Shown here: piece by piece, positions 1 through 64,000 of the stretch
Layout: each line of letters begins with the position of its first letter
Position numbering within the stretch: position 1 is the first letter of the stretch
Assembly: GCA_026419785.1 (NCBI GenBank)
Contig: JAODTK010003654.1
Coordinates: 400,001 to 464,000, forward strand
Source of the DNA: Sclerodactyla briareus
Lineage: Eukaryota; Echinodermata; Holothuroidea; Dendrochirotida; Sclerodactylidae
Direction: 5' to 3'
Length of the DNA stretch: 64,000 nt
Made by a program: the position numbers and the translations under genes
Notes under the pieces: model-generated
Database searches by the model: none
Seen by the model: the letters and a program-made list of their open reading frames with translations, nothing else
Told to the model about the DNA's origin: nothing

Positions 1-89
1 TTATATTCCCTTACTGAACTAGCCATTGCAGGCGGGTACACCCTCCGACCGTTTATATCTCCGCCGAATGGCTTTTTCGTGGACCTCGT

Positions 90-660
90 TTGAAAAAAGC
101 ATATTAAATTTTATGTCCATTCGACCTCTGGTGACTTTGAATGCCCTCATTTTGTTCAAGACTAACAGTAGTTCACACTCTCCAAATTTCGAAACCGCAT
201 TTTAACCTCTGGTGATCTTGAAATTACCGACAAGTGTTTCCGCGGATTAACTTTCGTCCCCACTCACCAAGTTTCATTTAAATCGGACTAACTCTGTATT
301 TTCGCAAAAAAAAACGACAAATTTGACCACCGGTGACCTTGAACTTACCGTCATGTTTGGGACCATTCTGTCACACGCCACCAAATTTCATGTAATCGGA
401 GCAACTCTTCTTTCGTTCCAAACCTGCAAAATGAGGGCAGCAGACTGCGTGATGCCCCTCTTCCGAACCATCATCCGAGATTTTGCTAGGACGGACATGT
501 TTAACAAGTTTCAGATCAACCGGCTAAAGCGTTAAAGATTTATTGCGTCAACGCCTAAAGTTTCCGGCGGCGGTGTGCGCAGCGGCGGAGACGGCGTACA
601 CCCGCAAACCCCCTAATATCTCCGAACACTTGGAAGTGTTGCAGGGATATAACGCTGGGC
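90..660 (+). repeat. Dispersed repeat R1, copy 1
   Basis: A series of 'ggtgaccttgaa' blocks leads to 'catcatccgagattttgcta', 'ggctaaagcgttaaagat', a CGG-rich core ('ccggcggcggtgtgcgcagc') and a tail 'ttgcagggatataac'. It shares its order of blocks with 17,735-18,365 and, inverted, 28,775-29,290. No coding potential. Confidence 0.8.
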
Positions 661-1225
661 TGATGGCTGATCATACTCATGTCTGACCAAGAATCCTAGA
701 TACTGCGCTCATAAAGGGCGGAAAATAGTAGAATGGTATCAGTGACACTTTGCCAAGCACATATTCCGGGTTCGAAATCTAGTAGTCACCGGACGTTTTT
801 CCCCTATGTGGCTGTACTCGCAGTTGCGAGTGGTGAGGGCTTGGTCTCACTTCACGGTTCCGGATTTGATGCAGTGGACTTTCCGTGGTTTATTACGGAT
901 TTGCAACTCAGTCTTGTCTATTGGCTGTGATCCGTCACGTTTGAACACTTGACCTTCGCTCCTTCCGAGTGGTCGTGACCCCCAAAACCATAATATCTCC
1001 GATGGTCGGTCCTGGGCAGTTCACTGATCGTCCTTTCAGATGGGGACGTGAAATGACGGTCCCTGGAGCAAGATGGGATTGGTTACACCCCTGCCTCGAT
1101 ATCATCTGATCACTAGTCGAGAAGGCAGGCGAGTTATCGCCGGTTGCTCATTCACAATCATACAGCCAGGGGTCCTTGAATTGAGGCCCTAACTGGCTTC
1201 TTGAACCCGTAGAATAGAAAAAAGA
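660..1225 (+). repeat. tRNA-derived SINE-like element, copy 1
   Basis: A B-box-like 'gggttcgaaatct' (about 767-779) lies after 'gaatggtatcagtg'. The conserved 3' part reads 'cacccctgcctcgatatcat', 'gatcactagtcgagaaggc' and 'cttgaacccgtagaat'. The same parts occur at 27,960-28,375, and the tail also at 15,740-15,815. Confidence 0.65.
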
Positions 1226-1554
1226 TACAAATTCTTGTCTGCTGCGAACCCTCACCGGGTACACATGAATGAGATAGTGGTCTAGATGACAGCACTTTTC
1301 AATGTATGGGGGAACCCTTCGATGTTCGCTCGCGGATACAATACACTAATATGAATCCCGATGTTCTAAATCCCATTCGTCTTTGGCCAGTGGCATCGCC
1401 TCGCCGATAGATCGTCGGAGGGCGGCAGCTTAGTGGAATTAGAGGTTGTGCTCAGTAAACATTTATTACTGAACTAGACATGTTCCCACGGTTAAACCAC
1501 CGACGTGTCCTTTCCCCGCAGGAATGCCTTTTGGAACCTCATTTTAGGAAAGCC

Positions 1555-1800
1555 ATTAATATATAAGCCTACTCCCTCCTGACCCCCATTGACTTTGAAA
1601 TGCCCCTGATTTGGTTGTTCACGACCAACTGTAGTTCACAAATCCTCCAAGGTTTGTTTAATTAACAAAGTTAGAAAAATCAACATTGGATTATGCAAAA
1701 TGACCTCCTTGACCTTGAAATGACCTTCATATTGTTAGGACTAATTAACAGTCCACATCCGGCAAAAAATATCAAAAATATGGAATATCTTCTATAGCAA
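1555..1800 (+). repeat. R1-related fragment
   Basis: Contains 'tgaccccattgactttgaa'-like and 'cttgaccttgaaatgacctt' blocks of repeat R1 without the CGG core. Confidence 0.55.
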
Positions 1801-2339
1801 GTTTAAAAAACGTCATATGCAGTTGTTGCTCGACATGTACGTATATTTCTATTTACTCCATCCAAAGTTCGATCCTCTCTGAAAAATCCCCCCTTTTTGC
1901 GAACTACGACGTTACATTCATGCCACACAGTCGCATCCCTCCACACTATTGATCTTAGGCCACGACGATTCATTTACGTTGTTTATGGTGAAAGTAGGCC
2001 TACTGAGGTCGTGATGCCGAGCAAGTGCGACGGACACTGGTAGAAATACATAGTTGAGTAGACAACATTCATACAAACAAAACACGGAGGTAGCGTAAGG
2101 TAGAAAATGCCTTTAGCTGCTTAGAGTACCATTGGTTGGAGGCATCGTAGCCGATCAGTCAAAATTTCGATGATGGGAATGGGACAGCGTCTCGGATCAT
2201 GTGAAAAGGATTTCTTAAACATATGGCGAATAAAGGAAATACTGTTCGGCGCGGTGCTTAAACAATGAACAATGATAACTTTTGAAACACACTTCAAGAT
2301 CCTTCACGTAACCTAAACCTTTTCTTCAGGCGCTGCCAT

Positions 2340-2700
2340 GGTTTCCTACCCAGATAGCATTGAGATGGCGGCCCGCCATTGGTCTAACCGGTGGCAACAC
2401 TCGCGGGGTCCACGGGTGGCATCCCTCCAGCGGACCGCCATTATGTGACCGGTGTATCGCTGTCGTCACTGACGGCTAGCCGCCTCTGCCACCCAGACGG
2501 TCACCATCCCGACGCCCCTGATCCTAGATGGACATCTTTTTTATAATAATTTTGAATTTTGTTTCAAATTCACCGTTGAAGGACCATCAGAAGCCCGCAG
2601 GTGGCGGCCGCTGCCACCGGTGCCCTCCGCCAGCCACCACTTTGCCACCGGCGGACCGCCGAGGTTGCTATCTTGGTATAGACAACTGGCTGATTGGCTC
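2340..2700. repeat. GC-rich repeat with GCCACCGGCGG motifs
   Basis: Dense 'gccaccggtg' / 'ggtggc' motifs, including a near-palindrome 'ggtggcggccgctgccacc' (2,601-2,619). The block 'agcattgagatggcggcccg' recurs inverted at 7,455-7,485, so it is a dispersed element rather than a promoter island. Confidence 0.45.
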
Positions 2701-4019
2701 AACTTTCCTCTTACCAGAAGATTCTCTTTTGCTCCACAGGTGAAATTACTGGGAACGTTTGCCGGCGGATGGAATCTACCATGTTATAGGCGCGAGATTT
2801 TTGTTCCAGGTGTCCCCGGCCCTCTTTTTTTTTTGTATGTTTGTTGCTCTCCTTACTCTGCTGTTGTATGCCTTCGCTGTGTTCTAATCAAGCGCCTGAA
2901 CAAACACTCGACAGTTAAGATTAATCTCGGGACTTTACGGACCTGACAGCTTTGCCAGTTGCCACACATGCTACACAAAAACGCTGCAGGCCGCGTGCAA
3001 CGTCATCATTGTAACCCATGACGTAGCCGCAAGGTTCAATGCTAGGGCCAGATGGTCGAGTTGTGGTGTCGCACGTTACTTATCTGAGCGAAACGCAATG
3101 TTTAATCGTAGCGTCGCCAGCCGATTCATATTAGGATATCATTATCCAGCAATCTTCATTCCCATAATGTTTTCCCCAGCTGGTTTCAGTACTTTTTTGC
3201 GGAGAAATGCTAGGTTTGATGACGTACTTCCATTCAACGCACAGAGCTATTCGGGAAGAAGCTCAATCAAAGCTTAGACCACCAGCTCATTGCCCAAGCA
3301 ACCATACTAGGGAGTTATTTAAATTCACTATATCGCAACGCCATAGCCGCACACGCTAAGCAAGACCCGGTCCAGTCCAAACATCCGAAATACTTTTATA
3401 CTTTCAACATGATGTTTATGCCTTGTTATTTTGTTATATTTCGTTATTTCAGCTGATTTTATTGTTTTTATCTCCACGGAATCTGCTTGGACAAGGCCCA
3501 TTGTCCTCCACGGCGCACTTCAGTGATTGAATCATAACAACTTTGCAGAGAGAAATAATTCTTTAGAGCCCCAGTGTGTTCAGTGACATCAACATTTGAA
3601 ATGTCGGGCTGGTAATCCAGGCGGTTGCCGTTCGATAGACGCTGTGGTGCTTCAAATTTATTTCAACTTTATTTCGATTTGACGTTGTCGGTATTTTGTG
3701 ACATGGTTGCCGTTCACAGCACGTGCTAATTAGCCCTAATCCAGAGAAAATACACTGATCGCCCTGAACCTCTCGCATCCCGTCTGAATCATAGCACACC
3801 ACTGGAGATATATTGGTATTAGAGTATTGTACGAGATTAATCCATCACTGCCCACGCCCCCCCCCCCCCACCATCCATGAATGAGGCCAACTGTTTGTAA
3901 GAATTCATCTAAGAAATGAGTGACTTTCATGTTTCGCCTTGCTCAAACCCCTGTTCTTGAACACGAATATCTGTCAGTGATAGCCTAGAATGTGGTGAAG
4001 TTGAGATAGCCTTGGTGCA

Positions 4020-4240
4020 GTTTCAGTGGTCCCGTCCTAGGTCCACCACCGGTACCGTTATGTCCCCGTAGTAAATTTCGAATATCCTGAAGCCTCGGGG
4101 GATCGTGGTCCGAGTCCCCGTCGTAGTGTGTCGGTGCATAGCTAGAGCACCTTGTCTCTCTCAACCCAGGTGCTAATTTGCGTGAGTACCTATGAGGTGT
4201 GGCTTGTCATTCGCGCTGATCACTAACTGATGCACAAGCT
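4020..4240 (+). repeat. Second SINE-like family
   Basis: B-box-like 'tggtccgagtccccg' (about 4,107) is followed by 'agagcaccttgtctctctc' and 'acccaggtgctaatttgcg'. This resembles the cap-to-tail layout of tRNA-derived SINEs common in marine animals. One copy only in this window. Confidence 0.5.
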
Positions 4241-4259
4241 CTCTGCACTGTCAACAATT

Positions 4260-4440
4260 CCTGTAGATTTACAGTAAATAACGGCCAACTTCCGCGCCAG
4301 TGATTTACTGTGAATTTTACCGTAAACTACGTAAATTATAGATGTAATATTATTTTACTGTAAAGTCCGTAGTTTTATTGTCCAATTTACAGTAAATAAC
4401 GGGCAGCAAGTTTGCCGTAATTAAAGTTGCCATAATTTTA
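4260..4440. repeat. Palindromic TTTACAGTAAAT cluster
   Basis: 'tttacagtaaataacgg' twice, plus the inverted forms 'ttactgtgaattttaccgta' and 'ttttactgtaaag'. It can form several hairpins. No coding sense. Confidence 0.7.
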
Positions 4441-5574
4441 AGGAATGTCTTTAATAAGGCCCCTGGTACACATGAGGAGACGGAATAAATAGTTTGAAGC
4501 ACGGTACACTGTCAATATGAGTAGAGGAACTGCAGCTAAATCTGTAGTGCTTGCGGATTCAATCATGAGCGGCCCATGACATGTAAAAGTAAAACTGTCG
4601 GATTGTCTGAGCGGAAAGCGGAATACTGCTCGTGCGGGGCGTGTAAACTTTGCTAAAATGACTCCTAGCGTGCAGAAAATGGCTTCTCCAGGGTTTCTCA
4701 GCCTGTTGATTTCGAAAATTTATGAACAAGCACAATCGGACGTCCTTGGTACTGTCGAACCCAAAATGACGTTTGCTATAAACGAGGATTTAATAAATTA
4801 AGTTCTCAACTGATCACAGAACCAACATTTAAAAAATGATACTTAATACTTCATTTTATATTTGAATGACCCCGGACATTATTGTTCACTGGTCCATTAT
4901 ACTATGCGTAAAGGTTTTATTCAAACCAAATGTCACATACTTTGACCTTCAGTGACTTAATGTTGACCCTGGGACCGTCGGACAAATTCCCCCCATTTTT
5001 CTGATGAGTTAAATGTTCCCCAGTTAATGACTTTAACTGTCTACCATTTGGCAATTAATTTGTTGTACCCAGCACAACTCACCCAATAGCAATTTACCGC
5101 AACTCCTTCCATATACCAACCCTCTAGGCCTGCAGCAGTGAAACATGTAAAACACTTTGTAAGTTGTAACTGCCTGCTCTATAAAGCGTGCAGACTGTAC
5201 AGCATCCGACATATGAGAAATGTGATGACAGATCTCTCCTGCGTCCACGTATCAGGCTACAATGCGAGCCTGCCTATTGAAAGGTGATGAACAGCTATCC
5301 CCCTCTCCCCAGAAGTTTTGTTATGAGATGTAAACAACTAGAAACTGGGGCAAGATGTGTTGACAAATGAATGGCATCTGGAATGGTCGGTCTAGACTGT
5401 TGTTGTAAATACTGTGTGGTACTTAATGGGATTTAATTAACATCTAATCACGTAATGCAAACAAAAATGTAAATCTCCTCTCCTCCTAACCATTGGTATG
5501 CTCATCCATTCACAAAGTTTCAACACTGATCGCAATGTACGGTTTTAAAGTTATGAGTGAATGGGATGAACAGA

Positions 5575-5665
5575 CAAACAACGGGCGAACGGACTAACGA
5601 ACTACGACTAACTAACTAACGAACGAAGCTGAATACGATCGACCACGAACAAACGAACTGAACGG
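5575..5665 (+). repeat. Degenerate AACGAACGA microsatellite
   Basis: Repeats of 'aacga', 'aacta' and 'aactaac' tetramer-like units. Confidence 0.75.
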
Positions 5666-5764
5666 AAGAATGATACTTTTACTCTTTTAGACAGTTAGAG
5701 AGCTGTTTCCAGCAGTTAAAAATAGCAGCACATAGATTGGAATTCTGACGATGGCATACTTTTT

Positions 5765-6290
5765 TTGTCTCGCCTGCGAAGTCTCTGAAGAGACTCAGCG
5801 ATCACTTTGTCGTGTAGGTTTGTGTGTATGCTATGTTGTGTGCTCACTTGCTTGTTAGCAGATTTTGTCCGAACGGCGAGAATACCTGATTTTGATGAAT
5901 TTTAAAGTATTATCGGGGTGGGTGAATACGATCTACAGATTTTTGGGCAAAAGAGTCATGCTTGTGGGGGTATTAGCCTATTTTATGTACTTCCTTGTTA
6001 AGCTCGTTAGCAAGATTACTTACTGACGCACCTAAGGTGCTATTGTGGTTTGGTTTGGCACATAGAGGTACAGGGTATAAGGTAGATGAACTCAGCATAA
6101 AATATGTTTAGACGTCTTATTAGCATAATTCATGCAAAATTTGTATTGTTTCGTTGGATTTTCATGAAACTCGTGTGTATGGTTTAAATCCCTTAGTCCC
6201 CAACATGCAATCTGAAAGTTTTTCTGTCCTTCCGGTTCCATTTTCAATTCCATTGTCTCATATTTTTCATAACACCCGATCCTAATTTAA
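5765..6290 (+). other. Probable unclassified dispersed repeat
   Basis: It starts 'tctcgcctgcgaagtctctg' with an inverted 'agtctctgaagagact' hairpin (5,780-5,795) and contains 'acgcacctaaggtgc'. Non-coding. I see only one copy here, so classification needs a library search. Confidence 0.3.
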
Positions 6291-9200
6291 CCACACAAAT
6301 ACCTCCTTTTGCAACCCTACCAGAATCTCTCCTTTCGTCTTTTCTCTATGCTTTTAACAATCATTTTTTCAACAATCAACCTCTGTGCACCCCCCTGTCA
6401 GGCATTCCTTCCATTAATCCAATCCCCACCTCTGGGTACGCCACTGTTGGGACACATGGCACACACTCTTCAGGGTCATAATTTCCTGGACTTTCGTTCT
6501 AATGGACTGGTTGACACAAAGTGTAAATGCAGAGCTGATCCAAACGTCCGTCATTAAGGCAACTTTGAACATTTTTCCGTTCACAAACCAGGGTAGTAAC
6601 AAAAGGTTGTCACTGATCGTGTCATAGCAAGGCACACTAAACCTTTACAGCATTGCCGATCGTCATTTCTAAATCTGCCGATCGCGGGCAGTGTGGTTGC
6701 AGGGGGGGGGGGGGGAGGGGTTTTTTGTCGGATGCCGCACATTATTTTCCACTTCCTCAAAGACAAATTCATCATTCAATACCATAACAAAAGGCGATTG
6801 GAAAACTTCGACCTAAATAATTAAATGAATTAGACTGAAGGGACCAGAAGCAGGGACACTTTAGTCTGGTCTCTGTGAAAAAAAAAAAAAATATTATCGT
6901 GTCGAGAGAGAAACGAAGTGAGTAAGTGCCAAGTAATGGTCCGTCGTTCGCGGCTGTTCCTATCGCACTTTACGTTCACTTTGTCCTTGCATGCCTACTC
7001 GGGCTACAATCGGATCTTGGCCGCTCAGAGTCCGACTTCGTCACTATACTAAGAGACCACTTTTAGGGATTTGGCTTTCTCAGGGGGAGAGGGTCCCTGT
7101 TTACATGGCAACTTCCGGAGAAAAAGCAACCCCCCCCCCCCCTTCACTGTCGCGGGCACTGTCGTTGATGTTGATTTTAGGTAGTCATGGATGAAAAACG
7201 GAGTTTCGACCACTTCTTTTGTGCAACCTACATGCCTAATTTGAATTTGACACATTGCTAGCTTGCGTTGGTTCAGATCATCGTGGCTAGCCTGCCTAAA
7301 AGCAGACGCTTAAGAGGCCGTTCCTAAAATAGAGGGGGCTAAACTCTTTAGTATATACACGGTCGAATGTTTAGGCAAATCACCGATTGGTTAAAGGGTA
7401 AACCTGCACCTATGAGTGAATGAGGCCGATTACGAGGTGAAAGTGGACCACCAGCGGGCCGCCATCTCACTGCTAACTGGGAACAAGAAGCTTCACCTAT
7501 ACACACACATGCGCACGCGGGCTCCGGCAAGGAATAAAACAAGAACAAAACTGTGCGTAGTGATTTTTTGCTATTTCTTCGGGTAATACCCAGCTTTTGT
7601 AACAAGAGGAGATTTCCAAGATCACCTAACATCTGAAGATTCATTCTAAGCAGACAAGTGGCAGAATAATTCGGTAACTCACCACAAACCAACATGGCCG
7701 GATTGTGCTGTCAAGTTGAGTGTCAAGTCCCGGTCCCTCCTTTGGTCATCACCCATTAACCATGTAAAAAATACATTATGCCTATAATCTCTACTTTCCC
7801 GGCGAAAAAAAAAAAGGTAGGTTTCGTATCTGCTATTCTGGTAATAAGCAGGCCCCTGCGAAGGGGGGGGGTGCTAGGGGTGCTGCATTACCCCCGATTT
7901 ATCTGACGGGATGCGGAGCACCCCTACCGATTTCAGTTCATATGTGTCCCAGCACCCCTGGTCGATTTGTCTTTAAGGGCTGTCATGGATCATTATTTGC
8001 ACGAAATTTGGTATCCGGTTTTTGATCTGCTGGCTTGCGTAGTTGTTTTTCAGTGTACTTGGCAACTAATGGAAATATTCCTATATACCCCAAATTCACT
8101 TGATTATTTTGATGATCGATCTGATAGTATTGGAAAAAAGATCTCTTGAAGTATCCTTATAATTGTTTTTATAAATCCCTCAAAGGCACTACCACCTATA
8201 ATACTCAAAAGTTGAATTTTTCAAGAATTTTCATCTGTATATAACAATGTACGTATTTGTATGTTGGCTCCGCAGGCACTTCTAGGCGTCACATTCAACA
8301 TTGGGGAGGGGTTTGCCCATGTCCATGCTTCCCCTGCCGGTAGTGGAAGGTTGTCAGTGGTCATTTCTTGACGAATCTCAGCAATTTTGTTTCTATCGCC
8401 GTTATTGTGCTTTGTTATCTTGTGTAATGGACGTGCACATGGTTAAGTCTTAGCAATGGCTTTTCCGTTGTCCTGATTGACTTCTGCTTTGCGGGCACAT
8501 CACCATAAATCACATACCTACCCCCAAATAGGCCTACTACGTTCACAACCGCGTCTTACCGGCTGTAGACATACACTGGACTCTATATACTCCAATATTT
8601 TTGGTGGGGGGGGGGGACATAATTCAAAATATCCCCCTCAAATAATTTTGCGGACTGCCTGAAAAAATCTCGGGTGATCATAGGTCAGTACGGCCAAAAC
8701 AAAAATTGTCACCTCATAGTTAGATGCAAATTCCAATTTTTCTGTTGAGAACGGCCGCGCTGTATCCTAGCTTTTCCGTTACATGTATATACAGTGGGCC
8801 CCCGTGTACAATACTTTGCAGATTCGGGCAGTAGATTTTGTCCCATATACGTGTCATCTTCAAGTGTGGTGAAATTGGTAGGCCACGAGGAATTTGGTTG
8901 GGCACTTGATTTCATGTTGCACCCCCCCCCCCCCCCTCCCCACTACAACAATCCGGAATCCATGCATTTTCTTAGCACTGCACACAGTTTAGTTTACTTC
9001 TGGTCCTAGTGTTTCAGATTGGCTTTGTCAGCCTTTCGTGCTTTTCCTAAAAAGATGAAAGCTTAAAGTAACGAAACAACAGGGCGTGGATCGTGCACCT
9101 TAGTATGGGGGGAGGTTCACGTGATTAACGTATGGAACTATACAGGCGCGGAACGAGGCCAAACAATTCTGAGACAATAGAAATTGGACGAAAAATTTGA

Positions 9201-9449
9201 GTGCGGAAACTAATCGGAAATAATGACAAAATTGCTGCTGACGGCCTCAATGCCTTCAATGAAATGCCCGAAAATGCACAACATTTTCCATGACATGATG
9301 TTCCAGGCAAATTTTCATCTGCGGCAGCCCTCCAACCCAATTGGAATGGCCCTCGATGTAATATCTCTCTAAGACATGGCTATGGGTAGGAATGGAGACC
9401 ACGGTGAATAAGAATAAATTAACAGATCATCCTTTTCGGAATTTACTGT

Positions 9450-10280
9450 CATTTCAGTGAATTGCATACTGCCATTGGTCCGCGGGAATGGCGCTCCCTG
9501 CGATCTGGCGGGTGAGGGGGGGGTGGGGGGGGGGGGGGGGGGGGGGGGGGTGGGGGGGGGGGAGGGGTTGTCTGTCAGACATTTTATTTTCTTGTACGTT
9601 ACGCGTCAACTGAATGGTACGCGAATTGTAATGAATAACGTAGATCATTCCTCAAGAGTTTTTCTGAGGAAGTACCGTTGTCCGCAATCTGGGTGATTCC
9701 GTAAGGCTTCAAATTTCCTTGTACCCTTTTACGAGCCCACTGATGCTGGCCCAAATTGTAGGATTAAATTCATTAGTTCCTTCAAGAGCGCGACTTACCG
9801 TTTCTCCTGCGTCTGAGGGGTCTGTAAAACGAAACTTTCCCTTGTACCCTACGCGTCCACTGATGGTGGCGGCCTGGCCCTAACTTGTAAGATACACATC
9901 GATCAGTCCTTCAGAACGTATTCCTATAAATATAATTTTTGCACTTTATGCCCGTTGGGACGTTGCTTACTGCCATAATAGGTCCGGGGAATGCTTTTCC
10001 TTCCCTCCAATCTGGGGGTCTGTAAAAAAAAACAAAAAAATTTCTTGTACCCTCGCGTCAACAACCGACGGTTTCTTGAAATGAAAATTCGGGAATTTAT
10101 TGACGATGTCATGGATTTGCTTCTGCCATATGACCCCAGAAGTGACGTTTTTCCTGCAATCGGGGTGGGGGGGGGGGGGGGGGTCTGTAGAACCAAAAAT
10201 TTCCTTTACGCTACGCGCCAACCCACGGTGGCGCTCCGTTTAGATGGAGCAACCCTCATAGGTCCCCCCCCCCAATATTC
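9450..10280 (+). repeat. Cluster of poly-G / 'cttgtaccctacgcg' repeat units
   Basis: Four units each hold a poly-G run or 'gggtctgta', then an A/C/T-rich tract ending 'ttccttgtaccctacgcgtc', then 'aactgatggtggcg'. Similar sequence recurs inverted at 12,670-12,775 and as a piece at 49,510-49,590. No protein is supported. Confidence 0.65.
9510..9568 (+). repeat. 59-bp G tract, G-quadruplex candidate
   Basis: Almost uninterrupted G with three or four T/A interruptions. True length is unreliable in any read technology. Confidence 0.9.
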
Positions 10281-10742
10281 AACACAGATCGCCGCCTATC
10301 ATTACCAACTGAAAAACAAGTGAAGTATATTATTCAAGTGATATCTTCGAACACGCCAGAAAACCAATAGATGGACACTCCCTTCCCTTATCCCTCACTG
10401 ACGTAGGTCCATTATTGGGACCCTGAGTTAACTTTTCCCCTAACACCAGAAACCTGGCTATTACGCCCGCTGTGTCACTGTCTTTTTTGCTTTTTCCATG
10501 GGTCGCCCTTGCCTCGTGTGCTAATTAAACAGATTAGGTGCCGTTTACCGCGGGTACATCAAGGTGTACTGTCTAATCGATCCACGCGATTTCGCTATGA
10601 ATAACTAAAAAAAAGGATAAAAATTGCAGAAGAAAATCTTAAAAATGAAAGACAAAAAATGTGAAGTTTTGGTAGGGGTAGGGTGAGGTGTCTTTTGTCG
10701 GAAGCTCAGCACCCCCAGTATAAAAATCGTTCGCAGGGCCGG

Positions 10743-11160
10743 TAATAAGCGATCACAATACAAACACTGTTGGCGTACTATAATGTGTTATCATAGAGCT
10801 TGGTTTCACCATCCGATAGGGAAGAACCTATTGACAAAAGGCAATAACACCGAAAAATACCTATGGGCTATCATCTCACTTTCCGTGGGACTGGTAGGTG
10901 TTCCTATCTGCTTATGCTGTAATAACGATCACAATCACTGTTGGATACTATATGTGTTTTCATGAGCTTGGTTACTCCAGAATTGAGAACAATATTGACA
11001 AAGGCATATCATCATGCGAAAATACATTTGGCTATCATCTCTACGTCCCCCGGAATGGTATAGGTGTTCCATCTGCTTATGCTGGGAATTTGTTAATAAC
11101 AATACACTGTTAGAATAATATTATTGTTATTACTGCAGCTTGGTTCACTCCAGGGTTGAA
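10743..11160 (+). repeat. ~170-bp tandem repeat, 2.4 units
   Basis: 'aataacgatcacaatcactg', 'gagcttggttactcc', 'ggctatcatctc' and 'aggtgttcctatctgctta' recur at about 170-bp spacing (starts near 10,750, 10,922 and 11,093). Confidence 0.8.
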
Positions 11161-11584
11161 AATAATAAACATTATAAATAAACAAGGACACACAACCTCC
11201 CCCATTCTCATTATCCCTTCCCAGGATTTTTATTCTTAAAATTCCTGAATATTTTTCATGTAAGCATACCTTATCGGGCATTTCACATTCATCAACCCAA
11301 TCAGAGAAAACAAATTGTGTTGGGGGGGGGGGGGGATTTGTTGAAGCTTCATTGATGCCCCCCCGTCTAGCTCGGTGCCACCCGTGACCCTCTGCACTAC
11401 AAGAGAAGTTGTACCAAGAAGGTAGCCGTGTATACAGATACACAGTTTTGTTCACTATTCTAACCTAGCTGAAAATGAGTGTCGCATATCACTGAGCGAT
11501 TGAAGACTAAAGCATAAACTTTGGAAGGGATTACCGGTAGTTAACCCGCCCTAAGTATCCTGTTTGGTTCCTTGACTGGACATT

Positions 11585-11655
11585 TTGATAAAAAACACAA
11601 AAAGCAACACGCAACCAAACAACCAAACAAACCAACAACGACAACACAGCCAGGC
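11585..11655 (+). repeat. Degenerate (CAAA/CCAA)n tract
   Basis: 'aaccaaacaaccaaacaaac' and 'caacaacgacaac', simple repeat. Confidence 0.75.
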
Positions 11656-14159
11656 CGCCCCCTATTGGCCTCCCCCTCAGTTAAGATTTTCGAGGACTGG
11701 TTTGATAGACTGAATTACTACTGCATTTCCGATTCTAAGATCTGGACACTGAATTTTGTGTGCTTGTACGTACGTGTACATTAAGTTGGGTCTAGTGGAA
11801 GTCACAGTCAGCGAAACTGAAGTCAAGTCGACCATGAAATTTAACCAGTGTTTTAAAAACTGTTTCACATCAAAATTCAACTTTTACAGAGGTATAACTG
11901 AGATGTACGCACGATAACAATGTTTTAGTACTCAAGTGCAATTGGCTCACTGGTTTGTGTCAACTGCGGAAGCCAGGCGATTCTGGTCGTCACGAAAATG
12001 ACCCTGAAACTCTCCAGGTTCATTTAGGCACAAATGAACTCAAGAGCTATTCACAGGAAGTCACGATTATGTCACCAGACAGGGGCGGGTAGCGAATGGT
12101 TGATATTTTTTGGGGTAGAGTTAGGTTTTTGTTTTGCCGACGGATTTGGTATAGTGACTGATATGGGGAGGTGTAAGGGGAGGGGTGCACCCGCCTTTTT
12201 TTGTAAAATGTTGATTATTGAAACGTGCCTCAAGCAATCTGTTGCAATTTTAGTACAATTGGGCGTTAGTAATTACCTCGACCACGCCTCACCACGTACA
12301 CGGGAACCCTTTTCAAATTGGAACGCCGAAACATTCCTGCCCGAATCCTAAACTATAGTCGATTTTAATTGCAGCTCGTGAGTATGAAGCAATCATCACT
12401 ATCCACCGGTGCACGCGGAGCGCGCAAAAATTGCACTTCAATTGGGGCAATTATAATTTTCGGTCATTCAGTGGCAAATTTCAGACAATTTTTGTGACTT
12501 TTTCGCATCAGATATCTCTAACCAGATGTCACCTTATACTGTGCCCCAAGTCTGATAGTTTCCTGCCCGAATTTCGATCTCAAAAAAATGGGGGGGGGCG
12601 ACTGCCCCCTATCTCTCTCGCTCGCCTTGTACCTAGCTATGTTTGTACGTCAGTCATTTCAGAGGTCTGTCGGACCGTTTTGAAAAGTGGGGGGGGGGAC
12701 ACATCCGAATGCAAATGACCATCTAAGCGGAGCGCCACAATCGTTTTGGCGCGAAGCGCATAAAGAAAATTTAAGATTTTTAATAATCCTTCAATCACAA
12801 TCAACGGAAACGGCATTGCCATTCTCATAGCAACCCAATCTACATTGTGATTTGAGTAAAAGACAGACAGATGCATTGTGCCATACTGAACTGATTTACC
12901 GAATATCACACTTATTACCTTTCTAACTCAGTCTGGCTTTGTTTGCGTGGGGGATCCAGGGGTATACTGCACGGTCTCTGGTGGGATCGAAGGGAAAAGC
13001 CATGGCGTACGGGACACTCAACTTTTGGTGCAGAAAATTTGTACCCGAATTTTACAAGTCGGCCATATGGAAACTACCGGCGCGCGCGTTGCGCGACAAA
13101 AAAATGACATTTTTCGGACATTTTTATCGAAAATGTCTGCAAAAAATTCAGCATTTTTTCATTGTTTTTTCCTTTCCAAATTTTCCACGAAATGTCGCCC
13201 GAATTTTCCATCTCAAGAAAAAATTGGGAGGGGGGCAGTGTGCACCCAGGCTTCTGAATTAATCGAGTGAACAAAATGATTCGTAGCATGACATCGCATA
13301 TTTAGCGGTTGGCTACAACGCCTGGAAGAGAACGCCATTGTGCGCGAATCGCTTGAAAAATATGCACTTTGGCTATTCGCATTTAAATTCGAGAACTCGG
13401 TATGAACATGGGTAATCCTTCGAAGTCGGCCCTAGTCGGGTCCAGATCTTTCACCTGGGGTCCGCACCTGGAATATTATGGGACTCTTTAAGACAAACTT
13501 CCAACGAGAATTGTTTGGTAGATAAAAATGAATCATTTTTTTCATTTTTTATTACGGTCCGGAAACAAGTGGGGGGGGGGGGGGGAGGAAGGGAAACGAA
13601 TGATATCCCCTCATTTGAAGTTGGGGGAGGGGGGCGGACATGTCTCTCCGGGCCCCTGCCACACCTGCGACGCCAACAAAGTTTGCAATTTGACCTACAT
13701 GTTCACTTGTTGTGCAAACAGAGAGGTCGGTAGTCATGAAGAATTGACCGGAGATGGACGAGGTAGGGTCATCGATCAAAGGAGGTAAGGATCGAGGGTC
13801 TAACGGAGGTCTTTGTCGCGGGGGATGTCGAGGTACTGAGTCATTTAGATGTAGTTTCGCACAGACGAACAAAATGTTCATTGATCCAACGCCAACCTCT
13901 CTTGACATGTTTTTTGGCCGAGATCCGAGATATAGGCCTATAAAGATACCTTTCATGCAGTGACCTTGTGACCTTGGCAGCATCAGTGCAACCCACAAAA
14001 GATAACAGCGTAGGGCCTATCCGTGCGAAAACGACCCTTGCATGACCTTCAATTGAAAAGTAGATCTTTCCTAGCCTATGGCCCATAGGCGAAAACTTAA
14101 CCCAGCTATGAACTTGATGCTTGCGTTCTATTATAGATTCCGTGCGCGCGCGGAACCGG

Positions 14160-14490
14160 TTGGTCATACACACAAAAACACGGCAAACGCACACCAAACA
14201 ACACGCGCATGAATTGAAATTGAAAATCGCGGTAAAAATTAGGGACTTCCCCATATTTACTGGTACCACGCACAGACATGTCTAGGCTAGGTGTGTAAAA
14301 CGTTCACAGTTCCAAGATAACTTGACAAGTACACGCAAAACGCACACACACACACGCGCATGAATTGAAATTGAAAATCGCGGTTATAAAATTAAAATTA
14401 GGGAATTCCCCATATTTATGGTACACCGCCACAGATATGTCTAGGCTAGGTGTAACGTTACAGTTACAAGGATAACTTGACAGTTCGTGT
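14160..14490 (+). repeat. 151-bp direct duplication
   Basis: 'cgcgcatgaattgaaattg' at 14,204 recurs at 14,355, followed by 'aaaatcgcggt', 'ttccccatatttatgg' and 'gacatgtctaggctaggtg' in both copies. The copies end with 'ataacttgaca'. Confidence 0.88.
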
Positions 14491-15544
14491 GATAACTTGA
14501 CAAGGTCGTGTTAAGGTGCGAATTTCGAATGCGAACGAGGAAGGCGAACCACAGACTGAAGGAAAACCCTAACCATAGACCGTGTAGTAAACTACGACAA
14601 ATATGAGATCAAAATCAAATTAGTGGACAGAAGTAGTTGTTTATGTTTATCATGATTAGCCTAAGACTAGGCGAACGCGTTAGCATATATTGAGGCCTAG
14701 GCTAGGCCTATACTCACCACAGCACAGTTGAAGCCGTGTACTGTTAGTGTTTTAACCGAAGTGTCCTAACTATAATGTTCAACGTACCCATAAATAATGC
14801 TACTAGGTCTAGGCCATTAATAGCTTATGTAGGGCCTAAGTTAGTTATGTAGGTCAAACTGAGGGGAAAAAAAATAATGGGGGATACCAGATGGCCGTTG
14901 GAGTGGACACATGTTGGACTGGTAGCAGTGGTACCAAGCATTCATAGTCATTATCACAAACACACGGCCACGTAGACGTAGACAAATGAGTCAAATCTCA
15001 CCTGACCTTGGCGTATAGACTCCAAATTGGCTTGGGCAACTTACAATTTCTAACATTACTGCCAAAGTCACAGTCAATCTCCTTTAGTGAGAAATTTACA
15101 TAATTGTGCCCAATGCCATGTCGAAGGTCGGCCCCTATAATAAAACTATGTACGAATACGCTTCCCAAATTTAGGTCACCGTACCACTATTACTGGTAAA
15201 AAAAAGTGGAAAAAGTCAAATCCAGAGCCGGTAGATTAGTCACAGGTCGCTACCTGCACAATAACAGTATAGGCAACGGCGAAATTATTCATTAGGGGTA
15301 ATTGTGTTACCCTGTACTGGTAGCAGTAAAGTGGAGCATGCAAGCCAGAAAAATCACTCATTTCTGGGTGTTTTTTGTACTGCACCCAAATTCCTTTAGT
15401 TGTTCTTTTTATTCTCTTCACAAGAAAAATGGAAGAACTACTGTGATTCAAATCAAATTATTCTACCCAAACAAGCATTGTTTTTGACTTTTGGACCAAT
15501 ATGCATTCCATGCGAGGGCCTTAGCCTCCATGACTGTTCATCAT

Positions 15545-15815
15545 AGTAGGTGCGTTACGGCGGATCGAAAAAACCGCACCATTTGAGATGCCCGGCTGGC
15601 CAATGCCAAAGGTCCTGGTTCAAACCTTTGTGTCGACATTGATACCAATTTTCACTCCGCTCGTGTGAGAAAGGGAGAAAAGTGGCTGCATGAGTAAAGC
15701 GCACTCACACCCGTCGGCGGGGAATAAATGCCGGGAGCAGGAATTTCTTACCCCTGCCTCGTTAGTGTCGGAGGACCACTATGTTTCGGGATAGAAGAGG
15801 AAGGCGAGTCTTCGA
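15545..15815 (+). repeat. tRNA-derived SINE-like element, variant
   Basis: B-box-like 'tcctggttcaaacctttg' (about 15,610), a middle 'gagaaagggagaaaagtgg', and a tail 'acccctgcctcgttagtg' with '...gaggaaggcgag' shared with the other copies. Confidence 0.6.
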
Positions 15816-17092
15816 TGGTGTTCATGGCCAACATACACTGAAGATCAAGGGGCGAAAATGTACTATGAAGTATTATGTGGTGAGAGAAGGGGAGATGCAC
15901 TTAATTTAGATTGTTGTATCACTCTAGAACTTGAAGGACAAGCAGGAGAAGAAGAATTGGTTAGATATTGCTTAATATTCTTGTGTCTAGGAATACTGTA
16001 ATTCATTGGAAATCAGTCAAGAATTCACTTTGCTTATTGGCTCGTCCGGTTATCTTGAGACCTTGTCATCCTTTTTTACTTCCAAACAGATTGGACCCAT
16101 CTGACCAAAGTATCAAGATCATCCAGACATCACTGTTAGGCAGGACCATGCTCTAGCACCAGTGAATCGACTCATTACAATAACTGGCGGCACATTCCTC
16201 AGCGACAGTACTGCACCATCTATAGTCTATAATGGAGTAACCAGGCACAGTGAGTGGTCTGAGGGCATCATAGCCCATTTCTTGTTGACATGGGTCATGA
16301 GTGGACGTAAATTGAAATACCCTTCACAGCAGAGCTAGGTCAGTAAACCTGCAGACCTTGGCCCATTTGGGCTCTAGTAATTGGGAAAGAAACCGTGAGT
16401 GGGATTCAAAGCAAATACAGTGTAGGACAAGAAACCCATTTTCCTTGTGCTTGAATGGGTGACACGACTGTTGGTAACTAAACCTTGTGGAGAGGTGGGA
16501 ATTCCGATTGCTATGGGAGTGCCTTCGGCCAAAAACAACTTTCAAGCTCCCCACCAAGCATTGAGTGGCTCTGCTTAAAATGGTTTGTGTTCATTCGTCA
16601 TGCAGTAGAGCCCATGTCCTAAGTAAAGAGCGCCTGGGTTTTCAACGAACATTGTAATTGGATTAATGGAGGCACAGTAGTGAAAATCAGATGAAAATCA
16701 GAATGAAGTTAGAAATAAACTTTTGCCCTGATTGCATTAATAGGGTGTGATCTTTCTTACAGTATATTGTGTGGATTGCTTTCTGCTCCAATTAGTTTGG
16801 TTGGTTCAAGGTACTTTGGATTTTCATTTATACTACTCTAGTTCTGTGACCCAAATGTTGCTGCCACCCATGTAATTTTCTCGAGTTGTGGTAGGCCACG
16901 TTTCTTTTCCTGGATCCACTGCTCCTACCGATACCTACACAACACAGGAAGGCAACTTTATCAGGGGAGTTTATGAATTTTAGATTACAACTTATATCTA
17001 TCTCTGATTGCATCTGTTATCACACAGTCCATTTACTTAATAATAAGGTAAACAGACCTTACTGCTAACGAACTCTCGCTTTATCCTGCAAG

Positions 17093-17236
17093 ACTTCAAA
17101 GAGGCTGCAAGCTCCTTCCCAGGCTCTGGACAAGGCCTCGTTTGTAGCCATTGATGGGGAATTCACAGGTCTACACTGCAAGCACAAGCCAAACCTCTTT
17201 GGACACCCTGGAGGAACGGTCCTTAAACTCAGGATG
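17093..17236 (+). CDS. PARN: PARN exon 2: first catalytic motif IDGEF
   Basis: The 3' splice site is a pyrimidine tract ending 'cctgcaag'. Translation starts DFKEAA, matching the vertebrate NFK start of exon 2, then ASFVAIDGEFTGL. The catalytic Asp and Glu codons are at 17,153-17,155 and 17,159-17,161. The exon ends ERxLKLRM before donor GTGAGC. Three indels break the frame: an extra base near 17,118, an extra base near 17,191, and a missing base near 17,218. The exon phase also does not join cleanly to the next exon, so another small indel is likely. The short exon 1 (start codon) should lie upstream but was not recognised. Confidence 0.88.
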
Positions 17237-17734
17237 GTGAGCGGCTGGATTCGCATTCTCCATTCGTTGGTTTACAATACCTTGCCTTGAAGTAACTGAG
17301 AGAAATATTTCTTCGAACAAACGGACCCCAATCTTCACAATCCTGATGGATCGAAACTTGAGAGACTAGTAAGAACGGGGGGCCAATAGCATTACTGCCT
17401 GTTTTAATAGTTGATTGATGGTGAAAGTTGAAGTCAGCGAACGTGTAATCTGCAGAATTAATTGCTTGATAAAAGTAATACTCGAGTCAAATAGCCACAT
17501 CTCAGTTAAATGTGTTCTGTCATCCCATATTACTGGTTATCATTACCAATAGTTGTGGTTGCATATAGGGGATACAGTATTTTTGCCCTTTTCCATGAGG
17601 TAGTCTCTCTAGGACCCCCCATGTGAAAACTTAGACATGTGTAGGCGGGTGTTGTAAACTGCCACGGGTATATCCCCGTGTTCGAGCAATCATTGGAAAG
17701 AGTATCTAACACCCCATGAGACCCCCATTTTGGT

Positions 17735-18365
17735 CAGCAACCAAGATAAACTTCATCCACCAATTTTGTTGTAATCCATGGAAGACATAGGCACATGAAT
17801 TATGGCGAAGTTGAGTTGACCCTTGATGGCTTTCTTTGAAATGACTCCTAACTTCGTGAGGAACAATGTAGCCCATCCACAAGTTTCGTTCCCAAATCTG
17901 ACAAAGTTTGGAAACATGGCATAAATTTCGCAAAGTTGACCTCCGATGACCTTGAAGACCTCCACATACTTTCAGGATCAAAACTATAGTCCCTACCACA
18001 AGTTTCGTTTCAATATACATACTTGGGGAAAATCGCAAGAATTTCGCAAATTGACCTTCGATGACCTTGAAATGACCTCAACATTTTCGGGATCAACAAG
18101 TTTCGTTCAAATCCGATGAAATTAGAATTTCACATAAACTATGCAATTGCGGCCCCAGCATTGCCAGTGTGATTGCCACTTTCGAACTCATCCGAGATTT
18201 TACTGGGGCGGACTTGTGTACCAAGTTTCAGGTCAATAGGATAAAGCGTTAAAGAGTTAGCCGCTAACGCCTAAAGATTCTGGCGGCGGCGGAGCTTGGG
18301 ACTGCGGCGGCTACACACCCCAAACCAAATATCCCGGGACACTTACAGTGTCGCGGGGATATAAT
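17735..18365 (+). repeat. Dispersed repeat R1, copy 2
   Basis: Multiple 'cgatgaccttgaa' blocks are followed by 'catccgagattttactgggg', 'ataaagcgttaaagagttag', the core 'ggcggcggcggagc' and 'gtcgcggggatataat'. It lies in PARN intron 2. The R1-like 'gtgaccttgaaatg' blocks continue weakly to about 18,770. Confidence 0.85.
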
Positions 18366-20081
18366 CACAGCTGCTTACAAACCACTTCATGACTCCATGT
18401 TCCAACTTGTCTCACATTTGATATCAGAGGGTTCCTCGTTTTGTCCCCAAAACCACATTTATCAAGTTCTGTTCAAATCCGAAATCGTAATAATTATGCA
18501 TGTTCCACCCTCCTCCATGCACAGTATGCACCTCTGATTATCATGGAACATACCGTGATTTTTGTTGGGACCAGATGTAATTACACGTCCATAATACTCT
18601 GATGAGTTATAAAAAAAATCACATGTACGTTAAATCTTGGCCTTTGTGACCTTGAAATGTTCTCCCCAATGGTTGGGACCTGAGGGAGTCTACTTCCACA
18701 AGTTTCATTGAAATCTTCGAACTTTAAAAAAATATGTGTGAAATAAGCAAATTAACAGCACCATAGTCAATGTGGCAATACCTACTTCTGAACCTCTTTG
18801 AAACTTCACCAAGCCAAGATTTTGTGCCAAAGAAGTCTCAGCTCTATCAGACAATGCGTTGGAGTCTGAGAGTTCTTGTCCTCACAACCAGACCCTTGGT
18901 GAAGCTGTTTGCAAGCTGGAAATGGCGCGTTGGTCGACTTCGTGATTTGCCTTCGAAAAGTCATAATGGTGCTGTCAACTTCAGTCACTCTGTCTCGATT
19001 CATTACTCTGACCCCTTCACATACCCAAGGGGTACCTTTGGCTAGTGGCAAGATTAGTGTTATGCAGGAGAACAACCACGCCTCTACATGCGAATTGGGT
19101 CTTGGGGGCTGTAAATTTGATAAATGACCCTCCAAGAAGAGAGCAAGTCACCTCCCCGAAAACAGCCCTTTGTAATAATAATAATCACATGTGATATCGA
19201 TAATAACACTTACTAACGTTCCCCCAAACCCATCCCCCACACCACCGACCCCCCGGCCATCCTACCCCGAAGGGACCCAACTCCCTGTCCCACCTTGCAG
19301 TGAGTGGACCAGCGGCAGGGCCCTTGGCCAAGACAAAACCGAATACTGTATACCGTAAGTAAGTAATTCGTACAAATTACTCTGCCCAAATTCAATCACC
19401 AGTATCAGACAGTTTGAATGCTTGTTCTTGCATTCAATATACTGTAACATTAGAAGAGCTGAAATGCCAGGGGCAGGGCTATGGGCCTAGTAACCTCCAG
19501 GTTCTGTGCAATCGCCTCTAGTCTATAATGGGTCTGAGCCTAACCAATTCATCAGCCACATCTTCCTTGTAACCTTCTCTTTTTTATCGAAATGGACATT
19601 TGTAGGGATTCCATGCTCTTGAAACACACTATAGCATGTACATGGATTTTTACTGCATGGCTGATTGTTCTATTGATATGCGTTATGTCTGGTAGCATTT
19701 GCGACGTTTGCATGACAATCAAGTTCATAAGGAAAAAACGTCCCAATGCGGATTAGATCAGGACAGTACACTGTAGTGTTACTATGAAATCGATACAAAA
19801 TATTGCCATAACGCTTCTTTGTTGTGGTGTAATACAAGATGACAATGGAGTATCAGCAATAGACAACTTACTGCACTGGGTTGGCCACCCCATCGTCCAT
19901 CTATTGCGAGACGAAGTGGCCTGAGGCTTTTGGAAACAATTTAAGGATTTAGAAAAAAAATCTAACTGATATCTGATGTGGTCTGAACAGTGAACATTGC
20001 AATCTGGTTGTACTGCAATATCGTACAACACTTGATGTCGACGAGAGTAATTATGAAAATTATTCCTCATTCCACTACCAG

Positions 20082-20147
20082 CGGCTCAATGGATTTCCTT
20101 CTGGTTCAGTTAGGGTTATGCGGTTCAGATAGATGGCGAAAATCCAG
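20082..20147 (+). CDS. PARN: PARN exon 3: SMDFLL segment of the nuclease fold
   Basis: The acceptor is 'ccactaccag' and the donor GTAAGA. The reading SMDFLLVQLGLC matches the vertebrate SMDFLLFQFGLC, a core strand of the nuclease. After the Cys the frame is probably shifted by one base: the other frame gives VQIDGENP, which fits the family's Asp-rich loop better. At 66 bp it is slightly shorter than the vertebrate exon. Confidence 0.8.
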
Positions 20148-22204
20148 GTAAGACTGCAATAGTACATGCAATACATGCAGCACGTGACGAAGTAGAGATG
20201 AATGTTAAAATGAGATTCATATTGTAACATTTTAATGCCCTTTGAGTGCTGTCCTATGGCGTGGGCATGCTCACATTGATTTCCAATTTTTGAGTTGTTT
20301 CATGGCCTCTGAAGGAAAAGCAATTAAAGTCATCTAGGAACCCTGGCTGTATTGCATGAATTCGCTTTTTACAACTTTTTCCATAATCCGTGATCTTGAC
20401 AGGATGGAATCATGATGGAATGAGCCTATTGAATTTGAGAGATTTGAACTACTCGTTCCTGTTCTGTATTCGCATCGTATCTCTTGATATACAGCATTAG
20501 AACCAGGGGCAGGTTGTGAGTAGTGATCGAGTCACAATTTTTAAATATGTAATTGAATCCAAGCAACTTTGGGATTTTCCACCCTGAAAACAGTACAAGA
20601 CTGGAAATAGCGACTCCAACTGGAGTCAAATAAAATCTCAGTGAGTCATTGACATTCAAGTCACAAAATTTAGTGACTCGTTACAACCCTGGAACTGGGA
20701 ACTAATGCCATTACGCATTACTCTTGTCGATGGGCGGCAAGAGACCTGTGTAAGTGAAAATGGAGGTTGGAGTTTGGATAATGGAAAGTAAAGCTTACTG
20801 CTGCCCTTTACACGGACAACGTCAGGGGGGGGAGCAGAAAACACATTCTCCTCAATATTTGAAATCACACCTATTGAATTTTTTTTTACACAATTAAATT
20901 TTTTGTAAAAAGTTTTCAGGTCTCTCCCCCATTATTCTGGCCAAATTTACAATCTGCCAGTTTGTATTGCTCCTCATGAGCATCAGACTGCAAAAAATAA
21001 TTGATACCCAGTGACGGAACATGCTGTGGAAACCCAATCATTAGGCTAGAAGTTCAATTTGAAACAATCACCTGGTAACTGATTTGCGCTATATACATCA
21101 CCCACAGGCACTTGCAAGGGGGAACGTCACCCCTCTCTACTTACTATATGGGACCTTTCCTAATGGCACAGGCCATTTTACAAAACGTCACCGAAGTCAG
21201 TTTGTTATTACCAGTATGCCATTTTATGTTTCAGAAATAGCCTGCTAAAGCAGAGATACACAAGAATTATCCTCGACATATCGTCTGCGGTTACGTTTGA
21301 CCATTTGGGATGGTCTGATTAAAATTTCAGTGACATATCTGTCAATCACTTATAAAACAGCACATGCAGAGTCGCAAATTTTATGACTTGAGATCGACCC
21401 AAACTGGCTGTCAGAGAAGAATTGACTTGCGGACTGCCAAAGAGTAGCAAAGGACTTGGGTGACGTGAGAGCCTTCAAAAGACGTGGTTCACTAGGGCTG
21501 TTTGTATTCACAAGGTGTTTAGTTCATTTAATAACTTCATAAGTTGATATCGATGCTAAAAATATTATGGTTTAGTTTACGCTCGCAATCAACCAGAATT
21601 GAAGCATTGTAGTCAAATTGATGGGGTGTTCCAACGAGTTCTGTCCAAGATTGGTAAATCAGTTTCATTTAGTCCAATTCCAAAAGTTTGTCAGGTACCG
21701 AATTTGCCATACTGAAGTAGCCGAAATCCCAGCATGATGCCGAAAGTACAGTTTCTTTACTCACACACTACTATTTGCATTGGAAATTTAGACAGAACAG
21801 TGGAACACAATTATTTGTTCACTCTGGAGGGTCCAGTTAGAGACTAACTTTATTTCCAGCGCGAGCGACTTTCGAAATTAGCTTCTGTTTAACTGATTGA
21901 GTATTTTTGGATTCATATTCCAAAAGATGGAAGTAGTAGAAAAACAGAAGTAAAAATAATGTTTGCCAGGTCATATGAATGTGTCAAAGAAATAGAATTT
22001 ATTAACTTGTCCTGATTATTCACTTATGTCATCTGAAAGTACCTGCAGTCGAAATAGCTTTGAAGAAATGGGCATCAGGTAGAAATAAAGAATGCATTTC
22101 TGTGAAAACGTTTCAAGACACAATTAAGTTTGGAGACATGTATTCAATGTATCAATACTTTCATTTGCTTTCCTCAGTTTCCTGGAACACTGTTACATTA
22201 TTAT

Positions 22205-22440
22205 ACAGCATTCATTGTATTCAAACTTTAAAGACTTGAGACTTGACGTGGGACTTGCTCATAGAGGATTGAGACTTGACTGAGACTCAACCGCCAAAGA
22301 GTCAAGACTTGGGGGCTTGACGTGAGAATGCGTCAGAATTCTGAAGGTGACTTGAGACTTGACTTGAGACTTGCTGGTTTTGAAGGACTGATACTGGACC
22401 TGAGACTGAAGTAGGAGCTTGTTGAGAACTCTGGGGTCTG
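22205..22440 (+). repeat. GAGACTTGA minisatellite
   Basis: Degenerate repeats of 'gagacttgacttgagactt' over about 200 bp. Shorter traces of the same motif occur at about 21,390. It is in the PARN intron just before exon 4. Confidence 0.85.
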
Positions 22441-22885
22441 CTAACTATTGCCACAAGACATCATACAAAAAGTGAATGGACTAACTATAGACATGTTATT
22501 GTTAATACCAACCTCTTCAGGTGGTCATTTTGGCCCGAACAATTCCAGATAAACTGGAATTGCATCTAGGTTCACATGCAAGTGGTCCGGGTGTCGTTTT
22601 CTGGTGATGGTTTGGAAATTTCGTTATCATAATCTTCAACTCTGACTCTCAGTAAGCTGTGCCTGTGTGTGGTTTGACATAAAACCACACAAGACAAGAC
22701 AAGAAAGTGAAGTATACGTGAATGAGAAAGCTGATATGAGGTGGAGCAACCTGCGGTACAGGATGCACCCGGCTATGAATATGCCTATATGATTTAACTC
22801 TAGACACTGTTATTCATCTATATTTTATTGGAAGAGGTCAGTACGCTGGTATCCCTCATAGCTCCTACATCTATTTCGGTTCCAG

Positions 22886-22966
22886 GTACATGCCATATCC
22901 TTCAACTTCTATGTGTTTCCTCGTCCAGTCAACAGGCACGCCCCCGACATACTGTTTCTCGGCCAG
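22886..22966 (+). CDS. PARN: PARN exon 4: SFNFYVFPRP segment
   Basis: The acceptor is 'ttcggttccag' and the donor GTTAGT. The reading SFNFYVFPRPVNRHAPDILF is nearly identical to the vertebrate SFNFYVFPKPFNRSSPDV. The first few bases appear to lack one nucleotide, since the conserved Tyr-Ile/Met pair is off frame. The exon ends GQ at a codon boundary that joins cleanly to SPSIDFL of the next exon. Confidence 0.92.
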
Positions 22967-23184
22967 GTTAGTAACCTCTGTCAGTTATACTCTCTATTTG
23001 TGTCTTATCCTAGAGTTAATGAGTGGAACCAGAGGTCAGGGATGCTTATGAGAATTTGAGAAAAAAAAAAGGGTAATATCAGTCAGCCTCTAGAAGCAGT
23101 TCATTGTATCACCTGTTCGAGGTTTACCTGGGGGTGAGAAAAATTAAATTAGTTCCGCGGGTTCACAGTCACCGAACTGCATTC

Positions 23185-23480
23185 TACCTAGTTCAGGGTT
23201 CCCGCTGGGTCTGGAAACCGGGAACGTTTCTGCAATACAACTCCAGAGTGATCAGTTTGAAAATCAGTGAAAAGTTGTGGAGTCTTGGAAAAGTCATGAA
23301 ATAGTCGTTTGAAGCGATTGTTGTCACTTCTCACAGCTGTTTGTTGTTGTTGCTGCGGTTCTCTATGGGTGTTCAGTTGAGAATTTGTGCGAGTTGTCAT
23401 AGAGAAGGTCATAGAAATCCTCCATTGGTCATGGAAAAGTCATGGAAATCGATTGCCCAGAATATGTATTGAACCCTACT
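23185..23480 (+). repeat. 'aaagtcatggaaa' dispersed repeat, copy 1
   Basis: Shares 'gtcacttctcacagctgttt', 'gttcagttgagaatttgtgc' and 'catggaaaagtcatggaaat' with 32,690-32,970. Non-coding, intronic. Confidence 0.8.
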
Positions 23481-23884
23481 GGTGATTTGAATAACAATAA
23501 GAAGGGGGAAATAATTTCAACATTAGAAATTCGCATCACCCATTCTAAGGATGGTGACATCAGTTGGCAAAATGTTGAATCAACAAAACAACATTTCTCT
23601 CCAGGACATGGTCATGAATGGAGATATTTTTCCCCTTTTTTCTGATGGCCAGACAACTGAAGTGGTTTTCATATTTTAATTTTCCATTTTTTAATGAAGA
23701 GAAGCCTATCTCTGTTGTAGAAGAGTAATGGTCTCAGTGCTGATATAAGGAGTCCTGACAATTGTTTTGCAAGACACACTAAAAACAAAGTATGTGCAGG
23801 ACTAGCTATTTTCAACCCCAAGTACGGAACAGGGATGGCATGTAAATCGCACAATCAACTGGTATTTTCTGTCTCTCCTTGCAG

Positions 23885-23945
23885 AGCCCAGTATTGACTT
23901 TCTGGACCTCCCATAATTTGATTTCAAACAAAGTTTTCAGGGATG
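23885..23945 (+). CDS. PARN: PARN exon 5: SIDFL...FDFNKVFRDG
   Basis: The acceptor is 'ctctccttgcag' and the donor GTGAGT. The reading is PSIDFLDLP, then after a 1-base shift FDFNKVFRD plus the first base of a Gly codon. The next exon begins with the other two bases of that codon and continues IPFL, exactly as in vertebrate FRNGIPYL. The shift near 23,916 creates an apparent TAA in the raw frame. Confidence 0.9.
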
Positions 23946-25947
23946 GTGAGTTGACTTTACATTGCATATATTATCATTGCTGCATACAGAAATAGATGGT
24001 TGTCATACATGGTACCTGGCCCTGAGGGTGGTTTTGTCATGTGATGGAAATAGTCAAAGCATGGAATGGTAGTCAGGTCGCTTGGTTTTATCATAGGTTG
24101 TTCTGTTAATAATTATTGAAAAAAAAAATTCTCAAATGGCAGGCAGTCACCCCTCCCGTCAGACCTTCCAACGGGACTGTGATCATAAAACCCTAGAGTG
24201 CCTCTCCTGTGGAAATACTGTGCTCACAGTGTCACCTAACTGAGAAAGTCTGGCGATGCCACGTCATATTCATCCATCATCATGAAAATTCACATCAGGG
24301 TCATTGGAGGCATGGGTTATACAGGGCACTCAATGGCCACCTTCGTCCACCCACCCTACTCTGGGCACAAGGACTGTACCCTTGGCTGCGGGGTCACGCA
24401 CACAACTTCAATCCAAGTTTTCCGGCCCACCCCTACCTCGCTGGCCCGCGGCTTTGGTTTCTCTGGATTTCTCAACCCAATTGCTGTTCATTCCATCTTT
24501 CAACTTACCAGACCACGAATCCCGAATTCTAGCTTGACTAGACGGCCTTACCTAACTTCCGAATCTTCCATTTTATACCACATATCCATCAGATCTAGAG
24601 GCTTAGTGCATTAGGCGCTCTATCAAAGTCCCGTTACCACTACAGCTTCATCCCACCCTATCAAGCACTGACACGAGCTAGCTATTGAGTGAATTTAATG
24701 TTAGTCGGTTGAACAATGTACTCAAAATTATTCAAGTTTATCCCTGTTTTAAAAAATCTGTTCTCCAAGGTGCCATTATTGAGCAAGGCACTATTCCCTC
24801 AAGTCATCCTTCCCATATGCCACATATTATCAAGTCCTGTGGTTAATGATGTCCAACTTGAGTATGGGGGTCAGAATCAGATTCTAGTTAGGTAATACTC
24901 AATCTGAGCTACAAGCATTCGATTAGAAGACTGTAAAGAGTATATCAAGGGCAGACTTACGCTTTGCATATGTATGTTGAATGTTCAAGAAACAGCATTC
25001 AGAACAGGGTTCCTCCTATCAAAGTTCCCTATTAATTGAACGTAAAACCATTGGTGAATTGTTGACGTTGGTGAATGCTTGCAGGTAGGATTACCAAATA
25101 TGGCCAAGTCCACATTGAAGAAGAAATGGACCTAAATGTGCACACCAAAGGTTGATGAACCCCAGCCATTCGCGACAACCTCTTGTGCATATTTTATCGG
25201 TAGAAGGACATTGCCGTAACATCTTGTGAGGTACACACATATGATGCATGATTATCTTCCTTGTTTCTCCAGCAAAGTTCAGCAATAGGTTGCAAAATGA
25301 TTAGGGAGCGCATAGGCCAGAAATTTTGGCCCTAAATGCAACATGGCCGCACCATGGGGATTCTTGTTCCATGGGAGGTTGGTCGAATGAAACATTTTCC
25401 CTGCCCATTTGTGCCGTCTCTAATGGAATTCAAAAGCCCATTGGCAAACTTGCAGCTTGGCTACAAATGCCACATGTGTGCCGGAGTAAACAGATAGTGT
25501 TCTCTACTTTATAGTGCAGGATATATATGCAAAGTGCCCATTTGAAATTAGCACACTAGTGCTCGATTAGGTGACCATGGGAAGTACCTGGAATAGAAAT
25601 GTTATAATAATAATAAGAATGACTGGTGCTTTATAGTGCTCAATCACAGAAACTAGCATTTTACAGAGATGGAAAAACACTCTAGTGACAAGTTAACTCA
25701 CAAACATATGGGTTTAAGTAGTCTACGAAATATATGCGAAAGTGGAGGAATCTGTAATGTGCGGTGGAATATGAATTCCACAACTGTGGGGCAGTAGCAG
25801 AAAAAGCGTGGTCCCCAATCCTTTACGCTCACCCGCGTGCATGAAACGGGTTACCTGCATTGCCTGCGTGCCCGCCCGCCCGCGTGGCATGGAAACACGG
25901 CTTGAGCTACTGAATGCAGATTATATCAAACACAAACATTATTTCAG

Positions 25948-26132
25948 GGATACCTTTCCTGACTGGCCACGAGCAGGAGGAATGAAGGAAGCTGGTCATG
26001 GAGAAGACATTCTCAGAATGAGGTCGCCAATAACTCCACCCGGTGGGAACAGCCCCAAGTTCTCTCACCAAGCAACAAAAGGCCCCAATGGAGGTCCCAG
26101 AGGAAGAGAAGGGAATTCCGGGATCAAGTCTG
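25948..26132 (+). CDS. PARN: PARN exon 6: GIPFL linker and start of the R3H domain
   Basis: The acceptor is 'attatttcag' and the donor GTGAGT. It reads GIPFLTGHEQEE, then a poorly conserved charged and Ser/Pro/Gly-rich linker, then MEVPEEEK and, after one shift, EFRDQV. This matches vertebrate IPEDQKKFIDQV, the first helix of R3H. At least two indels are needed: near 25,982, where the raw frame hits TGA, and near 26,112 in a G run. The ORF running through this exon starts upstream of the acceptor and is not itself a gene. Confidence 0.85.
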
Positions 26133-27959
26133 GTGAGTGCCTTAAAACCCTAAAAAGGCCTCCAGGATTTCTCAGGAAAACTAGAATAACAACTATCATG
26201 GACTACTCGCTACACCATTTACCATATTGTCAGTTGCAGATGATATACCTGACTCCCTACCCATAGGTCAAAGTTCGAGAGGTGTGATGTAACATCACTC
26301 GTCGTGTATCTTATGGGCAATAATAATGCCACACTGCATTGTAAGGCCGCTTGAAAATAACTTGATTCTCATCACCTGCTGGGTGGGTTTTTCGCCACTG
26401 GGTCAATGTCTTTATTATGATAAAATCTACAGTGGCCCAAAATTTGTCTTTCTAACCAAAATCTTGTCTGGACGAAAAGGTGTTTTCACTTGAGTCTAGA
26501 GCCCAAAAGTAGATAAGGCCGAGCAAACCATATTCTTCAAAATCAAGCATGAAGAATCAAGAAATTTATTTAGGGGTGCCTAATGAATATAGTATGATGT
26601 CAAGTCATTTGGTTTTACTGGCAGTCTGACTCGTGCACACACTACGAACAATGAGCTGAAGAGTGACCTTTCGGAAATCTCCTGATTAAATTTTGATACC
26701 AAACAAATTTCTCCCTATACTCGTCGTCACTGGGAAAATGATGACTTGGTTTCATGATCAAAAAGTGGGTGGGTTCTAGACTGAGGTGTATCAATAGCAC
26801 TTTGGGAAATCTTTCCTGTAACTCTGGATTGCAATTCCCGACTTAGTAATGGGCATACACACATATGCACTGTGCATGGTTTTTGTGAATGAGCCGGGCA
26901 AGGGATTTTATTGATGAATCGCTTGCAGTGTTCTTTCCTTCTTTTGATACATGCCACTGTCTGCATGCTCAGTATGGAATGGCCAATGAATACACGCATG
27001 GTCATTCTATAGCGCGATCATTCTGGCATGTAATGAAACTGTTACCACTCTCTGAAAAAAAGAAAAGGCCAATCAATCCAAATTTCAAACATTTTAAGCT
27101 TTTGGTTTTTTTTGGATTGTCCTTTACCAAATTCAAGCAATGCATGAACGGGTCTGCATGTTGTACCAGGTGACCTTTGAAACATGTTATATAATGGAAG
27201 GAAAGAAGGGAAATGAAAGGGGCTGTGTTACATTGATATTATGATGCTATCGGTTTGCGCAGATTGCAAATGTTTGTTTAGAAAAAAATTGCAAATTTGA
27301 ACACATCCAGATGTCAATATCAGTTTCTCATGAGGTAAGGGTCAATTTTAAATTGAGTGGACGTGGGGCCTGGTCCAGTCAAATTTCAAACTTTATACAT
27401 GTGATCCCTTACCTGTGAGTTCACAAGTGCTATTGATTTTAGGTCCCGAGAATGACTGAGCCTTTGGCTTCTGGTTGGACTAATTAAATACTCTAATATG
27501 CAATTCTGGGGCAATACTAGCATCATTTTGGACTACACTATGTACCACCCCGCGTACCACCTTGAAAGTCCAAATGTACCCCTGGTGGTATCGTTCCACA
27601 CGTGGGAACCCCGAGCTAGTTAGATGTAACAACCAAGTTTCCAAACAGTAATTTTGCCACTTGACTGGTCAGGAAGTCTACTGCTGTGGAGATGCAGAAC
27701 AGCACCCCGGATGGTAAACCAAGAATGATCTGGTGAGTTCGCTTCGGCGAGACTCCAAGGAATAGAAATCTGTGGAAACCAGTGCGACGAGGAACAGTAC
27801 CAGGTTGGAAAGAGTTCGTGGAAGTGCCATTAACTGTCTACCCACTGGGGGGGGGGGCGGGAATTAATCAGAAGTTAGATAGGACAATGATGATGATTAA
27901 TTGCACCTATTTCTTTTTCTTATTCCAGCTAATATATCAGTAATAGTTGTACCATACAG

Positions 27960-28375
27960 AAGAGCAGAAAGAATGGCAAGAGTATCTTCAGTGGTGCTTG
28001 CAAGAACATTCCGGGTTCAAATTTCTGCTGTTCACTGAAAGTTTTTCTCTACGGGCTTACATCAGTCGGATGGGCGAGGTCTCAGTATTCACGTCATGGT
28101 TCAGCTGTGATTTGTGTATGGATCTTATTAATCGGCTGGACATGGACATGAATCTTCTGCTCATCCAGGTCCGAGTAAGTTCACCGATCATGCTTCTGGG
28201 AGGCGGTGAAATGACATCCGGAGCAGGCTGAGGAATGGTTCCACCCCTGCCTTGATATCCTTTGAGCACTAGTCGAGAGAAGGCAAGTTATCGGGGGGCC
28301 TGGTGCTCATCCACATTTATGTCGGCCAGGTGTTCCAAGATGAGCCGTTCTTGCCTTTCTGAACCTTTAGAAATC
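27960..28375 (+). repeat. tRNA-derived SINE-like element, copy 2
   Basis: Has 'attccgggttcaaatttctg' (B-box-like) and the tail 'cacccctgccttgatatcc', 'gagcactagtcgagagaagg' and 'ctgaacctttagaaatc', as in copy 1. It sits between PARN exons 6 and 7. Its 94-codon opening is not a gene. Confidence 0.65.
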
Positions 28376-28472
28376 AAATTGTATAAAATCAGTCATTGAA
28401 CTGTATAGTTTATCCGTTTAACACGGTCACACCTATTATCTGATTTCCCTTCATTTCCCCCCATATTTGCAG

Positions 28473-28539
28473 CAAAGATGTATGAGAAGTTCTTGGCAGA
28501 CAAGAAGCAAGCTAACCTGAGCAACCCACCATGTAATGG
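28473..28539 (+). CDS. PARN: PARN exon 7: R3H domain helix
   Basis: The acceptor is 'catatttgcag' and the donor GTAATT. It reads MYEKFLADKKQANLSNPPCN plus two bases of Gly, parallel to vertebrate [22 protein letters not shown]. The PC-N/T-G end and phase are conserved. The join to exon 6 is one base out, implying another indel at the boundary. Confidence 0.85.
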
Positions 28540-28774
28540 GTAATTGTATACCAGGGATAGCTCATGGGTTACTGTTATGGTAACTGTTTTTGGTTTTTTT
28601 ATCGCATGTATCCGTCGTCACTATCCTAATCCAATTGTCAAGCCAACATAGCGTCTATGCATAGACTCCATCGACCTCCCTTCAATTGGATCTCCTAGCT
28701 AGCTAGGGTTGTAGAATAGCCACAGGTTATCCCATTTCTGTCGTGAGTGCCAACCGATGGGGAGGGATCCTGTC

Positions 28775-29290
28775 TCATTATATCCACGCAACACTGGGAG
28801 TTTCGGGATATATGGCTCTGGGTGGGTGAGCCGCCGCCGCCCAGGCTCCTCCACCGCCGCCGGAAAAACTTTCAGGCGTTACCGCAATAACTTAATGCCT
28901 CATCCAATTGACCTGAAACATGGTACACTGTTCTTGTCTGCTCTAGTGAAATCTAGGATGAGATCGAAAGTGGGCATCACTGCAATGCTGGTGGTTATTT
29001 GCATAATTTGCGAGAATTTTTGAGGATCGTCGGATCTGAACGAAGTTTGTGGGTAGACTATAGTGATCCTGAAAAAATGGTGGTGGTCATTCATCAAAAG
29101 TCATCCGAGGTCAATTTGCATATTTATGCATTTTTTGCAAACTTTTCAGATTTTGAACAAAACTTGGTGTCCGCCACCGGGCTACATTTGTCCATGAGTT
29201 TTCCAGTATACAGGTCATTACGAGCCATCGTGGGTGAAATTTGCATAATTTTGTGATGAATTCTCCTAACTTTCATGGATTTAACAAAAA
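28775..29290 (-). repeat. Dispersed repeat R1, copy 3 (inverted)
   Basis: The reverse complement reproduces the R1 order. On the plus strand it starts 'tatccacgcaacactggg', then 'ccgccgccgcccagg' and 'aactttcaggcgtta', then the diverged 'ggtca' blocks. It lies in the PARN intron between exons 7 and 8. Confidence 0.8.
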
Positions 29291-30539
29291 CTTTGCTGGA
29301 TAACGGCTCTCGGTTTACCCGCTTACACCTGTCTTTTCATGTTTTGTGTTTATAACCTGTACAACACAGCAGTGTTCGCGCTAAGGTGCGCGATTGCTGG
29401 ATTCGCGCACTCTTCTCATGACTCCCGCAGAGAAATTGATCATATGCGGAAATTCCCGCACTCTTTTTGTGATGGAGATTGGCACATACAACAAAACAAA
29501 AACAACAAACATGAAGCCCAGTACTTATGAATGGCACATACAAACAATTATCACGCCATTCATTCATAGTTGGGGGAAACGAACGAGCAAGACACCAAAA
29601 GTCATATGCTTAACGTAGAAGAACCTCCGTATATATGATGACGACTCGGTTCTTCAGAGCACTACACAACATCTATGCGCAATACTCGGTACCCCAGCAA
29701 CCAAATTTGCTGCAAGTGTAAACAAACAATAGTGGTTCCAGTTCTAAGTGTATATGTTATGGCCAAGATATGTACAGTGTATACATAGGCACATAGATTA
29801 GGCCCCAATAATATACTGTTGTATTAGATTAGGCTAACGTTACTTCGCAAAGTTCTGCGTAATCGCAGAAATAATTGATCGAGGTCAAATAGAAATACAT
29901 CAAATATCTTATTTTGTAGCTTACTTCCAAGCTAGGGTAGATTAAGATTTACAGAGTATTTACCCAATTTTGTCATCCACATTCTCGGCCTTCAATACAA
30001 TCATGTGCATAGGTTATACTGTACTATATGTGTTGAGTACACCGTAGGACTAGTCAAAGCTAGGCCACATGTGTGGGTTTGGCGGTGGTGGATTGTTACG
30101 ATTTTGCACCGGGCCCAGCTAAATCTGAGAACAGGATCAACTACTTTTACATATGATGGGATTCATGCTGACGATTGGTGGGGACAGGTTTGGCTGGCTT
30201 TGGGAAATTGGCTCACCGCTCGAGATGAGTGATGCTGATGATACAGCTATGCCGAGTACATTGAACTAATTCAGAGCTGAGGGGCAAAAGTATGATCCAG
30301 CGCTGACCATAGGCTTGATTTTGTTTGGGTCAGTTGCAAATGATGCCGTCACAGAGGGTGTATAGGTGGGATGGGGTGGGTGGTGCATAGAGTGGCTGAA
30401 ATTTTTTTTAGAAGAGGGAGTAGGTAGGATTGAAGGTCATAGACCCTTGCCTTTTTTGTTTTTTCAAAAATCAATATTTCGCTGGGGTAGTGCTGTTTTG
30501 CAATACTCAGAGAGAACAAACATGCATACAGTTGTTCAT

Positions 30540-30742
30540 CAAAACTAGGGCTTGTGTTGGCTGATACCCTGCTGAAAAATATCATTCGCAAAATGCGATG
30601 GCACTGCATTATGGGCAGCTGACAGCCAATCACAAATTCTAGAAATCCCCCCCACTTTTGACAGATCCCCCCTAAATTTTTCATGAAGGGGGGGAATTCC
30701 CCCCCCCCCAAAAAAAAATATAAATCCTAGCGCCAACACTGC
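30540..30742. mobile_element. Possible MITE with poly-G/EcoRI-like palindrome
   Basis: The outer parts 'gcttgtgttggctg' and 'gcgccaacactgca' are roughly inverted. Near the right end lies a perfect-looking palindrome of G and C runs around 'gaattc' (30,687-30,709). The right end read in reverse, 'cagtgttggcgctagg', resembles 'cagtgttcgcgctaagg' at 29,370 and hAT-like CAGTGTT ends. Confidence 0.35.
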
Positions 30743-31214
30743 AACACAGATTGATCATTAGATGGTGGAGCAGGAGAGCTTGTGGGTCATGTAATATCAA
30801 CTGTCCTCAATATGCACACCTGTCCTATATATACCCAGCAGCACTAAATTCATAGCCTCACCTGGTTGGCCTAATGTTAAACAATTGGTGAGTTACTGTC
30901 GGCGCCCATTGTTCTTCGATGACTGAAATGTATTTTGTTACAGAAATGTCTTTTTCTATCTGTTATGTAATTTCACAAGAGAATTGTATTATGTTAGTGA
31001 CAGGTCCACTTTGGTGCTATGTACAAATATGAGGGAGGCCATCCTACTATCCGGGCTCATGCTGTCGGAGCCTAGTAATTCAATGCACCATGCTCATCCA
31101 ATTTGTCTACACACTAATGATTGAGTGGATAGTAGAGGTGTAATGATCCTCCAGTGCTTGCGTGGCAGTTTAATGCAATTTTGTAAATATCATCCATCTT
31201 ATTTTCTTTAACAG

Positions 31215-31256
31215 TTTCAAGCGGGAAGCGATATACCAGACCATATATGCTAAGGA
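31215..31256 (+). CDS. PARN: PARN exon 8: FKREAIYQT of the R3H domain
   Basis: A 42-bp exon between acceptor 'ttttctttaacag' and donor GTAGGT. It completes the Gly codon of exon 7 and reads GFKREAIYQTIYAK, matching vertebrate GFQRKLIYQTLSWK. The small exon size also matches the vertebrate gene. The phase to exon 9 is off by one, or an alternative donor a few bases on is used. Confidence 0.85.
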
Positions 31257-31898
31257 GTAGGTTGTTCAAGACTTACCCTCTGCCACAATAGTTTGTAACT
31301 AGGTAGTGCTGAATCCCTGCCAACCTTTTATCTCAAACCAGCTAATGCTGGTCGAACTAATTTGATCCACCACAGTCCGCCTATCTATCTATCTTTGTCT
31401 GTCCAGCTTTAGACTTTTTTGGACCCTCAATTGTCTATTCCTTGGCAGATGTTATTGGCCGTTGTCATCTCTGACCCTTCACGGTCAATTATATTAGGTT
31501 ATGTTTTGTGTTGTCACACAAATTATAACACTCCACTTCCCGTCACATCACATTGCTTGACAGTGGTTGTCAACGAGCAGGTAGTGCTGACCGTTTGTGA
31601 ATACATGTCCAGCAGGGTAAAGATTGGGCACCCTTGGTCCCCATTAGCTCCCTGTGTTGGACCTTGTCATAAATCCTGTCATTAAATATGGCTGAATACA
31701 ATAAACTCCTGATGTCACATGTCTTTACGAAGCTGTCACCAGTAACCTGGGAATGATGGTAGGCATCATTCGGGTATTTATTGTTACTATCACCCAGCTA
31801 TCAGAAGCCAAGTTGTATAATTACTAGTGGTTGTAATGTGTTCATCATTTGTTTCATTTCATATTGAAAAACAATATTGAACCTTCTTTTCCTCACAG

Positions 31899-31946
31899 TG
31901 GCCCAAGGGCGTTCACCTTGATTCCTATCCAGTTTGGAAAAACAGT
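31899..31946 (+). CDS. PARN: PARN exon 9: WPKGVHLDSYP of the R3H domain
   Basis: The acceptor is 'cttttcctcacag' and the donor GTGAGT. It reads WPKGVHLDSYPVWKNS without a frame break. Vertebrate PARN has YPKGIHVETLETEKK here. The motif closes the R3H RNA-binding domain that is inserted in the nuclease fold. Confidence 0.87.
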
Positions 31947-32471
31947 GTGAGTATCCTCAGAGATTTCACTTGGCTTCAGGATGGATTCATCACACTCTAT
32001 AAACGCATAAAACAGAATTCTGCTACATGCAACATGGCCTCACAACCGTGTGATTTTACAGTCATTCATCACGGTTACTGAGGGTTTTCATCTCCCTACA
32101 TTTTGAATAAGTCATGACAATCACAATCAATGTGGAAGAGGAATCGGGCCATGCTTCCCGATGATATTTCAACTTCCACCATTCGGCTATTCCTGATGTT
32201 GTACTGACCAGCAGATGATCTGGAGGAAGGTCCGAAAAAATTTACCGTAATCCTAAATAATTTTTAGACAAGATATCAAGATTCCTTTGAATATTTTTTA
32301 ATCGTCCATATCGGAGTGTTGAAAACATGAGTCATGCCGCCACCACTGGAAAGAAGCTGCTATCTGAACATGAATTTGAGGGTGCAATCAGTTAAATAAG
32401 TTAGGTCCTAGTGTTGAAACAGTAGTAGTTCCGTAGAGGTAAGGACATTGGATTTTTTCTCCTCTCCACAG

Positions 32472-32546
32472 AGCTGAAAATACATGTGCGTGAGCAGGGC
32501 ATCAGAGGAGGAGAAGAAAAATCTTGATAAACTGAAATTACAGACC
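32472..32546 (+). CDS. PARN: PARN exon 10: charged EEEKK linker
   Basis: The acceptor is 'ctcctctccacag'. It reads ELKIHVREQ and, after a 1-base shift near 32,500, ASEEEKKNLDKLKLQ, corresponding to vertebrate ISKVDEEERKRREQQK between R3H and the second nuclease half. The donor is weak (GTGATG) and the 3' end is uncertain by several codons. Confidence 0.7.
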
Positions 32547-32689
32547 GTGATGGTTAGGTTTCACACCCAGTCATACATACTCTAAAAAAACATCTGGGAG
32601 TAGCTGGGATTGGGGAGCAAGTGTTGTTAGTGGTGTGCCTAATCAGGCCCCCTGAGAAAATTATAGCAACAATTACACAGGTTTCCGAA

Positions 32690-32970
32690 GGTCATGGAAA
32701 ACCTAAAATCAAGAAAAATCCAGGCCTGGATTTTTTTTTTTTAAAGTTTTGCAATCAGTGGAATTGTGGGAATCATGGAAAAGTCATGGTAAAATTTTAA
32801 GAAGTGATGTGTCACTTTCTCACAGCGTTTGCTGTGTTGCTTGCTCTTTGGTTGGAGTTCAGCTCGAGAAATTTGTGCAGGGTCATAGAGAGAAGGTCAT
32901 GCAAATCCTTTATTTGGTCACAAAAAGGTCATGGGAAAGTCATGGAAATTAGTGCCCAGAATCGGCAGGA
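32690..32970 (+). repeat. 'aaagtcatggaaa' dispersed repeat, copy 2
   Basis: Same order of blocks as 23,185-23,480: 'catggaaaagtcatggtaaa', 'tgtcactttctcacagcg', 'gttcagctcgagaaatttgt' and 'catgggaaagtcatgg'. Confidence 0.8.
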
Positions 32971-34575
32971 AACCATATATAATTTCTACAAACCCCAAGC
33001 CATCCATTCTTGCGGGCGAGTACAGGTTCTGATTGGCTAAGCCCATTACGTGGCCATCTGTTATTTTTGCAAAATAACAGTCAGCTGGTAAGGTAGAACA
33101 CACCAATCAAATACTTGCTCGATTTGCTGCGTCTTCAAAGTAAACGCAGAGTAACTTTTCCAAAAGCAGATTGATGTAATAAGGTTACGTGAGCCTTCCT
33201 TTGGAAGTGATGTTTACACGCATCAGTCCGGCTCTCAGGATCCGAGCCTTCAGACGGGTACTACATTACGAAATACAGACGGGCGAAACGACGCGTTGGT
33301 CGTTGAGTATCGTGAACGTCATGTTCCATGCGCAGAGAAACCCTCCGGTTTGGCACGCTGGTTTATTATTGCGTGCTCGTGGAGATACGCATAAACTCGC
33401 ACACTCATCTTTTGTGAATGGTGCGCAATGCAATTTACTTCGATCGAATTAACGCCATAAGTTACCCTAGCTGCTTATCACTGTTTTAGAGATACAAAAG
33501 ATAGAAGATCTAGAGATATAGATATCTCTAATTGTTGTGGTAACTCTTTTTGCGGGTTGTAGAATTGGAATAATCTACAGCAGGTCGACTTTTATGGGGC
33601 ATAAACAGTCTGACTCTGAAGTTAGTAATAACGAACTCGGTGCGTATCGTCTTTATTTACTAATTCATAGTCTCGGACTGTTTATTCGACAGGAAAAGTC
33701 TCCCAGTTGCAGTTATCTTCAATCAATTCTAATTATATTAATTAATAATTAATATTGAGTTGCTTGTCATAGCATTTGTCAACATCGTAAGACATTCTTG
33801 CGGCCACTCAAAGATATTACAACTGACCATCGGAACCTGTACACTCTCTCGACAAATGTTGCTGCCGGTAGGCACAGGTTGTACTAAGATTTCTCACAGG
33901 TTCCGAATTTAGCCTGATGGGGGTTGAGCCACCAAATTCCAAGTGCCTTGCCCATGTGCACACTGATTGGTTTATGGATTCAAACGTCAACACCTTCCCA
34001 ATCTGTATCAAAATCGGCCATTGTGGGATAAAATTCCTTCCAGTAATAATGATGGCTTTTTCTTCTAACAGCTGTACCTTCGGGTGTTCAGGAATTTTTG
34101 GGCCCCAGGGCCCACTGGGGCCCGAAGGGCCCATTTTATGAATTTCACCACAAGACTACTTGAAATGCATCTCCTCCCACAGGCCTCAATTGATTTTCTT
34201 CAAAAGTTAATGAATAGTCCTTACATGGACTATTACATGTAAGAGGGCTATTGGGGTGTAGGGAATTTTAGTCCTAGGGCCCCAGTTTGGTCCCTAGGGA
34301 CCCAATATATGAAGAAAAACAACACAAAATCATATATCACCGTATGGGATTTTGTTGCAAGATGCTGATGTTTGGTCAAAATGTTTGCATAATAGCCGTA
34401 TCTTTGGCCATAAGGAGATAAAGGTAAAATATTGTTACAACAGCCTTACAGGGGCACAATAGGCCATTGTTTGAAACTGCCTTCTTGGCCTCATGATCCT
34501 GAACATTTAACACATAATTGTACATTTTTTTTCTTCACTGTAATAAGCCTTTTCTGTTCAATCCGATGACTGGAG

Positions 34576-34697
34576 GAGGCTGCTGGATTCCCAAGGTAAT
34601 TGAAAATCTTTCATCCTCCAAGAGGACCATAGTGGGCCATAACATGATGTTGGACCTCATGCACACACTACATCAGTTCAGTGGGCCCTTACCGGAA
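34576..34697 (+). CDS. PARN: PARN exon 11: GHNMMLD catalytic Asp motif
   Basis: It reads EAAGF then, after a missing base in a C run near 34,591, PKVIENLSSSKRTIVGHN and on to MMLDLMHTLHQFSGPLPE at donor GTAAGT. Vertebrate PARN has [22 protein letters not shown]. The third acidic catalytic residue is the Asp codon at 34,653-34,655. The acceptor is uncertain by up to about 30 bases because several AG dinucleotides follow the pyrimidine tract. Confidence 0.92.
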
Positions 34698-35308
34698 GTA
34701 AGTATACTGATTTGACTGCTATAAGCTTCCTCAGGGAGATTCCTGTCTCAGTGACTATTGGGGTCGTGCTACTGCCGTGATTTTAGGATTTGAATGATCC
34801 TTTGCTTCAGGTGCACTCAGTAATCACACAGTGTTTGGAGTGGGTTTCCAAAGCAGTAAAAATCAATTTTTCTGGTGTTCAAAAGATGTATAGAGGCAAG
34901 GAAGCTGGGGGGTCTTGGTCCCGCCCTCTATTGGTTTCACCCTTGTCCATCTGCTGACTCAGCCTTTGTCCTGTCATCTAATATAAACTGCTCGTCTTCT
35001 CGTCCCCCCTCCTCTTTGCCCCACCCCCTCCTGTTGCCACTACCCTCATTCCTTCATATTGTGTGTGATTTGCCAAGACTATTAAAACTGGTAAAAATTG
35101 AATCAGCTTTTTATGGGTTTGTGAAAAGTGTTTTCCAAACTGATATTACGAAGAAAATATTTTTTTCCCTAAACACATATTATGTGAACCCTTGTCTACT
35201 TGGGGTTTTCAAATCGGAACACCCCACCAATTGGATTTCTCTCACATTCATCACAAGTATTTTTTGTTGGCATTCACGCCTTTTTTTTCTGTCTTTTCTC
35301 TTTTTCAG

Positions 35309-35395
35309 AGTCTGGGTGAAGTCAAGGCAATGACAAACTTTGTGTTCAGCAAAGTAATCGACACCAAGGTGCTGGCAACATCTACATCCCCTGAA
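35309..35395 (+). CDS. PARN: PARN exon 12a: TNFVFSKVIDTK
   Basis: A clean exon between acceptor 'ttctctttttcag' and donor GTATGT. The frame is open throughout, SLGEVKAMTNFVFSKVIDTK then VLATSTSPE, matching vertebrate [24 protein letters not shown]. The phase joins exon 11 exactly. Its poly-pyrimidine tract and the following poly-C run lie outside the exon. Confidence 0.93.
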
Positions 35396-35959
35396 GTATG
35401 TGTCTTGGCGGTGCTTAAAAAATTGTTACGAGTAGATCCCCCCCCCCCCCCCCCTGAGGAGATGAAAGCAACGGAAGGTTTGGTAGAGCATCGGCCCTGA
35501 CATAGAGGTCTGGGTTTAATAGAATCCTAATGGTCATACCAAAGACTTCGGAAATGGTACCTGTCGTCTTCTCGCTGGTCTGCGTCCACACAATTTGAGC
35601 AGGATGAACGGGGGTTGAAGAGGTGGTTCAAGTTGTTGTATGCATGTGATAACACCCACCCCCACATTAAAGTACCACAAAAGAGGCATTGCCTCGTTCT
35701 ATGCTACCGGTGAAGGACTCCTACCCGACAAACCTCGCAGTATTCTGGTCTGCAACTTGCTCAACTCATGTCCAACCCTTGGAACTTTTAAATATTACAA
35801 AAAAAAATTCGCAAGATTTCGAATATTCAAACATGCACACTCTATCTAGAATGTTAGTGCACCTAACAGCTGGAGAATCATATTTAGAAGCCCCTGTATC
35901 TGCACCTTGAAGTCAAATCGGGACAGAGCCATGACAAATATTGAAGGTAAGGTAGGACT

Positions 35960-36420
35960 CACCAAGGGCGGAATGTAGGATGCGGTATAAATGTTTTAAT
36001 TGATTTCCTTGACGAAAGTCCAGAGGAATCTATGCAGTCATGCCAGTGTGGGTGTATGTGTGTATGGTGGGTGTGTGGGTGTGTAAGATGGCTGATTGGG
36101 GATCCAGTTTGTAAAACGGGGACACACCCCGGGAATCGCCTTTTAACGTAACTGGGGATACGGCGCGAACCGGGGGGATAACCCGTTTGTTGTCCACGGT
36201 TTCCATAGGAAAACGCCCAAACAAAAAAACGGAATGGGGGATATCCCCGGTTTACTGTGTTTCCCTTAAAAGCTATTAAAAACTGATACTTGTAGGGTAG
36301 GGGTACCCCTATTGTAGGTTTTGCACTGATGTCCACAGTCCATAGGTGAAAGATCAATGTCCGTTTGTGGTCCCCGTTTTGCGACCTCCACAGGTATGGG
36401 TGTGTGTGGGTGTGTATGTG
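35960..36420 (+). repeat. Head sequence of the satellite-bearing element
   Basis: The stretch begins with an 'agtccagaggaatctatgca' block followed by GT-rich DNA ('gtgtatgtgtgtatgg'). The block is shared with 56,040, 58,917 and 61,105. A GC-richer insert (36,090-36,400) of unknown origin separates two GT-rich blocks before the first satellite unit. Confidence 0.55.
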
Positions 36421-38710
36421 GTGACGCTGGCTTGTGGACACAATAATTGACCCCACCTGGATGGAGAAGCTCATACTTGGTTTATGGTAGTGTTCCCCAT
36501 TGATGAGACATGAAACCCTATTGTTTTGGGTACCAGGTCGGAGGTAAGCTGAGGTCACCAGAGGTCAAGTCTGAAAACCTTGTGAAAACACGATAAGTCC
36601 CAGACTGGTTGGTCTGATCGGGTTCAAATTGGTGGGTAGCTTTTTCAGGAAGTACAGGACCCCTATTGTTTTTGGTTATAGGCCAGGAGTGAATTTTGGT
36701 CAAAAATAGAAAATTGTAAAAGCAATAATTTGGCAATTTTGCTGTTGACACGATAAAATCGACCCACCTGGATGGATGAAGCTCATTACTGGTATTGTGG
36801 TCCCCATGATGAGTACATTGAACCCTATTGTTTTGGGGTCGGGTAGAGGCATCGAGTTCAACAGAGGTCAAAGTCTCTGAAAACCTTGTGAAACATAGTC
36901 CAGATGGCGGTCTGATCGAGGTTCAAATTTGGTGTGTAGCTTTCTTATGGGGAGTACAGGAACCCTCTGTTTTGGGATAGGTCGGGTTGAATTGGTTCAA
37001 AAATTTAGAAATTTGTGAAAAGTCAATAATTTGGCCAACTTTGGCTTGGGAACAAGATAACTCAACCCCACCTGAATGGATGGAAGCTCATACTGGTATG
37101 TGTGATCCCCATTGAGTACATGGTCCCTACTGTTTTTGGTCAGGTCAGAGGTCATCTGAGCGTCACAGAGGGTTCAAAGGTCTGAAAACCTTGGTGAACA
37201 CGATAGTCCAGAATGGTTGGTCTGATCAGGTTCAAATTTGGTGTGTAGCTTTCTATGGGAGTACAGGAACCCTATGTTTTTGGTAAAGGTCGGGGTGAAT
37301 TTTGGTCAAAAATAGAAAATTGTGACAAGTCATAATTGGCATTTGGCGTGTGAACCCGATAACTCGACCCCACCTGGAGGAGAAGCTCATAATTGGTAGG
37401 GTGTTCCCCATGATGAGTACATGAACCCTATTGTTTTGAGGTCATGGCAGAGGCAATCTGGGTCACCAGAGGTCAAAGTCTGAAAACCTCGTGAACAGAA
37501 AGTCAGAATGGTGGCTGATTCAGGTTCAAATTGGTATGTAGCTTCCTTTGGGTGATAAGGAACCCTATTGTTTTTGGAAGAGGTCAGGAGTGAATTTTGG
37601 TCAAAAATAGAAAATTTGTGAAAAGTCAATAATTTGGCCAATTTGGTTGTGACACAAGAACTCGACCCCACCGGATGGATGAAGCTCATACTTGTATGTG
37701 TGTTCCCATGTGAGTACTGAACCCGATGTTGTTGAGGTCAGGTCAGAGGCCATTGAGGGCACCAGAGGCAAAAGTCTGAAAAACCTCGTGGACACGATAA
37801 GTTCAGAATGGTTGGTGATAAGGTCAATTTGGTGTGTAGCTTTCTTATGGGTGATACAGGAACCCTATGTTTTGGTAGAGGTCGCGGAGTGAATTTTGGT
37901 CAAAATAAAGAAAAATGTGGAAAAAGTCAATAATTTGGCAATTTTGCCTTGTGAACCGAAACTCAACCCCACTGGATGAATGAAGCTCATACTTGTAGGT
38001 GTGTTCCCCATGATGAGTACATGACCCTATTGTTTTGGGGTTAGGTCAGAGGTCATATGAGGCCACAGAGGTCAAAGTTGCCAAACCTTGTGAACACGAT
38101 AGTCCAGAATGGTTGTCTGAGCTGGTTCAAATTTGGTGTAGCTTTCGATGAGTGGTACAGAACCCTATTGTTTTTGGGATAGGTGCAGCTCGATGTCGGA
38201 GGGAATTTTGTTCAAAAATAGAAAATTAGTGAAAAGTCAATAATTTGGCCAATTGGGGATTGTGAACCGATAACTCAACCCCACATGGATGAATGAAGCT
38301 CAGACTTGGTATGTGTGTTCCCCAATGATGAGTAGATGGACCGTATTGTTTGGGGTCAGTCAGAGGTCATCTGAGGTCACCAGAGGTTCAAAGTCTGAAA
38401 AACATGTGAAAACGACTAGTTCAGATGGTTAGTCTGAATCGGGTCAAATTTGGTGTGTAGCTTTCTTAGGAATACAGAGAACCCTTGTTATTGGTATAGG
38501 TCAGGGGTGATTTTCGATATTATGCCCAATTTGGGCTTGTGAACACATTAACTTGACCCAACCCGGATAGATGAAGCTTCTACCTGGTATGTGTGTCAAA
38601 TGATGAGTACATATTCCCCATTGTTTTGAGGTCACCGAGGTCAAAGTCTGAAAATCCTGAAATTAGTGTGTAGCTGTTCTTATAAGAGTATAGGAACCCT
38701 ATTGGTGGTT
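36420..38710 (+). repeat. ~305-bp satellite array, first locus (about 8 units)
   Basis: The phrase 'gaccccacctggatgg' and variants recurs near 36,450, 36,765, 37,066, 37,366, 37,664, 37,966, 38,277 and 38,554. Each unit also holds 'gtgtgttccccatgatgag', 'gaaccctattgttttgggg', 'gaggtcaccagaggtcaaag', 'ggtgtgtagctttcttatgg' and 'gaattttggtcaaaaatag'. Units are non-coding. The minus-strand openings here are chance. Confidence 0.92.
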
Positions 38711-39089
38711 AAAAAAAATGGGAATGTGTCAGACGTATGGTCTCCGGTTTGTACTTGAGTGTGATAGAGGTCGTCAGGAAGAGTCCAAGGAATCACTAAG
38801 CCGTTTGGCTTTCTGGTTTTATGTGAGATAGAAGGGAAGGAGTCCCAAAAAACCATGATGACGCAGAGAGACTGCGAAACTGCAGCTAAAGGCAGTCTGT
38901 GTATTAAGGTTGATCAACAAAGTGGCAGTACTGGCAGAATTCCAGCCCTGAAGGCTTGTAGACATGATGGTTACTTTCCCAACCCTTTTAGGTCTGACAT
39001 AGGTCTTTTTGTTGGAGCATCCGAGTTCCCTAATCTTGGTGCCTACTGAAATTGGGCCTGGTGCTTTTCATAAACACTGCAGGGAGGGA

Positions 39090-39974
39090 GGGGAGTTTAG
39101 GGGACCCAGGGCCCCATATCTGGGGAATAACTTATTGCGCCACTAAGCACACTGGAGTAGGAAATTCGGGGAATCCAGTCTGCATCTGAGAAAAAGGCTA
39201 TGGACACACTGACATGGCCATGGGTAGGGAAGATCAGGAAATTTGATGACCTACATCGGAGTAAGTAAGCTATCTGCACTATACTTAGACATGAGTAGGG
39301 AAAAATCGGGTACCCCCTGTCCTGCCACCTGAGTAGGGAATAAATAGGATGCCAGTATTCGGCATTGAGTGAGTAGCGATCTGCCACAATACTTAGCCAT
39401 TATTAGGGAAAATCAGGATATCCCCGGTCCTGCCCCCCCGCCACCTGCGTAGGGGAAATAACTAGGAGCCGATCATCTGTAACTGATAGACTAGCTGTCT
39501 GCACTATTACATATCCATGGAGTATGGGAAATCAGGGTACCCATTGTCCTTCCCCTATGAGTAGGGACTAACCGGGACGCCAGTAATCTGGCATCCGAGA
39601 GAATAGCTATCTGTACCATTTAGTTACCATGGAGTAGGAAATCAGTTCCCCATGTCCCTTTCACACTCTATGATTAAGGCAAAACCAGACGCCAGTATTC
39701 CTGTATCTGAGTAGTCGCTATCTGCACCATTACTTAGCCATGAAGTACGGAAATCCGGGTATCCCTGTCCTGCAGAACCTATTAAAGTAGGAATAACTGG
39801 GACGCCAGTATCTGCATCTGAGAGAACCCTATCCGCAACCATTATTTACCATGGGAGTAGGGAATCAGGGTATCCCTGTCCTGCACTATGAGTCGGAATA
39901 ACCAGGATGCAAGTATTCTGCATCTGATAGTAGCTATCTGCAAAACATTACTTAGCCATGAAGTTAGGGAAACT
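39090..39974 (+). repeat. ~109-bp tandem array, left block
   Basis: Roughly eight degenerate copies of a unit with the elements 'ccatggagtaggg', 'aaatcagggtatcccc', 'tgtcctgcacc', 'gagtagggaataacc', 'ccagtattctgcatctgag' and 'agctatctgcaccatta'. The array continues beyond the DIRS insertion at 45,744-46,000 and reappears at 47,035-47,270. Confidence 0.85.
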
Positions 39975-40131
39975 TTACTTCAGGGCACTTCCTTCTGGAC
40001 TTACTACCAACTGCCTTTTCGGCAAACGCTGCTTCAAACACACCCTATACCACTAAAAAAGAGTTAAGCACAGCCCCGGTACCGAACGTAGCCGTAACTA
40101 TCCTGGAGCGGTACAGGGCTGCACCATCATT
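39975..40131 (+). repeat. DIRS left inverted terminal repeat
   Basis: The reverse complement of this stretch matches 45,571-45,735. Shared blocks include 'gttacggctacgttcggtac', 'aactcttttttagtgg' and 'gtccagaaggaagtgcc'. Single-base gaps separate the blocks. Confidence 0.88.
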
Positions 40132-41340
40132 CTTTTCGGTGTGTGGTACACGGGTACACCGGGGGGGGGGGAGACTGCTACTGTGACCTCGTCTCAGTCA
40201 TCTCTTTCCGAAGCTTCTCAGGCCACTTCCTTCCACAATTCCAACCACTATCAGGTGGTATAATTCCTTTTTGGGGATTTGGGTGTATTGTCTGTAACTA
40301 TTTACACCATTCCTGCACCCTTCTTGGGTTCGTCTTGCGTTATCGGCCATGCGGTCGTGGTGTGTGCCCGGGTCTATTGTATTGGCTCGTTTGGGCCACC
40401 GTATCGCGGCCGTGGGGCTGTGGGTTTTTCCCCCTCCCTCCCCTCGGGCTAGGTGTGTTATTTCCTTCCCGCTATCTTTTTACGGTTCGTTTGAGCCCTT
40501 TCTGGCCTCTGTCTGGTCCCCCGGGGGCTCTCTGGGAGGGGTATTTTTCCCTCACTAAGTTCGAGCGGGTTTCTCCCTCCGTCGCCTATCTCTCGTTTTG
40601 CACTAGGACTTTTACAACACTGTAGCTACGGGGTTTCCGTGTCTGTAAATGCTTTGTGTGTGTTTCTTCCCGCATTCGTGTGGCTAGGCCCACAGGCGCT
40701 CAGAGCGCTTGGGCCACTTTAGGCCGTTGCCTCATGTTTTTTGGCCCCCCCCCCAAACATAATTTTTCCACAATAGTGCAGCGTCATGTTCCTTTCCAAG
40801 CATTCGCTACGGATGCTTGGGGTGCCATATTTGTTGTGGTTCTCTAGTCCTATTTATATTCAGATGTCGCACGCTCATGCGAGCTATAGCATGAGTATGG
40901 CAAAAATTTTCTTTTCATGTCATGACTGTAGCTTTTGGTCGCTCTTCAGATAGGCCCCTCTTTCGAGCGGTGCGCCCCGCCAGTGGTTTGGTCGCCATCT
41001 TTTATTTTCGCCCGTCGGAGGCGTTTGTTCCCCCCTGGAAGCCGTGAGGGCTGTTGACCCAGGGGTTTTTGGGGTTCTTTTCGTGTTCCCCGTTGGGGCC
41101 CTCTGAGCGACGCTTTTCTTTTCCCTCCCCACTCCCCTCGGTCAGGGGGTGGGTCCTTAACCGTTGTCGTGCAATTTTCAACGTTTCCCCTATATCTCGT
41201 AAACGGTAAACCCTAGGGGGTCCAAAGTTTCAACTTTGATTTTCAGAGTCGGGCCGCAGGGGGTCATTGTTGGACCCCCCGGCAGCTCCTCTTGCGGGTC
41301 CTTTGACCTATTTTCGAGTACATTGTCTATGTAGAGTACT
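40132..41340 (+). other. DIRS 5' leader, pyrimidine-rich, no recognised product
   Basis: About 1.2 kb between the left terminal repeat and the first gag-like reading. It is GC- and T/C-rich with stops in all frames except short stretches, and contains poly-G (40,160-40,171) and poly-C (40,745-40,753) runs. The open frames here have proline/phenylalanine-rich composition without family similarity. I treat it as untranslated leader or badly damaged ORF1 start. Confidence 0.4.
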
Positions 41341-41349
41341 TAGTTGAGT

Positions 41350-43740
41350 ACATGCCTGACGTACTACTTGTTTTCGTTTGCTTTTTTGACAGATCTGTAA
41401 GACGAAGCGCATTACGTTACATTGTCCTCGAGACAGCGCACTCCCGCATCGAGTACCACCAGAGGCCCTCCCGTTTCTACTGCGGCGTCGGCGCTTGCGT
41501 TCCGCTCAAAATCCACGCTGGGTGGGTCCCCCCTCCGGGTCCCCCCGTTCTACTCGCGTGGGACATTCGTCCTGTCTGTCTTCCTTCTCCCTCCACTGGC
41601 TGGCTACCGTTGTTGGGTCCGCCTTAATGGGGGGATGAGGCCCTGCGGGGGCGAGATTCTGGTGGTGACGGTCACTTCGTTGAAGGGCCAGGCTTAACAC
41701 CTCGTCACCACGATTCTTCCAGTACCATTTCGATCCCTCGTGGCACCTCGGTTTCTAAGACCCCCCTCCCTTCTCCCTCCCCTCAGGCGACGCGATGCAT
41801 TCTCCTGGGTTGGAGGAATGATGTCCCCGCGTGGACCGCTGTTTAGAGACGACTACGTCGGCGTTGACGTCACCCTTTCCGTCGTCCTTTCCCTAACCGG
41901 ATTATGGCCGGGGCCCTCCCGCGTGTCGGGTTTTCCGGCTCAACAGCCCTAGCCCCCACCAGCAGTTGGCTCTACCTGGGGTGACCCCCCTGCGCCGTGG
42001 GCGCAGGGGCAAGGAACGTTCCTCCAGTGGGGGGAACGGTTTCCTGGGAGCCCCACAGCCATATGTTTTTATGGCTTTCTCCGAACCCTTTCGGTCTTCA
42101 GGCCCTGGTACGTGTTCGGGGACGGCGTCCACATGGGCTTCGTACGTCCGTCGCTGTTAGTGCGCTCACCCCCGTTTTTGGGATCTGTCGTGGGTGGTCC
42201 CGCAGGGGCGCCGTCATGGGGCGCACGCTGGGGTTTTTGGGGGCGCTGCCCTCTGGGCTGCAATCCCAAACAAACCGTCGCGACTGGTTCTCCCGCTGGT
42301 TCTCTTCGGGGATGCCCCCCCCTCTTCCTGGCGATGCTGGGAACCCGGCCCAGAGACCTCGGGACTGGTCGGAGTTTGTTGTCCCTCCGTCCCGCCACAG
42401 ACTGCAAGGCCCGTCCGTGGGACGGGAACCGGGGTCCCCCCTTGAGTCGTCCTCGGATGAGGAAAGGAGAAACCCCCCTCCTCGTAAGACCCGTAAGCCC
42501 AAGAAGAAGCCAACGCTTCGGGCGGGCAATTAGCTTCGACGCTGGACGCTCTTCAGTCACTGACGGCAGTGTTGGCTCAAGGGCTGTCACGCCGGGAGTT
42601 GACGGGCCTCTCCGCCCGAGGGCCGGGGTTCCGCTTTGCCCCCCTCCCGATCCCCGTCCCAACTGCAAGGCCCCCCCGTTTTTTCCGGCGACTGGAAAAT
42701 GGGGTCCCCCCTGCAGTCTCCTCGGATGAGGAGAGGAGATAACCCCCTCCTCGTAAGTCCCTTAAGCCTAAGAAGAAGCGCGATTCTTCGGGCGGGCCAA
42801 TAGCCTTCGACGCTGGAAGCTCTTCAGTCACTGACGGCAGTGTTGGCTTAAGGGCTGTCACGCCCGGCGTTAACGGGCCTCTCCGCCGGGGACCGGGGGT
42901 CGCTTGCCCACCTCCGATCCCGTCCCAGCACTGCAAGGCCCGTCCGTTTGACGCCGGACCATGGGGTCCCCCCTGCAGTCGTCTCGGATAGGAAGAGAGG
43001 AGTAACCACCCCCTCCTCGTAGTCCTAAGCCCAAGAAGAGCGCGATGCTTCGGCGGCCACACAATTATCTTCCGACGCTCTGGAAGCTCTTCATCACGAC
43101 GGCGGTGTTTGCTCAAGGGCTGTCACGCCGGGAGTTGACGGGCCTCTCCCCGCCGGACCGGGGGTCGCTTGCCCACTCCTCCGATCCCGTCCCAGACCGC
43201 AAGGAAGGCCCGTCCCCCGTGCGATGGAAACACGGGGTCCCCCCTGCAGCAGTCGTCCTGGATGAGAAGAGTAGCAACCCCACTCCTCGTAAGTCCCGTA
43301 AGCCTAAAGAAGAGCGCGATGCCTCATTCGGGCAATTAGGTTCTTCGACGCGAAGCTCTCTTCAAGTCACTGACGGCGGTTTGGCTCAAGGGCTGTCATG
43401 CCAGAGTTAACGGCCTCTCCGCCCAGGGACCGGGGGGTCGCTGCCCACCTCCCCCCTCTTCGCAACACCGGACACTTCCCGGAGCCCAAAGGGAATGGTG
43501 TCCGTTTGTTCCCTCCCCGTACGTCTCCCGCTGTTGTCGGCGACGGAGCCTCGAGGGAGACAAGGTCGATCGTCCCCCGCCGGTCCTCGAGTCGGAGATC
43601 GCGTGCACCATCGACCGTTGGTCCGGGTCGACGCATCCGTCTTCGCCGTCTGAAATCTCCTACCCCCTCTGTTGAGGGTGCCCTGACGGGCCAGGATCTC
43701 GTCCGTCGACGGAAGAGCCACCCGTTGCGGGCCTCGTGAG
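41350..43740 (+). pseudogene. DIRS ORF1, gag-like, frame-broken
   Basis: A GC-rich region with overlapping frame-shifted openings. Translations are rich in Pro, Ser, Arg and Gly. The clearest part is a repeated block containing SSSDEERRNPPPRKTRKPKK (an acidic-serine stretch followed by a basic, nuclear-signal-like stretch) and AQGLSRRELTGLS, which looks helical. The end (43,400-43,740) is Arg/Ser-rich. No zinc knuckle is visible. DIRS gag proteins are poorly conserved, so assignment rests on position upstream of RT-RNase H. Confidence 0.5.
42400..43440 (+). repeat. In-frame tandem module of about 264 bp (88 codons), four copies
   Basis: Copies start near 42,400, 42,662, 42,930 and 43,194, recognised by 'ctgcaaggccc' and 'gtcccccctgcagtc'. 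The spacing of 262-268 bp is near 88 codons. The frame at 43,045-43,410 stays open across a full period and contains AQGLS twice, which supports coding repeats. Each unit holds an acidic Ser/Glu stretch, a PRKSRKPK basic stretch, and an AQGLSRRELTGLS segment. Confidence 0.75.
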
Positions 43741-43879
43741 GAAGACTACGCTGCAGCGGTGACGGAAACGGGTGGGGGGGGGGGGGTCGGGCTTTCCCTG
43801 AACTTGTCAAAGACCCAGGAGGCCGCGGAGGAGGATCCGACAGGCTGGGCGCGTATGCCCCACTCCCACTTCTGCCATG

Positions 43880-45110
43880 GGAAACACTAGCGGTGTTTCA
43901 AGATCCTGCGGAGGGGTCTCTGGGCGAGTCGTGGGCTAGAGGAGGCGTACTTGCTTCTACCCGTCAGACGGGATTCCTCTTCATATGCTTCCGCTGTTCA
44001 CGCTTTTTTTGCCCCCTACCATTTACCAGTCTCCATTTGGGTTGCGACGCGCCCGGTGTGTGTACAACGGGTTACGAGGGCCATAGTGGCCCATCATGCG
44101 TCGTCAGTGGTCCGATGTTCAGTATTTGGACACTGGCTTATCGTGGGGACTCAGCGGCGGAGGATCAGAGGAGCACCCGCACGGTCCTGAACGTGGCGAG
44201 GAGGACGGGGATGGCTCGTCAGCTTTGCCAAGTCATACCTGAGGACCGTTCCGCAGATCGTGTTTCTGGGTACCAGATTATTGACGGAGGGGTGGCCCCC
44301 TACACCGGGAGACTGGAAGGGCCCTACAAGCCGGGTGTCGGCGCTTCAGGGCGAAACTCTCCCTGCGCGGGGGTGGGTTGTTCCTCGGCTTCATGGTGAA
44401 CCTAGTAGACCTGGTCCCCTTTTGCTGGCTGTACATTCGCCCCCATCCAGATCCTCCTCTTTGCGTGTTTGCGCACGTCGTCTCGGGATCTGTCGTCGCC
44501 AGTGCCGTGGCAGTCCCACCTGGATGCCAAAAACCCACGGTGGCTGTAATGGGGACAACGTTTACAGGGGGTACGGTTCCCGCCTTCCCGTCCATCTTTT
44601 TGCCTCACGTCGGACGACTCGCCGGATTCGCGTGCTCAGTGTGGGAATCGAGACGGGGCCCACACAAATGTGCGCGAGTTGTTGGCGTTGTCCGCGCCTG
44701 AAATTACTGCAACGAGGAGGGCGGGCAGTCTCGTACTGGTCGGTTGCGGACAGTACCGCGGGCGGTGTCGTTTACATAACCCGACAGGGCGGGACGCGTT
44801 CGAGGAGTCTGTGGTCAGTGACCTGGAATCTGTTCAGTGGTGCCGCAAGCACGGGGTGCGCTTAGACGGTTCACCGTCCGGGTTCAGAGAAATCCATCGC
44901 GGACATGCCTCGCGTGCATCATTCAGGCTCCGACGGAGTGGTCTCATCATGTTTCAGAGTTGGGCAAGGTTATGAGAGGCGGTTTCATCGTCCGGAAGTG
45001 ACTTATTCGCATCGCCTATCACGCAAAGCTGCACACGAGTCTAGCGACGATTAGGCTCTGGTTTGGCATTTTGTGTAGCGAGCGTACGCCTGCCCGCCGT
45101 TCGGCCTAGT
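43880..45110 (+). pseudogene. DIRS reverse transcriptase-RNase H, degenerate
   Basis: Reverse transcriptase copies the element RNA and RNase H removes it. Visible across shifting frames: an RT motif-A-like SDGIPLHM (about 43,965), PFGLRRA (about 44,032), then QYLDTG (about 44,131) where the family has YxDD. RNase H follows with LTSDDS (about 44,604), HTNVRELLAL (44,662-44,693) and YITRQGGTRSRSL (44,770-44,811). A C-terminal part follows with GFREN (44,881) and a PTEWS/NAKLHT region better preserved in the duplicate copy (46,168 on). Only about 70 codons separate gag from motif A, so the RT fingers look deleted. Confidence 0.7.
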
Positions 45111-45469
45111 CAAAGGGGTGGCAGGGAAGCCAGTGTTGGTCCCATGATAGCGCCGGTGTGGCCGAGCCGAGCGTGGTGCGGGGCCGGGGGGTGGAGGAGG
45201 GCGTCACTGGCCCCTCGGTAAGCGTCGGCTTGGTGCCTCTCCCCCTTCCCCACACGCGGCCTCACTGAGAGCGTGTGTGTTGGGATGTGGCGGCTCGGGG
45301 ACATCTGACTGGACGGGATGGTGCTCCGCTCAGATGTCCTGTAGTTCTGGTTTGACTGTGGAGGCGGTACCCAGGCGTTTTCTTACGGGGAGTGGTCTTA
45401 TTCTAGTTGGAATTAATTCGATCACCGGCTTCCACCTCCTTGCGGTGGGAGGCTGCAATTGGTAGTATA

Positions 45470-45531
45470 GTCCAGAAGGTACGTGCCCTGAAGTAAGGGG
45501 GGCTATTAGAGGGGCAACTTACCTTCTGGAC
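45470..45531 (+). repeat. DIRS internal complementary region
   Basis: The first half (45,470-45,496) is the reverse complement of the element's first 26 bases. The second half (45,497-45,531) is the reverse complement of its last ~36 bases. In DIRS elements this region is thought to template completion of the termini or align them into a circle. The whole stretch is also a near palindrome, starting 'gtccagaaggta' and ending 'taccttctggac'. Confidence 0.85.
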
Positions 45532-45570
45532 ACGCCCGTCTCCACTAAGCAAGGGACCTCGGGTGCTCGC

Positions 45571-45743
45571 TGGATGATAGTACTGCCCGGTACCGCTCCC
45601 AGCTAGTTACGGCTGCGTTCGGTACCTGGGCTGTGTTAACTCTTTTTTAGTGGGTATAATGGTGTGTTGGAGCGGCCGGTTTTCCGAAAATGCAATTTTG
45701 TAGAAGTCCAGAAGGTAGTTGCCCCTCTTACGTAGCCCCCCTT
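45571..45743 (+). repeat. DIRS right inverted terminal repeat
   Basis: Complement of the left repeat (39,975-40,131), with an extra ~30 bases at the outer end ('ttgcccctcttacgtagcc') that are matched only in the internal complementary region. Unequal outer ends of this kind are normal for DIRS elements. Confidence 0.85.
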
Positions 45744-46000
45744 AAGGAAGGGGGGTTAAATCAGGGTATCCCCTGTCCGGCAGCCTGAGTTATGGTATAA
45801 CCTTAGAAGCCAGTATTCTGCATCTGAGAGAATACTATCTGCACCACTATTCAGCCATGGAGTTGGAAAATCAGGGTATCCCCCATACTGCACCTGAGTA
45901 GGGAATAAACCAGGGACACCAGTATTCGCATCTGAGAGAATAGATATCTCCACCACTATTCAGCCATGGCGGGAGAAGATTGGGGAATTCAGCGTCGTAC
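45744..46000 (+). repeat. ~109-bp tandem array, middle block
   Basis: Two units and a part, resuming with 'aaatcagggtatcccctg' directly after the DIRS right end. This shows the element inserted inside the array. Confidence 0.85.
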
Positions 46001-46167
46001 ATTGGGCAAGAAAGGCTATGGGCCACCCCTCTTCAGCCACCTGGACTGAAAGCCCTACAAAATTTTTTTTTTAGGGGTCCAAAGAGGGGAATCATGGCGT
46101 GTAACTGGGATGAACATGGCTTTGACTTTACTCAAGATGTGTTGCACTCATTGCCTGCTTATTCAAG

Positions 46168-47430
46168 GTTCAGAGAACTCCATCGCGACGTGCTCTCGTG
46201 CATCACTCAGGCTCCGACGGAGTGGTCATTCATGTACAGAGTTGGCAAGCGTATTTGAGGCGTTCATCGTCCGGAAGTGGACGTATTCGGCACGCCTCCT
46301 CAACGCAAAGCTGCACACGAGTCTCGTCGCGATCTGGCTTCTGGTTTGGCTTTCCGATGCGTACGCCTTCCCGCCGTTCGGCCTAGTCGAAGGGGTGGCA
46401 GGGAGCCAGTTGGGTCCCCTGATAGCGCGTTTTGGCCCGACCGAGCGTGGTTCCGGGGCCTGGGGGGTGGGCCGTGGGTCATTGGCCTCTCGGTAAGCGT
46501 CGGCCTTTTGCCTCTTTTTTTTCCCCCCTTCCCCACCCGCGCCTCACTCGTAGGTGTGGTGTTAGGCTTGTGGCTGCTCGGGGAAATCCTGCCTGTGACG
46601 GGAATGTGCCCCGCCTCGATGTCTGTAGTCTGGTTTGATTGGAGGCGTACCTCTGGACATCCCTTCTTACGTGAGTGGTCTTATTCTAGTTGGATGAATT
46701 CGCTCCCCGGCTTCCCACCTGCCTTGCGGTGGGAGGCTGCAAGTTGTAGTAAGTCAGAAGGTAAGTGCCTGAAGTAAGGGGGGCTACTTACGAGGGCAAA
46801 TGACCTCTTATGGACACCAGCGCCCGTCCTCCCCCACTAAGCCAGGGACCTTGGGTGCTAGTTGAATGATAGACAGCCGGTACGGCTCCGTAGTTACGGC
46901 TGCGTTCGGTACCTGGGCGTGCTAACTCTTTTTTAGTGGTATAGGGTGTGTTGAGCGGCCGTTGGCCGACCATGCAGTTGTGTAAGTCCAGAAGGTAAGT
47001 GGCCCCTCGTAAGTAGCCCCCAAGAGGGGGGAAATCAGGGTATCCCCTGTGCCGACCACCTGAGTATGGTATAAAACGGAAGCCAGTATTCTGCATATGA
47101 GCGAATACCTATCTGCACCACTATTCAGCCAGGAGTATGGAAAAATCCGGGTATCCCCCATACTGCACCTGAGTAGGGAATATCAACCAGGACACCATAT
47201 TCTGCATCTGAGAGAATAGATATTCCACCAATTCAGCCAGGGCGTGGAGAAGATTGGGAAGTAGCGAGCATCTGGCAAGAAATGCTATGGTCACCCCTCT
47301 TCAGCCACATGGCTGACAGACCTACAAAATTTTTTTTAGGGGTCACAGAGGGGAATAGGCGGGGGTAACTGGGATGAACATGGCTTTGACTTACTCAGAT
47401 GTGATTGCAATCCGCTGCTTATTCAAGACA
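46168..47430 (+). repeat. Tandem duplicate of DIRS 3' third plus flank
   Basis: This stretch repeats 44,882-46,167: RNase H C-terminus, internal complementary region (about 46,755-46,815), right terminal repeat (about 46,860-47,030), ~109-bp array, and a flank ending 'gcctgcttattcaag' / 'ccgctgcttattcaag'. The duplicate begins directly after that motif. Its RNase H end is better preserved (GSENSIA; NAKLHTSLVAIWL). The copies differ mostly by single-base indels. Confidence 0.85.
47035..47270 (+). repeat. ~109-bp tandem array, right block
   Basis: Two units after the duplicated DIRS right end, beginning 'aaatcagggtatcccctg'. It is the counterpart of 45,744-46,000 in the 1.27-kb duplication. 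Confidence 0.85.
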
Positions 47431-48730
47431 TTTTTTCAAGATGGCAAGGCATGCTGGGTGTGAAAACTTTTCAATCATGGCGGTTGACTTCGGTAACCTA
47501 AGGCTCCATTGGTCTGTGTATTGGTAAAAAACAAGGTCTGACCCTATCAACACACTGGCCAAAATTGTGAAAAAATTTCTAAAGTCATTTAACACTGATA
47601 AAAATTATAAGAGCTATAAAATTTGAGGGGTCACCCTATAGTATAAAAAACCATGATAAACCGGTTCAGAGCAGCCTAAAACTGCTTCAAACGTTGCTGT
47701 AACCTTGCACTTGAATTGAGTCAACAGCTTTTGGCATCAAGTTTATTGCACATGGATTGGCTCGCATTTTGTTGTTATAGTACAGTGTGACTGTTGCAAT
47801 AACAGCTACAAATATTGAAATAACAATTTTTATTTTGCACTCATGCAAGTAAATCATGTTCAGGGTCGGCATAATTACATTTTTTTTGTGGCATTGGAAT
47901 AACACAATTTCTTTATTCAGTTCTTAGTCCTGGCAATCCAAAATTTATAGCTTGAGGTTCTTCCAGATTTTAGGAGCTGATTGGAAGGGGCCAGTCAGTG
48001 TGTGATGAGAAGTATTGTAATCCTATGTGGCATGCGGGACTTGAATTATGATATATTTGCCGGATGAGTAATTTGCGAATCCAGGTTCATCCGTGCGCAC
48101 AAACTGATCGTTGTGCTGCATAAACTGAGAAAAGCTGAGAAAAACTACATATCTGAGGTAGATGTCCCATGGATGGGCATTGGGAAATTTGTCGGTTTCA
48201 TTTGTAAAAGCATGCTGTGATTGGCTGCCCAAGCTTTCAACTGCTTTGCCCTACCTTTACCCTACAAACTGCGAAGAATGTTTTGTGAATATGTCTTACA
48301 AAATTGCGGACTTCAAAACTCTTCCTGTGGCACAAAAGCTCACGCAATCTTACATGGACCACAGCACTGGTCACAAATGCTGGGAGATTCATTGAGGACT
48401 AAACTTGACAACCTTCATCTTCAGAGCCTACACTGTCCCACTGGAACATGTTGGTTTGAGATATTGGCTGCCCTATGGAATCAGTTCTGTAGAAACAGGA
48501 AAATAGAAATATCATTCATATCTGTGGAGATATGTCTGTTCAGACTGATTGTCATTTATACGACCTTGTAATGCATACGATGGGGGCCCTCGTTTACGTG
48601 GCCTGTATAAATAAGGAAACCACAATCGTTCACTCATAAATCTGTCCAGATCCTGTCTATAGACTTTCATCTCGATTAAAGGAACTATTTACCGCGTAGC
48701 TAACGCAACATTATCTCCTCTTACTTTCAG

Positions 48731-48811
48731 GACCTGATCCCATTTTCTCACTAGTCTGTGGGCGAACTGAAGACCCAACTACACCAAGAACCATTCAAAG
48801 TGCCCAAATTA
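48731..48811 (+). CDS. PARN: PARN exon 12: SVGELKTQLHQEPFKVPK, with in-frame TAG
   Basis: The acceptor is 'cctcttactttcag' and the donor GTGAGT, after a 13.3-kb intron. It reads DLIPFSH, TAG, then SVGELKTQLHQEPFKVPK, parallel to vertebrate [24 protein letters not shown]. The neighbouring frame reads TSL exactly where the family has TSL, so the TAG (near 48,752) probably comes from a pair of compensating indels rather than a true nonsense change. Confidence 0.85.
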
Positions 48812-48814
48812 GTG

Positions 48815-50110
48815 AGTTGCTCCAGTGGAGACATGAGATGCTTGACACTTGTTTTGTTGATGAGGTGCATAGTGTGTTCGAGTCTCTGCATGGCTTCAAC
48901 ATTGACCAAGTCGTGACTGTCAATGAGTGGTACCATTGAGTCCTCCTGATATAGGGCTGGGACATGAATGTTTGAGTCTATCTATGGCTTCAACCTTGAT
49001 CAAAGAATGACTGTGATGGTGAGTGGTATTATTGGGGCGTGTCCTGATAGGCTGATACAGAGAGTGGATGATACCTGAAGCTGAATCTATCTGTGGCCTT
49101 AACTTGATCAAAGTGGAGACATGAGACTGCTTGAGACTGTTTTGTTGATGAGGTGCATACGTTGTTCGAGTCTCTGCATGGCTTCAACATTGACCAAGTC
49201 GTGACTGTCAATGAGTGGTACCATTGAGTCCTCCTGTAAGAGGGCTGGGACATGAATGTTTGAGTCTATCTATGGCAGGCTTTCTCAACTGGCGGCGCGC
49301 ACGCCACTTTCGGCGCGTCGAGGCATTTCACAATGGCTCGCGCCTGGACTGGCATGAATAAGAACCAAAATAAGATAAAATACAGAAAACGCATCAGACA
49401 GTGAAATATTATTTTCAAATGCTCCATTAAAACTATCAATGAAAATTCTGGAATATGGTAAATATTAGTAAGGTAACTTACACCTACGGCGTGGGAAATC
49501 CATTTCCTGCAATTGGGGGGGTCTGTAAGACAGAAATTTTGCAAACGGGAACAGCACCAACCAATGTGGCGCTTGATTTCAAAGGAATGACTATGCTGGT
49601 GGTGTGTGGTATGATCAGGGCATGTCCTGATTGGCTGATACAGAGAGTGGATAAATGAATGCCTGAATCTATCTGTGGCTCAAACTTGATCACAGTATGA
49701 CTATGTTGGTGAGTGGTATTATTGGGGCGTGTCCTGATAGGCTGATACAGAGAGTGGATAAATGAATGCCTGAATCTATCTGTTGCTTCAATTTGATCAC
49801 AGTATGACTATGTTGGTGAGTGGTGTAATTGGGGCATGGCCTGATTTAAAGTAAACACACAAGGAATGCCCAAATTTAACTATGGCTTTCGCATGATAAA
49901 GTTATGGCTATGTTGGTGAGTGGTATTATTGAGGCATGCCTTATATGGAGTGGATACGTGAATATCTGAATCTATCTGTGCGCACCTTGACCAGGGTATG
50001 ATTGTTGGTGAGTGGTATTATAGGGGCATGTATCGATACAGAGAGGACACAAAATGTCTTAATCTTTCTGTGGTGTCAACAAGTACAATATGTTGGGGAC
50101 TGGATAAAGT
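48815..50110 (+). repeat. ~109-bp intronic tandem array, unrelated to the 39-kb array
   Basis: Recurring blocks 'gactatgttggtgagtgg', 'tattattggggcgtgtcctg', 'gctgatacagagagtgg' and 'cctgaatctatctgtggctt'. There are about nine degenerate units directly after the exon 12 donor. A longer segment (48,829-48,975) is repeated at 49,113-49,275. The array is interrupted at 49,276-49,590 by transposon-like DNA. Confidence 0.85.
49276..49345 (+). mobile_element. hAT-like transposon end
   Basis: 'caggctttctcaactggcgg' followed by GCGC-rich DNA resembles the CAGnGnTTCTCAAnnTGG terminal repeats of hAT (Charlie-type) transposons. It interrupts the tandem array abruptly. The other end is not clear; a poly-G/'gtctgtaag' repeat follows at about 49,510. 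Confidence 0.4.
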
Positions 50111-50397
50111 TGTGGGTGCTTCAAAACCAATCACCCGGGTAGCTATAACAAACTCATTGTGGTTGATATGCCTTATATTTCATGTTTTGGAAATACACAT
50201 CGTCAAAAAAAACATCTATTGGGATAAAATTTTACCGTTCACTTTGTAAGTCCAGTTGAATCAACTTATTCTTGTAAAGATTGTTTTAATGGTGATTGCA
50301 ATGTCTGTGAATTTTTGGGAAATGGTCAAGGGGATAATTTGGACGTCATTACATCTTGCCAAATCCATTTTGGTGTCCATTTTCTTTCTCATCAAAG

Positions 50398-50583
50398 TCA
50401 TGGCGAAGGGCTTCCATGAGGACACATCCCGGACAGAGCAAAACTTACCCGAGGCCGGCTATGATGCACTACATCACAGGGCTGTGCTAGCTACCATGGC
50501 AACTACCTGGGGTCCCTTGGAAGGACACCACCCAAGGGGGAAGGGTCTCCCCGACAAGTCAGCTGATGGAAACTCACTAACAA
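50398..50583 (+). CDS. PARN: PARN exon 13: EAGYDA catalytic motif
   Basis: The acceptor is 'cattttctttctcatcaaag' and the donor GTGAGT. It reads KGFHEDTSRTEQNLPEAGYD, matching vertebrate [20 protein letters not shown]. The fourth catalytic Asp is at 50,463-50,465. An extra C near 50,469 shifts the frame; skipping it gives AYITGLC, the family sequence, followed by ATMA and YLGSL. The DEDDh histidine five residues before the Asp is read as Pro (codon 50,448-50,450). The 3' part is poorly conserved and frame-broken. Confidence 0.9.
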
Positions 50584-50589
50584 GTGAGT

Positions 50590-50960
50590 TCTGTATCTTG
50601 CAGCCGATGCATGGATTGCAGTAGCGACACGGGTAGCATAGGTGGCAAACCCGAGTGGTTCGCACAAGTGGTAGAGAGTGGGCCTTCCACCGGGAGACCG
50701 GTAAGGTCATCCCAAAGACATACAAAGAGAACGGTATGCGTGCCTTCGCGCTGGATGCTCAGCACAAGTGGATTGGAGCAGGGACAAATGAGGGGTAGGC
50801 AATTTGCAAGCCGTCTGCGTGTGATTACCCACGTTTGGAGGTATACCTGCCAATCGAGCATTGCCTTGTTCCGATGCACCTGGGGAGGACTCGCAGCTAA
50901 CAATAAGGTGGCAGATCCAGGTCCGCACCCTTTGCTGGGCTTTGAATAGGTTGATCCTCT
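50590..50960. other. Intron segment of unusually high complexity, no family recognised
   Basis: Directly after the exon 13 donor. Open on both strands for about 120 codons and GC-richer than its surroundings, with 'cttgcagccgatgcatgg' resembling an acceptor. No conserved protein motif was seen. It could be an old repeat or an unrecognised alternative exon. Confidence 0.3.
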
Positions 50961-51543
50961 GCTCTGCACGTATACCATAGAAAAAAAAAATCTATAACAA
51001 TGGCGTAAAGGAATCGCATCATTCGATCCAGAGGGACCTAAAGAGGGAAGTGGGAGTTAGCATCCCGCTACCACCGAGTTGAGTGGTGACAGTCAAGCAT
51101 ATATAGTAATGCTATCACACACAAGCTATTGTCACATAAGCATCACCTCGTTGCAATTGCAAAACGGAACATATTTGGTACAAAGGAGCTTTTGGGCTGG
51201 GGGGTGACGCTTCTGAAAATCTGGTGTTCTAGGAATGTACATTGAACCAAAAAAGTAACAGAAGTTGTGTTAAACTGAGGGCAAATCACTATCTCCTGAG
51301 AGCATTAGTTGAAGCTATTTTGTGTATGAGGTTTTTGAGTAAAGTGAGTGCTCCCATACAAGTCTGGTGATTCGACTTTGGTGTGCTACCAAAGCTACCT
51401 GCAAGCGTAGAAATGTTGCAGCAGTCTGGAATTTCTTGCATACCCAAAAGGCCTAGGATGGCAATTGGTAAGTCTGTTCAACTCTAACTCCAACTATGGA
51501 CTGTGGGTGTGAATCTAGACATGGGTATCTTTCAGTTATATAA

Positions 51544-51590
51544 ATAGACAGACAGACAGACGGACAGACCGGACAGAAGCAGACAGAAAA
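51544..51590 (+). repeat. (GACA)n microsatellite
   Basis: 'agacagacagacagacgg' followed by degenerate units, intronic. Confidence 0.9.
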
Positions 51591-52631
51591 CATGATTGTG
51601 AGATGGGGAACGAATCACCCAAAAAAAAGCAAGCGAAACTAAAAGAATTGTCCAATTGAACTGGCCATTCAAGATACACTCGCAGTGGGGAAGAAGCTAC
51701 TGGCTGTGCGACAGGGTTTTAGCAACGATGACTTGTATCGATCCCTGATGGCAACATTCCAAAGTGGCGAGATTTGCTGGGTGGCTAGATGAAATCAACT
51801 ACATGCCCACAAGATCATGACATCCAAAAAGCACCTGCTGTTCCATGGAGATTAAATTATTTTAAAGAAAACAACCCCCCTCAATTTTCATTCTTTAAAC
51901 AACAATAGAATACCTCCCAAGGCCCAAGTGTGGCATGGTCCACAGGTATTACTGTCCAGTCAGCCATGGCTGTATTGGTAAAAGGAGAGTGTGTATAAGG
52001 CCTATCAGAACAAATGAATGCCAATCAATGTAGGAGAGACTTACATATGCTTTGGATACAAAAGCTAGGTGATCTATTCTTCCCAGAAATCTCATTTTCT
52101 TTCAGTCACCTTATGTTGATGCCCCTTTACCAGCATACTGGGGTGGGATTTGTAGTCAACGGCCTCCCCTGAAATATTGGCATGGTGATTTGATGATAAT
52201 ATCGACTAGTGATGCAAAAAAAAATCATAATCTATAAAAGGAAGGAGAAAAACCCTCCACATTTAACATAGTTAAAATCATTGTTCTTGCTGCCGTCCTA
52301 AAAGTTATGCATTCTAGCCTATCAGTCGAGTTTGAAGGACATTGGTTTGGCAATACCCTGCCTGGGCAGTTCAGGTAGCATACTCTTTATTGGCTAGGGA
52401 GGAGCTCTATTTCCTGAAATAATCTCACAACCTAAGAAAAGATAATGACTCATTCTCAATAATCAGCCAATAAGGAAACACTCGCTGAAATGACCAGGCC
52501 AAACCGCGCCATACTCCAATCGGCCCACCTCTTCTCTTCCTTGTTTGGGTATTGCAGGTTCTTCTATTATCCATGACACTGATTATTTTGGCATGTTTTC
52601 CTAGTAGGCAATGCAGCCATTTCTCTTGCAG

Positions 52632-52700
52632 ATCCAGTAGACTTTTCTATGATCGCGTCATTGAAAGAATACCTGGCAGAAAAAAAAAAAACCACTGTTG
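52632..52700 (+). CDS. PARN: Probable PARN exon 14: LF..RVI..IP segment
   Basis: After acceptor 'catttctcttgcag' the reading is SSRLFYDRVIERIP. This resembles vertebrate [20 protein letters not shown] and joins the AA of exon 13 to give NK-like residues. A poly-A run at about 52,680 then disrupts the frame, and the expected YLNLEGPD end is not readable. A possible donor GTAAGA lies at about 52,706. The match is short, so the call is tentative. Confidence 0.45.
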
Positions 52701-52999
52701 ACTAGTGGTAAGAATGAACTGCATTCATTTGTTGATCAAGGGAGTCAGCTGAGACCATTAGTTGCTTGTATGAAGTATTCATTTACCGTATTAGGGTATA
52801 CGCACTGCTTCCTGATAGATTAAAGGACAACTGAAGGCTTGGAGACAACAGAGGTATATCAGGGGCGAAGGAAAAATGTTTATAAGTTCAAAACCCATTC
52901 CAAATACCATATTTCCTATGTGGATTTATTGCTTAAAAGTTTGGTCCCATTATGCAGAGACATTGGGGAGGGAATCCCAATTGCACAATAATGCAGGAC

Positions 53000-55030
53000 A
53001 TTGACGGGAGAGACGACCTGGGAGGTTATGGCATTGTATTTCACCGTTTCATTTTGTTGATATAATAATTATTTAGCAGGCTATGTCGCTCTCTTCACCA
53101 AAGTAACTATCAATATCTAACAAACCATACAGCAATCCTTCTCATAGACCAAATGCTTTTCAAAATGAAATAATGTGTGAATTCCAATAGAAAACCAAAG
53201 AATGTTGCCAGGGTTGTGCATGTGATGAAAATAATGGTATTGATTGCTGAAGGATGCTTTTCGCCCCATCTGGCAATACACATGCACAAACTTCAAAGGG
53301 ACCGTCGACTCCATAACTGAAAGTAGTGAACTTTGGGTTTGGGACTGACGCTATTCGTTCTGCTCCAGCTTAAAATATGAGCCTCCTTTAATCATTCTGC
53401 AGTTCTTTAAACCCCAATAAGTGTGGTTATTGTTTCAGATATAGGACTAAAATTAGCAACATTTTTCGGAAAAATAGTGGACAAAATTTGTTTTCTCTCC
53501 ACAGAACTGACGAAACTGCCATAACAACGTGAATCAGCACATTGTCCATATAATCTTCCGTAATTGTTGTGTAATCCGCAGGGACTACTAAAGGAATTCT
53601 GGGAAAACGACAGTTCCATTCATAGCACCAAAAAATAGCAGGGCAAATGCTTCTGATATGAAAAATCATAAAAGTTGGATTGTTGAAAGCACAGGCAGGA
53701 ACCTAAAAGCTGTGACTACTGATCAGGTCTATAAAATTCTAATGTTTCGCTGCTAATTATTCCACTTTCAGAAAAAACCAATACTTGTATATCAGATCAG
53801 AAGTGGTATTAATTTTGTATGATTGATTTAAAGAAGAATTATGGGTTTCATGGGTCACAAAGAGTCACCATATGAAGGCTCATCTGTCAAAGTACTGAGA
53901 TGAAGGGTCATATAGGGCATTTTGGCTGAAATATGCACAAAAGCACACTGAGGACAGGAACGCCCCCCCCCACCACCACAGATGTATTGACAAATTGTAC
54001 ATGATAAGGTGGGTTCTTGAACAATTTATCAGATTCGGTTCCGAGGTCTGGACTGACAATAATGGTCATTTGGGGGGAAATGTACAGTATACTTCTGTAA
54101 GAAATAAGTCAGTCAGTACTATAATCGATCATAATATGAACAGGGTAGGGTGATCACAAAGGATTTGGGATTTTCTTTTGCTGCTGAATGAAGTTCTGAA
54201 GGTTAGCGACACTGGTGTATGTGTTTATGTATTTCACACTTGCACTGGAAATTTGTATGTTGGTAGCAGGGTTCGGATGAACACAATCTGATTTATATTT
54301 TGGGGGGCAGTAAGGTACCTAAGTAGGTCAGTCGCCTATTTATATATTTTTCAAATTTTAGCAAAATTACGGTTGCCAAAAAAGTATATGGGATATGAGG
54401 AACTGAACTGATTAGGTTTTTGAACTTTAAAATGGGCTCCAAAAACTCGGCTTAATGTGGAAGTGTATGCGCTTCGGTGAAAATTGCCATGAAATTTCTA
54501 TGGTTTATGGTACGTAGTCTGGGATTTTGAACACAAATTCAGTTTCATCGAGATCTTCAATGTGTATAATGTGCCTGATAATGGAAATTTTTGAGGGTTG
54601 TCATATATTTCAGAGGAACTTAGTGGCTACTACTATTGTTTCACAGATCTTTTTTTTTGTAGTTTTATTATCGGTCAATACAATAGAGTACTCAGTATGG
54701 GTAGCGCATGGTGGAAAGGAGGAAATCAGTTAAATGGCTGAATGGAACTTGAAAGAAGGATTGGTCATTGGTTAGTGCCATATATATAAAAACAATAAGA
54801 GGCGGTAGACCATAGCCATCTCTATGATTCTTTCAGTTCCAGCTGTTATCGCTAACTAGCAAATTGCTCTCTTACCCCTCGCTATGTCAGGATGGTTGGA
54901 TCAGACTAAAATAACTTACAGGAAATATCACTATCGCGGAAACATGTTAGACCAGTGGGTCAAAATAATCCACTCGTTGCTTACAGATCAACTCGGATGG
55001 TTATGGAACATTGGCAGTTATTGTCGTTAC
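53000..55030. other. AT-rich PARN intron, nothing recognised
   Basis: Simple AT-rich intron sequence with a short poly-C run at 53,963. No exon, repeat array or RNA gene is supported. Confidence 0.6.
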
Positions 55031-55039
55031 ATGGGAAGT

Positions 55040-57738
55040 AGTGTTCGGGAGTGAAGGTCAGAAAGGCAGGAGATGTCATAGAGTCCTCAAATCAATCCAA
55101 AGGTAGATTGGAATATCCCAACAAGGTGGAACATGCTAGAACCTCCAAAATTGGGGGTGGGGGTTTTGATATGTCATCTTACAACTGTGTTGTTCTGCAA
55201 GCATATCTGTTACAAGACCATCTGTCCTTTAGCATACTGTGGCCGCACACATTGAGCCATGCTGATGAAGGTCATGGCATTTCGTGGCCTGGAATCAAAA
55301 AAATAGCGTAGAGTAAATAGTTATCCTCAGTGTCTGTGGACGGGGCCAACTCGTCAGGAAAGGCTGGGTTTAAGGAAACTGGTTTCTGGGGACTTCAGTG
55401 GAGAAGGGCTGTGTAAACCGAAGTTGTCATATAACTGCCAATGTACTTCAGGGACATCTCCGCTTACAGAATGTTTATGTAAAATGGTACTTTCGGAGTA
55501 ACAAACCTTGCCCTCAATGATTTCAGTTATTTATGAAACAGTTTAAATATTAGGCATATTTATAAAAAGGAGTACAATTATAGAAGATAAGAACAAAGAA
55601 GAACAAAGTAACACTGCAAAAAGGGGGAATACAAAGTTATCCGAGAATAAGAACAACAATCAGCCATAAGGATACCATGTTCAAAGATTGCACGTTAAAG
55701 AGAACGTGAGATCCTATAACACTTAGTGAATAGACCAATACAAGTGTGAATTTTCTTCCCCCCATTAGGGTAAAGTCAGGGGCTCTTTTGATTGATTTTT
55801 TTTTATTTTTCTCATAATATAGCCATATTTTATAAACGGAGTACAATTATCAAACTATAAGAAAATGAGAAAACACCAATCATCAATGATAGATGAAAAT
55901 GTTCAAAAGATACACATGAAGAAGTCTATTCCATTAGATGGAGAGGCCAATAAAAGTGTGTCCTGTGGTGGCCCATTCCCCCCCCCCCCCTACTATTAGG
56001 GTTATTTCAGGGGTCCTTTGTTATTGATTTTTTAGCAGAAGAGTCAGAAGATCAATGCAGTAAGGACGATGGGTACGTGTGTTCTTTCAATGACGTACGT
56101 GAATATCACCGTTTTTAGCAAGGTCAAAGGTCAATCCTACAAAAGTTCACAATGATTGGTTCTTCACATCAGGATCAGTCCAGGAATTACGAAGCCTTAT
56201 AGTTCCTGAGTCAGCAAATCCAGACACGAATTGGCATTCCATCCCCCGTTTGCAAAGCATGGAGGGGGTGTTACGGTAGCCATTCACGGCCCAGTATATC
56301 ACATCCAGGGAGATCACAGGTGACAGGAAACATGATCGATGAATGTGGGTCTTTATGAGGCAAAATATACAATCAAAAACCGTACTACAGTTGCGGAAGA
56401 GTAGTGATTGCCTAACAAGGTCAGTAGTGTCAGATATTAGGGTAGTTCGTGGAAAGATATTCAGGAAAATAAGTTGTGTTCACTAAGAACCCTAAGATTC
56501 TATGGGCTATATGGCAGGAAGTAAATGCTTCTTTTTGAACAACGTGGAATTATATATTATATCTATATATATATATATTAATTTATATATATATATATAT
56601 ATATATACTAATCTAATTATGACAGCCTCATAAGCTACCAACAGTCCTTCAGCCCCCTCGAACCAGTGATTCACAGTCATGGACTCAATTGGCATTCCTC
56701 TGTACCCAAGAAGTGCTCATTATGAATCCGGCTATGTCACTACCAGGCGTGTTTTGCAATCCTGATCAAAGCTGTGGCACATCTCAGATAGAATTCAGAG
56801 CCCATACTAACACGTCTTAAATGACCTTCTCTCCAAATCTCAAATTTGAGTTTCAAAAACTCTTTTCATTCTTGGTTATCTACATAGTTTTAACTCATGT
56901 GCTAAAAACATATGAAAAATTCCTAAGTTTTCTGTTGGTTTTCACATTTGAAAAACTCTGACATGTCAAAATGCTCATAGATGTTCTGCCCCGGAAGTGG
57001 AGGCAGAGATATCAGTTCACAGAGTGAACCTTAATCAAGCCGATTGATTCTTCAGGGAGGAATAATAATTCAGATTTCAATAAACAAACAAAAGGATAAA
57101 AAATTGCTTGGTTGTAGCAAAATATTCACTCTGATGGTTGACTTGATCTTTCTGCTATTTATACCGGGCTGTGATCTGAAACAACCATTCAGATTTAAGA
57201 AGAAACAAAGGCAAAATTGCTTGGTTGTATGGTGTTGCATATTGTGCAAATCCTGGAAGTTCAACCACTAACTTTTGACTGGGGTTGGGTTTGTTTTGGA
57301 CCAATAGTTTCAGAGTTCCTTTCTCTCTTCAATGTGATTGAGTCATATTCCTTCTTGCAAAACCCTCCAGGCTGCCTTGAAATTTTGACAACTGTAACAC
57401 AGTGCACATGTTTGGCAAATATTTTTAGGGGTCAATTGACATCTCTCGAAATTTGTTAACATGCCAGTGTGAAGATCAAAAAAATAATCATTCACCATTA
57501 TGTGTCCATTTTTCTTCCCCAGGTGGCTGTCCACCATTGATCAGTGAGTTGAGTACATGAATATCAAGGGGCATAGCGTGAGTGTTCGAATTTCCTCGTT
57601 ACACTAGATCGAGACCAAACAGGTTGTTGAATTTTGATGATACAATACATCTTATTTGTCAACAATTTGAAATCAACACATTCATCTGCATGCATGATAC
57701 GCTGCAGTGCATATGCTCAGGCATATGTAGGGGTTCAG
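55040..57738 (+). repeat. Tandem segmental duplication, copy 1 (2.7 kb)
   Basis: Matches 57,739-60,678 from end to end. Shared landmarks include 'tggaatatcccaaca', 'aaaaaggagtacaattat', 'tgggttatttcaggggtcc'-like stretches, an AT microsatellite and 'cttccccaggtggctgtcca'. It lies in the PARN intron between the linker and RRM exons. Within each copy a ~240-bp segment with 'ggagtacaattat' is itself doubled (55,550-55,800 and 55,815-56,030). Confidence 0.85.
56553..56609. repeat. AT dinucleotide microsatellite (copy 1)
   Basis: An almost pure TA tract with short interruptions, able to fold on itself. The counterpart is at 59,461-59,525. Confidence 0.9.
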
Positions 57739-60678
57739 TGTGTAGAGTAAAGGGTCCAGAAGTCATGTATATGTCTCATAGATCCTCAAATCACTTCCAA
57801 AGGGTAAATTGGAATATCCCAACAGAAATGCTAGATTTTGAACCTCAAATTTGGGCACACCGGTGGTGGGGTTTTTGATATGTCCTCTTTAACACCTGTG
57901 CTAGTTTTGAGCATCACTCTGTTACAAGACCATTGTCCTTTAATAATAATGTGGCACGACACCACATTTGTGAGCCATGATGCTTGAAGGATGGATTTGT
58001 GGCCTGGAATCCAAAAAATAGCAGCAAGAGTACAACAGTTATCATCATGGTATTGTGGACGGGGCATAACCTTCAGGGAAAACTGGGTTGGTTATAAAGG
58101 CCTGGATTCTGGGGACTTCCGTGGCGAAGTGCTGTGTAAACCCAGTTGTTATTATTCACTGCTCAAGGTACCTTTCGGGACATCTACGCATACAGAATGT
58201 TTTGTGAAAAAAAAGGTTCTTCTTAGTAAAACATTCTTTGCCTACGCACTGCCATGGTTCAAATTAGGGACCTTTGGTTGATGAACTGCGGGGACTGCGG
58301 CTGTGTTATTGGTGGCCACTGCTTCCAGATGGAGCCCGTACTAGTAATGATGAGGGGAACAGTGGTTAGAGCTACCACATCAAGCACTGATTTCAGTTCA
58401 TTTATTGAAAACCAGTATAAATATAGCAATATTATAAAAAAGGAGTACAATTATAAAAGAAAGAACCACAAGAAGAACCAAGTAACTGCAAAAGAATAAC
58501 ACAAGTATTATAGAGAGAGAATAAGGAACACCATCAGCCATAATGGATAAAATGTTCAAAAGATGAGTACGAGTACGTGTAAGACTAATTCACATAGATG
58601 AATAGACATCCAGGGTGAATTTATTTCTTCCCCCCTCCCATTAGGATTAAATTCAGGGGTGCTCTTTTTGATTGATTTTTTTTAATTTTTCTCATAAATA
58701 TAGCAGATTTATAAAAAGGAGTACAATTATCAAACTATAGAGAATAGAACACCAGTCATCCATAATAGATGAAAATGGTTCAAAAATTACAAATGACGAA
58801 AGGGCTATTTCCATTATTAAGCGATCCTCTTGTGGCCCCATTCCCCCCCCCCCCCCCCCCCACCCCCTCCACCCGTTAGGGTTATTTCATGGGTCCTTTG
58901 TTATTGATTTTTTTTAGCAGAGTCCAGGACTAGTCGAAGAATCCATGCAGTCATGACGATGTGTACATGTGTTTCCCTTTCAATGAGTACTTGAATCTCA
59001 CCGTTTTAGTCCATGGTCAAAGAGGTCAATCCTAACAAAAGTTCCCATGCTTGGATTCTTCACATCAGATGCTTCAGTCCAGGAATCACTAAGCTTCTAG
59101 CGTCCTGGGTCAGCAATCCAGAGACGAATTGGCAATCCCTCCCCACGTTTCCAAGCATGAGGGGGTTTACGGTAGCATCACTTGCCCAGTATATCACATC
59201 CGGGAGATCACGGTTGACGGACCCATTGCTCTATGATGGTAGTTCCTTTATGATCAACTTATCAATTCACAGCCGTCACTATACAGTTTCCGGCAGAGAC
59301 TAGTTATTTATTATTGCCCTTCCCAAAGGTCTGGGTGGCAGATATTTAGGGGGTATTTTCTTGTGAAGATATTCATGAAAAAGTGTGTTCCCCCTAAGAC
59401 CTAATATTCTATGGGCTCCTATGGCAAGGAAGTCATGCCTTTTCTTTTTGTAAACAAGTGCATATATATATATATTATATATATATATATATAATATATA
59501 TATATATTATAGATATATATATATTCTAATTTGAGCAGCCTATAAGCTAACCCAACAGTCCTTCTTGCCCCCCCTCGAACCACGGAATTCACATCATGAC
59601 TCAAATTGGCACCTCTGTACCCCAAGAATGTGCTCCTTATGATTCCCGGCTAAATGTCACTACCTGGTCCAATGTTTGGGCAATCCTGATCAGCTGTTTG
59701 CACTCCTCAGATAGATTCAGAGGCCACCATACTAATCACTGTCTTAAATGATTCTCTCCAAATCTCAAATTAGTTTCAAAACTCTTTTCATTCTTGTGTT
59801 ATTACAATAGTTTATAACTCATGTGACTAAACACTATGAAAAATTTCCCTAAGTTTTTTCTGTGGTTTTTTCACATTTGAAAAACTGACATTGCGCAAAT
59901 GCTCTATAGATGTGTCTGCCGGAAGTGATGGCAGAATATATCAGGTTCATCAGAGTGAACCTTACTCGAAGCCGATTGATTCTCCTTCATGGAGGAATAA
60001 TAATTCAATTTCCAATAACAAACAAAGGACAAAATTGCTTGGTTGGTAGCAAAATATTACTCTGATTGAGTTGACCCTGATATATTCTGCTATTTATATC
60101 CGGGCTGAACAACCATTCAGATTTTAAGAGAACAAAGGAAATGCTTGTTTGTACTGTTTGTCATCTGGTTGCAATTACATGGAGTCTAACACTTCAACTT
60201 TAATGACTGGGTGGGGTTGGACCTAGTTTCAGAGTTCCTTTCTCTCTTCAATGTGACTTGAGTCATATGTTCATTCTTGCAAAAGCCTCCGGCTGCCTTG
60301 ACATTTGCACGACATTAACACAGTGGCACATGTTTTGCACATATGTTAGGGTCATTTGCAATCTCTCGAAATTTGTTAACATGCCTTGTGAAGACTCAAA
60401 AAAATTAACTCATTCCCCCATTAAATGTGTCATTTTTCTTCCCCAGGTGGCTGTCCACATGAGTCAGTGAGTTGCCGTACATGAATACACTGGCCTCGAC
60501 GTGAGTGTTCTGAATTCTCCCTCTTTTGAGACACTAGATCTAGACCAGGTTGTGAATTTGAGATAAAAGCCATCTATTTGTAATCAAATTTGAATAATTC
60601 ACACATTCTATCTGCAATGTCCTGAATACTGTGCATTGCATATATGCTCTAATTCCTATGTCGGGTGCAGTGTGTAGG
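57739..60678 (+). repeat. Tandem segmental duplication, copy 2 (2.9 kb)
   Basis: Full-length second copy of 55,040-57,738, differing by many 1-base indels, some substitutions and a few larger gaps. The internal ~240-bp doubling is at 58,435-58,690 and 58,700-58,915. No coding exon was found in either copy. Confidence 0.85.
59461..59525. repeat. AT dinucleotide microsatellite (copy 2)
   Basis: A TA tract at the corresponding position in the second duplication copy, with different length and interruptions. Confidence 0.9.
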
Positions 60679-61099
60679 CTTTCATAAGGGTTGGGCACAA
60701 CCGTGCAACAGATTCTGACAAATTGGATTGTTGTATCGATTTGCCAGTCTCACTGGTTCTCTGATTTTCCGTTTCCATACACATGTCACGGAATATGGAT
60801 TTTAATGCATTTTCAACACAGTCTTGGTAGCAAACTATCTAGCGCACTGCAAGGTGAAATTCATTCTGTTGAAGAGAGAATAATATGGCGGCCACTGGGA
60901 TGGAGATTTTTATTTCTGACTGAAAAGTGTGTTAATAGGAATGTACTGATGAACGACAAGAATTTCTTTGTGATCCCAATTTGGGTTGCGACTCATATGA
61001 TGGTGTACTCCTCGTGATAATTGTACTGTCAAGGTGAACCTGTGAAGCAACTTCATCTAGCCCCAATATGGTCCCTGTGTCACATGCTGTAATAGGTTT

Positions 61100-62945
61100 T
61101 TGATTCTTGCGAAGTCAGAAGAATCGATGCAGTCATGTTCGTGCGTATTTGTGTGTGTAATGTGTGGATGTTATGCGGATGTGAACACGATAACTGTTCG
61201 ACCGCTCACCTGGATGGTGACGCTCCAACTTGTTATTTGTGTTCCCCATGATTAGACCCATGAACCCTATGTTTTGGGGTCATGTCAGAGTCATCGGGTC
61301 ACCAGAGGTCCAAGTCTGAAACCTTGTGAACAACGATGATCCAAAACGGTTTGATTCTGATCAGGTTTCCAATTTGGTGTGTAGCTTTCTTAATGGGGAG
61401 TACAGGAACCCTATTGTTTCTGGTATTATAGGTCGGGTGAATTTGTGAAAAATAGAAAATTTGTGAAAAGTCCATGATTTTTTGCGCCAATTTTGGCTTG
61501 TGACCACGATAAACCTCGACCCCAACATGGATGGATGAATGCATTCCTGGTAATGTTGTTCCGCCATGATTAGTAACATGAAACCCTATTGTTTTGGTGT
61601 CAAGTCAGAGGTCATCTGAGGTCACCAGAGGTCAAGTCTGAAAACCTTGTGAACACATAAGTCCAGAATGGTGTTGTCTATCGGGTTAAATTGGGTGTGT
61701 AGCTTTCCTTATGGGAGTACAGGAACCCTATTGTTTTTGGTTATAGTCAAGGGTTTGATTTTGGTCGAAAATAGAAAATCTTGTGAAAAGTCACTATTTT
61801 GGCCAAGTATTGCTTGGTAACACGATAACCTCAACCCCACCTGGATGGATAAAGTTCATACTTGGTATGTGTGTTCCCACATGATTGCATACATGAACCC
61901 TATTGTTTTTGGGGTCAGGTCAGAGAACGTCTGAGGTCACCAGAGGTCCCAAAGTCCTGAAAAACCCTTCATGAACCGATAAGTCCAGAACGGTTTGACT
62001 TGATCAGGTTTCAAATTTGTGTGTAGTCTTTGTATGGGTAGTACAGGAACCCTTGTTTCTGGTAATGGGCGGGGTGAATTTTTGTGAAAAATAAAAATGT
62101 TGTGATTTGGCCAATTTTTGGCCTTGTGAACACGATAACTCGACCCACATGGATGGATGGAGTGCATACCGGGTATGTGTGTTCCCCATGATATTACATG
62201 AACCCCCCTCTTGTTTTGGGGTCAAGTCAGAGGTCATCTACCCACGAGGTCACCAAGGTCCAAAGGTTGAAAACCTTGACATGACACGATAATGCCAGAA
62301 GGTTGGTCTGATCGGGTTGACATTGGGGTGTGTGATCTTTCTTTGGGAGAGTACAGGACCCTATTGTTTTGGTATACTCAGGTTAAATTTGGGTCGAAAT
62401 AAAAATTTGTGAAGAAGTCACTTATTTTGGCCAATTATGATTTGGCTTGTGAAAAAACCCGATAGCTCTACACCACCTGGATGGTTGAATTTCATACTTG
62501 GTATTTGTGTTCCCACATGATTGCATACATGAACCCTATTGTTTTTGGGGTCAGGTCAGAGGTAATCTGAGGTCACCAGGGGTCACAGTCTGAAAACCTT
62601 GTGAGCACGATAAGTCCAGAATGGTTGGTCTGATCGGGTTTTAATTTGGTGTGTAGCTTCTTATGGGAGATCAGGAACCCTATTGTTTTTTGGTATAGCT
62701 CAGGTTCGGTGATTTTGGTTCGAAATTAGAAAATTTGGGAAAGTCAATATTTTGGCCAATTCTGGCTTGTGAACTGAACACGCGACCCCACCTGGAATGA
62801 ATGAGCTCATACTTGGTTAGTGTGTTTCCTGATTGATGAGTTCCTGAACTACTGTGTTAGGTCACCATAGTCAAAGTCTGACATCCTCGAAATTAGTGTG
62901 TAGCTAATTATCAAGAGTATAGGAACCTATTGGTTGGTTGGAACA
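61100..62945 (+). repeat. ~305-bp satellite array, second locus (about 6 units)
   Basis: The same unit as 36.4-38.7 kb, with 'cacctggatgg' landmarks near 61,208, 61,519, 61,834, 62,141, 62,470 and 62,784. It starts with the same head ('gaatcgatgcagtcatg' plus GT-rich DNA at 61,105-61,180). It ends with the same truncated unit, 'gtgtagct...agagtataggaacc', as the first array. Confidence 0.92.
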
Positions 62946-63044
62946 AATGGGAAATTCCACATATGTTATGTTTCGCCTCATACGAGCTGGTACAACTCCC
63001 ATTTGTCCTGTGTCTGGCTATCGGTTTTCAGAAAGTGTCTACGA

Positions 63045-63125
63045 TCACGAAGAAGCCTTTGGCTTCTGGTTAAAGTCTCGGTCTCCCTGGTGGAGGTCAC
63101 GCTCTACCCACTGTGCCAACCACTC
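63045..63125 (-). repeat. tRNA-like sequence with terminal hairpin
   Basis: On the minus strand 'gttggcacagtgggtagagc' gives a good Pol III A box, followed by a degenerate B-box-like 'gagactttaacc'. Next to it is a perfect 7-bp hairpin (agaagcc, ttt, ggcttct; 63,051-63,067). No full cloverleaf, so a tRNA pseudogene or SINE head. Confidence 0.5.
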
Positions 63126-63202
63126 TCGTTTTAGTTGTCGCAGTACCATAAGTTGTCCCATTTAGTCCTCCCCTTAGACTATGTTCAATTTTTTGTTTAC
63201 AG

Positions 63203-63366
63203 TGCAGCCCGACAGGTCACACATCTTTCACGTACACATTCCCAGTGGAGTGGAAGTCCAGGCTGTCACCACTCTTTACAAAATCGGTCGGATCCTGTTC
63301 CAGATCTCTGATCGATGACTGTTCCGCAGTCGTGGCTCTGAACAGGAAGATCTCTTGCCAAGAGTG
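63203..63366 (+). CDS. PARN: PARN exon 15: RRM, cap-binding domain
   Basis: The acceptor is 'ttttttgtttacag' and the donor GTAGGT. It reads QPDRSHIFHVHIP, VTTLYKIGRILFQIS, then after a shift IDDCSAVVALNRK. This follows vertebrate QPKRDHVLHVTFP, LYQLFSAFGNIQIS, WIDDTSAFVSL, the RRM that binds poly(A) and the m7G cap. The family's cap-contacting Trp lies just before IDD. Here only a single G remains at that point (63,310), a 2-base gap. Later RRM and C-terminal exons are not seen before the window ends. Confidence 0.88.
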
Positions 63367-64000
63367 GTAGGTGATCGTGCTAAATTTCATTCAATTTTTA
63401 AAAGCAATGCCTCCACCTGGCAGCCGCTCTGTTCCAAAATTGTTTGGTGACCTGATGACCTGAGCTGTGACTCGGGAGTCGGAGTCATAGACTATCGAAA
63501 TATTTTGGTGGAAACATGATACCAATAAAATCCCAAGTTCATAGTGACCCAAAATTATACATTTTAATACTTAACTGTGTTCACTTTTGAGTCCTTAACC
63601 AACCACTCTTCACACTTGTCCATTGACCGAAACTTGGCACACTTGTCTTCCGATAGAGGGAATCTAGGAGGGTTTGAGTGTTGGCATCATCATCCCACCA
63701 CCTGACATAGTTAGCATAATTCCTCAAGATTGTCCGATTTCATCAATATTAGGCCGTTGTGGCTGTAGGCTCCATCTTGCCAAATCAGTAGTAAGAGATC
63801 ATAATCTAGGCATTTACTTGAACTTTTTGTCACAAACCTGGACCAAACTAGTCCTGACAAAAACTGTCGTCTATTTGGGTCCACAGAGGTCAAGTTGTTG
63901 GAAACCAATGAAACTTGGTACACATGGAGTATCTTTGTCTCTACAAGTTACAGTCCCCCTTGCGTAAACATCGAACAGCCAAAACAGGACAGGAAAGAGA

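Follow-up and report, generated by a model that had tools for sequence, protein, structure and literature searches.

DIRS1-like elements are tyrosine-recombinase retrotransposons, which sections of a 2011 overview report from 61 species, with tables that cover Cnidaria, Mollusca, Annelida, Crustacea, Hexapoda, Echinodermata and Hemichordata (PMC3266345). Their occurrence in an invertebrate is therefore unsurprising, and the view of DIRS elements as rare and little studied in invertebrates, expressed in the initial annotation of the locus studied here, sits poorly with these records. One known element of this kind, DIRS-1 of Dictyostelium discoideum, has, like the family reported below, inverted terminal repeats (ITRs), an internal complementary region (ICR), a right extension and a model of integration without target duplication (PMC5633606, PMC3266345). 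Circular DNA has been reported for DIRS-1. Ngaro and PAT elements belong to the same retrotransposon order and carry reverse transcriptase and tyrosine recombinase, but have split direct repeats in place of inverted repeats and an ICR.

According to the DIRS model, the RNA would lack the outermost ends of the element, and reverse transcriptase would rebuild them from the ICR. A closed circle would form, with GGGGGGTTAACTTACTTC as the expected junction here, and a tyrosine recombinase would join this circle junction into an A/T-rich target that is not duplicated. In the published version, as given in part of the overview, the 3-bp junction recombines with a genomic triplet identical to it (PMC3266345). 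Of this scheme, our data show the repeats, an ICR that copies the joined ends, insertion that left the target unduplicated at two sites, and a flank preference; circle, transcript and enzymes belong to the model.

We analysed a 64,000-nt window of the Sclerodactyla briareus genome (positions 400001-464000 of its contig) and searched the whole 319-Mb assembly of 3171 contigs. Comparison of copies makes it very probable that the element in this window, whose ends we redraw, is defective, belongs to a multi-copy family of DIRS1-like tyrosine-recombinase retrotransposons, carries a palindromic right extension and inserted without target duplication.

Results

A multi-copy family with inverted terminal repeats

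A query with the 3' end of the element gave 258 first-look candidates, of which 40 were scored (89 match rows), and a query with the 5' end gave 259, again with 40 scored. Sequence was fetched as longer stretches for 20 copies, as short 3' stretches for a further 20 and as short 5' stretches for 20 places; loci are designated by L numbers. The 3' set comprised 42 sequences, namely the window copy, a window duplicate downstream of it and 40 further copies; 41 of these had a measurable ICR, L056 being cut too short. The 5' set comprised 35 (20 short stretches, 14 taken from longer stretches and the window copy).

The initial annotation had read a DIRS-type element at positions 39975-45743 of the window and proposed a genome search for further copies. 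Alignment revealed both ITRs and the ICR of a DIRS1-like element, and the search uncovered a multi-copy family. With at most 3 mismatches allowed, the terminal palindrome pattern GTAGCCCCCCTTAACGAAGGGGGG matched the genome 95 times (49 forward, 46 reverse), as against 0 matches for the reversed control, and chance is therefore excluded. These matches represent 76 loci on 68 contigs, and at 19 of the 76 the pattern was found twice, 209-278 nt apart.

The ITRs, of about 150 nt, are inverted in the window copy and in four other aligned copies. Outside the ITR match of these four, the right extension measures 23-26 nt with one set of ends and 25-29 nt with another. A right extension complementary to the ICR alone is a DIRS1-like trait, and the family has it; in the window copy the extension is kept at the end and gone from the ICR. 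Broken proteins alone would leave room for an element of the PAT or Ngaro type, with its split direct repeats, but this is highly improbable: the terminal repeats are inverted in all five aligned copies, on which ground we rejected this type, and 38 of the 41 measurable sequences have an ICR with the complement of the joined ends.

Redrawn borders and a palindromic right extension

The borders at 39975-45743 had been called well defined, with textbook termini. The ends of other copies tell otherwise, placing the right end 15 nt further out (~45758) and the left end 3 bases earlier (39972). The initial annotation had itself named other copies with ends elsewhere as evidence against its borders, and such copies exist for the right border. 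In these copies the conserved right end continues through ...CCCCCCTTAACGAAGGGGGGTTA and passes through a 26-nt palindrome, TAGCCCCCCTT-AACG-AAGGGGGGTTA; past GGGGGGTTA conservation stops and the flanks vary. Their left end, which begins ACTTACTTC, is ACTTACTTCAGG, and the window copy has one additional T relative to them (ACTTTACTTC). The features of the locus are collected in Table 1.

Table 1. Features of the DIRS1-like element and its surroundings, in window coordinates.
Feature	Position	Strand	Basis
Left part of local ~109-bp tandem array (aligned units 39277-39887)	39277..39971	+	alignment; array in one contig only
DIRS1-like element, redrawn borders	39972..45758	+	ends of other copies, circle-junction sequence in other copies' ICRs, window letters
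Left inverted terminal repeat	39983..40130	+	local alignment with reverse complement of right end
Four tandem ~271-bp units inside element	42384..43452	+	alignment
Internal deletion point, ~1.22 kb missing (L028 positions 3108-4328), before and into reverse transcriptase	43857..43859	+	alignment to L028
Broken remnant corresponding to later reverse transcriptase and RNase H/MT-like stretch of longer copies	43859..45178	+	alignment, motifs in other copies
Internal deletion point, ~1.18 kb missing (L028 positions 5784-6965), where others carry tyrosine-recombinase-like pieces	45178..45199	+	alignment, motifs
ICR without palindrome	45455..45531	+	alignment; ICR comparison across copies
TAAG at ~19-nt ICR deletion point; other copies typically TAAG-TTAACCCCCCTTCGT-TAAG	45494..45497	+	ICR comparison, window letters
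Right inverted terminal repeat	45574..45724	+	local alignment
Right extension, 26-nt palindrome TAGCCCCCCTT-AAGG-AAGGGGGGTTA; first border cuts through it	45733..45758	+	pattern search, other copies' ends, RNA folding, window letters
Right part of tandem array, picking up where left part stops (GGGAA, then AATCAGGG)	45759..45969	+	alignment
Tandem copy of 44881-46167, comprising the 3' end of the element with its array flank and further flank	46167..47427	+	alignment

The hairpin of the right extension spans 26 nt, with an 11-bp stem that includes one G-U pair and a 4-nt loop, and would abut the circle junction. RNA folding of the extension returned the 11-bp stem, with a z-score of -2.49 in L028 and -1.74 in the window. 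The right-end palindrome scored at least 31 of 52 in 40 of the 42 sequences, a cut-off picked after the scores were known; the two sequences below it were L051 and the window duplicate.

Loss of the palindrome from the ICR

The ICR of longer copies corresponds, in reverse complement, to the two ends joined together (...GGGGGGTTA + ACTTACTTC...). ICR spacing was 16-25 nt, leaving room for the palindrome, in 38 of the 41 measurable sequences, and the left-end start then follows in reverse complement. In the other three (window copy, window duplicate and L024) the spacing is 2 nt. L021 combines normal spacing with a poor ICR palindrome (score 26 of 52), and L054, L027 and L035 score 30-32 of 52.

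This loss bears on the claim that ends and ICR agree base by base. The ICR is indeed complementary to both outer ends, but the fit near 45743, confined among the 41 measurable sequences to the window copy, its duplicate and L024, is a product of the ~19-nt ICR deletion, because of which the window ends appear to match the ICR there. A single-copy ICR can give DIRS borders; here, one small deletion in it yielded borders that were convincing but wrong.

The palindrome was probably lost from the window ICR by slippage between the TAAG repeats at the hairpin base. The closest relatives of the window copy (L031, L039, L037 and L023) retain the ICR palindrome, and L024 has few variants in common with it; the loss therefore probably happened twice, independently in the window copy and in L024. 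A subfamily with palindrome-free ICRs uniting these two was rejected, as they share only 10.4 variants per thousand, below the average for 189 pairs (13.5, sd 7.5).

Internal structure and decay of the window copy

Longer copies measure ~7.3-7.6 kb in this noisy assembly. Near-full-length alignment to L028 as a single block was obtained for 7 of the 20 longer stretches (L021, L024, L025, L028 itself, L032, L033 and L038); the other 13 were broken up or incomplete, partly since the fetched stretch ended. The first reading missed both the internal deletions of the window copy and the downstream duplication of its 3' part. The window matches a reverse-transcriptase piece at 44001-44627 (contig 444001-444627); we infer how far the reverse transcriptase extends before its motifs, and hence what share the first deletion removed. 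The 271-bp unit is present four times in the window copy versus once in each of 12 compared copies, and all units align to one place. To judge by its letters, the window copy is scarcely able to mobilise itself with proteins of its own: it lacks the recombinase stretch, part of the reverse transcriptase stretch and, in its ICR, the palindrome.

The window copy may already have been short at insertion, as a non-autonomous member of a subfamily prone to deletions, with full-length relatives moving it in trans, a possibility that deserves weight but that we doubt. Its outer ends are complete, and it shares minority substitutions with L031, L039, L037 and L023 at 48.7, 44.4, 38.2 and 28.4 per thousand, respectively, copies that also lack a stretch ending near L028 position 5970-6012. 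The exact deletions differ, however, that of the window spanning 5784-6965 on the same scale, and L024, otherwise full-length, lost its ICR palindrome although, at 10.4 per thousand, it does not group with the window copy. Deletions thus arise repeatedly and may postdate insertion.

The duplicated stretch downstream begins within the element, at 44881, and its two halves are 82.7% identical over 1343 columns, with 138 gaps and 94 mismatches. Both halves share the recombinase deletion and the ICR loss; therefore, the duplication came later or is an effect of assembly. Unpolished or chimeric long-read sequence might indeed account for the duplicate, and likewise for the 271-bp units and the internal deletions, although we regard this as unlikely. 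In all 20 comparisons with L028, gap columns (12.6-18.4%) exceeded mismatches (6.7-10.4%), which is unusual for natural divergence; the duplicate halves differ about as much as expected from noise, and 6 of 14 match rows for HSP70 exons in the same assembly contain stops. The other 8 HSP70 rows are open, however, large deletions are found in other copies as well, and the array resumes beyond the element where it had stopped, so that the insertion is not a random join. We take the gap excess as sequencing noise more than true decay.

Protein evidence

Six motif pieces occurred on the coding strand only and never on the other strand among 21 copies: PTEWS-type in 10, LGWLV in 7, AD[MVL]LS in 6, KSDL-type in 5, DAYxFPP-type in 5 and NT[IL]RGYRS-type in 3. 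We take these, and SD[NS][ATR], to be motifs of DIRS elements, and the DAYxFPP type presumably marks a methyltransferase-like (MT) stretch after RNase H. Their order in the copies is reverse transcriptase, RNase H, MT-like, recombinase. Y[LI]DD turned up in 3 of 21 copies, in one case beyond the limits of the element, and once on the other strand; HSTR had coding-strand matches in 0 of 21 copies versus 5 chance matches on the other; and SD[NS][ATR] gave 6 coding-strand matches versus 7. The counts for these three motifs are no better than chance. YL/IDD and HSTR are named as DIRS motifs, the former as highly conserved, in a portion of the overview (PMC3266345).

A reverse-transcriptase piece of L038, used as a query, returned 144 rows, overlapping frames counted. 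Pfam searches with 16 pieces (8 from the window, 8 from other copies) gave no family at E<=1, and 9 pieces of other copies at E<=10 gave one irrelevant weak match only. A PDB sequence search with two pieces was empty or insignificant, and Pfam found nothing in 10 open frames from other parts of the window. A COX1 search intended to place the host likewise had no match. When PF00589 was run against the genome, one match exceeded the cut-off, at a place other than the examined DIRS copies, and three were weak. The lack of a significant domain match follows from copies being broken by indel-dominated noise.

Insertion without target duplication

The initial annotation had placed the insertion inside a ~109-bp tandem array without target duplication and suggested comparing an empty array unit with the insertion point. 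Both proved sound: array sequence lies on either side, and the window flanks, GGGAA on the left and AATCAGGG on the right, rejoin to an array unit. In neighbouring units, GG or GGG is followed by a run of two to five A and this by TC. Because the units themselves vary in this way, no duplication beyond noise is discernible at the window site. A 214-base right-flank query, with very common words skipped, found no array elsewhere in the genome: its 4 candidates and 5 match rows all lie on the same contig. The array looks local from these matches, and a genome-wide satellite as target was rejected.

Joined flanks were made for six copies, of which L024, L028 and L036 were a few bases short, and L025 alone was used further. 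Its joined flanks match a dispersed host repeat across the junction (673 candidates, 40 of them scored). Among six empty sites that were fetched, L081 is identical at the junction, L084, L085 and L086 have one extra base, and L082 and L083 differ more. Target duplications, which would have counted against the first reading, were thus absent at two sites, with one base uncertain from noise. Sequence comparison at the local array and at the L025 host repeat supports integration without target duplication.

Left flanks were kept for 27 of the 35 sequences, and five out of register were dropped (L027, L066, L075, L076 and L079); 21 of the remaining 22 copies, L023 among them doubtful, have [A/T] before the junction and ACT after it. 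Right flanks were used for 27 of 41 sequences, the 14 others being dropped for want of an exact reading of the G run, the TTA and 12 bases of flank; here TTA is followed by an ATT-like flank (A in 19, T in 18 and T in 22 of 27). The overall flank preference is [A/T] followed by A-T-T. Left and right junction triplets are A/T-biased and not identical in most paired copies, and the exact core is unplaceable in such noisy sequence.

Discussion

The palindromic right extension is the least described feature of an otherwise known kind of family. We did not find a right extension described as a hairpin or palindrome in the DIRS literature searched, mostly openly readable papers, which is weak evidence of novelty. 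The text of PMC3266345 contains no word starting with palindrom, hairpin or stem-loop, and in PMC5633606 the palindrom wording concerns rDNA. With the palindrome present at 76 loci, the role of the extension in junction formation becomes testable.

A more speculative view, which we consider improbable, is that the hairpin formed by the whole right extension might serve as a recombinase binding site or a cDNA-synthesis stop signal, ICR loss by slippage being a possible recurrent death route of copies. If the 26-28-nt extensions tabulated for other animals were palindromic too, DIRS integration would on this view have a general signal that has gone undescribed.

By repeat sizes, the family resembles SkoDIRS2 of Saccoglossus kowalevskii, for which Table 3 of the overview gives an ITR of 15+142 nt, a right extension of 27 nt and no left extension (PMC3266345). 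On this comparison by table only, SkoDIRS2 differs in its length of 6283 bp, its GTT/GTT ends and its AAC junction; the 175-copy family of the same species is SkoDIRS1 (PMC3266345). DIRS-1 has tabulated ends of TTA/TTA, like the ends first chosen for the window copy, but it is 3793 bp long, with a conserved ITR of 304 nt (tables of PMC3266345), and differs further in that it is reported to prefer its own copies as target (PMC5633606, PMC3266345).

Related copies and neighbouring repeats

Variants carried by the window copy, a defective DIRS1-like element, are common to a group of copies with internal deletions elsewhere in the assembly (L023, L031, L037 and L039). Two further copies, L025 and L032, have an identical insertion point, with TTTGCATA immediately to the left of the junction between host flank and element. 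Their left flanks are almost identical and correspond to a dispersed host repeat; their right flanks differ, despite the common insertion point. Above the cut-off, a PF00589 (tyrosine-recombinase) match was also found outside both the window and the set of examined DIRS copies, and may represent another recombinase element.

Within the window, the consensus units of two tandem arrays separated by ~23 kb are alike, and TACATGAACCCTATTGTTTTGGGGTCA is common to both.

Positions of repeats and related features
Feature	Location	Details
Tandem array	window 36428-38514	unit ~301 bp
Tandem array	window 61180-62688	unit ~315 bp
Tandem repeat	window 49600-49846	unit 107 bp, 2.3 copies
Stretch related to the 107-bp repeat	window, near 49010-49070	
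PF00589 match	G000:C1216:519173-519349	open frame, 171 aa
DIRS copy L030	G000:C110:45100-53900	

One other copy, L030, has two DIRS 3' ends in equal orientation with ~1.6 kb between them, a pairing that resembles the arrangement found in the window.
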